Source of the DNA: Geminicoccus sp.
GTDB taxonomy: Bacteria > Pseudomonadota > Alphaproteobacteria > UBA7985
DNA: 37,586 nt
Assembly: GCA_002705565.1 (NCBI GenBank)
Contig: PAHJ01000159.1
Coordinates: 2,071-39,656, forward strand
Direction: 5' to 3'
How positions within the stretch are numbered: the stretch's first letter is position 1; every line of letters begins with the position of its first letter. A model generated the notes under the pieces. It saw only the letters and a program-made list of their open reading frames with translations. It was not told where the DNA came from and searched no databases. A program made the translations under genes and the position numbers. Of this stretch, positions 1-37,586 are shown in pieces.

Positions 1-482
1 CGATCGGGCGTCAACGCCAGAGCTGTCTTCAGCGGTAGAGGCATGAGCGGCCGAAAGGCCCCACCCAGTGGTGCCAGCCGCAGCAACCAGCGAAAAACGC
101 GGGGCCGAGGCAAAGCCTGCGCGAGAAACCAGCGATATGCGCGCTCGAACAGCGGACGATCATAGTCCCGCTCGATCACCTTTCGGCCGTGATCAATCAG
201 ATGCATGTAATCCACGCCAGACGGGCAGGTCGTGGTGCAGGCCAAACAGCTCAAACACCGGTCCAGGTGCTCCACCACGTCCCGGGTCGGCTTCCGTCCA
301 TTCTCGAGCATATCCTTGAGCAAGTAGATCCGGCCCCGAGGGCTGTCTAACTCGTCACCCAGCAGCTGGTAGGTCGGGCAGGTTCCAGTACACAGGCCAC
401 AGTGAACGCAGTTGCGGAAAATCGCCTCTGAGCGCTGGGTTTCAGCATCTTTGACCATGCCTTCTTTAAAGAACGTCTGCAT
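1..482 (-). CDS. glcF: Glycolate oxidase iron-sulfur subunit GlcF (partial, N-terminal 160 residues)
   Basis: The gene starts at an ATG whose complement is 480-482 and runs off the left edge, so only the N-terminal third is present. GlcF is the iron-sulfur subunit of the membrane-associated GlcDEF complex, which oxidises glycolate to glyoxylate and passes electrons to the quinone pool. Two [4Fe-4S] motifs are visible: C25-x2-C28-x2-C31-x3-CP and C76-x2-C79-x2-C82-x3-CP, spaced as in the family. The start lies 3 bases after the glcE stop, which fits one transcript glcD-glcE-glcF. The C-terminal cysteine-rich (CCG) domains expected in GlcF would lie outside the window. The identification is firm from the motifs and the gene order. 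Confidence 0.95.
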   Translation of the reverse strand, partial: MQTFFKEGMVKDAETQRSEAIFRNCVHCGLCTGTCPTYQLLGDELDSPRGRIYLLKDMLENGRKPTRDVVEHLDRCLSCLACTTTCPSGVDYMHLIDHGRKVIERDYDRPLFERAYRWFLAQALPRPRVFRWLLRLAPLGGAFRPLMPLPLKTALALTPD

Positions 483-485
483 GGT

Positions 486-1406
486 TCAAACCTCTTCGTA
501 CATGCGGCCCGGATTGAACCGCCCGGCCGGATCAAAAGCGCGCTTTAGCAGGCGGGTGAGCGCCAGGTTGCCTGAACTCAGCGGCTGAAAGCAGGAGTGT
601 TGCTGTCGATGGGAAAGCGGGCTTTTGATCAGAAGCGCATGACCGCCCGCGCCTGCGGCGACAGCGTGACCATCGGTGCTTTCCCCTGTGATCTCGTCTG
701 CCGCCAACCACAACAAAGCGCCGTTCCACTGCTGGACCATTTGGCCCGGCCAGGTTTTCGCAATCTCTTTGGCCCGGTCGCGCGGCACGCTCACCCGCCA
801 GACAAAGGGTGCCGACCACAGGGCGACAGGCGGTTCAGAAGCCTGTTCAACGGCCCGCGCCTTGGGCAGTACCTTGATGGTGATTTCAGTCAGGATCGCA
901 AGCGTCCCCCACGACCCACTAAGACCGCGCGGAATATCATACCCGGAGACGTTCTTGACCACCCGACCCCCGGCCTTGAGCAGCTTGCCCTTGCCGTTTA
1001 TGTACTGCGCGCCGAGGACGTTATCACGGGGGGCGCCCAGGCTCTCGCGCTCTGCACCGCCGATGTTGGTGGCGATAACCCCTCCCAATGTGGGATCTCC
1101 GCCAAAGCGCGGTGGGTCGAAGGGCAGGATTAGATCGTGCTCGGCTAAGGTTGCCTCAATGACTGACAGACGCGTGCCGGCAAGAGCGCCAAGGACAAAC
1201 TCCCGGGGTTCGAAATGCGTAATGCCTGCCAGGCCCAGCGTAGAGACACACGGCGCGCTGACCGGATAGCCGATCCCAGCCTTGGTCCCTGCGCCCTGAA
1301 CCTCGATGGGTTGGTCCAGTCCCGCCACGCAGTCGGCCAAGGCTTCTGGGGTCGTGAAGGGGGCGGTTTCCGGCGTAAACTCGGGTGCTGGGGCGGCCTG
1401 CGTCAT
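486..1406 (-). CDS. glcE: Glycolate oxidase FAD-binding subunit GlcE, internally shortened
   Basis: This 306-residue protein is the second FAD-type subunit of glycolate oxidase. The PCMH-type FAD domain is recognisable by PFDPPRFGGDPTLGG (about 95-109), an IATNIGG segment and KNVSGYD (151-157). The C-terminus LDP/FDPAGRFNPGRMY (about 290-303) is the usual end of the GlcD/GlcE family. E. coli GlcE is 350 residues. From memory of that sequence, the segment between the end of the FAD domain (about residue 188) and the W-R-(V/I)-S-(V/L)-P strand (about 203) is shorter here by some tens of residues, while both flanks align. No stop or frame break is seen. The start ATG shares its A with the glcD stop (TGATG), so translation is probably coupled. 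Confidence 0.92.
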   Translation of the reverse strand: MTQAAPAPEFTPETAPFTTPEALADCVAGLDQPIEVQGAGTKAGIGYPVSAPCVSTLGLAGITHFEPREFVLGALAGTRLSVIEATLAEHDLILPFDPPRFGGDPTLGGVIATNIGGAERESLGAPRDNVLGAQYINGKGKLLKAGGRVVKNVSGYDIPRGLSGSWGTLAILTEITIKVLPKARAVEQASEPPVALWSAPFVWRVSVPRDRAKEIAKTWPGQMVQQWNGALLWLAADEITGESTDGHAVAAGAGGHALLIKSPLSHRQQHSCFQPLSSGNLALTRLLKRAFDPAGRFNPGRMYEEV

Positions 1407-2875
1407 CAGACCGAAACCCGGTTGGGAACGATTTGATCAGCGGGTACGCCTACTTCGTCCAGCGGAAACACCTTGCCGCCATTGAGCAGCCACTGGGGGT
1501 CGAACTGGCGCTTGATTTCCTTCATCTGATTGAGTTCAGCCGGACTGAACATGAGCGGCATATGATCCCGCTTTTCGATGCCCACACCATGTTCGCCAGT
1601 GATGCATCCGCCAGCATCCACACAGACCTTGAGAATTTCCGCGCCGCACGCCTCCACCTCGTCCAACACGCCCGGTTGATGACTATCGTACATGATCAGT
1701 GGGTGCATGTTGCCGTCGCCTGCGTGGAAAATGTTGGCAATCTCAAAGCCGTAGCGCGCGCCGATGGCGTAAATCTGCTCCAACACGTCGGGCAGCTTGG
1801 TTACCGGAATGGTGCCGTCCATGCACAGATAATCGGGCGAAATCTGCCCTATTGCACCAAAGGCGCTCTTGCGGCCTTTCCAGATGTTTTCGGCCGAGGC
1901 GAAATCTTCCGCCACCCGCAGAGATATAGCTCCGTGATCACGGGCCATGCCCTCGACGAAGGCCAACTCTTCTTCGATTTCCGCTTCTGAGCCTTCGACC
2001 TCGATGATCAAAAGAGCTTGCGCCTCGACCGGATAGCCCGCGCCGGTGAATTTCTCGCAGGCAAGGATCGCGGGACGGTCCATAAACTCGATAGCCACAG
2101 GGGTCCGACCTGTCGCCATGATCGCGGCGACACAGGCCCCGGCGTCCAGGGCGGAATCGAACCCGGCCAATAATGGACGCGCAGCCTCTGGCTTGTCCAT
2201 CAGCCGCACCGTGACCTCCGTCACCACGCCCAACTGCCCTTCTGCACCCACAATCATGCCGAGCAGGTCGTATCCAGGCAGGTCGTAGGCTTCGCCACCA
2301 ATATCGACGACTTCGCCCTCCATCGTGACGAACTTCACGCCCAGAATGTGGTTCGTCGTCACCCCGTATTTCAGACAGTGTGCCCCGCCAGAATTCATCG
2401 CAACGTTACCGCCAATGGTACAGGCGATCTGGCTGCTTGGATCGGGGGCGTAAAACAGTCCCAGATCGTCCACGGCGACGGATATGTTTTTGTTGGTGAC
2501 CCCTGCCTGCACCAGCGCGGTCTTGTTCTCGATATTCACATCAAGGATTTCGTTCATCTTGGACAGGCCCAGCACGACCGCATCCAGCTGAGGCAGAGCA
2601 CCGCCAGCCAGCGATGTTCCCGCACCACGCGCCATGACCGGCACCCCATGGTCGTTGCAGTACTTCAGCACCGCCGCGACGTGTTCTGTGGTCTCAGCCA
2701 AGGCAACCAGCATAGGCACCGTGCGGTAGCAGGCCAGGCCGTCTGTTTCGTAGCCCTTCAGCTCATTGGAAGAGGTAATCAGCAGCGCTTCGTTACCGAG
2801 CAGCGCACGCAGGTCGTGGGCGATGGTTTCACGCCGCGCGAGCACCTCAGCAGATGGACTTGGCATATTCAGCAT
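1406..2875 (-). CDS. glcD: Glycolate oxidase FAD-linked subunit GlcD
   Basis: This 489-residue protein is the catalytic FAD subunit of glycolate oxidase. The FAD_binding_4 domain shows MARGAGTSLAGGALP (about 80-94) and GGNVAMNSGGAHCLKYG (about 153-169). The C-terminal FAD-oxidase domain shows HAGDGNMHPLI and ITGEHGVGIEKR, both diagnostic of the GlcD / D-lactate dehydrogenase family. The presence of glcE and glcF directly downstream points to glycolate rather than D-lactate. Length matches E. coli GlcD (499). The start is ATG at 2875, with a second ATG three codons later at 2866; neither has a strong ribosome binding site. The 88-base gap to the upstream regulator holds TGGTCT operator-like half-sites. 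Confidence 0.96.
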   Translation of the reverse strand: MLNMPSPSAEVLARRETIAHDLRALLGNEALLITSSNELKGYETDGLACYRTVPMLVALAETTEHVAAVLKYCNDHGVPVMARGAGTSLAGGALPQLDAVVLGLSKMNEILDVNIENKTALVQAGVTNKNISVAVDDLGLFYAPDPSSQIACTIGGNVAMNSGGAHCLKYGVTTNHILGVKFVTMEGEVVDIGGEAYDLPGYDLLGMIVGAEGQLGVVTEVTVRLMDKPEAARPLLAGFDSALDAGACVAAIMATGRTPVAIEFMDRPAILACEKFTGAGYPVEAQALLIIEVEGSEAEIEEELAFVEGMARDHGAISLRVAEDFASAENIWKGRKSAFGAIGQISPDYLCMDGTIPVTKLPDVLEQIYAIGARYGFEIANIFHAGDGNMHPLIMYDSHQPGVLDEVEACGAEILKVCVDAGGCITGEHGVGIEKRDHMPLMFSPAELNQMKEIKRQFDPQWLLNGGKVFPLDEVGVPADQIVPNRVSV

Positions 2876-2880
2876 GTCAG

Positions 2881-2952
2881 CAGACCATTCAGTTTCTTAA
2901 TTCTGGTTAATCATTGATAAGGTGAACAAAATTTGGTCTGGAAACAAGACCA
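2881..2952. promoter_or_regulatory. Operator-like TGGTCT half-sites upstream of glcD
   Basis: Between the regulator stop (2964) and the glcD start (2875) lies an inverted repeat, TGGTCT at 2934-2939 and AGACCA at 2947-2952, with a 7-base spacer. A third copy of the half-site (CAGACCA, complement TGGTCTG) sits at 2881-2887, just before the glcD start. Regulators of the PdhR/LldR/FadR branch of the GntR family bind TGGT/ACCA-type inverted repeats, so this is a good candidate site for the neighbouring regulator. The 7-base spacer is wider than the classical TGGTnnnACCA arrangement. No convincing -35/-10 pair could be fixed in this gap. Confidence 0.55.
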
Positions 2953-2963
2953 CTTTGTCCATG

Positions 2964-3743
2964 CTATGCTTTGAATCCATAAGTTTCCGCTCTTAATCGT
3001 GCCGTTTCAAAGCGTTGGCGCATGCGCATGGCATCACTGAAAAAGTCGATAATGAAGGTCAGATGGGCGCTCATTGTCCGTTCGGCCCCCGCCACGTCGC
3101 CTTGGACGATGGCGTCGCAGATGGCCTTGTGCTGTTCCAAAAGACGATCCTTGCCGCCAGCCTCCAGATAAACAACATAGCGGTTGTAGAAGACGCCCTG
3201 CCGGATCAACTCGAAAATCGAGCGCAACGAAAAGATCATCATGGGGTTGTGGGTGGCTTCGGCGATTGAATGGTGAAAGTCAGCGTCCAACTCAGCCCCG
3301 ACGTTGGGGTCGTCCTGATCGTGTACGGCGGCCATGGCATCGTACTTGGACTGGATGATCTGACGGTCGAATTCCGTCGCGCGCTCTGCGGCCAGACCAG
3401 CGGCCTTAGATTCCAGCAAGACGCGGAACTCCATGTAGTCGATGTAAGCTTCTTCATGGCGCGAAAACAGGCCGATCAGCGGTTTAGAGACGGCTGAACC
3501 AACGATATCCGCAATGTAAGTCCCACCGCCCTGCTTAGCCTCCACCAATCCCAGCTGTTCCAGCGTTTTCAAGGCTTCCCGCAGGGTCTGGCGTGAGACC
3601 TCAAGCTGTTCAGAAAGCTCGCGCTCGCCCGGTAGCTTCTCACCGTCGCGCAAACTCCCGTGCAGGATCATTTGCTCAAACTGCTCGACAACAGCCTGTG
3701 CGACACGCGTATGCTCGACCTTGCGAAACTTCTTTCCCGTCAC
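2964..3743 (-). CDS. GntR-family (FadR/FCD branch) transcriptional regulator, likely of glycolate genes
   Basis: The protein has an N-terminal winged helix (KLPGERELSEQLEVSRQTLREALKTLEQLGLV, ending GGGTYI) and an all-helical FCD ligand-binding domain. This is the architecture of GlcC, PdhR and LldR, which sense small carboxylates. The reading frame is open to a GTG at 3764. I chose GTG 3743 (259 residues) because it follows an AGAGGA ribosome binding site, and because a TATAAT box at 3773-3778 would start transcription at about 3765, leaving no leader for the longer form. It stands directly upstream of glcDEF on the same strand, so a glycolate or glyoxylate ligand is likely. The exact ligand is inferred. 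It is GlcC-like in role, not proven orthologous. Confidence 0.88.
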   Translation of the reverse strand: MTGKKFRKVEHTRVAQAVVEQFEQMILHGSLRDGEKLPGERELSEQLEVSRQTLREALKTLEQLGLVEAKQGGGTYIADIVGSAVSKPLIGLFSRHEEAYIDYMEFRVLLESKAAGLAAERATEFDRQIIQSKYDAMAAVHDQDDPNVGAELDADFHHSIAEATHNPMMIFSLRSIFELIRQGVFYNRYVVYLEAGGKDRLLEQHKAICDAIVQGDVAGAERTMSAHLTFIIDFFSDAMRMRQRFETARLRAETYGFKA

Positions 3744-3772
3744 CCTGTCCTCTCCCCACGCCACCAGTGCCG

Positions 3773-3800
3773 ATTATAGGTGCGGCCTGGCTCATGACCA
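3773..3800 (-). promoter_or_regulatory. Putative promoter of the GntR-type regulator
   Basis: On the minus strand a perfect TATAAT box (ATTATA at 3773-3778) is preceded, with a 16-base spacer, by TGGTCA (complement at 3795-3800), which matches four of six -35 bases. Predicted transcription start is near 3765, just ahead of the preferred GTG start at 3743. The -35 element overlaps the palindrome at 3797-3816, so repression by the regulator itself is plausible. Confidence 0.5.
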
Positions 3801-3816
3801 GCGGGCTGCCGCTGGT
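3797..3816. promoter_or_regulatory. Perfect 8-bp inverted repeat (hairpin or operator) between MFS gene and regulator
   Basis: ACCAGCGG, loop GCTG, then CCGCTGGT forms a perfect 8-bp stem with a 4-base loop. It lies between the stop of the upstream MFS gene (3825) and the regulator start, and overlaps the putative -35 element. There is no U-run on the minus-strand side, so it is not a classical terminator for the MFS gene. It contains the TGGT/ACCA core also seen upstream of glcD, so it could be an autoregulatory operator or an RNA hairpin separating two transcripts. Confidence 0.5.
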
Positions 3817-3824
3817 TTAACCGC

Positions 3825-5093
3825 TTAACTTGATTCTGAATCCGCATCCGGCGTCGGTACGCCTCCGAAGCGAACATCCGGCGTCGGTACGCCTCCAAAG
3901 CGAACAAAGACACCGAAAACCACCAGGGGCACCACAACGATCAGCGCGAAGATCTGCAGGCCTTGCCAGCCAAATATCACCAGACAGGCCCCCGAAGACA
4001 ATGCGGCAACTGCCGAGAAGCTGGAAACAATCATGTCGTTTACGCCCTGCGCTCTTAGCTTTTCCGCGGGAGCTGCCAGAGACGCCACCATGATTCCGCC
4101 GCCAACATACAGGAAATTCCACCCCAGACCGAGCAGCACCAGCGCCACCAGAAACGCCCACAGCGCCGGAGCAAAGAGCGCCGTGACAGCCGCGCCGACC
4201 ATCAGCATCATACCGATGAAGATGAAACGATCTCGGCGAAGCCAACGCACCAAGACCCCACTGAACAGTGAGGGAGCAAACATCGCAAGGACATGGGCCT
4301 GGATCATGTAGGTGTTGACCTCGAAGGGAAAGTTCTGGGCCTGCATCTCCAACGACGAGGCGACCATCAGCAGGGTCATCACGCCATAGCCGACAGCCCC
4401 AGAAACGACGGCAAACCAGAAGAGCGGCTTGGAAAGCACCACTGCGCCCACTTGCCGTCCCTCGGCTCTAGCAGCTTTCTTGGCGGCCTGTGCCTGTTGG
4501 ACAGTTTCGGCGTCATTGGGGAAAGGCAGCAGCAACAGAATAACAGCAACCAAACCACAAACGGCCCCCATCATGAGATAGGGCGCAATGAAGCCCTCGA
4601 ACGGGAACACCAGTCCAGCAGACCGCGCGAGCGTCGGCCCCAGAAAACCAGCCAGAACGCCCCCAAACAGAGCCAGAGAAATCGCCATTTCGCGCAGATC
4701 TGAGGGCGATCGGTCGATGGCTGCAAACCGCAAACTGGCCAAACCGGCCAGGAATATCCCTAGCATCATGTGCCCGACACACAGCAACACGAAACTGCCA
4801 AGTCCAACCGCCAGCGCCGACACCACGCCTGCACCGACACCAAACAAGCTGGCCAGGATGTTAACCGGCTTCCGGCCCACTCGTCCCATCAACGTCGTCA
4901 GCGGCACTGCCGACGCCATCAGCGCCAGGAATTGGAGGCCATAAGGCACGGTCGCCAAACTCGGGTGGGAGGCAATCGCTTCACCAGCCAGTGAGGTAAT
5001 GGCGACGGCGATGGTTGCAGCACTGGTTCCAAGCCCCATACACAGGGAGAGGACAAGAACACCAACCGGCAGGCGCAACATACTGCTGAACAT
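3825..5093 (-). CDS. MFS transporter with a duplicated C-terminal tail motif
   Basis: This 422-residue protein has about twelve hydrophobic segments and a motif-A-like loop (MGRVGRKPVN, about 70-79) between helices 2 and 3, so it is a major facilitator superfamily permease in the inner membrane. The substrate is unknown. It sits 12 bases after the CitE-like gene and ahead of the glycolate regulator, so a small carboxylate is a reasonable guess. I chose ATG 5093 over TTG 5096 because GAGGA precedes it at good spacing. The C-terminal tail carries the ten-residue unit VRFGGVPTPD twice in a row, encoded by a 30-bp tandem repeat. The tail is presumably cytoplasmic. Confidence 0.85.
   Translation of the reverse strand: MFSSMLRLPVGVLVLSLCMGLGTSAATIAVAITSLAGEAIASHPSLATVPYGLQFLALMASAVPLTTLMGRVGRKPVNILASLFGVGAGVVSALAVGLGSFVLLCVGHMMLGIFLAGLASLRFAAIDRSPSDLREMAISLALFGGVLAGFLGPTLARSAGLVFPFEGFIAPYLMMGAVCGLVAVILLLLPFPNDAETVQQAQAAKKAARAEGRQVGAVVLSKPLFWFAVVSGAVGYGVMTLLMVASSLEMQAQNFPFEVNTYMIQAHVLAMFAPSLFSGVLVRWLRRDRFIFIGMMLMVGAAVTALFAPALWAFLVALVLLGLGWNFLYVGGGIMVASLAAPAEKLRAQGVNDMIVSSFSAVAALSSGACLVIFGWQGLQIFALIVVVPLVVFGVFVRFGGVPTPDVRFGGVPTPDADSESS
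3845..3904. repeat. 30-bp tandem duplication inside the MFS gene
   Basis: Two adjacent 30-base units (3845-3874 and 3875-3904) differ at a single base (G versus A in the CCTCC(G/A)AAG stretch). The repeat keeps frame and duplicates VRFGGVPTPD in the C-terminal tail. It looks like a recent slippage or unequal recombination event. Confidence 0.9.
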
Positions 5094-5105
5094 CAAAATT
5101 CCTCG

Positions 5106-5969
5106 TTATGCGGTCAGCCCGAAGGCCCGGGCGCGCCGGATGGTTTCATGGGCACTGGCAAGATGGAGACGTTCGACCATCTCCCCCTCAATCTGCACCG
5201 CACCGCGATTGGCATGAGCCGGATCATCAAAGGCGGAAATGATAGCCTGCGCCCGTTCAATATCGACGGCTTTTGGTCCATATGCTCGATTGCAAGCCTC
5301 GATCTGAGCCGGGTGGATCAGCGTCTTTCCTGCCATCCCCAGCTCGACACCTTGCACGCATTCTTCCTCAAAGCGATCAAGGTCTCGAAAATTATTCGAC
5401 ACGCTGTCGAACACCGCTAGACCCGCCGCACTGGCGGCCAGAATCACTTCACTGAACCACGCGAGCATGTTCCAGCGCCCCGCCACCTGAGGCACGCCTG
5501 CGCCCAGAGCCAGATCATTGGCTCCGAGGACAAAGGCTCGCAACGAGGGTGCAACCGACGATGCGTGGGCCGCCATTTCTCGAATGTTCAGAACGGCCTG
5601 GGGTGTCTCGATCATCACCCACAGCGCTGCCGCGGAGCCATCCAGCGCCCTCTGACAGGACGTCAACTCTGTGACCGATGACACCTTGGGCACAACCACC
5701 ACGTCGGCACGCTGCGCCACCGGCAGGTCGAGCGAAAGATCAGGTTCGGACAGAGCGTTTGTGCGCACGGCAAGGGTCCGATCTCCGTATTCGGCCCTCT
5801 GCGCAAGCGCCTGTTGCACGAAGTCACGCGCCTGAGCCTTTGCGCCAGACGCGACTGAATCTTCGAGATCAAAAATAACAGCATCACACGCCAGTGTTCG
5901 CGCTTTCTCAAGCGCGCGGGCATTGCTGCCGGGCATAAACAAAGCGGAGCGGGGCAAAAGGGACTGCAT
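5106..5969 (-). CDS. HpcH/HpaI aldolase / CitE-like lyase (malyl-CoA lyase-type)
   Basis: This protein of about 287 residues belongs to the CitE / malyl-CoA lyase family of TIM-barrel enzymes, which make or break beta-hydroxyacyl-CoA (or acyl-carrier) bonds with Mg2+. Family signatures are RSALFMPGSN near the N-terminus (CoA side), DAVIFDLEDSV (Mg-ligand region), VVPKVSS, IETPQAVLN and GANDLA. I chose ATG 5969, preceded closely by AAGG; TTG 5981 would add four residues. It heads the minus-strand group MFS-regulator-glcDEF, whose oxidase makes glyoxylate. Glyoxylate is the aldehyde substrate of malyl-CoA lyase and of related malyl-CoA thioesterases. No citF/citD partners are present, so true citrate lyase is unlikely. 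The exact reaction is inferred from context. Confidence 0.85.
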   Translation of the reverse strand: MQSLLPRSALFMPGSNARALEKARTLACDAVIFDLEDSVASGAKAQARDFVQQALAQRAEYGDRTLAVRTNALSEPDLSLDLPVAQRADVVVVPKVSSVTELTSCQRALDGSAAALWVMIETPQAVLNIREMAAHASSVAPSLRAFVLGANDLALGAGVPQVAGRWNMLAWFSEVILAASAAGLAVFDSVSNNFRDLDRFEEECVQGVELGMAGKTLIHPAQIEACNRAYGPKAVDIERAQAIISAFDDPAHANRGAVQIEGEMVERLHLASAHETIRRARAFGLTA

Positions 5970-6067
5970 GACCTTACCCAATCACCGACATCGCGGTCTG
6001 TCGAGGTATGGCGGCCCTGCGCAAACTCGCGTGGCGTCCTGAGGCGTTTCTGCGCAAGGCTGACGTT

Positions 6068-7300
6068 ATGCTTCGCTTTGACACCACTTCGTCCAACGCC
6101 CTGCGGCATCCGTTATATGTTCAATGGACTTTGGGCTTCATGATTGGTGCCATTGGTTTGTGGATGACCCGGCTCACGCTGGGTTACGTGGTATGGGAGC
6201 TCACACAGTCTCCGGCGCTAACCGGCCTGACGGCGTTTCTGATCCTCGCCATGCCGGGCGTATTTGGCCCATTTATGGGGGTTTTGATCGAGAACCTGAA
6301 CCCAAAGCGCGTGATCGTCGCGGTGCAGTTCATGATCCTTCTCGTGTACCTCTCACTTGCAATCATCGCCGCGCTTGGCACGACCTCAGTGGCACCCTAC
6401 ATCATCGCCGCTGCTGCGACGGGTTTTGTGATCGCGATTTGGCAGCCTGCGCGGTTGGTTATGCCGACCTTGCTGGTGACAGAGAACGCGCTGTCTTCGG
6501 CCGTAGCGGTCAATTCGACGCTGTTCAATACGGCTCGGGGCGTTGGTCCGGCGCTGGCCGCTTGGGTCATTGCATTTGGCAACATTGCCTTCGCTTTTTT
6601 CGCAGGGTTCCTGCTCTACGCCATCTTCTTTGTGGTGGTGGTCTTTCTCAACGTCAAACACACGGCGAAGGGTAAGCCAACCGGGTCATTCATGGACCGC
6701 CTCGCTGGCGGCATGCGAGAAGCAGGCAAAGACCCACTGATGATGCTCGCCATGGCGGCCACCGTTTTTTCAGGCTTTTTTGGCCGCTCGGTGGTTGAAC
6801 TGATGCCTGCGATAAACGGGGAGCTGGTGACCAACGGAACGGCGCAGACGCTGGGCTATCTGACCTCGGCGGCGGGCGCGGGTGCGATTATCATCGGCAT
6901 GGTTCTGGCAACGCGGCGCGGGTCTGCACGCCAGATGCTGGGCTACCTGTTTGCTGGCGGTCTTGTCGGTGGGCTTGCAGTGTGCGGCATGGGGCTTTCA
7001 ACAACGGTCTGGTTGCTGCTGCCCCTCTCGTTCATTTCAGGGGCTGCGGGCAGCCTCACGCTGATTGGCAGTCAGGCCTCCATCCTGCAGGCTGCCCCCA
7101 AGGACTATCGAACCCGCATCATGGCACTCTGGGGTGCACTCGCCTTCGGCGGCATGGGGATTGGCGGCGTTGCCAGCGGCCTGCTGGCCTCGGCCATCGG
7201 CCTGTCGCTGACTTTGGGGATATTTGGTCTGGTCGGCAGCCTCGGCAGTGCGTTTCTGTGGCTCTATGCGCGACGCACCGTAACGGGACAAAACCTCTAG
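6068..7300 (+). CDS. MFS transporter (MFS_3 / EntS-like)
   Basis: The protein has about 410 residues and ten to twelve hydrophobic helices. It begins PLYVQWTLGFMIGAIGLWMT and has the WQPARLVMPTLL segment of the MFS_3 / EntS-like export family. An open frame extends up to an ATG at 6008, but that codon has no spaced ribosome binding site and adds a charged, non-conserved stretch. ATG 6068 has AAGG nine bases upstream and puts the first helix near the N-terminus. It is divergent from the CitE-like gene. The substrate is unknown; export of a metabolite or siderophore-like compound is typical of relatives. Confidence 0.82.
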   Translation: MLRFDTTSSNALRHPLYVQWTLGFMIGAIGLWMTRLTLGYVVWELTQSPALTGLTAFLILAMPGVFGPFMGVLIENLNPKRVIVAVQFMILLVYLSLAIIAALGTTSVAPYIIAAAATGFVIAIWQPARLVMPTLLVTENALSSAVAVNSTLFNTARGVGPALAAWVIAFGNIAFAFFAGFLLYAIFFVVVVFLNVKHTAKGKPTGSFMDRLAGGMREAGKDPLMMLAMAATVFSGFFGRSVVELMPAINGELVTNGTAQTLGYLTSAAGAGAIIIGMVLATRRGSARQMLGYLFAGGLVGGLAVCGMGLSTTVWLLLPLSFISGAAGSLTLIGSQASILQAAPKDYRTRIMALWGALAFGGMGIGGVASGLLASAIGLSLTLGIFGLVGSLGSAFLWLYARRTVTGQNL

Positions 7301-7372
7301 CTTGCTTCAATTTTCTCATCGTCATCCTCTAATTTAATCATTTCTCACGATTCGATCTCAAAAAGAGGGGGA

Positions 7373-7384
7373 TTTGGGCCCAAA
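7373..7384. promoter_or_regulatory. 12-bp perfect palindrome TTTGGGCCCAAA upstream of ald
   Basis: A perfect palindrome lies 63 bases ahead of the ald start in a 147-base gap. Alanine dehydrogenase genes are often controlled by Lrp/AldR-type regulators, but this palindrome does not match a consensus I can name. It may be an operator. A weak TATCAT (7414-7419) downstream could be a -10 box. Confidence 0.35.
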
Positions 7385-7447
7385 CTTCGTATTTCATTCG
7401 ACCAAAACAAAACTATCATGGTGCGCGTATAGAAGGAGAATGTACCC

Positions 7448-8563
7448 ATGATCGTTGGCGTTCCAAAAGAGATCAAAAATCGCGAATATCGTGTTGGCCT
7501 GACCCCGGACAGCGTCAGCGAGTTCGTTGCTCACGGGCACAAGGTTGTTGTTGAAACCCAAGCCGGCGCTGGCGTGGGTGCTGCGGACGAGGCCTATGTA
7601 GCCGCAGGTGCAAGCGTTGTTGCCACCGCGGCTGAAGTATTCGAAACCGCTGAAATGATCGTGAAGGTGAAGGAGCCGCAGGCCGTTGAGCGCGCCATGC
7701 TCAAGCCGCACCATTTGCTCTACACCTACCTGCACCTCGCGCCCGATGCGCCGCAGACCGAGGACTTGATCAAGTCCGGCGCGACCTGCATCGCTTACGA
7801 GACGGTTACTGCAAACGGCGGCGGTCTGCCGCTGCTCAAGCCCATGTCCGAGGTCGCTGGCCGCATGTCGGTTCTGGCCGGCTCACACTATCTGCAAAAG
7901 GCAACCAACGGCGCAGGCGTTCTGGTCAGTGGCGTTCCCGGTGTTGCACCAGCGAACGTGGTTGTCATCGGCGGCGGTGTGGTTGGCTTCAATGCAGCAG
8001 AAATGGCGGTTGGCTTGCAGGCGAACGTCACCATCCTTGATCGCAACCTGCTAACGCTGGAGCGCATCAACCACCACTTCGGCGCTCAGGCACGTGCAAT
8101 CTTCTCCACCAGCGCAGCGCTGGCCAGTGCGGTTGAGCAGGCTGATCTGGTCATCGGCGCGGTTCTCATCCCCGGCGCCAACGCACCAAAGCTCGTCTCG
8201 CGTGGCATGATTGCGTCGATGAAGCCCGGCAGCGTTGTTGTAGATGTGGCCATCGACCAAGGCGGCTGCTTTGAGACATCAAAGGCGACCACCCACGACG
8301 AACCCGTCTATGAAGTCGATGGCGTGGTGCATTACTGCGTGGCCAACATGCCAGGCGCATACGCCCGGACATCCGCTTATGCGCTGAACAACGCAACTTT
8401 ACCGTTCGGTCTGGCTTTGGCCGACAAGGGCTGGAAGCAGGCACTTCGGGATGATGCCCATCTCGCAAACGGCCTGAACGTCTGGAACGGCAAGATCACT
8501 AACGAGCCTGTCGCTCAGGCTCAGGGTCTCGACTTCACGCCACTGAGCGTCGCATTGGCCTAA
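7448..8563 (+). CDS. ald: Alanine dehydrogenase
   Basis: This enzyme reversibly converts L-alanine, water and NAD+ to pyruvate, ammonia and NADH in the cytoplasm. The 371-residue length is typical. The N-terminus MIVGVPKEIKNREYRVGLTP is the family signature. The substrate and catalytic residues sit where they do in the Mycobacterium enzyme: R15, K75 (VKVKEPQ) and H96 (YTYLHLA). The NAD-binding Rossmann loop is VVIGGGVVG (about 171-179). A strong ribosome binding site AAGGAGA (7433-7439) precedes the ATG. It is monocistronic, with a palindrome upstream and an intrinsic terminator downstream. Confidence 0.97.
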   Translation: MIVGVPKEIKNREYRVGLTPDSVSEFVAHGHKVVVETQAGAGVGAADEAYVAAGASVVATAAEVFETAEMIVKVKEPQAVERAMLKPHHLLYTYLHLAPDAPQTEDLIKSGATCIAYETVTANGGGLPLLKPMSEVAGRMSVLAGSHYLQKATNGAGVLVSGVPGVAPANVVVIGGGVVGFNAAEMAVGLQANVTILDRNLLTLERINHHFGAQARAIFSTSAALASAVEQADLVIGAVLIPGANAPKLVSRGMIASMKPGSVVVDVAIDQGGCFETSKATTHDEPVYEVDGVVHYCVANMPGAYARTSAYALNNATLPFGLALADKGWKQALRDDAHLANGLNVWNGKITNEPVAQAQGLDFTPLSVALA

Positions 8564-8582
8564 CCTCCCAAGGTCATTTCAG

Positions 8583-8620
8583 AGCGAGGGGCCGGTTCCC
8601 GTACCACCCCTCGCTTTTCT
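8583..8620 (+). terminator. Intrinsic terminator of ald
   Basis: A perfect 9-bp stem, AGCGAGGGG (8583-8591) pairing with CCCCTCGCT (8607-8615), with a 15-base loop, is followed by a short T-run (8615-8618, then CT). It begins 19 bases after the ald stop. Confidence 0.85.
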
Positions 8621-8797
8621 GTTCCGCCCTGTATTGGGGCGCCCCTGGCTTCGATACCGGAAATGCGGCCATTAGCAGGCTGTTTTATCTACAATTTATC
8701 ATTCTTGCATAATTATTGCTTTCTCTTCTGTTATCACTGCGACCCAAAGTTCCAGCGAAGGAACCGCTGTTCACACAACGTGACGGTCGCCCGCAGA

Positions 8798-10210
8798 ATG
8801 GGAACCCAGCGTTTGAAGCGCTTCGCCGCCATTGTGAGCATGCTGTTGATCAGCGTATCGGTTCGGGCCGAGACGATGCTGGTCGTGGACGGCTCGAATT
8901 CCATGTGGGGCGAGATCGACAAGGTTGCGAAAATTGAAATCGCCCAAAACGCCATCAATGGGCTGCTCGATGAATGGAGCGCGGCTGAACCGCTGGGGGT
9001 CGCGGCCTATGGGCATCGGTCCACATGGGGGTGCGATGATAGCCAAGTGCTGCTCGAACCCGGCGCTACTTCAAACAGACTTCGGCGGGCGGTCAGCAGC
9101 ATTCAGCCCAAGGGCCGAACCCCGCTGACCAGTGCCTTGGTTGCTGCCAGCCGGACCTTGATCAACAGGAGAGCGGCGAACCCAACCTTGATCCTACTCA
9201 CCGATGGCGTTGAAACCTGTGGTCGGGACCTTTGCCTGTTTGCATACGTTCTAGCCGCCACTCACCCTGATTTCCGCATTCATGTGATCAGTTTTGGTAT
9301 GAGTGATTCGATGCGCCGGGTCTTGGACTGTTTAACTGATGAAACTGGCGGTTTGGCCTTAGCCGCGGATACAGCAGACGCTCTGTCTCAGGCAATGACA
9401 ACGGTGGCCCAGCGTGTTGGAGAGCAAGCCCACGAGCAGGCGCTCAGCGCAGAACCCGTCCGAAGCAAACCCAAGCTGGTGCGCCTCCACGCGTCGCTGC
9501 AAGAGCTTCTGTCCCCTCCCCACCGGGTCGAAACACCACCAATGCCAGCTCAGCCGGCGACCGCAGTGCTGCCGACCGATGGCGTGCAGCGAGACGATCC
9601 TTCGCGCATTCTTCATCGGCGCGCGCTGGAGGTCGTGTCGCAATCGCTCACCGTTCAGCTGGACGAAAGCGAGAGCATCCAGAACGCCACAGGGTTGAGC
9701 AGCCGCGGTCCCTCTGGGGTGGAGTTCCGCGTGCGCCTCGCCAGGGCGGCAGAGCCACCCTTGGGTGTCAACAAGCCGCTTTGGACCCTCTATGAACGTC
9801 AGGGCCAGCAGCGCGGGCAGAAGCTCCAGCAAATCCAGGTGCAACAGCCAGCTTACGAGCTACTGCCGGGCGACTACTTCATGGAGATGTCTGCAGAAAA
9901 CATCCGCTATAACTATGGATTTACGGTCGGCGACACCCTGCCCTCAGAGCATATCATCACGCTGAACCTTGGCCGGTTGGATATTGAAGTCGAGAATAAC
10001 GCAGCCCTCGATATCTCCGCCTTTCGCTTTGCCCGTGGGCCGGAGAATCCGAGTCTGGACTTTGCCGTCAGGGGGCCATGGTCGCACTCGCTCCTGCTGC
10101 CCGCAGGAACCTACGTCGTTCAGGGGCGGATGGCCAATCGGCAGAAGACGGTGGGACCACTGGTCATTGAGCCGGGCAAAACCACCCATACGCGCATTCT
10201 GGTGCACTAG
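8798..10210 (+). CDS. Secreted von Willebrand factor A domain protein
   Basis: From ATG 8798 the product is 470 residues. It opens with a signal peptide (KR, hydrophobic run, VRA cleavage at about residue 24), so it is probably periplasmic. A VWA domain follows with a complete metal-ion-dependent adhesion site: D31-G-S33-N-S35, T108 and D136 (TDGVETC). The region after about residue 200 is unrecognised; its last ~120 residues look like a beta-rich domain ending in a PAGTYVVQG strand. The frame is open back to 8663, but the extension is cysteine-rich and would bury the signal peptide. No strong ribosome binding site is near ATG 8798, and GTG 8780 is an alternative. No partner gene (AAA+ MoxR or other VWA genes) adjoins it, so its role is unknown. 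Confidence 0.8.
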   Translation: MGTQRLKRFAAIVSMLLISVSVRAETMLVVDGSNSMWGEIDKVAKIEIAQNAINGLLDEWSAAEPLGVAAYGHRSTWGCDDSQVLLEPGATSNRLRRAVSSIQPKGRTPLTSALVAASRTLINRRAANPTLILLTDGVETCGRDLCLFAYVLAATHPDFRIHVISFGMSDSMRRVLDCLTDETGGLALAADTADALSQAMTTVAQRVGEQAHEQALSAEPVRSKPKLVRLHASLQELLSPPHRVETPPMPAQPATAVLPTDGVQRDDPSRILHRRALEVVSQSLTVQLDESESIQNATGLSSRGPSGVEFRVRLARAAEPPLGVNKPLWTLYERQGQQRGQKLQQIQVQQPAYELLPGDYFMEMSAENIRYNYGFTVGDTLPSEHIITLNLGRLDIEVENNAALDISAFRFARGPENPSLDFAVRGPWSHSLLLPAGTYVVQGRMANRQKTVGPLVIEPGKTTHTRILVH

Positions 10211-12811
10211 TCAGGCGGTATCGGACCATCGCACGGCTTGTTCCTGGTATTCCACCCAATCAATCCCCGTCTCCTCGGCTTTAGCATCGATCAAGGCTCC
10301 CACCGCCTGCGAGACGCGGGTCGTGACTTGGTCAATGCTGGCCGCATCCACGTCCAATCGCGCCATCCAACCTGAGCCGTACAAGCGCCCCGCGAAGAAC
10401 CAGTCGCGCAACCGACGCAGATCCTCTCCAGCTGTGCTTAAAACCGGTTCGTCCTGTCCCAAAATCGTCGCCAGTGCGTCGTGCTCCAACCCCTGCCCGG
10501 CAGCAGACCAAGCCCCCCCTCGCCGCAACGCCTCCACAGCCAGCAGGTATTCCAATTCCATCAAACCGCCGGGACGCAGTTTGACTTCACCGGGATCATC
10601 TGGCCGGTGGTAAATACGTTGATCCCGTAATCGCAGCAGCATGCGATAGGCATCGGCAGTCAGCTGCTGCGGATCGCGGGGGCTTTGCAGGATCCTGTGC
10701 TTAACGGCATTGACCCGACCTTGCAGCGCCAGTGAGCCCGAGAGAGGGCGCATGGGAACCTGAGCGATATGCTCCCAGGTCTTGGCGTGTTGCAGGTGGT
10801 GGTTCTCGAACGAGGCCAGACTGATCGTCGGCGGGCCAGAACGGCCCGAAGGGCGCAAGCGCGTATCCACCTCCCAAACCCGCCCCTCGCGCATTTGCGC
10901 GTTGAAAGCGGTGTTGAAGCGCGCGGCGACGGCATTGGCCTCTTCCAGCGACCAACCTTCTTCAACAACAAAGATCAGGTCCAGATCCGAGTGCGGCGCC
11001 ATGGCGCGCATGCCCATTTTGCCCATACCGAGAATACACAGCGGAAATTCTTCCAGCCCCAAATCGTCGGTAACCATCTCGGCCACCAGCGTCAGGGCTG
11101 CTTCCGCCAATTGGGTCAAATGGCGCTCCGCTTCGTAGATGGTCGATGCCCCGCTGAACACTGACAAATAGCTCAGATAAAGCTGCTCATTCACCCAGGC
11201 ACGCGCGGCCTCCAGCTTGCCTTCGTAACTCCCTGCTGCGGCAATCATCGCGCGCCCCTGCTCCAGCTCGGGACCGGCGGGCAAGGCGCTGGCCCGACCT
11301 AGCAAGCCGTCTACAACGTGCGCGGATTGTTGCAGGAGAGATGTCATCGCCGGGGCCTGGAACAGCGGCGGCACAACGGCTTCAAACAGCTTCGGGTCGT
11401 TGCTCAACAGCTTGAGATACTGCCCGCGATTACCCAGACGACGGAACAGGTCATCGGCGGCCTTCATACTCGAAAGCGGGTCCGCAGTCTGCTTGGCCCG
11501 CTCCCAGATCCAGGCAGGTGCGCGCCCCGAACCGGCCTCTTGCTCCCACGTTTGCAGGCGATTTTTCACAAATTCATCGTCTTCGGCAGTGGACCGGTCG
11601 GCTTCTGAGCTTTCGGGCACTGTCACAGCGGCGGGACGCTCTACGTCCGCAAACAACGGAGAAACCGCGTCGTCGACAAACCGGCGGACTGCCGCAATTT
11701 CCTGCTGCAGTTCGCGCCAAGACCCCGCCCCGCTGCGCTCGGTCAGCCATAATTGCTGGGCGGGATCTTCGGGGATGAAGTGGGTATGACCATCGGCCCA
11801 ATACTGCACGCGGTTTTCCAGTCCGCGTAAGAGCCAGTAACACCGCTCCAACTCCGTTGCTGCGGCAGCCTCCACCACGCCTTCAGCAGCCAAGCCGCGC
11901 AGTGCTTGAACTGTCGAAGGGGTTTGCAGGTGCGGCAAGCGACCGCCCCACAGCAACTGCTGCGCATTTACAAAGAATTCGATGTCTCGAATACCGCCGC
12001 GACCCAACTTGAGGTGAAAACCTGCTGTTTGCTCAAGCGGGGTTTCGTGCTTGCGCTCCTGCGCCAGATCGGGGTGCTCGCGGCGGATGCGAGATTTGAG
12101 GTGGGCGATCTCCTCAATCATGGAGAAGTCCAAATGACGTCGCCACAAGTAAGGGTGAAGGCTGGCCAAAAACCGCTCGCCCGCAGCCAGATCACCGGCC
12201 ACAACACGCGCTTTGATCATAGCCAGCCGTCGCCAAGGTGCTGCGCGATAGAAGTGGTAATCCTCAGCCGCTTCGGTGGACATGGAAAGGTCCGTCACCG
12301 ACGGATCAGGCCGCAACCGCCAATCGGTGCGCCACACAAAGGGTCCCGATTTGTGGCCATCGACCATCTGAGTAAAGGTCCGCAGAACGCGCGCCGTGAT
12401 GTCCGCCCGACCAACAAACGCCGGAACCGGAACGGTTTCGGCGTCATAGAAAGCGACCAGATCAACATCACTGGAAAAATTGAGGTCCTCACCACCCAGC
12501 TTGCCCAGACCGAGGACAAACAGCCCCGGAACCGGAGCATCGGCAGCCAGATCAGTGGGTATGAAGCGCGCGGCTTGCTTGGTTTCCTGCCAACTAGCGA
12601 CGAGAGCCTCGTTCAGGCTGGTGTCAGCAAACTGTGCCCATCCAGCACCCAATTCCGCCACTGGCTGAGCCTGCGCATCCTGTTCAAGATAGTCCCGTTG
12701 CTGGTCTCGCTTGGCGGCAAGCAGCCGGGTACGGGTGGTCGGCGTTGCCGCCGCCTGCATCTCAGAATGAAATAAACGCTCCGCGAGTGGCCAATTTGCA
12801 GTTTCTCGCAT
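10211..12811 (-). CDS. glnE: Bifunctional glutamine synthetase adenylyltransferase/deadenylase GlnE
   Basis: GlnE adds AMP to, and removes it from, glutamine synthetase in response to PII and glutamine. Both nucleotidyltransferase domains are present: GLGKLGGEDLNFSSDVDL at about 101-118 and LGMGKMGMRAMAPHSDLDL at about 594-620, each with the D-x-D metal pair. The first domain is normally the deadenylase and the second the adenylylase. At 866 residues it is about 80 shorter at the N-terminus than E. coli GlnE (946). The ATG at 12811 has a strong AAGGAG at correct spacing, so the short form seems genuine. It is convergent with the VWA gene and divergent from the small secreted protein at 13082. 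Confidence 0.95.
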   Translation of the reverse strand: MRETANWPLAERLFHSEMQAAATPTTRTRLLAAKRDQQRDYLEQDAQAQPVAELGAGWAQFADTSLNEALVASWQETKQAARFIPTDLAADAPVPGLFVLGLGKLGGEDLNFSSDVDLVAFYDAETVPVPAFVGRADITARVLRTFTQMVDGHKSGPFVWRTDWRLRPDPSVTDLSMSTEAAEDYHFYRAAPWRRLAMIKARVVAGDLAAGERFLASLHPYLWRRHLDFSMIEEIAHLKSRIRREHPDLAQERKHETPLEQTAGFHLKLGRGGIRDIEFFVNAQQLLWGGRLPHLQTPSTVQALRGLAAEGVVEAAAATELERCYWLLRGLENRVQYWADGHTHFIPEDPAQQLWLTERSGAGSWRELQQEIAAVRRFVDDAVSPLFADVERPAAVTVPESSEADRSTAEDDEFVKNRLQTWEQEAGSGRAPAWIWERAKQTADPLSSMKAADDLFRRLGNRGQYLKLLSNDPKLFEAVVPPLFQAPAMTSLLQQSAHVVDGLLGRASALPAGPELEQGRAMIAAAGSYEGKLEAARAWVNEQLYLSYLSVFSGASTIYEAERHLTQLAEAALTLVAEMVTDDLGLEEFPLCILGMGKMGMRAMAPHSDLDLIFVVEEGWSLEEANAVAARFNTAFNAQMREGRVWEVDTRLRPSGRSGPPTISLASFENHHLQHAKTWEHIAQVPMRPLSGSLALQGRVNAVKHRILQSPRDPQQLTADAYRMLLRLRDQRIYHRPDDPGEVKLRPGGLMELEYLLAVEALRRGGAWSAAGQGLEHDALATILGQDEPVLSTAGEDLRRLRDWFFAGRLYGSGWMARLDVDAASIDQVTTRVSQAVGALIDAKAEETGIDWVEYQEQAVRWSDTA

Positions 12812-12875
12812 TCGGACTCCTTGACGGTATGCGGATGGTTTAGCGGCCCAAACAGACCTGGGTGCGCAGCGCCTT

Positions 12876-12948
12876 CGTATAATGGCGGATTACGCGGTGA
12901 ATTCCATAGACTATGCGTACCGACGCATGTTTTTGCACCCATTATACG
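12876..12948. promoter_or_regulatory. Nested inverted repeats in the glnE divergent promoter region
   Basis: CGTATAATGG (12876-12885) and CCATTATACG (12939-12948) form a perfect 10-bp inverted repeat 53 bases apart. Each arm holds a TATAAT box: the left arm reads rightward, the right arm reads leftward toward glnE. Nested between them is a 6-bp hairpin, ATGCGT accg ACGCAT (12913-12928), followed by GTTTTT on the plus strand. The arms may be face-to-face -10 boxes, but no good -35 was found at either, so an operator is also possible. Confidence 0.4.
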
Positions 12949-13081
12949 TCCTGAAATGCGCCTTGGCCTGTCGCTGGCAATTCCAAGGTTTGCAGAGGCG
13001 AAGATGCTGCGTTCCAGGAGCAGGAAGCAGGAAGAGACCGCCTTCGTCCCAGTATTAACGCGGTTCAGGAGACATCAAACA

Positions 13082-13531
13082 ATGACCACACGAAGCAGAA
13101 TTCTCAACAGACCCTTGCTGGTCCCGATGCTGGCAGGCGTTCTCTTTACCAGTCAGTTGGCATTCGGCAACAGCCTGTCACAGATCAACAAACCCGTAAC
13201 CGATCAGGTGATCATCAACGCCGATGCTGAAACCACCATGGTTCTAACCCAGCGAAGCCAAGACCCTTCACGATTTGGCACTCTGGCTGATCTCTGGGAC
13301 TTGCAGCTCGCTGATCAAGCGGGCGAAGTTGCTGGTGGAACGTTTGTGACGGCTTTTCGGCAGGGCGATTTGCTGATCCTGCGGCAAGTGAGCGGCGATA
13401 AGAAGATCACGATCGATTTTTCTGCTGAGCACGCCTACGTGGACCGCGGCGATAAGGCCGTTGAAACCTATTCAGACATTGAGCTGATTACGTCGTCTGA
13501 TGATGAAATGAACGGCTATGCCGTACTCTGA
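13082..13531 (+). CDS. Small secreted protein of unknown function
   Basis: The protein has 149 residues. The start ATG 13082 is fixed by a strong AGGAGA (13067-13072) nine bases upstream, although the frame is open back to 12821. The N-terminus is a signal peptide (RSRILNR, then a hydrophobic run, cleavage near AFG-NS at about residue 29). The mature part is about 120 residues, acidic, with alternating hydrophobic residues suggesting beta strands, and has no cysteines. I do not recognise a family. It is divergent from glnE, and a short GAAA-loop hairpin follows the stop. Confidence 0.75.
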   Translation: MTTRSRILNRPLLVPMLAGVLFTSQLAFGNSLSQINKPVTDQVIINADAETTMVLTQRSQDPSRFGTLADLWDLQLADQAGEVAGGTFVTAFRQGDLLILRQVSGDKKITIDFSAEHAYVDRGDKAVETYSDIELITSSDDEMNGYAVL

Positions 13532-13540
13532 GCACTAAAC

Positions 13541-13562
13541 CCTCACCCGAAAGGGTGGGAGG
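13541..13562. terminator. Possible bidirectional hairpin between convergent genes
   Basis: CCTCACCC-GAAA-GGGTGGGAGG forms a stable stem with a GNRA-type tetraloop and one bulged base. It sits in the 41-base gap between the secreted-protein stop (13531) and the GIY-YIG gene stop (13573). There is no T-run on either side, so intrinsic termination is uncertain. Confidence 0.4.
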
Positions 13563-13572
13563 TTCCTGACAC

Positions 13573-14193
13573 TCAGGAAACCACATCCCCACTGACCTTT
13601 GGCACCACCTCAGCCAAAGCGTGGTTCAGACGCGTCTCCCAAGCCAGCAAGGCAGCCCGCGCAAGCGGCGCCTTGCGCAGTGGCAGTGACAGGGAGAACA
13701 GCGGCTCAATCCCATGCGCTGGCAAGCCACGGCCAGCTCGCGAGGATTGGCGATGCTCCATGAATCGCCGCTCCAACGTTTGCTTGGTTGAGCCAACGTA
13801 AGCCCCATAAAAACCGTTCTGAGCGGAATAACCATCTCGCAATATCACATAGACCGTTCCACCAAGCCGCTTGGCCGCCGCCCATCCCTCCCACGACTTT
13901 GGGAAGGCCTGAGCCACGGCTTTTCGAGCGGGGTTCAGCCAATCGATTGGGCTTAGACTGTTTTCGGCAAAGGCCATTTCAGCCTTGATCAGGGTCGCTT
14001 CGCGCCGAACCTTCAACTCTTCCAGCCCCAGCGTCGCTAACTCAAGACGCGGCGGATTCTGGACCAACCAAGCCTGCATGGATCGGATCAAATGCGGCGC
14101 CTGCCAGCGCTCAAACGGACGGGACAGACGATAATCCAAACCGGGATGAGGGCCATGATAGACGGCGTGAAAAGGGGGTCTTTCAGCGTGCAA
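13573..14193 (-). CDS. GIY-YIG-like nuclease domain protein with an unrecognised N-terminal region
   Basis: The 206-residue product has a C-terminal region matching the GIY-YIG fold: GTVYV (112-116) in place of GIY, AYVGST (131-136) for YIG, an arginine helix (LERRF, 140-144), and later E186 and N190 in LAWETRLN at the places of the metal-binding Glu and the Asn. The loop between the two tripeptides (RDGYSAQNGFYG) is longer than usual. Residues 1-105 are not recognised. The start is TTG at 14193; an in-frame stop lies four codons upstream, and the only internal ATG (M39, 14079) would remove part of the N-terminal region. No strong ribosome binding site is seen. Its function (DNA repair, restriction or other) cannot be told from the neighbours. 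Confidence 0.7.
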   Translation of the reverse strand: MHAERPPFHAVYHGPHPGLDYRLSRPFERWQAPHLIRSMQAWLVQNPPRLELATLGLEELKVRREATLIKAEMAFAENSLSPIDWLNPARKAVAQAFPKSWEGWAAAKRLGGTVYVILRDGYSAQNGFYGAYVGSTKQTLERRFMEHRQSSRAGRGLPAHGIEPLFSLSLPLRKAPLARAALLAWETRLNHALAEVVPKVSGDVVS

Positions 14194-14436
14194 AACGGGA
14201 GCTTAATCGGTTACAGCTAAGGGAATGAGGCCAACAACAGCCTTCTAGGATCTATCAGCTAAACCCATACTGAGCAAACCCACCCCCTGCAAAGCGCGGT
14301 GTTTTGACGTACAGCGCGATGAATCTGCGCTGCTCTGTTGCAATAATTCTCACTGATGACCAAAAGGATGGCCTCAGAAGCGTGCTTCCAGGGCCCTATC
14401 ATGGGCTGTTGGTGATCTTTCAGGACAGGGACATTT

Positions 14437-15750
14437 ATGAAAGTCGTTGCGATCGGAACGGGTTATGTCGGACTGGTGACAGGCGTGTGTTATGCCAGCC
14501 TTGGGCACGAAGCGGTCTGTCTTGATATCGACGTAGCCAAAGTCGCAGCATTGAACGTTGGGCAAGTGCCAATTTATGAGCCCGGGCTGAAAGACCGCAT
14601 GGTTCAAGCGGTGGCTCGGGGCAAACTACGGTTTACCACCGATTATGCCGAGGCACTGGCTGGCGCTGAAATCGCCTTCATTGCCGTGGGAACGCCAACT
14701 GAAGAAGGCGGCAGCAAAGCCAATACAACGTTTGTCGAAGCCGCATTTGCCTCGATCCTTGAGCATCACAGCGGCCCCTTGACCGTCGTGGTTAAGTCCA
14801 CCGTTCCCATCGGCACCAACGATCGTTTACAGGCTATTCTCGAACAACAGGCTCCAGATGCCCCCATCCACCTCGCCTCCAACCCGGAATTCTTGCGCGA
14901 AGGTGCGGCGATCGATGATTTTCTCAATCCCGACCGCATTGTTGTCGGCCCCCGTGACAGCACGGCATCACAAGCACTGCGCATGCTGAATCAGGGGTTC
15001 ATTGATCGTGGGGTTGCTTACGTGGACGTCTCCGCTTCTAGCGCGGAAATGATCAAGTACGCCGCCAATGCTTTTCTCGCGACCAAGATCACCTTCATCA
15101 ACGAGGTCGCCAGCCTATGCGAACGTGTCGGCGCCGATGTTGAAGATGTGGCGCATGGCATTGGTTTGGACCAGCGGATCGGTCCAGATTTCCTAGCCGC
15201 TGGACCGGGTTATGGTGGCTCGTGCTTCCCCAAGGACACACTTGCCCTGGTCGATACGGCACAGGTTGAAGGCTCGCCCGTGCGCATTCTCGAAGCCGTG
15301 ATTGATGTTAATGAGGCGCGGAAAAAGGAAATGGCAGAGAAGGTTATCGATTCTCTGGGCGGGGTTGAACGAGCCAGAGGGAAAACGGTCGCCATATGGG
15401 GCCTGACCTTCAAGCCCAACACCGATGACCTGCGCGACAGCCCGAGCATCGCCATCATTCCCGCCTTGCAGCAAGCCGGCATTCACATCCGTGCCTTTGA
15501 CCCGCAGGGCATGGCGGGCGCCGCGGATCTATTCGAGAACATTGCCTTCCAGCCAACCCCGCTTGACGCTGTCCAAGGGGCCGATTGCGTTTGTCTGGTG
15601 ACACATTGGTCAGACTTCGCAGAGATCGACCTTGAAACCGTGAAAGCCGCCTTGAACACACCCTGTTTCGTTGATTTGCGGAATGTCTTCGATCCTCAGG
15701 CTATGGCAGAGGGCGGATGGGATTACCGCAGTCTGGGTCGTCCAACGTAA
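14437..15750 (+). CDS. ugd: UDP-glucose 6-dehydrogenase
   Basis: This cytoplasmic enzyme oxidises UDP-glucose twice with NAD+ to UDP-glucuronate, a precursor for surface polysaccharides. The 437-residue length is standard. Visible are the Rossmann motif GTGYVG (7-12), GTPTEEGG (85-92), VVKSTVP (about 118-124), SNPEFLREG (148-156) and the catalytic cysteine C263 in GPGYGGSCFPKD. AGGGA (14427-14431) precedes the ATG. It is a single gene; no glycosyltransferase or epimerase is adjacent. The GDP-mannose dehydrogenase family is related, but the motif set fits UDP-glucose better. Confidence 0.95.
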   Translation: MKVVAIGTGYVGLVTGVCYASLGHEAVCLDIDVAKVAALNVGQVPIYEPGLKDRMVQAVARGKLRFTTDYAEALAGAEIAFIAVGTPTEEGGSKANTTFVEAAFASILEHHSGPLTVVVKSTVPIGTNDRLQAILEQQAPDAPIHLASNPEFLREGAAIDDFLNPDRIVVGPRDSTASQALRMLNQGFIDRGVAYVDVSASSAEMIKYAANAFLATKITFINEVASLCERVGADVEDVAHGIGLDQRIGPDFLAAGPGYGGSCFPKDTLALVDTAQVEGSPVRILEAVIDVNEARKKEMAEKVIDSLGGVERARGKTVAIWGLTFKPNTDDLRDSPSIAIIPALQQAGIHIRAFDPQGMAGAADLFENIAFQPTPLDAVQGADCVCLVTHWSDFAEIDLETVKAALNTPCFVDLRNVFDPQAMAEGGWDYRSLGRPT

Positions 15751-15830
15751 TTTCTGATATTCGGCTTTTTTACCTTCACTCCTGCGCCGCGCGCTGTACC
15801 TTTGCGTCACAACAGGAAGGGAGAACATCT

Positions 15831-16733
15831 GTGTTGAAACCGGACCGTAGCCAAAAACGGCTTGGCAAAAGCGACTTGAATGTCGGCCCAATCTCATACG
15901 GTCACTGGCGACTGGCCGAAGGCAGTGCCGCCGAAGCAGGCGATAAAACACGCGCAGCGCTCGATGCCGGCATGACCATGATCGACACCGCTTCCATCTA
16001 TGGGTTTCCAGACTTTGGTGCTGCTGAGAGCTTGCTGGGAGAGGTGCTCAAAGACGAACCATCGTTGAGGCAGAAAATGGTGCTGGCAACCAAGGCTGGG
16101 ATCTACCCGCCCACGCCCTATGACTGCACGCCTGACACCATCGTCGAGACGTGTGAAGCGAGTTTGCGCCGGATGAACACTGACGTGATCGACTTGTTTT
16201 ACATCCACCGCCCCGACATGCTCACCCCCCATGCGGATGTTGCCGAAGGCCTGATGCGGTTGGTTGAAGCGGGCAAGGTGCGGGAGATTGCAGTTTCCAA
16301 CTACACACCCAGCATGTTCGCAGCCCTTCAGTCCAAACTGGACCGCCCCCTGATTGCCAACCAGGTCGAATTCTCAGCAATGCGCCAAGACCCCGTTTGG
16401 GATGGTACGCTGGATCAATGCCAGCAGTACGACAGCACGCTGATCGCCTGGTCGCCGCTGGGTGGGGGTGAGTTGATGACGCAGGATGCCGGTGAAAAAA
16501 GCCAGGCCGGAGCCGTCGCAGCCGCTTTGGACGCTGTGGCCGTGCGCAATCGCGTGGACCGCGGCGCGGCAGCGCTGGCTTTCACCATGATCTCGCACCC
16601 GGGTATTGTGCCGATTATCGGAACGCAGCGCGTCAACCGGATCGCTGAGGCCAACGCGGCGCTAGACGTCGAAATGACGCGAGAAGAGTATTACCAGATC
16701 GTTGTCGCCTGGCGGGGCGTGGGCCTGCCCTAA
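15831..16733 (+). CDS. Aldo/keto reductase (YdhF-like)
   Basis: The protein has 300 residues from a GTG start that follows AAGGGAGA (15817-15824). The frame is open back to 15717, but that would overlap the end of ugd and adds a non-conserved stretch. The aldo/keto reductase catalytic tetrad is visible: D52 (TMIDTA), Y57 (IYG), K88 (ATKAG) and H126 (FYIHRPD). The NADP-binding end shows AWSPLGGGEL and VPIIGTQRVNRI. The family reduces aldehydes and ketones or sugars with NADPH; the substrate here is unknown. It most resembles the YdhF-type subgroup. It is convergent with the phosphotransferase gene. Confidence 0.9.
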   Translation: MLKPDRSQKRLGKSDLNVGPISYGHWRLAEGSAAEAGDKTRAALDAGMTMIDTASIYGFPDFGAAESLLGEVLKDEPSLRQKMVLATKAGIYPPTPYDCTPDTIVETCEASLRRMNTDVIDLFYIHRPDMLTPHADVAEGLMRLVEAGKVREIAVSNYTPSMFAALQSKLDRPLIANQVEFSAMRQDPVWDGTLDQCQQYDSTLIAWSPLGGGELMTQDAGEKSQAGAVAAALDAVAVRNRVDRGAAALAFTMISHPGIVPIIGTQRVNRIAEANAALDVEMTREEYYQIVVAWRGVGLP

Positions 16734-16754
16734 TCTGTGGCGCGGGCCAGAGGT

Positions 16755-17756
16755 CTAGCCCTCGATATACCCACGCTCACGGGCAAAGCTGAGCAAGGCC
16801 GGCATGAAGGTCTCATGTCGGCTGATCAGCACATCAACCTTCTCCAGCCGGGTTACCTGGTTCTCGCTGGAGAAGTAATATCGGCCGTCTTCGCGGTCGG
16901 TATAGAGGTGCACGAGCAGCTTTGCGGTCGTCCGCAGGGTGTGCAGCACGGCGTCTCGCTTGGTAAACCAAGGCTGTTGTTGGAGAAAGGCTTCGAAGGC
17001 ATCTGTGCGGATTGACCAGGTCACTTCATCACGCTGATCACTAAACCAGGACCGCAAAGCATCGCCGATCTCCCAGCCCCATTCCTGAACGTTGTAGTTC
17101 TCGAAATCCAGCAGGCCGATCCGTCGAGGCGTGACGATGACGTTGCCAAACTTGATATCGCCGTGACAGTGACGCATACGGATCTGCTGGTCGAACTCGG
17201 GGGCCAGAAACGCCCGAACACTTTCATTGCGCTCGATCGTTTTCGCCGATAGGTCACGCCGCTCGAAGGCTGCCTTTACGATAAAATCCGGCTGATCCTG
17301 ATAGGCGGTCATGTAGCGCCTGTCGCCCTCGTCCACGTAGCGGAAATACCGGTTCAAGGTTTCGTGCAAATCCTCGGCCAGCGCCACAATGCGCAGGGCG
17401 TCAGAGACACTGGGGCGCTCATCCATAACGGCGTCCGAGACGTAAGACATGAGCCGAAATTGCTCCCCATCCAACTCGATAAAGGGATCGCCCTGATCGG
17501 TCAGGTGGAAATAAGGCGTGAGAAAATCGCGCGCGTAGAGCGTGTTCGCTACGTGGCTGGACAGGCGCAGTTGATCGAGGTTCTTCTTGCGCCCGACCCG
17601 CTGCAACACCAGTCGTCGCGTCTGGGTCTGGATTGCGTAGTTAGCGTTCACATTGCCAAAGGCACCGGCGTCCACGTTGATGACCGGCTCGAAGATTTCA
17701 TAATGCTTGAGAAAGGCATTGATCTGGTCGTGACTGAGATCGAGGTTCTCGGACAT
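16755..17756 (-). CDS. APH-family phosphotransferase, NahK-like
   Basis: This 333-residue kinase of the aminoglycoside phosphotransferase fold shows the catalytic loop CHGDIKFGN (197-205; HGD at 198-200, N205) and the Mg-binding LLDFEN (D217). The N-terminal region has GNVNANYAI...RRLVLQRV (about 34-54), the arrangement seen in N-acetylhexosamine 1-kinase-like proteins, so a sugar or small-molecule kinase is more likely than antibiotic resistance. A GGGAAG ribosome binding site precedes ATG 17756. It is divergent from a Gfo/Idh/MocA dehydrogenase, with 146 bases between starts. The substrate is not known. Confidence 0.85.
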   Translation of the reverse strand: MSENLDLSHDQINAFLKHYEIFEPVINVDAGAFGNVNANYAIQTQTRRLVLQRVGRKKNLDQLRLSSHVANTLYARDFLTPYFHLTDQGDPFIELDGEQFRLMSYVSDAVMDERPSVSDALRIVALAEDLHETLNRYFRYVDEGDRRYMTAYQDQPDFIVKAAFERRDLSAKTIERNESVRAFLAPEFDQQIRMRHCHGDIKFGNVIVTPRRIGLLDFENYNVQEWGWEIGDALRSWFSDQRDEVTWSIRTDAFEAFLQQQPWFTKRDAVLHTLRTTAKLLVHLYTDREDGRYYFSSENQVTRLEKVDVLISRHETFMPALLSFARERGYIEG

Positions 17757-17902
17757 GGGCGACTTCCCGGGATTTTGACGCGTCTGTGCCTAGGGATCCT
17801 GTACTTCGCATATTTTGTCCAGCCCCGGATCACGCCCATCTGGTCAGACGAACGTGGTCTCGCTAGACTGTTCTCACAGATTTGAAAGTGGGGGAGCATA
17901 TC

Positions 17903-18838
17903 GTGGGCAAGGTTCGTTGGGGCGTCATCGGAAACGCAAAAATTGGGCGAGATCGGCTGCAGCCGGCCATCGAAGCGAGTGAGCACGGCGAATTGGTCGC
18001 TGTTGCAAGCCGGTCGGGGGAACTGAGCTATGAAGCCTTGCTGGCGCGTGAAGACATTGACGCGGTTTACATCCCCCTCCCCAACCATTTGCATGTCGAG
18101 TGGTCACGAAAGGCGCTTGAGGCTGGCAAACACGTGCTGTGCGAGAAATCGATCACGTTGTCGCCGGATGAGCTAGCGCCGCTGCTGGACGTGCGGCCCG
18201 ACCTGATCCTGAGTGAGGCCTTCATGGTGCGGTTTCACCCGCAATGGATCAAAGCCCGCGAGCTCGTGCAGAGCGGCGCGATTGGCGAAGCCCGAGCCAT
18301 CAACGGGCAATTCACCTTTTACAACGTTGATCCCAACAACGTGCGCAACCAGCCAAACATGGGCGGCGGCGGGATCCTTGATATCGGCTGTTACCCCATT
18401 TTCACCGCACGCTTTATCTGGGGCACCGAGCCGATCAAGGCGGCCAGTATGATCGTCGAACAGGATGACTTTGGCACCGATATTCAGTGCGCGGCCATCA
18501 TGGAATTCCCCGAAAACCGGCACTTGAACTTCAGCTGCTCAACCCAACTGGAGCTGCTTCAAAGCATGGTGATCCAGGGGACGACAGGCCGGATCGAAGT
18601 CAAAGTGCCCTTCAACCCCTACCCCGGTATCGCGGAGCCAGAGCTCTATCTGTACGAGGGCGCCGGGCTGGGTGTTGCCCATAGGCAGCGGATTGAGATC
18701 GAGAACGTTGACCAATACGTTCTCGAAGTTGAAGCCATGAACCGCGCCATTCTGGGACAGGAGCCTTGGTCCATTCCCCGCTCGGACATCATGGCGCAAG
18801 CTCGTGCTATTGCCATGGTCTTCGACAATCGGCTCTAG
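17903..18838 (+). CDS. Gfo/Idh/MocA-family NAD(P)-dependent oxidoreductase
   Basis: The protein has 311 residues from GTG 17903, chosen because GGGGGAG (17890-17896) precedes it by six bases; a TTG at 17882 would add seven residues. The N-terminal Rossmann motif is WGVIGNAKIG. The cofactor and catalytic motif is CEKSI, with serine instead of the usual proline in EKP. The C-terminal domain has the family GGGGILDIGCYPI segment. Relatives oxidise or reduce sugars or cyclitols; trans-dihydrodiol and glucose-fructose oxidoreductases are close in layout. The stop codon overlaps that of the convergent Tet-type pump through a shared CTAG. Confidence 0.88.
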   Translation: MGKVRWGVIGNAKIGRDRLQPAIEASEHGELVAVASRSGELSYEALLAREDIDAVYIPLPNHLHVEWSRKALEAGKHVLCEKSITLSPDELAPLLDVRPDLILSEAFMVRFHPQWIKARELVQSGAIGEARAINGQFTFYNVDPNNVRNQPNMGGGGILDIGCYPIFTARFIWGTEPIKAASMIVEQDDFGTDIQCAAIMEFPENRHLNFSCSTQLELLQSMVIQGTTGRIEVKVPFNPYPGIAEPELYLYEGAGLGVAHRQRIEIENVDQYVLEVEAMNRAILGQEPWSIPRSDIMAQARAIAMVFDNRL

Positions 18839-20124
18839 TCTGCCTTGTCTTCCCCAGACTTTTTCGGCTCAAACTCGCGCAGGAACACGACCATCAGGGG
18901 AACGCAAATCACCACCAGCAGGGCCGCTATCGCAAAGGGCGCACCCGGCCAAAACACCAGCGTGTCAGCGGAGGTAAAGGTTGCAAAGGTATTGGTCAGA
19001 ATGATGGGGCCAACGAAGTAGGCAATGGCATTGAGTGATGCTGAAATGCCTTGCACCTCGCCTTGGCGGGTCTCATCCACGGATCGAGACAGCAACGCAG
19101 ACGTCGCCGGCCCTACCATCACCCCCATCGCTGAAAGCGGGATCCCCGCCCAGATCACCCAGTCTGTTCGGGCAAAGGTCAGCAAGGTGAAGGCGGCGAG
19201 ATTGAATCCCATGCCGATCAGCACCACCCTGCCCTCGCCAAAACGACGGGTGAGCGGGCCTATCATCCCTGCTTGCACCACCACAAAACCAATGCCCACC
19301 AGTGTCAGGGACAATCCAACCTCGCCCACGTTCCATCCCACAGCCGCCCGGGCAAAGAAGCTCCAGACCGCTGGATAAACCACCTGCGCGATACCAAAGA
19401 GGAAAACGACAGTCAGCAGCAGAAAGATTCCGCGTAAGTGCCGTATGGCCAGCAGCGCCCCCAGTGGGTTGGCGCGAATCAGACTGAAAGGACGGCGGTT
19501 TTTCTGCGGCAGGGTCTCCTTGAACACAAAGAAGCCAAAGGCGAAGTTGGCCAGCGAAAGCAAAGCCGCCAAGTACATGGGTGCGCGGTTGCCAAGTTGC
19601 CCGAAGAAGGCCTGCAACTGTGGCCCCAGAAAGTCTGGTTGTTCAGTGCCTAACCAACCCAGCAGCCCTCCCAGCGCTGGTCCGATGATGAACCCAAGAC
19701 CAAAACCAGCGAACACCAGACCCATCGTCTGAGCGCGCTTGTCCTCATCGCTCAGATCAGCCGCGACCGCCATAGCTGTTGATTGGGTCGCACCAGCAAT
19801 CCCGGCAATTATCCGCCCGACAAACAGCAGCAGGACCGTTGGTGCGATGGCCAGAAAGATGTAGTCCAGACCCAGCGCAAAAATGGAAATCAGCAGGACA
19901 GGCCGCCGTCCAAAGCGATCAGATAGATTGCCAATCAGCGGTCCGAACAGGAATTGCATCCCGGCGTAAACCACGGTCAGCCACATAGCGACCTTCGCAG
20001 TCTGGGAAATACTCCCGCCGGTCAGCTCTTCGAGGATATCCGGCAAAACCGGCATCAGCAGGCCAATCCCCATCGCGTCAATGACGACGACAAAGAAGGC
20101 AAACCAAATCATCCTTGCGCGCAT
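18835..20124 (-). CDS. TCR/Tet-type MFS efflux transporter
   Basis: The protein has 429 residues from ATG 20124, supported by AGAGGA at good spacing; the longer frame to 20199 adds a polar stretch ahead of the first helix. It has twelve hydrophobic segments, the motif-A loop GNLSDRFGRRPVLL between helices 2 and 3, and the motif-C-like FAGFGLGFIIGPALGG in helix 5, as in TetA-type drug/H+ antiporters. Chromosomal members of this subfamily are common in proteobacteria and are mostly of unknown substrate, so tetracycline resistance should not be assumed. It is divergent from the ABC permease and convergent with the Gfo/Idh/MocA gene. Confidence 0.88.
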   Translation of the reverse strand: MRARMIWFAFFVVVIDAMGIGLLMPVLPDILEELTGGSISQTAKVAMWLTVVYAGMQFLFGPLIGNLSDRFGRRPVLLISIFALGLDYIFLAIAPTVLLLFVGRIIAGIAGATQSTAMAVAADLSDEDKRAQTMGLVFAGFGLGFIIGPALGGLLGWLGTEQPDFLGPQLQAFFGQLGNRAPMYLAALLSLANFAFGFFVFKETLPQKNRRPFSLIRANPLGALLAIRHLRGIFLLLTVVFLFGIAQVVYPAVWSFFARAAVGWNVGEVGLSLTLVGIGFVVVQAGMIGPLTRRFGEGRVVLIGMGFNLAAFTLLTFARTDWVIWAGIPLSAMGVMVGPATSALLSRSVDETRQGEVQGISASLNAIAYFVGPIILTNTFATFTSADTLVFWPGAPFAIAALLVVICVPLMVVFLREFEPKKSGEDKAD

Positions 20125-20182
20125 GGGCAGTGTCCTCTGGCGAGCGCATACTTTGCGATTATTAAGAGATGTGCGTTTTCCG

Positions 20183-20216
20183 CAGCTTATCGAGTTCAAT
20201 CAAAACGACTAAGCTG
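20183..20216. promoter_or_regulatory. Inverted repeat in the MFS / ABC permease divergent gap
   Basis: CAGCTTA (20183-20189) and TAAGCTG (20210-20216) form a perfect 7-bp inverted repeat with a 20-base spacer, between the starts at 20124 (minus) and 20239 (plus). It may be an operator for one or both genes. It does not match a Fur box that I can recognise. Confidence 0.35.
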
Positions 20217-20238
20217 AAGTGTCTTCGTCCCGAATTAA

Positions 20239-21933
20239 ATGGGCACTATGTCTCAGGTTGTAAGCACGCCACCGAAAAAATCCAATGCTGTTGCACTTTT
20301 GCGCAATCGGCGCGGGCTTGGCTTTGTTGCACTGACCCTGCTCATTGCGGCAGTGGTGCTCTTCCCGATTGCGTCGCTGGTTCTGATGGCGGTGGGGGGC
20401 ACGAATGACAGTATGAACCACGTGGTTCGCTTTGTCCTGCCCCGCACCCTTTCCACGACAGCCCTGCTGATGGTGGGTGTGGTGATCGGGACCGGCGTGA
20501 TTGGCACGGTCAGCGCGTGGTTGGTCATGACCTTCCGATTCCCTGGGCGACAATTTTTCCTGTGGGCTTTGGTGCTGCCGCTGGCCGTACCGAGCTATCT
20601 AGGAGCCTACGCCTTTGTCGAGTTCTTCTCCTTTACCGGGCCGCTGCAAGCGCTGCTGCGCGGTCTGACCGGGTTTGAGAGCGCGCGAGACTACTGGTTC
20701 CCATCCGTCCGGAATACGGGCGGGGCGGCGTTCATCCTGTCGCTGGTGCTCTACCCCTATGTCTACCTTGCCTGCGTGGCGCTGCTGAAGCTGCAAGGCA
20801 GTCGGTTGGTCGAGGCGTCCCGGGCTTTGGGACGCGGCCCGCTAAACACCCTGTTCGGGGTGCTACTGCCTTTGCTCCGCCCCGCCATTGCTGCGGGTGT
20901 TATCCTGGCGTTGATGGAGACGTTGAACGACATCGGCGCAGTCGAATACCTGGGCGTGGAGACCATCACCTTCACCATCTTCGATACCTGGCTCACCCGC
21001 CGCGATGCCGCCGGCGCGGCGCAGATGACGTTGGCCTTGTTGCTGCTGGTGTTCGCGCTGGTTTTCTCCGAACGGTGGGCACGCAACCGGCAAAGCGACA
21101 CCTCCGGGAACAAGAAAAACAGCGCCATCCAGCAACAGGAACTCAAGGGGCCCTGGCCGTTCATTGCCACGCTTTGGTGTCTGCTGCCGATTATTCTGGG
21201 ATTCGGTGTACCGCTGCTGATTCTGGGTGGCTACGCGGTTGAGCGGCTGGATACACTCAGCGACCGCCGCCTGCATCAGGCCCTGATTACCAGCCTGCAA
21301 ATCGCCTTTTCAGCCGCCGTGCTGACCGTCATCGTTGGGGTAATCATGGTGTACGCCCTGCGCCTGCGCCCCGGTGCGGGATGGTTGCGGTTGCTGGTTC
21401 GGTTTTCGAGCATTGGCTACGCGATTCCGGGCACAATCCTGGCTCTGGGCCTGTTTGTGCCAATGGCGGTGTTCGACAACTGGTTAATCACCTGGACTAA
21501 GAGCTGGTTTGGCGTGTCAGTTGGTCTGCTCGTCACCGGATCGGGTGCCCTGATACTTATTGCCTATCTGATCCGTTTCCTGGCCATTGCCGAAGGCAAC
21601 ATCGATGGCGGCTTCCGTAACATCCCCCTTGCCCGGGACGATGCCAGCCGCACCATGGGACAGGGTGCAGCGACCACGTTAGTCCGGGTTCATCTGCCGA
21701 CGCTGTGGCCAGCACTGTCTGCTGCCGGGTTGCTGGTGTTTATCGACGCCCTCAAAGAGCTGTCCGCCACCATCTTTCTCCGCCCCTTCGGCATGCGCAC
21801 GCTCTCGACCTACATCTACGACTATGCCAGCCGAGCACGGGTCGAGGAAACGGGGGTGGCGTGCCTGATCATCGTGGTTTTGGGCGTGTTGCCAGTCATT
21901 ATCGTTGCCCGCAGACTGTCGCGGCCTTCCTAG
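20239..21933 (+). CDS. Iron(III)-type ABC transporter permease (FbpB-like, two fused halves)
   Basis: This 564-residue inner-membrane protein is made of two homologous halves, each with about six helices and an EAA loop that contacts the ATPase: EASRALGRG...LLPLLRPAI in the first half and DDASRTMGQG...HLPTLWPAL in the second. Length and the sequence EYLGVETITFTIF match the FbpB/AfuB ferric iron permeases; ThiP (thiamine) is the nearest alternative. Starts at ATG 20239 and ATG 20248 are both possible, neither with a strong ribosome binding site. No substrate-binding protein or ATPase gene is next to it, so its partners must be encoded elsewhere. Confidence 0.88.
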   Translation: MGTMSQVVSTPPKKSNAVALLRNRRGLGFVALTLLIAAVVLFPIASLVLMAVGGTNDSMNHVVRFVLPRTLSTTALLMVGVVIGTGVIGTVSAWLVMTFRFPGRQFFLWALVLPLAVPSYLGAYAFVEFFSFTGPLQALLRGLTGFESARDYWFPSVRNTGGAAFILSLVLYPYVYLACVALLKLQGSRLVEASRALGRGPLNTLFGVLLPLLRPAIAAGVILALMETLNDIGAVEYLGVETITFTIFDTWLTRRDAAGAAQMTLALLLLVFALVFSERWARNRQSDTSGNKKNSAIQQQELKGPWPFIATLWCLLPIILGFGVPLLILGGYAVERLDTLSDRRLHQALITSLQIAFSAAVLTVIVGVIMVYALRLRPGAGWLRLLVRFSSIGYAIPGTILALGLFVPMAVFDNWLITWTKSWFGVSVGLLVTGSGALILIAYLIRFLAIAEGNIDGGFRNIPLARDDASRTMGQGAATTLVRVHLPTLWPALSAAGLLVFIDALKELSATIFLRPFGMRTLSTYIYDYASRARVEETGVACLIIVVLGVLPVIIVARRLSRPS

Positions 21934-22073
21934 AGCTCAAACATTTATTCTTACAACCTCACGCCAGCCATAAATTGGGCCCGCAATTAGACTTATGGGC
22001 GAAATCAGGTGTAAGATCAGGCAATTGCAATGGCGCGAGCCACTAAGTTTTGCCATTTGGAGGGTCATCACTG

Positions 22074-22463
22074 ATGGCAGTGCAAGGTTGGAGCGAGAGA
22101 AAGACGCTGTCAGGCAGCCAGTTTTTCGCGCGCTGGCTTTGGCGTGGTTTTGCCATGCCGCTTATCGCCGTGTTCGTGGTTGCCCTGTTGTCGCTCGCGT
22201 ATTTCTCGTGGGAATTCTGCGAGATTTGCTACCAGTTTCACTTTGAGTTCAGCGCCATTGAGTTGAGCGTCTTTTCGATCGCTGGAATCGTTTTGGGTCT
22301 GGTTCCGACCTACCAGGGCATTTGGCACTCCAAACGCATGCGCGAAAACAATGGTGGCCGGTCCGTGGGATTGCTGGCGTGGGTCACGGGGTCTCTGGTC
22401 ATTGTGCCGATTTTCCTCGTCTATTTTGTCCTTGATCTGATCTCAGCGCCCCACCCAACATGA
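22074..22463 (+). CDS. Small integral membrane protein, unknown function
   Basis: The product has 129 residues. ATG 22074 is preceded by GGAGGG (22059-22064) at nine bases, a strong start signal; a TTG eight codons upstream (22050) is less likely. Three hydrophobic segments are seen: about residues 25-45, 63-80 and 100-122. The loop after the first contains a short CEIC pair (C-x2-C), and the loop after the second is basic. I do not recognise a family. It lies 61 bases before the hybrid sensor kinase on the same strand and could be co-transcribed with it. Confidence 0.7.
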   Translation: MAVQGWSERKTLSGSQFFARWLWRGFAMPLIAVFVVALLSLAYFSWEFCEICYQFHFEFSAIELSVFSIAGIVLGLVPTYQGIWHSKRMRENNGGRSVGLLAWVTGSLVIVPIFLVYFVLDLISAPHPT

Positions 22464-22524
22464 ACTCGTCGCACTAAACGAGCCTTGGCCCACGCTTGCC
22501 GTTGTCGAAGGAACCAGCCAAACC

Positions 22525-25068
22525 TTGAAATCCTCTTTTGCCCCTCTGCTGTTACTCCTCGCGAGCCTGACACTCATTCTGGGACTGTACGTGCTCGTGA
22601 AGCGGTATCAGGAAGTGCTGCTGCGCGACTCTCTCGTCGATCAGGCACAGTCGCAAGCGGCGATCCTAGAACAAAACCGAGTGGTTCAGGGGCATGGGGC
22701 AGATTTTTTTGCGGAACAGGACGCCTACCCGTCGCAATGGTTTCTGATCAGCGGAAGCAGCTTTGAAAATAGCCAGACGTCTGCTCAGTTTGTCTATGAA
22801 CGGCAGCGGTTGGAACCGGGCATCTTTGATGATTTGACGGCTCCCCGGTATGGCTTCCTTGAAACGCCGCGCGGAGAAATCTTCTGGTACGCCTCTCCAT
22901 TGGTGGCACAGGCGTCGTGTGTCAGCTGCCATAACACGCACCCCGCGAGCCCGCGCGCGGATTGGACCGTCGGTGAAATCATGGGTGCGCAGATGCTCAT
23001 GATCCCCGTCGCAAATGCCAGTTTTAGCGGCTCCGCTGCATTCCGCGACATTATCATTTTCCTATCGATTTTCTTCACCGTTGCGATCCTTGCCACGTTG
23101 TTCAGCCAGGCCAGAAGCCAACATGCGCTCGCCACGGTGCAACAGCGAGAAGCGGAAAGCCGGCTGCTCTCTCTGGTTGCGGCGCGCACGGACAACGCCG
23201 TCATCATCACCGACCCGCGCGGGGCGACGGAGTGGGTCAACGACGGTTATACGCGTCTGACGGGGTATGCGCTGGCAGAGGTCAGCCAAACCTCGATCGA
23301 AGACTTGTTGCTGGACGCAGACACCCCGCCGCTCGTCCGTGAACGCATCCGCGCGGCATTGCAGCAGCAGCAGCCATTCTCCGAGATCACCCGCAATCGG
23401 CAGAAGGACGGCGAGGCCTATTGGATGGCCGTGGACGGGCAGCCCATATTTGATGAAGATGGCTCGCTCTCCAATTTTATTGCCATCCAGCGCGACATAA
23501 CCGACCTCAAGAACCGGGAGTCGGAATTGGAGAATGCCCGTCACGCAGCGGAAGAAGCCAACAAGTCCAAGTCCCAGTTCCTGGCCAACATGTCCCACGA
23601 AATTCGAACCCCCATGAATGGAATCATTGGGATGACCCAATTGCTGCTCGACTCAGCCTTGGGACGCAAGCAACGGCACTATGCCGATACAATCCGGGTT
23701 TCCGGAGAAGCCCTGTTGGAAATTATCAACGATATTCTGGACTTCTCAAAAATCGATGCTGGACAAATCAAACTGGTGGAATCGCCCTTCCACCTGAAAA
23801 CAGTGCTCACGGGTACGGTTGAGATTTTGTCACCGCGTGCCTTTCAAAAGGGTCTGGTGCTGACCCACGACATTGATGAAGCGCTGGATGGGTGGTTTCA
23901 GGGTGACAAGGGGCGGCTGCGACAGATTTTGCTGAACCTGATCAGCAATGCCGTGAAGTTCACCGACAGTGGTTCTGTCACCTTGATTGCCAAGCCTGCC
24001 GAAGATCCTGAACGGGTCTACATTGCCATCAAGGATACCGGCATTGGCATTCCAGCCGATCGTCTGGACGACGTTTTCCAAAGCTTCAGCCAGATTGATG
24101 CGTCCTCGTCCCGCCGGTTTGAGGGCACAGGGCTGGGGCTGAGCATCTCGCAGCAGCTGGTGGAAACCATGAATGGGATGATCGGGGTTTATAGCATCGA
24201 AGATATGGGCAGTACTTTTTGGCTCACCCTGCCCCTCAAGGCCCTAACAGACAGTTTTACCGCGCTGCAGGGTGAAGCCAACCACGTAAAGCCTGATCCG
24301 AGCCTGCGACCCTTGCAGATCGTGGTCGCCGAAGACAACGTGATCAATCAACAGGTTGCTGAAGGGTTTCTCAAGCGCCTAGGCCACCACGTCAAGATCG
24401 CCAATAATGGGCGAGAAGCGGTGGAAGCGGTGCAAACCGGTGGCTTTGACCTTGTGTTTATGGACGTGCAAATGCCCGAGATGGACGGCCTGGAAGCCAC
24501 AACCCAGATCCGAGCCCTACCCGCCCCTCAGTGCGACATCCCAATCATTGCCATGACCGCAAATGCAATGAAGGGTGATGAAGAACACTGCCGCAAGCAT
24601 GGAATGAACGACTATCTGGCCAAGCCTATCTTGCCGGACCAGCTGCGCGACCAAATTGAGCGGTGGTTTGTCGGCCCGTTTGAGGCGACATCCCATAGCA
24701 CGCCTGAGGAGGAGGGGCAGGACGCATTGGCCTTGGAGATCGATCAGTCCATTCAGCAGCAACTGCGCGCACAACTGGGCGCGGACATGCTCAACGACAT
24801 TCTGGATGTGTTTAACAACGATACCGTTGAACGTCTCACCCTGCTGTCCTCTGCGCTGACGCGGCGGGATCTTGAAACCGTCGCCAAGCAGGCGCACAGC
24901 ATCAAGGGCTCAGCAGCCTCGCTGGGGCTGAACGGCATTGTGAAAAGCGCCGCATCGCTCGAAACTGCGGCGGTCAACCAAGAGGAACCAACAGCCCTGC
25001 AGGCGCTGTTCGAAGACTTGGAACAGCGGCATGTCGAGTTTGACGACTGGATGACCGAACACGCGTGA
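22525..25068 (+). CDS. Hybrid sensor histidine kinase with periplasmic haem-c (DUF3365-like) domain, PAS, REC and HPt
   Basis: The 847-residue protein starts at TTG 22525 with AAGGA 12 bases upstream. Order: transmembrane helix 1 (about 7-25); periplasmic region (about 28-173) holding CVSCH (132-136), a single c-type haem motif, in a context like the DUF3365/Tll0287 sensor domain; helix 2 (about 174-194); PAS domain (about 212-328); short coiled coil; HisKA with phospho-acceptor H358 in MSHEIRTPMNG; HATPase with N-box (NLISNAVKFT), DTGIGIP and GTGLGLS; receiver domain with D647 (FMDVQMPEMDG) and K700; and a C-terminal HPt with H791 (HSIKGSAASLG). It is therefore a complete His-Asp-His phosphorelay in one chain, probably sensing redox state or a gas. 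No DNA-binding response regulator gene adjoins it. Confidence 0.93.
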   Translation: MKSSFAPLLLLLASLTLILGLYVLVKRYQEVLLRDSLVDQAQSQAAILEQNRVVQGHGADFFAEQDAYPSQWFLISGSSFENSQTSAQFVYERQRLEPGIFDDLTAPRYGFLETPRGEIFWYASPLVAQASCVSCHNTHPASPRADWTVGEIMGAQMLMIPVANASFSGSAAFRDIIIFLSIFFTVAILATLFSQARSQHALATVQQREAESRLLSLVAARTDNAVIITDPRGATEWVNDGYTRLTGYALAEVSQTSIEDLLLDADTPPLVRERIRAALQQQQPFSEITRNRQKDGEAYWMAVDGQPIFDEDGSLSNFIAIQRDITDLKNRESELENARHAAEEANKSKSQFLANMSHEIRTPMNGIIGMTQLLLDSALGRKQRHYADTIRVSGEALLEIINDILDFSKIDAGQIKLVESPFHLKTVLTGTVEILSPRAFQKGLVLTHDIDEALDGWFQGDKGRLRQILLNLISNAVKFTDSGSVTLIAKPAEDPERVYIAIKDTGIGIPADRLDDVFQSFSQIDASSSRRFEGTGLGLSISQQLVETMNGMIGVYSIEDMGSTFWLTLPLKALTDSFTALQGEANHVKPDPSLRPLQIVVAEDNVINQQVAEGFLKRLGHHVKIANNGREAVEAVQTGGFDLVFMDVQMPEMDGLEATTQIRALPAPQCDIPIIAMTANAMKGDEEHCRKHGMNDYLAKPILPDQLRDQIERWFVGPFEATSHSTPEEEGQDALALEIDQSIQQQLRAQLGADMLNDILDVFNNDTVERLTLLSSALTRRDLETVAKQAHSIKGSAASLGLNGIVKSAASLETAAVNQEEPTALQALFEDLEQRHVEFDDWMTEHA

Positions 25069-25113
25069 CAGTGGCCGGGCAATGCACCTCCGAACGAAAA
25101 GAAGGCGACAATT

Positions 25114-25140
25114 GCCGACGTCTCGGCCAGTTTTGTTTTG
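25114..25140 (+). terminator. Intrinsic terminator of the hybrid kinase gene
   Basis: GCCGA (25114-25118), loop CGTC, TCGGC (25123-25127) is followed by CAG and a T-rich run TTTTGTTTT. It lies 45 bases after the kinase stop. The stem is short but G+C-rich and the T-run is good. Confidence 0.65.
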
Positions 25141-25309
25141 CAAGGTGTTAAGAAAACCAAGGCTTTAGCGACCTGAGCCTACCCTACCACGCCGCGCCTA
25201 TGCGCTTCGCGCCCCTTGTGCGTTGAGGATGACTGGGGCATCGCTGTAGAAAAGGGGGCCAGGTCCGGGATTGGGCCTGCATAGGGCAGACGCGAGGGAG
25301 AAGCATTTC

Positions 25310-26395
25310 ATGTCCAACACCACACGCTACGGCATCATCGGTGCCGGCATGATGGCGCAAGAGCACATCCGCAACATCTATCTGCTGGATGATGCAGCCG
25401 TGACAGCGGTGTGTGATCCAGTGCAAAGCTCGCTGACCTGGTCAGAATCCACAATCCGGTCCATCGACGGCGCGAACGCGGAGGGCGTGCAGTACTTTAC
25501 CGACCACCGCGACATGCTTGCCAAAGCAGACCTCGACGCCCTGATCATCGCCTCCCCCAACTTCACCCACATCGATGTCCTGCGAGATACGCTGCAAACT
25601 GACTTGGCGCACCTGGTGGAAAAGCCGCTGTGCACCACGCTGGCGGACGCCTTGGAGATCGAAGAGCGTGTGAAGAGCTTTGACCCAGTATTCTGGGTCG
25701 GTCTCGAATATCGGTATATGCCACCGGTCGCGCGCATGATTGAGCGGGCACATGCCGGCGACGTCGGCGCGATGAAGATGCTATCGATCCGCGAACACCG
25801 CTTCCCCTTCTTGCCCAAAGTTGGAAACTGGAACCGCTTCAACCGCAATTCCGGTGGGACATTCGTGGAAAAGTGCTGCCACTTCTTCGATCTGATGCGG
25901 TTTATCTTGCAGGAAGAACCCGTTGCCGTGATGGGCATGGGCGGTCAGGCGGTGAACCACCTGAACGAAGTCTACGACGGCGAGACCCCGGACATCTTCG
26001 ACCACGGCTTTGTCGCCGTTGAGTTCGAAAGCGGTGCCAAGGCACAGCTTGATTTGTGCATGTTTGCCGAGGGCTCCGAAAACCAGGAAGAGATCACCCT
26101 TGTCGGTGATCAGGCCAAGCTAGAAGTGAAGATCCCAGAGGGGGTCATTACCTTCATGCCACGACGGCCAAAGAACCCGGTTAAGGAAACGGTCGAGATC
26201 GACGAAGCCGTCCTCGCGGCGGGTTCGCACTTTGGGTCATCCTATTTCCAGCATCTGGACTTCCAAAAAGCCATGCACAGCGGCACGCCTGCGATGGTGA
26301 ACGCGCACGATGGTCGCATGTCGGTGCAAATGGGTCTGGCTGCGCAAGTGTCGATGGTCGAGCGCCGCTGGGTGGAAATGAGCGAATTGGTCTGA
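25310..26395 (+). CDS. Gfo/Idh/MocA-family oxidoreductase
   Basis: The protein has 361 residues. ATG 25310 is chosen because AGGGAG (25295-25300) precedes it by nine bases; an upstream frame start at 25271 lacks this. The N-terminal Rossmann motif is YGIIGAGMMA, and the catalytic-site motif is HLVEKPLC with the conserved EKP. The C-terminal domain has GGTFVEKCCHFFDLMRFI, where the conserved GG...D/H...D residues of the family are seen. The layout resembles inositol 2-dehydrogenase-like members, but the substrate cannot be assigned. It is preceded by the kinase terminator and so is probably transcribed alone. It is a second, distant relative of the gene at 17903. Confidence 0.9.
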   Translation: MSNTTRYGIIGAGMMAQEHIRNIYLLDDAAVTAVCDPVQSSLTWSESTIRSIDGANAEGVQYFTDHRDMLAKADLDALIIASPNFTHIDVLRDTLQTDLAHLVEKPLCTTLADALEIEERVKSFDPVFWVGLEYRYMPPVARMIERAHAGDVGAMKMLSIREHRFPFLPKVGNWNRFNRNSGGTFVEKCCHFFDLMRFILQEEPVAVMGMGGQAVNHLNEVYDGETPDIFDHGFVAVEFESGAKAQLDLCMFAEGSENQEEITLVGDQAKLEVKIPEGVITFMPRRPKNPVKETVEIDEAVLAAGSHFGSSYFQHLDFQKAMHSGTPAMVNAHDGRMSVQMGLAAQVSMVERRWVEMSELV

Positions 26396-26411
26396 CGCGG
26401 CGGGTTCGCGG

Positions 26412-26900
26412 TCAGCCAGAACGATCCTTGTACTGCTGCAGAATCAGCAGCACTTCATGCACGTTAGCATCCAGATCAATGCGGCGCAGGCCGTGCAACT
26501 CCAAAGGCGCGGAGCGGGGATGGGGTAGGCTTGCCCCGCTAGGGTCAGCATCGTCTCCGGCCAGCTTGGTCCAATCGACTTCAAGCCGCAGGTGATGCTT
26601 GGCCCGGATCGCGGTTCGCGCTGAAGCCAGGCACTTCCAAGGGATGTAAACCCGGCGTGAAAACGTCGGCAGCAGGGTCACACCCGCGCCGTCGATGCTC
26701 ATCGTCGGGTTCTTGCGCAGCAGATAGGGCGCGGCAAAAGCCGCCGAGATCACTGCACCAACGGTGAAAATAGCCAGCGACCGGAGCAAACCGCTATCGA
26801 GGTTAAGCAGAGCCAGCACTGAAAACAGCACCAGCATAATCCCAGCACTGAGCCCGGCCATCCGCATCCGCGGGTAGAATTCCAGTTGTTTACCATTCAT
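26412..26900 (-). CDS. Two-helix membrane protein coupled to purQ, unknown function
   Basis: The 162-residue product has two hydrophobic helices (about 15-35 and 42-62) followed by a soluble region of about 100 residues with alternating strands (MSIDGAGVTLLP, YIPWKCLASA, HLRLEVDW) that resembles a bacterial PH-like domain. The assignment to such a family is tentative. Its ATG overlaps the purQ stop in an ATGA, so it is translated from the end of the purine operon transcript. A role in purine metabolism is not implied by the sequence; it may simply have been captured at the operon end. Confidence 0.75.
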   Translation of the reverse strand: MNGKQLEFYPRMRMAGLSAGIMLVLFSVLALLNLDSGLLRSLAIFTVGAVISAAFAAPYLLRKNPTMSIDGAGVTLLPTFSRRVYIPWKCLASARTAIRAKHHLRLEVDWTKLAGDDADPSGASLPHPRSAPLELHGLRRIDLDANVHEVLLILQQYKDRSG

Positions 26901-27649
26901 AGCGCCGTCACCGCATTTTCGAACAGCTTAAGCGTCGGACCAAAGGCGGGCAAGTCGCGGCCTTCGCGTCGAGCCAGAACCGCTTGGCGGTGGAAATCCG
27001 GGTGGTGGTGGGACAACAGCGCGCGTTCGGGATGGGGCATCATCGCCAGAACACGGCCACCGTGTGTGGCGACCCCGGCAAGGTCATCCGTGGCACCATT
27101 GGGCGCCGTCCCAGCGTAACGCAGCACGTCACCACCCGCAGCTTTTAGGCTCTCCAGCCCACCAGGAGCAAAGGCGAAGCGGCCTTCGCCATGGGCTATC
27201 GGGCAGTCAAACCGGTCGTGCAAACCCGTCAACCAGGGCGACGCGCCGCCGGTCACGCGCAGTGTCTCCCACTGGCACAGGTAGCTGCCGCCTGCATTCG
27301 GGGCCAGCGTTACCCCTGCTTCGGCAAAAAGCGTTGTCTTCAACAGGATCTGAGCCCCATTGCAAATGCCCAGGACCATGCCGCCACGCTCGACCAGCGC
27401 GCTGATTCCATCGTCCAGCCGGGCGTTCAGCGCGGAGGCAAAGGCCTTGCCTGCGCCCAAATGGTCGCCAAAAGAAAACCCACCGGGAATCGCCAGAATG
27501 TGCGCGTCAGACAAGGCGTTAACGTCCTGACCAAGGTCGTTGATGTGGTGGATTTCAGTGTGTGCTCCGGCTTGGGTCAGCGCAAAAGCGGTTTCGCGTT
27601 CGCAGTTCAGGCCGTGGCCCGCAAGAATGATGGCGCGAGGCTGTTTCAT
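26897..27649 (-). CDS. purQ: Phosphoribosylformylglycinamidine synthase, glutaminase subunit PurQ
   Basis: PurQ hydrolyses glutamine and passes ammonia to PurL for conversion of FGAR to FGAM. The 250-residue length is slightly above the Bacillus-type PurQ (about 227). The class I glutamine amidotransferase triad is visible: nucleophile C96 in LGICNGAQ, and H206 and E208 in PHPERA. The N-terminal GLNCERET and GGFSFGDHL segments are typical PurQ. The start overlaps the purL stop in ATGA, ensuring matched synthesis of the two subunits. A membrane protein gene overlaps its stop. Confidence 0.97.
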   Translation of the reverse strand: MKQPRAIILAGHGLNCERETAFALTQAGAHTEIHHINDLGQDVNALSDAHILAIPGGFSFGDHLGAGKAFASALNARLDDGISALVERGGMVLGICNGAQILLKTTLFAEAGVTLAPNAGGSYLCQWETLRVTGGASPWLTGLHDRFDCPIAHGEGRFAFAPGGLESLKAAGGDVLRYAGTAPNGATDDLAGVATHGGRVLAMMPHPERALLSHHHPDFHRQAVLARREGRDLPAFGPTLKLFENAVTAL

Positions 27650-30516
27650 TGGCTGATCTTCCCGCTTTCATGGCGTCGGTAGGCGTCCAGGAGTGCTTCT
27701 TTACTGGCTACTTCGCCATCGATCTCCAGGCTGTCACCAGCCGAAACAAGGCCAATGGGTCGAGCCTGAGGCACCAGCCGGGCAAAGGCAGCGGCGTCTT
27801 CAGCGGCCGTGCTCACCAGAATTCCGCCTGCGCTCTCCGTGAACCACTGGGCGCGAGTCCAGCCGGTTTCAACGTGGACGCCGAGTCCCCCGGCCAGCGA
27901 TGAGCGAGCCAAGGCCGCTCCAGCACCGCCCCAGCCCGCCGCAATCGCCGACGCGACCAGCCCTTGAGCCGTGGCGGCTTCGAGGCTGGCATAATCGGCC
28001 TCAACGCGGGCTGCCGGGGTTTCTAGCGCCTCGTCGTCCAGGCTCAGTGCCTGAGCCAGTTCAGACCGTCCCAGCGCGCTTTCTGGTGCTGGACCAACCC
28101 AGAAAATCGCATCACCAGCGGCTTTGAAATCCATCGACACCACGCGGCCCCAGTCAGGCAACACGGCCAAAGCGGAAATCAGCAACGTTGGCAAGGCTGA
28201 GACAGCCAGGGCATTGCCCTCGTCGTCAAAGCCCTTGAAGTCGTTGAACATGGAATCCTTGCCCGAAACAAAAGGCACCAGATGCTGAACCGCCCCATCG
28301 TGGCACCCACGAGCGGCTTCGCGCAGTTGATAGAGCCGTTCGGGTTGATCGGCAGAGCACCAGCAGAAATTATCGAGCAGCGCGGCCCGGTCCAGCGTTG
28401 CCCCCATGGCCACCAACTGACGCAGCGACAGATCCACCGCGTTTACCGCAGCAGCATAGGGATCCCGCTCTGTAAGGCGCGGGAACAGTGATTGCGTCAC
28501 CGCAACGGCCCCCGGTCGGTCCAGCAGAGGACGGACCGCGGTTGCATCGGCGTGCAAGCCATTCAAGCCTTGCAGCGGCTTGAGCACGGAACCGGCTTGC
28601 ACCTCATGATCATAGCGACTGATCAGCGGCGTACGGCCCCGCATGTTCGGCGCGCCCATAACGGCCATCAAGCATTCGGCCAGACTGGGCAATTCAGGTG
28701 CGATGGCACGCGTGGCGTGCTCCGGTGCGGCCGCGACGGGCAAGGACAGGCGCGGCGCTTCATGCAAAAAGGCCATATCCAGCGCCATGGCTTGCTGGTC
28801 GTTCCAGGTCGCAACCAGTGTTCCGCTGTCAGTAAACTGGCCGATTTCCGTTGCTTCGACACCGCGACTGGCGAAGTGGTCAACGACGGCTTGCACGTTC
28901 TCCGGCTGAACCGCGAGGCTCATGCGCTCCTGTGCTTCTGAAATCCAGATCTCCCAGGGGCTCAGACCAGGGTACTTGAGCGGCACCTGATCCAACCAGA
29001 TTTCAGCACCGCCGGTTTCCTCAGCCATTTCACCGATGGACGAGGACAAGCCGCCCGCGCCATTGTCCGTCAGAGCCCGGATCAAACCACGGTCGCGGAG
29101 TTCGAAAATCAGGGCGTCAGAGAGTCGCTTTTGCGTGATCGGGTCGCCGATTTGAACCGCGGTCGCCGGCGAGCTTTCGTCCAGCGCCACCGATGAGAAG
29201 GTCGCGCCGTGGATCCCATCTTTCCCCACTCGGCCGCCAACCATGATGATGGCGTCACCCGGCTGGGTGCCCTTGATGGTCGCATCGCGACCATCGGGCA
29301 GGCGCCGGGGCATCAGGCCGACAGTGCCTGCGAACACCAGTGGTTTGCCGCGATAGCGGTCGTCGAACATCAGGAAGCCCTGCGGCGTGGGAATCCCGGA
29401 CTGGTTGCCGCCATCCTCGATACCCTTGATGACACCATCGATCAGCCGCCGCGCGCGGGGCAACGGCGAGTCGCCCGCTTGGTCCCTATAAATCATGGAA
29501 GCATCGTCGTAGTGCGGCAGGCAGAACCCATAGCGGTTCAGGATCGGCTGTGCACCCTGCCCGAACCCCAAGCAATCCCGGTTCACCCCAACAATCCCCG
29601 TCATCGCACCACCATAGGGGTCCAGGGCGCTGGGTGAGTTGTGGGTTTCGACCTTGTCACAGACCAGATAATCGTCGTCGAATACAATGCCGCCTGCGTT
29701 GTCAGAAAAGACTGACAGGCAAATATCGTCTTCCCCGCGCGCGGCCCGAACCTTCTTGGTGGCACCGGCGATAAAGGTCTTGAACAACCCCCCTTCCGCA
29801 CCCGCCAGATCGGCGTTGAACAGGCGGTGCTTGCAGTGTTCAGACCACGTCTGTGCGAGGGTTTCGATCTCGATGTCCGTGGGCCTGCGGCCCAGAGCTG
29901 CGAAGTGCTTACGGATCGCCCTCAGATCGCCCAGTTGCAGGCCCAGCGGCCCCCGGCCCTTGCCATCTGACCCGGGAACTCCATGCCGGGAAAAGGCAAG
30001 CAACGCGTCATCGTCGTCGGGCAAGTCGACGTCCAACACCAGACCAACATCTTCACCGGTCAAGCGGACCTTTGGTGGCTCTGCATCGCTTAGACGCCAC
30101 AGGGCCTTGGTGGTTGTAACGGAGCCGCGCTCAATCAGTGGATTGAATAGGCTTGCAAGCTTGGCCGGCGCACCGGCGGCGCTTTCCTCAACCCAGAGGC
30201 GCTCGGCGTAACCCTCGGCGCCTGCGGGAACCAGGCCTAGATCCGCCAGGACCTCCATCGCTGTCTTGGCAATGGGGTCGGTGACACCGGGCAAAGGACT
30301 GACCAGGAGCACAGTCCGCGCGGGCACAGTCAGCTCGCGAGCGACCGTACCCCACGGGGACAGCACGGCACCGGTCTCCGTCACAGGATCCACAAAGGCC
30401 CCCAAAGCACTCAGCCCGGCGGCTTCATCTGCCAGCGCCGGGACCGTCAGGCGTAGCCCCGTCCCGGATTGCCCTTCGCAGGGAAGGATCACGATTTCGG
30501 ACCAGGCTTGGCTCAT
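27646..30516 (-). CDS. purL: Phosphoribosylformylglycinamidine synthase PurL with fused PurS-like N-terminal region
   Basis: PurL is the ATP-dependent synthetase that makes FGAM. The frame is open to 30747, but ATG 30516 follows GGAG at good spacing, giving 956 residues; the longer form would overlap purE out of frame. Core motifs are TWSEHCKHR (about 224-231), VETHNSPSALDPYGGA and VSGKDSM. Stand-alone bacterial PurL is about 720-740 residues and works with a separate PurS of about 80. Here about 200 residues precede the core, and residues 66-130 (SPLPGVTDPIAKTAMEVLADLGL) resemble PurS, so PurS seems to be fused. PurQ remains separate, unlike the 1,290-residue enzyme of gammaproteobacteria. 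The form recalls those of some deltaproteobacteria. Confidence 0.95.
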   Translation of the reverse strand: MSQAWSEIVILPCEGQSGTGLRLTVPALADEAAGLSALGAFVDPVTETGAVLSPWGTVARELTVPARTVLLVSPLPGVTDPIAKTAMEVLADLGLVPAGAEGYAERLWVEESAAGAPAKLASLFNPLIERGSVTTTKALWRLSDAEPPKVRLTGEDVGLVLDVDLPDDDDALLAFSRHGVPGSDGKGRGPLGLQLGDLRAIRKHFAALGRRPTDIEIETLAQTWSEHCKHRLFNADLAGAEGGLFKTFIAGATKKVRAARGEDDICLSVFSDNAGGIVFDDDYLVCDKVETHNSPSALDPYGGAMTGIVGVNRDCLGFGQGAQPILNRYGFCLPHYDDASMIYRDQAGDSPLPRARRLIDGVIKGIEDGGNQSGIPTPQGFLMFDDRYRGKPLVFAGTVGLMPRRLPDGRDATIKGTQPGDAIIMVGGRVGKDGIHGATFSSVALDESSPATAVQIGDPITQKRLSDALIFELRDRGLIRALTDNGAGGLSSSIGEMAEETGGAEIWLDQVPLKYPGLSPWEIWISEAQERMSLAVQPENVQAVVDHFASRGVEATEIGQFTDSGTLVATWNDQQAMALDMAFLHEAPRLSLPVAAAPEHATRAIAPELPSLAECLMAVMGAPNMRGRTPLISRYDHEVQAGSVLKPLQGLNGLHADATAVRPLLDRPGAVAVTQSLFPRLTERDPYAAAVNAVDLSLRQLVAMGATLDRAALLDNFCWCSADQPERLYQLREAARGCHDGAVQHLVPFVSGKDSMFNDFKGFDDEGNALAVSALPTLLISALAVLPDWGRVVSMDFKAAGDAIFWVGPAPESALGRSELAQALSLDDEALETPAARVEADYASLEAATAQGLVASAIAAGWGGAGAALARSSLAGGLGVHVETGWTRAQWFTESAGGILVSTAAEDAAAFARLVPQARPIGLVSAGDSLEIDGEVASKEALLDAYRRHESGKISQ

Positions 30517-30598
30517 TTCATCTCCGCGGCGCTTGAATACAGGCTTGTGGGGGCTGAGGGTGGAGGGTGGAGGCTCAAGTGACAGTTTGGCTTCAGGC

Positions 30599-31090
30599 CT
30601 ATTCAGGGAACTCGGGCACACCAGCGGTTTGCTTTGCGCGCAGATCCTTGACCCGCTCGGCGATGTCCGGATGCCCCAACCCAAGCATTTGAGCCGCAAG
30701 AATAGCAGCGTTCTTGGCGCCAGCCTTACCCACGGCAACGGTTGCAACTGGCATCCCGCCAGGCATCTGCACCGTAGACAGCAGCGAGTCCATACCGCCC
30801 ATGCCGCCGCTTTCCAGCGGAACGCCGATTACCGGCGCGCTGGTCAATGCAGCCGTTACTCCCGCCAGGTGCGCGGCCATCCCGGCCCCGCAAATGAACA
30901 CCTTCACGCCCTCAGTCGGGGCTTGTTCAGTGACAAAGTCGTGGTGTCGCTGCGGGGTGCGGTGGGCGGAGATCACACGAGCTTCATTGGCGATGCCCAG
31001 TGCCGTCAGTTGATCACAGGCCGCCTGCATGATGTTCCAGTCGTTCTTGGAGCCCATCAGGACGGCGACTTTAGGTTCGGTTGCTGACAT
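30599..31090 (-). CDS. purE: N5-carboxyaminoimidazole ribonucleotide mutase PurE (class I)
   Basis: The 163-residue protein matches class I PurE, which converts N5-CAIR to CAIR: GSKNDW (13-18), the catalytic histidine H43 in [15 protein letters not shown], and [21 protein letters not shown]. Class I enzymes normally need PurK to make N5-CAIR; no purK is in the window. The downstream PurC is of the type paired in animals with a class II (CO2-using) carboxylase, so the class is worth confirming. It starts 5 bases after purC, and an 82-base gap separates it from purL. Confidence 0.95.
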
Positions 31091-31095
31091 GGTTC

Positions 31096-31992
31096 TCAGT
31101 CCTCCAGAAAGCGGCTGGTGAGTGCCGCGACAAGTTTATAGTTTTCGGTGACCAGCGCCTCTGCCTGACCATCGCGGAAGGCTTGCTTATCGAGCTGCTT
31201 GCTCGGGTCGCCGCCGGGCCAGATGCGCCAGCTGTCGTTATCGACAACGTCGGCGAGCAAGTAAGCACCGGTTTCACGGTCTACGCCGATTTCGAACTTG
31301 GCATCGACCAGGGTAACGGGACCGTGGATGGTCTCAATCTGCCCCCACGCCTGCTCCAACACGTCAAAGGTCGGACGTACGATTGTTTCGAGGATGGTTT
31401 GCAGATCGTCACCCGACAGCTCAGGCTTGATGGCGGTCAGCGCCTCGCCCTCAACCGGCGCCTTGGCAGAGTAAAGCTGCCACTGATCCTCGCCTGTGAC
31501 GATAAACGGATCGGTGTAGACCCCCTGGGCCCACTCGCCATCGCGCAGATACTGATCACGCGCATCGTTTTCGGTCATTATTACGGGTGTGTCAGAAGCG
31601 GGTGTCGCGACCACGGACATCTTGTGGAACTGTTCGAGCACCAGTTCATCAAAGCGATGCGGCTTAGCGTCGGTTTTGAACTGGGGTGCACGCTTGAGGT
31701 AGGAGCCAAAGGCGTAGCGGCGCACAACGAATTCTATGGGCAGCATATCGCAGTTTCGGCACAGCAGCTCATGGCCGGAGTGCTGATCAACGAAGGCTGT
31801 CGGAATCCCGGACTTGGACAGCAGCTTGAAGCAGTTGGCAGCTTGCTCAGTCTTGAACACGCCGATTTCATCGATTTCTGCAACCCGCGCTGCGTCACCG
31901 CCGGTCAGACGGTTAACCGCCTGTAGAATCACGGTGTGGGGCTGCGGACCCTCGATGATCCGTTTGGTTTTGCCTTCAGCAAAGGTGGTCAT
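31096..31992 (-). CDS. purC: SAICAR synthetase PurC, animal PAICS-like type
   Basis: PurC joins CAIR and aspartate using ATP to form SAICAR. The 298-residue length exceeds the usual bacterial PurC (about 237-254). Motifs: EGKTKRI (6-12), PIEFVVRRYAFGSYLKR (85-101), LVDAKFEIGVD (228-238) and ADVVDNDSWRIWPGGD (247-262). The last, with DNDSWR and WP-x-GD, resembles the human PAICS synthetase domain, whereas E. coli PurC has DGCRLWD there. That comparison is from memory. A leader of 18 bases with AAAGGAAAG separates it from the purD stop. It belongs to the continuous purine operon. Confidence 0.95.
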   Translation of the reverse strand: MTTFAEGKTKRIIEGPQPHTVILQAVNRLTGGDAARVAEIDEIGVFKTEQAANCFKLLSKSGIPTAFVDQHSGHELLCRNCDMLPIEFVVRRYAFGSYLKRAPQFKTDAKPHRFDELVLEQFHKMSVVATPASDTPVIMTENDARDQYLRDGEWAQGVYTDPFIVTGEDQWQLYSAKAPVEGEALTAIKPELSGDDLQTILETIVRPTFDVLEQAWGQIETIHGPVTLVDAKFEIGVDRETGAYLLADVVDNDSWRIWPGGDPSKQLDKQAFRDGQAEALVTENYKLVAALTSRFLED

Positions 31993-32010
31993 GGGCGGTC
32001 TTCTTTCCTT

Positions 32011-33288
32011 TTAGTCTGGGTCGGCCTGCAGGGCACGCCAGCCGATGTCGCGGCGGAAGAACCCTTCCGGCCAATGAATGGAGTCTACAGCGGTATAGGC
32101 CCGTTCCCGCGCCTGGGTCAGGCTGTCGCCCAGCCCCGTGACCGTCAGCACGCGCCCGCCAGCAGCCAACAGGCGCTCGCCTTCGCGGCGGGTACCGGCG
32201 TGGAAAATGATTACGTTGCTGTCGGGCGATGGGGGAAGCGTGATTTCTGAGCCCCGCTGATAGTCGCCAGGATACCCTGCTGTGGCCATGACGACGGTCA
32301 GCGCATGCTGATCAGCCAGTGCCACCGCATCACCGGTCTGCGCCAGCGTTCCGCTCGCCGCTGCGTGGAACAAATCCAAAGCGTGCGCGCCCAGACGCGG
32401 CAGGATTACCTGCGCTTCCGGGTCACCAAAGCGAACATTGTATTCGAGCAGTTGGGGACCGGCGGATGTCAGCATGATCCCGGCAAACAGAATGCCCTGA
32501 AACGGCGCTCCAGCGTCGATCATGGCCGTCAGGCTGGGCTCGATTATGTCACGTCGAACTTGGTTTTCCAGATCAGGGGTCAGGCACGGCGCCGGGGTAT
32601 AGGCCCCCATTCCGCCCGTGTTGGGGCCCTTGTCGCCCTCCCCGACCCGCTTGTGGTCCTGGGCGCTGCCAAGCCAGCGGTATTCGCTGCCGTCGCACAG
32701 GGCAAAGCAGCTGATTTCTTCACCCACAAGAAACGCCTCGATCACCACCCGCGAACCCGCCGCGCCAAAGGCACCTTCAAAGCACGCACGCACGGCCTCC
32801 TCGGCCTGCACCCTTGTTTCAGCGATAATCACGCCCTTGCCCGCCGCCAACCCATCAGCCTTGACCACGACCGGCAGGTCAAATCGGTCGAGGGCCGCCA
32901 GCGCGTCTTCCGCTGCGCCGTGGGTTTCCGAGGCTGCGGTTGGTATGCCGTTGTCGAAGGCCAGTTTCTTGACGAAGGCCTTTGAGCCTTCGAGTTCTGC
33001 CGCTGCCTTTGACGGGCCCAGAACAGCAATTTCGTGCGCGCGCAGAACATCGGCCAAACCAGCAACCAGCGGCGCTTCTGGCCCCACAATCACCAGGTCT
33101 ATGCCCTCGCCCCTGCAAAACGCTGCCACCGCTTCGTGGTCAGCGGGGTCGACTGGCGCAGCCTGCGCCTGCTGCAAGATTCCCGCATTCCCGGGTGCAA
33201 CGTAAAGCGTTGTCAGGCGGGGGGATTGGCTCAGGGCGTGGGCAAAGGCGTGTTCGCGGCCACCGCTCCCGATGATCAGAACCTTCAT
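32011..33288 (-). CDS. purD: Phosphoribosylamine-glycine ligase PurD
   Basis: PurD is an ATP-grasp enzyme joining phosphoribosylamine and glycine. The frame is open to 33384, but the conserved N-terminus MKVLIIGSGGREHA begins at ATG 33288, giving the usual length of 425. Motifs: VVVKADGLAAGKGV (ATP-grasp), DHKRVGEGDKGPNTGGMGAY and EYNVRFGDPEAQ (metal binding). Its start overlaps the purF stop in ATGA, so the two are translationally coupled. Confidence 0.97.
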   Translation of the reverse strand: MKVLIIGSGGREHAFAHALSQSPRLTTLYVAPGNAGILQQAQAAPVDPADHEAVAAFCRGEGIDLVIVGPEAPLVAGLADVLRAHEIAVLGPSKAAAELEGSKAFVKKLAFDNGIPTAASETHGAAEDALAALDRFDLPVVVKADGLAAGKGVIIAETRVQAEEAVRACFEGAFGAAGSRVVIEAFLVGEEISCFALCDGSEYRWLGSAQDHKRVGEGDKGPNTGGMGAYTPAPCLTPDLENQVRRDIIEPSLTAMIDAGAPFQGILFAGIMLTSAGPQLLEYNVRFGDPEAQVILPRLGAHALDLFHAAASGTLAQTGDAVALADQHALTVVMATAGYPGDYQRGSEITLPPSPDSNVIIFHAGTRREGERLLAAGGRVLTVTGLGDSLTQARERAYTAVDSIHWPEGFFRRDIGWRALQADPD

Positions 33289-34736
33289 GGCACCGCCTTT
33301 CCCATCAGGAACGCCCCTGACCCGGCAATTTCCTGGCGCAGTTCCTGGTCTGGTAGCGCGACATCGTAAACGCCGGAGAAACAAGCATCACAGTAGTCCC
33401 GTCCCCCATTGCGGGACACGCCCTGGGGCGGATTGACGGCTTTGGCCAGACCCTCCAGCGACACGAATGCGAGGCTGTCCGCGCCTATGATCCCGTTGAT
33501 TTCTGCAACTGAGTGATTGGCTGCGACCAATTCACTGCGGCTGGGGGTATCGATACCGTAAAAGCAGGGAAAGCGGATCATCGGGCTGGCGATGCGCACG
33601 TGCACTTCCGTCGCCCCGGCCTCGCGAACGAGCGCGACCAGCTTTGACATTGTGGTCGAGCGCACGATCGAGTCATCGACCAGCACCACCCGGCGGCCGT
33701 CCACGATCATCCGATTGATCGACAGCTTGAGTCGGACCCCCAGCGAGCGAATTTTCTGGCTTGGCTCGATAAAGGTACGACCCACGTAAGGCGACCGCAG
33801 CAATCCCGCCCGAATTGGCAGGTTCAGCGCCATGGCAAAGCCCTCCGCAGCAGCAATACCGGATTCAGGCACGCCCAAAACGACATCGGCCTTGCAGGGC
33901 GCTTCCTGGGCAAGTTCGCCGCCCACCCGCGCGCGAACATCCGCGACGGCCCGGCTGTTTATCACCGTCGAAGCTCGCATAAAGTACAGATACTCGAAGA
34001 CACAGAATCGCTCCGGGCCTTTGGTCGGTAGTTCTTGCTGAGACAGACCGTTCTTGTCGATCCGGATGATTTCGCCCGGCTCGATATCCCGAACCCATCG
34101 CGCGCCCAGGGTATCAAAGGCACAGGTCTCAGACGCCAACATGGTTGCCGAACCCAATCGCCCCATGACCAGCGGCCGCATGCCGTTCGTATCCCGCACC
34201 GCGTAAATTGCCTCTGTGGTCATCAGAATCAGCGAAAACGCTCCGGTAACCCGAGACAGCGCTTCTCTGAGCGCGTCGTGGAAGCTCTCAGCCTTGGACC
34301 GCGCCAGCAGGTGCAGAATGACTTCTGTATCAATCTTGGTGGTGAACGTTTGCCCCTGTTCCAACAACTCCTGACGCAGGGTGTGCGCGTTGGTGAGCGT
34401 TCCGTTGTGTGCGAGCGCCACCGGTCCAAAACGGGTATCCAGCGTCAACGGCTGGATGTTCTCCGTCCCCGGCCCTCCGGCTGTTGAGTAGCGCACGTGA
34501 CCGACGGCCCGATCGCCGGGAAGATTGATCCCACCCGCATCAGCAGAAAAGTGGTCAGAGACCAGCCCCGGTGCCTTCAGCGTTTCAAACAGGCCATCAG
34601 CACAAGAAACGATGCCCGCGCCTTCTTGTCCTCGATGTTGCTGGGCGTGCAGTGCCAGAGCCGTGTGTAGAGCGGCATCATCCAAACCGAAAACGGCGAA
34701 TAGACCGCATTCTTCTTTAAGGCCCTCAACCGGCAT
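33285..34736 (-). CDS. purF: Amidophosphoribosyltransferase PurF
   Basis: PurF makes the committed step, PRPP plus glutamine to phosphoribosylamine. Start ATG 34736 has AAAGGA seven bases upstream; ATG 34745 would add three residues. The N-terminal nine residues form a short propeptide before the glutaminase nucleophile C10 (EECGLFAVFG). The PRPP-binding loop is VVLVDDSIVRSTT. The tail contains YCDACFSG, cysteines placed like the Fe-S ligands of the Bacillus-type enzyme, so an oxygen-sensitive 4Fe-4S form is possible. Its start overlaps the end of purN by 11 bases. Confidence 0.97.
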   Translation of the reverse strand: MPVEGLKEECGLFAVFGLDDAALHTALALHAQQHRGQEGAGIVSCADGLFETLKAPGLVSDHFSADAGGINLPGDRAVGHVRYSTAGGPGTENIQPLTLDTRFGPVALAHNGTLTNAHTLRQELLEQGQTFTTKIDTEVILHLLARSKAESFHDALREALSRVTGAFSLILMTTEAIYAVRDTNGMRPLVMGRLGSATMLASETCAFDTLGARWVRDIEPGEIIRIDKNGLSQQELPTKGPERFCVFEYLYFMRASTVINSRAVADVRARVGGELAQEAPCKADVVLGVPESGIAAAEGFAMALNLPIRAGLLRSPYVGRTFIEPSQKIRSLGVRLKLSINRMIVDGRRVVLVDDSIVRSTTMSKLVALVREAGATEVHVRIASPMIRFPCFYGIDTPSRSELVAANHSVAEINGIIGADSLAFVSLEGLAKAVNPPQGVSRNGGRDYCDACFSGVYDVALPDQELRQEIAGSGAFLMGKAVP

Positions 34737-35334
34737 TGGCAGCATCCTTTGTGGCCCAGAATGTCTGGGCGTATTGGGCCACCATGGCCGGGTAAAGTCG
34801 ATGTTCTTCGGTCAAGATCCGCGCGGACAGCGCATCCACAGAATCGCTCGCCTGGACGGGTACTACCGCCTGACCCAATACAGGCCCGGCATCCATTTGA
34901 GCCGTCACCACGTGCACGGTGCACCCTGCCTCACTCACCCCAGCATCGAGGGCCTGCGCCTGGGCGTCCAGGCCGGGGAAATCGGGCAACAAGGAAGGAT
35001 GGATGTTTAAAATCTGTTCCGACCAGCGATCGACAAAATCAGCGCTGAGCACGCGCATGAAACCGGCAAGACAAATCAGATCGATGTCCGCTTCGCCCAG
35101 AACCGCGTGCAATTCCCCTTCCCACGCCGCACGACCATCACGGCAGCTTCGCAAGGCGTGTGTTCTGATCCCCACGCCAGAGGCATGACTCAGTCCCGGC
35201 GCTTCGATCTTGTCGCTTACGACCAGATCGAACGTGACGGGGAAGGATTCGTGCTGAGCGGCTTGCAGAAGGGACACCATGTTTGAACCGCGCCCTGAAA
35301 TCAGAATGGCGCCGCGCTTACGAGTGTCGCTCAT
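34726..35334 (-). CDS. purN: Phosphoribosylglycinamide formyltransferase PurN
   Basis: PurN transfers a formyl group from 10-formyl-tetrahydrofolate to GAR. The 202-residue length is normal. Motifs: ISGRGSNM (12-19), and the catalytic set N110 and H112 in LNIHPSLLP and D148 in QMDAGPVL. The usual GLHTH motif reads GLDAQ here (121-125); a GLDTH variant is, as far as I recall, common in alphaproteobacteria, so only the TH to AQ change stands out. The start overlaps the purM stop in ATGA. Confidence 0.95.
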   Translation of the reverse strand: MSDTRKRGAILISGRGSNMVSLLQAAQHESFPVTFDLVVSDKIEAPGLSHASGVGIRTHALRSCRDGRAAWEGELHAVLGEADIDLICLAGFMRVLSADFVDRWSEQILNIHPSLLPDFPGLDAQAQALDAGVSEAGCTVHVVTAQMDAGPVLGQAVVPVQASDSVDALSARILTEEHRLYPAMVAQYAQTFWATKDAANAG

Positions 35335-36443
35335 GCCGTCACTCCCGCGATCTGGACCTGAGCCGAATTTGGACTGCTCTGGTGCGCGTGCAGCGTGCCG
35401 ATTTCAAAAACGGCGGTTTCGCCAGCAAGGCTGGCCATGACAGGGCCAACCTGCTGCTGATCGACCACCAAAACCATCCCTAAACCCATGTTAAAGGTCC
35501 GGAACAGTTCAGCGCGCTCCACACGGTCCAGCGCCTCCAACCATCCAAAAATGGGGGCGGCCTGCCACCGGGCAGGATCAACGCGGGCCAACAGATCATC
35601 CCGCAGCACCCGATTCAGGTTCCCAGGCAGCCCCCCGCCCGTCACGTGGCACAGCGCTTTCACCGCGCCCGGGACCGTCTGGAGCGCACGATGAACTTGC
35701 GCACCGTAGAGCTTTGTTGGCGCCAAAAGGGCCTGTCTCAGGGTCTGAGCGTCATCAAAAGGAGCAGGTTGATCAATATCAAGGTCCAGGTCTTGGATCA
35801 GTCGACGAACCAGCGAAAAGCCATTGGAGTGGATACCGCTGGATGCAAGACCGATGAGCACGTCGCCGGCTCTTAGGTCATCGTACCGCGGTAAAATCTC
35901 AGATCTTTCGACTGCGCCAACGGCGAATCCGGCGAGGTCAAAGTGGCCTTCGGCATACAGGCCGGGAAGTTCCGCTGTCTCGCCACCCACCAGCGCCGCA
36001 CCTTCAGCCGCGCAAGCCGCAGCGATCCCGCTCACCAGCTCAGCATCCCGCGCGCCCGAAAGCTTTCCTGCCGCCAAATAATCCAGAAAAAATAGGGGCT
36101 TTGCGCCCTGGCACAAGATGTCATTGGTGCACATTGCCACCAAATCCTGCCCCAGCCCGCGATAGTCTCCCGCCTGTGCCGCCAGCAGAAGTTTCGAGCC
36201 GACGCCATCCGTGCCGCTCACCAAAACCGGATCTTTCAGCCCGGTTTGTCCCAAATCAAATAACGCCCCAAAGCCACCCACAGCGCCCATGACGCCCGGT
36301 CTTTCAGTTTTGGAGATTTCCGGCTTGATTGCTTCGACAAAGGCTTCGCCGGCATCGATATCCACACCCGCGTCTGCGTAGCTCAACTTGTCCTCTGAAG
36401 GGAGGTCATTGGAGTTGCCGGAATGGCGTGCTTCACGGGTCAT
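35331..36443 (-). CDS. purM: Phosphoribosylformylglycinamidine cyclo-ligase PurM (AIR synthetase)
   Basis: PurM closes the imidazole ring, converting FGAM to AIR with ATP. ATG 36443, with AAGG five bases upstream, gives 370 residues, slightly longer than the usual 345-350 through a polar N-terminal stretch; the frame is open to 36497. Motifs: SYADAGVDIDAG, SGTDGVGSKL, VAMCTNDILCQGA and HVTGGGLPGN, all typical of PurM. It is the first gene of the purine operon. Its upstream region is 477 bases long and noncoding. Confidence 0.96.
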   Translation of the reverse strand: MTREARHSGNSNDLPSEDKLSYADAGVDIDAGEAFVEAIKPEISKTERPGVMGAVGGFGALFDLGQTGLKDPVLVSGTDGVGSKLLLAAQAGDYRGLGQDLVAMCTNDILCQGAKPLFFLDYLAAGKLSGARDAELVSGIAAACAAEGAALVGGETAELPGLYAEGHFDLAGFAVGAVERSEILPRYDDLRAGDVLIGLASSGIHSNGFSLVRRLIQDLDLDIDQPAPFDDAQTLRQALLAPTKLYGAQVHRALQTVPGAVKALCHVTGGGLPGNLNRVLRDDLLARVDPARWQAAPIFGWLEALDRVERAELFRTFNMGLGMVLVVDQQQVGPVMASLAGETAVFEIGTLHAHQSSPNSAQVQIAGVTA

Positions 36444-36594
36444 AAGCGCCTTGGCTTGGCTGGAAGGTAAGCTACTGCACGGTTCGAGAGACACCACGCT
36501 ACGCCCGGTCGCGTAACCGTTCAGTTCTCTCGCACCTGACTACTCAGAGCCGTTAGGACTCACAACGCCCTTCGATGCAGACCTGCCCCATACA

Positions 36595-36622
36595 AAAATA
36601 AGGAGGTCTCTTTCCAAGGCAA
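36595..36622 (-). promoter_or_regulatory. Weak candidate promoter for the purine operon
   Basis: On the minus strand TTGCCT (complement 36617-36622) and TATTTT (complement 36595-36600) are separated by 16 bases, each matching four of six consensus bases. It would give a leader of about 145 bases before purM. This is only a candidate. Confidence 0.28.
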
Positions 36623-36695
36623 ACAAACTTGGTTTCGTCATGTCGCGTCACTGGCCCCTAAGTCTCATGCCTCTTTGACTGAAATATTCTCTAGA

Positions 36696-36713
36696 TTTCT
36701 GACAAGACAGAAA
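36696..36713. repeat. 6-bp inverted repeat TTTCTG / CAGAAA
   Basis: A perfect inverted repeat with a 6-base spacer lies in the noncoding region between the DUF2141 gene and purM. It could be a binding site; no regulator can be named. Confidence 0.35.
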
Positions 36714-36920
36714 CGCTGTGGAGGCTGAAGACCGAAGAGAGCGCCAGCTCTATTGGCTAAGCTATTGCCAAGTGGCAGAATTGGGGGCTGCGCAAGGCCA
36801 ATCCATTATTACTGACCCGGCTGCCAAAACCGTTCAAGGTCAACGCCGCCGGTGGAGCCTGTTCGAAACGGCCCCACACACGTGACCGCACCCTGCCGGC
36901 GAAACAGCCAAGCAACGGGC

Positions 36921-37355
36921 CTAGTTGAAGTATTTGGTCTGCACAGAAATCGATGTCTCACCCTTAACCCGCACCACCACTTGCTCGAACGAGGGAATCC
37001 CGAAGATCAGCCGAGGGTTACGAGAGAAGCCAATGCCTTCGGTTGGCAGCAAACCCGTCCTCTCCGTTTTTCCGTCCTCATTTTCGTCGTGCAGCAGCAT
37101 CACCGCATAACTGCCGGCGGGCAGTTCGCGAGCAAAGGTTACCGAACCTTGCTTGGCCTTTGTACTGCCCAGAATGCTACAGGCGGCTTCTTCGCCAATC
37201 GCTTGATCAAACTCGTCCTGCTGGCAGATGATGTACTGGATCACACCGTTGCTGTTACGGACATCCTCCACAGTCACGGTAATGGACTGAGCCGTTGCTG
37301 AGACTGCAAGAAACAGCAGGAAAAATGTGAGAACTAGGCGTGGCAGATGGGTCAT
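36921..37355 (-). CDS. Secreted DUF2141-family protein
   Basis: The 144-residue product has a signal peptide (hydrophobic run 7-20, cleavage after ATA at about residue 22). The mature part of about 120 residues fits DUF2141, a beta-rich domain: the segment LPAGSYAVMLLHDENEDGK (about 78-96) and the following PTEGIGFSRNP are the hallmark motifs. The HDEN(E/G)DGK segment looks like an Asp/Asn-rich metal-binding turn, but the function of the family is not established. Two cysteines (C44 and C59 region) could form a disulfide. It starts five bases after the stop of the upstream partial gene, so the two are probably co-transcribed. Confidence 0.88.
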   Translation of the reverse strand: MTHLPRLVLTFFLLFLAVSATAQSITVTVEDVRNSNGVIQYIICQQDEFDQAIGEEAACSILGSTKAKQGSVTFARELPAGSYAVMLLHDENEDGKTERTGLLPTEGIGFSRNPRLIFGIPSFEQVVVRVKGETSISVQTKYFN

Positions 37356-37360
37356 TTTCG

Positions 37361-37586
37361 TTACTCAGGCTCTGGATCTAGGCTGACAAAGTCGTCGTCG
37401 ATCATGCTGTTATATTTATTTCGCGTGCCGTTACAGAATTTAATGACCTTAAATTGCATCATTGAACCTGAAAAAGCAGGCCCCAGCTGCAACTGCGCGA
37501 ACGGGCTTAACGAGAACCGACGAAACATCAAATGTGGGCGCAGGAATTGTATCGGGAGCCGATGGACTGCGCCGCCCTCGGGCAGC
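37361..37586 (-). CDS. C-terminal end of an unidentified gene (partial)
   Basis: A minus-strand frame is open from the right edge to a TAA at 37361-37363, giving the last 74 residues of a protein that starts outside the window. The sequence contains RRFSLSPFAQLQLGPAFSG and ends in an acidic tail, MIDDDFVSLDPEPE. It is not recognised. Coding is supported by the absence of stops over 226 bases and the close spacing to the DUF2141 gene, not by a family match. Confidence 0.5.
   Translation of the reverse strand, partial: LPEGGAVHRLPIQFLRPHLMFRRFSLSPFAQLQLGPAFSGSMMQFKVIKFCNGTRNKYNSMIDDDFVSLDPEPE

Follow-up and report, generated by a model that had tools for sequence, protein, structure and literature searches.

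The window, by which we mean the whole 37,586-nucleotide stretch of DNA analyzed here, spans positions 2071 to 39656 of one contig (C33) in a Geminicoccus sp. genome of 3.0 Mb that is assembled in 163 contigs and is 83% complete. Near its start, six minus-strand genes follow one another in the order CitE-like, MFS, GntR, glcD, glcE, and glcF, as read from the window and the contig around it (Table 1). The CitE-like frame is open from 5106 to 5981, with a TTG at 5981 and an ATG at 5969 (the end used in the original prediction), and 9 bp separate this gene from the MFS_1 gene. A divergent MFS_3-type gene adjoins the operon in three of six genomes of the genus, the window's own included (G000, G007, and G010 only).

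Table 1. Features of the glc locus, in window coordinates
Feature	Position	Strand	Basis or remark
CitE-superfamily protein, Mcl2 (malyl-CoA thioesterase) type	5106..5969	-	PF03328, 121 bits; type predicted from clade and residues
MFS_1 transporter	3825..5096	-	PF07690, 74 bits
GntR regulator, FCD subfamily (LldR/PdhR/GlcC-like)	2964..3764	-	FCD and GntR domains
19-bp palindrome between the GntR gene and glcD, probable GntR operator	2934..2952		Predicted
GlcD, FAD subunit of glycolate oxidase	1406..2875	-	PF02913, PF01565, and family models
GlcE, second FAD-binding subunit	486..1406	-	PRK11282
GlcF, iron-sulfur subunit	3..482 (gene cut by the start of the window)	-	Complete in L005, 1260-2552
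Divergent MFS_3-type transporter, outside the module	6008..7300	+	PF05977

The three oxidase subunits stand in DEF order, and each matches its family model. GlcF, which is whole on the contig (430 amino acids), scores 446.8 bits against a curated GlcF cutoff of 333. GlcD (542 bits to PRK11230, cutoff 897; 480 bits to TIGR00387, cutoff 568) and GlcE (232 bits to PRK11282, cutoff 284) have their own models as best match yet fall under the curated cutoffs. From these matches we infer that GlcDEF is a glycolate oxidase, which would convert glycolate to glyoxylate and pass the electrons to the respiratory chain.

The GntR protein scores 180 bits to LldR, 173 to PdhR, and 165 to GlcC, all under the respective cutoffs. 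Between its gene and glcD lies the palindrome TGGTCT-N7-AGACCA, whose arms are exact in five of the six genus genomes and changed at one base in G007; a half-site, TGGTC, occurs just 5′ of the glcD start in all six. A loose form of the pattern matches three times in the window against 0.19 expected, and the two other matches lie elsewhere. The palindrome is probably the GntR operator for glcDEF. The CitE-like and MFS genes may share a regulon with glcDEF; the palindrome, however, lies downstream of both, and in none of the six genus loci did the loose pattern match 5′ of the CitE-like gene.

Gene order within the genus and across the class

Searches with tblastn recovered all six genes from every one of the six genus genomes, always on a single strand and in identical order, confirming the arrangement first read from the window; in G007, GlcF is partial, the contig ending 40 residues into it. 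Because order and strand are identical in all six, the arrangement exceeds chance. Identity to the window's proteins in the five remaining genomes is 86 to 94% for GlcD and only 56 to 68% for the CitE-like protein.

We then considered a class-wide sample of 241 alphaproteobacterial genomes. GlcD is found in 105 of these, at 106 places (E value up to 1e-120), and the family of the window's CitE-like protein, called Mcl2-type below, in 104, at one place each (E value up to 1e-38). Both genes occur in 72 genomes, and in one of these, that of the window, they lie less than 20 kb apart. The two genes share a contig in 15 of the 72 and lie on separate contigs in 57, so that a contig break could hide their closeness in some. 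Around GlcD itself, we read the 60 top-scoring of the 106 places after the window's, with flanks of at most 7 kb, several of them cut by contig ends. BLAST at 1e-7 found no CitE-like, MFS1-like, or malate synthase (MSG-like) gene in these 60 neighborhoods, and a GntR relative in two. Conversely, 29 loci of other Mcl2-type orthologs (3.0 to 3.9 kb each) held no further gene of the window's neighborhood. A widespread glcDEF-CitE association is therefore rejected for this sample, within which the pairing of glcDEF with an Mcl2-type gene is a feature of the genus.

The same counts bear on the MFS_1 protein, for which a role as glycolate carrier had been proposed. No NCBIfam model matched this protein above its cutoff, and its family is a broad one: relatives occur in 93 of the 241 sampled alphaproteobacteria and in none of the 60 other GlcD neighborhoods. 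The proposal finds no support here.

Outside the genus, one glc locus in a different family of the same order (G002) also has a CitE-superfamily gene adjoining glcDEF. That gene differs from the window's in that its product is a lyase of the MclR type (lid Asp, 470.8 bits to 5ugr), and the gene upstream of it looks like an IclR regulator.

Assignment of the CitE-like protein

The solved structures that match the CitE-like protein best are 1sgj, 5ugr, and 4l9y. Its matches to the CitE, RipC, and haloarchaeal malyl-CoA lyase models are weak and all far under the NCBIfam cutoffs; the CitE model, for example, gives 136 bits against a cutoff of 443. Compared with the MclR-type lyases (4l9y of R. 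sphaeroides and 5ugr), it shares the superfamily and the metal site, with 27 to 28% identity to two proteins of this type, but typical members have a lid Asp and an insertion, whereas the window protein has a lid Glu (codon at 5172-5174) and no insertion. A structural study describes the lid Asp as conserved throughout the superfamily save in one cluster, that of the malyl-CoA thioesterase of R. sphaeroides, where Glu takes its place, and describes the insertion in the TIM barrel as a feature of MclR-type malyl-CoA lyases (PMC3832036).

To place the protein, we aligned 66 CitE-like proteins, most of them picked for their similarity to that of the window. All 66 retain the catalytic Arg and the metal ligands. 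The lid reads Glu-x-Leu-His in 54, the window protein included, and carries Asp in the other 12. The loop at the site of the insertion has 11 residues in all 54 Glu-x-Leu-His rows, 28 to 34 in four MclR-type rows, 18 to 19 in two further rows of the MclR clade, and 10 to 11 in Asp-type CitE and haloarchaeal rows; since short loops also occur in some Asp-type rows, the loop sets apart typical MclR lyases only. In the 66-row tree, a branch with support 100/99 separates the 54 Glu-x-Leu-His rows from the rest. Its support is 91 in a quick tree without the lid columns. A careful tree, which also omits these columns and includes two further CitE-like proteins of the genus, gives it 100/97.

With these two included, 12 of the 14 CitE-like proteins outside the Glu-x-Leu-His clade have a lid Asp. 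The exceptions are the additions themselves: a protein of G010 (contig C13) that has a lid Glu, in the motif IEKPV, without Leu-His, and the CitE-like part of a G008 protein of about 710 amino acids, with a lid Gly. Both fall outside the clade on long branches, so their exact placement is unsure. A lid Glu is thus rejected as a sufficient marker by itself, and the case for an Mcl2-type protein rests on clade membership together with Glu-x-Leu-His.

The clade is tied to Mcl2 by synteny. In a published table, mcl-2 (RSP_0970) is listed with mch (RSP_0973), and Pden_0563 with Pden_0566 (PMC6747724). In Ruegeria TM1040, NnrU, DUF1737, MaoC, and histidine phosphatase genes and then sdhC come after a Glu-type gene labeled "CoA ester lyase," which has mdh on its other side. 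The MaoC gene, third after the Glu-type gene, reproduces the mcl-2/mch spacing and so anchors the clade to mcl-2, which stands in our tree via this syntenic gene only. In Alloalcanivorax, an MclR-like gene of the Asp type lies directly 5′ of the Glu-type gene. Among the 241 genomes, 78 have both an Mcl2-type and an MclR-type gene, 26 the former alone, 22 the latter alone, and 115 neither (Fisher P = 1e-20, with no correction for relatedness; other lyases may pass the MclR threshold of 1e-45). Malate synthase is present in 21 of the 26 genomes that have an Mcl2-type gene and no MclR-type gene at this threshold.

Together, the tree and the residue pattern indicate that the window protein very probably belongs to the Mcl2 clade. 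Identity as a true CitE, the citrate lyase beta subunit, is rejected by score, residues, tree, and the absence of cit genes among the eight locus proteins scanned; identity as an MclR-type lyase is rejected by scores, the lid Glu, the missing insertion, and the tree. The malyl-CoA-type lyase step of the original prediction is accordingly not borne out: when the protein is placed in a tree of lyases and thioesterases, it falls on the Mcl2, or thioesterase, side. With Mcl2 itself (R. sphaeroides RSP_0970 and P. denitrificans Pden_0563) it has in common the superfamily, the lid Glu, the lack of a large insertion, and the clade of the syntenic Ruegeria gene. It differs in its surroundings, glcDEF, GntR, and MFS genes in place of mdh, mch, and sdh.

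Malate synthase and candidate partner lyases

All six genus genomes encode a malate synthase family protein in an open frame of 724 to 782 amino acids, the size of malate synthase G, and an isocitrate lyase family protein scoring over its cutoff. In the window genome, the malate synthase gene lies on a different contig from the glc cluster. A compact glycolate module that replaces malate synthase is thus rejected; the genes at the locus do not stand in for the E. coli route, contrary to what had been proposed from their order.

When the six genus genomes were searched with an MclR query, each gave its own Mcl2-type protein as the best match, and no close MclR-type lyase turned up. Four genomes (G000, G008, G009, and G010) also had weaker matches at further CitE-like places, and the other CitE-like proteins of the genus that we read are about 28 to 34% identical to MclR-type references. 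As the window genome is 83% complete, the absence of a lyase is weak evidence for that genome alone. It has four places with PF03328: the window protein, two proteins that by eye resemble HpaI-type aldolases (on contigs C135 and C30), and one on contig C77 that resembles RipC (3qll) and the M. tuberculosis CitE (6aq4 and 1z6k). The gene for the C77 protein comes after one for a RipB-like hydratase, the RipC/RipB-like pair scoring below cutoffs. This CitE-like protein is the sole candidate partner lyase that we found in the window genome. Crotonyl-CoA carboxylase/reductase (Ccr) gave weaker matches only, with none over the cutoff in the six genus genomes. The genus thus contrasts with the described Mcl2 systems in that neither a close MclR-type lyase nor a Ccr over its cutoff was found in it.

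Discussion

We read the locus as a predicted glycolate oxidase operon that includes a GntR regulator and to which, within the genus, an Mcl2-type gene has been joined; it is a lineage-specific combination of known families and not a new pathway. The E. coli glc operon consists of glcC and glcDEFGBA. It shares glcDEF and a GntR/FCD regulator with the window's cluster, which lacks malate synthase and the GlcA permease and has the Mcl2-type and MFS_1 genes instead. In the titles and abstract openings of the literature on malyl-CoA thioesterases, glcDEF, and CitE-like proteins that we surveyed, no such operon is described. One part of the module first proposed stands: across the genus, the genes for 2-hydroxyacid (glycolate) oxidation are kept together with a malyl-CoA-kind member of the CitE superfamily. 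The lyase does not stand.

On balance we lean, by a modest degree, toward a reading of these genes in which the Mcl2-type protein hydrolyzes malyl-CoA in the service of glycolate use. GlcDEF would oxidize glycolate to glyoxylate, which could condense with acetyl-CoA to malyl-CoA on a promiscuous CitE-like lyase, with the C77 protein as a candidate. The Mcl2-type protein would then convert (3S)-malyl-CoA, or a close relative, to malate and CoA, and this hydrolysis would pull glyoxylate toward malate and free CoA during glycolate oxidation. Because malate synthase is also present, the step would be an addition to it or a clean-up of malyl-CoA. A related division of labor has been described: in M. 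extorquens grown on acetate, a malyl-CoA lyase and a malyl-CoA thioesterase together are said to form an apparent malate synthase (PMC2948502), and a work cited in that paper, Erb 2010, states the same for R. sphaeroides in its title. Weighing against hydrolysis of malyl-CoA for glycolate use are the identity of only 39% between the window protein and its syntenic Ruegeria counterpart and the lack of Ccr over the cutoff in the genus, which leaves the classical source of malyl-CoA missing. A narrower version, possible but doubtful, is that the operon carries a metabolite-repair or CoA-sparing step, in which malyl-CoA or beta-methylmalyl-CoA formed in side reactions of promiscuous lyases is hydrolyzed as glyoxylate rises.

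The constancy of order and strand in all six genus genomes, despite the divergence of the Mcl2-type protein to 56 to 68% identity, and the 9-bp gap in the window between its gene and the MFS_1 gene make it unlikely that this gene serves the general central metabolism of alphaproteobacteria, came to lie beside the glc operon by chance, and plays no part in the use of glycolate. Such a hitchhiker would nonetheless account for several observations: its family occurs in 104 of the 241 sampled alphaproteobacteria; in none of the 71 other genomes with both genes was it seen within 20 kb of GlcD, though 57 have the two on separate contigs, where a break could mask closeness; elsewhere in the taxonomic order it adjoins other genes; and the conserved palindrome stands in front of glcD only. 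Rather less probable is an enzyme that forms or cleaves a carbon-carbon bond and consumes glyoxylate directly, whether as a lyase acting on malyl-CoA or beta-methylmalyl-CoA or as a malate synthase in a single enzyme. The metal ligands and catalytic Arg are all present, HaloMS and HaloMCL are described as superfamily members that can join the lyase and thioesterase steps (PMC3832036), and the window protein could substitute for the close MclR-type lyase that was not found in the genus; against this stand the change of the lid Asp to Glu, the separate clade, a loop of 11 residues against 28 to 34 in the four MclR-type rows (though other Asp rows have 10 to 11 or 18 to 19), and a malate synthase for the net reaction in all six genomes.

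The thioesterase might also act on another hydroxyacyl-CoA, such as citramalyl-CoA or beta-methylmalyl-CoA, with glcDEF oxidizing a larger 2-hydroxyacid. The scores of GlcD and GlcE under the equivalog cutoffs, the RipC/RipB-like lyase-hydratase pair in the genome, and a regulator that fits LldR, PdhR, and GlcC about equally would agree with this; GlcF, however, scores above its cutoff, the DEF order is kept, and the eight locus proteins scanned include neither a CoA-transferase nor a CoA-ligase, so we hold this alternative to be very unlikely.

Algae release glycolate in quantity, and bacteria vary in how they use the glyoxylate that results from it. At this locus, a label of "CoA ester lyase" beside glcDEF need not mean a lyase, since the tree and the lid motif shift the protein to the thioesterase side. 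If true, the repair or CoA-sparing reading would give the Mcl2 family a role outside its described pairing with Mcl1, in organisms that seemingly lack both an MclR-type malyl-CoA lyase and the ethylmalonyl-CoA pathway.

A malyl-CoA lyase gene beside glcDEF in a related genome

The original prediction joined glycolate oxidation to a glyoxylate-consuming, malyl-CoA-type lyase in one module. That arrangement is a better fit to the glc locus of G002, a genome of the same order (family f2), than to the window: glcDEF is there directly preceded by the gene for an MclR-type malyl-CoA lyase, which scores 470.8 bits to 5ugr and carries Asp in its lid. The Glu-type (Mcl2-like) gene of G002 sits on a different contig. 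By eye, the regulator upstream in the glc locus looks IclR-like.

A candidate partner lyase for the window's own Mcl2-type protein is the RipC/CitE-like protein encoded on contig C77 of the same genome, preceded by a RipB-like hydratase (139 bits for the hydratase and 180 for the lyase, neither reaching its cut-off). Elsewhere in the genus, a CitE-like protein of G010 has a lid Glu yet is placed outside the Mcl2 clade, and a protein of ~710 aa in G008, matched by one in G009, includes a CitE-like part with a lid Gly; its long C-terminal part appears MaoC/hot-dog-like by eye.

Features discussed and their coordinates
Feature	Location	Coordinates
Conserved block	window	5998-6013
Divergent MFS_3 gene	window	6008-7300
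Fast-evolving gene	window	8663-10210
MclR-type lyase gene and glcDEF	G002	L039:3373-8319
RipB-like/RipC-CitE-like pair	own genome, C77	L046:2989-4289
CitE-like gene	G010, C13	L169:1489-2349
~710-aa protein	G008, C20	L175:310-2442
Asp-type and Glu-type genes	Alloalcanivorax mobilis	L013:9062-10840

Flanks of the window operon

Upstream of the CitE-like gene lies a block, CGCCATACCTCGACAG in operon sense, that is conserved in 5 of the 6 genus genomes and degraded in G006. It may be a promoter, an operator or a remnant of the MFS_3 start; G008 and G009, both without the divergent MFS_3 gene, also keep it. That gene adjoins the operon in only three of the six genomes, as does the fast-evolving gene (47-49% identity in G007 and G010, versus 94-95% for alanine dehydrogenase there), which has a VWA-like look by eye.

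Relatives of the Glu-type protein

Outside alphaproteobacteria, Alloalcanivorax mobilis carries a Glu-type gene immediately after an MclR-like Asp-type gene, possibly a lyase-thioesterase pair. By eye, the Glu-type relatives of three genomes of the order (G002, G005 and G004; L040, L042 and L043, respectively) adjoin a pyridoxal kinase-like gene, and that of G001 (same order; L041) directly precedes sdhCDAB-like genes. Six Glu-type clade proteins in plasmid records (L117, L118, L119, L121, L123 and L125) are labeled "CoA ester lyase," an annotation that may be misleading.
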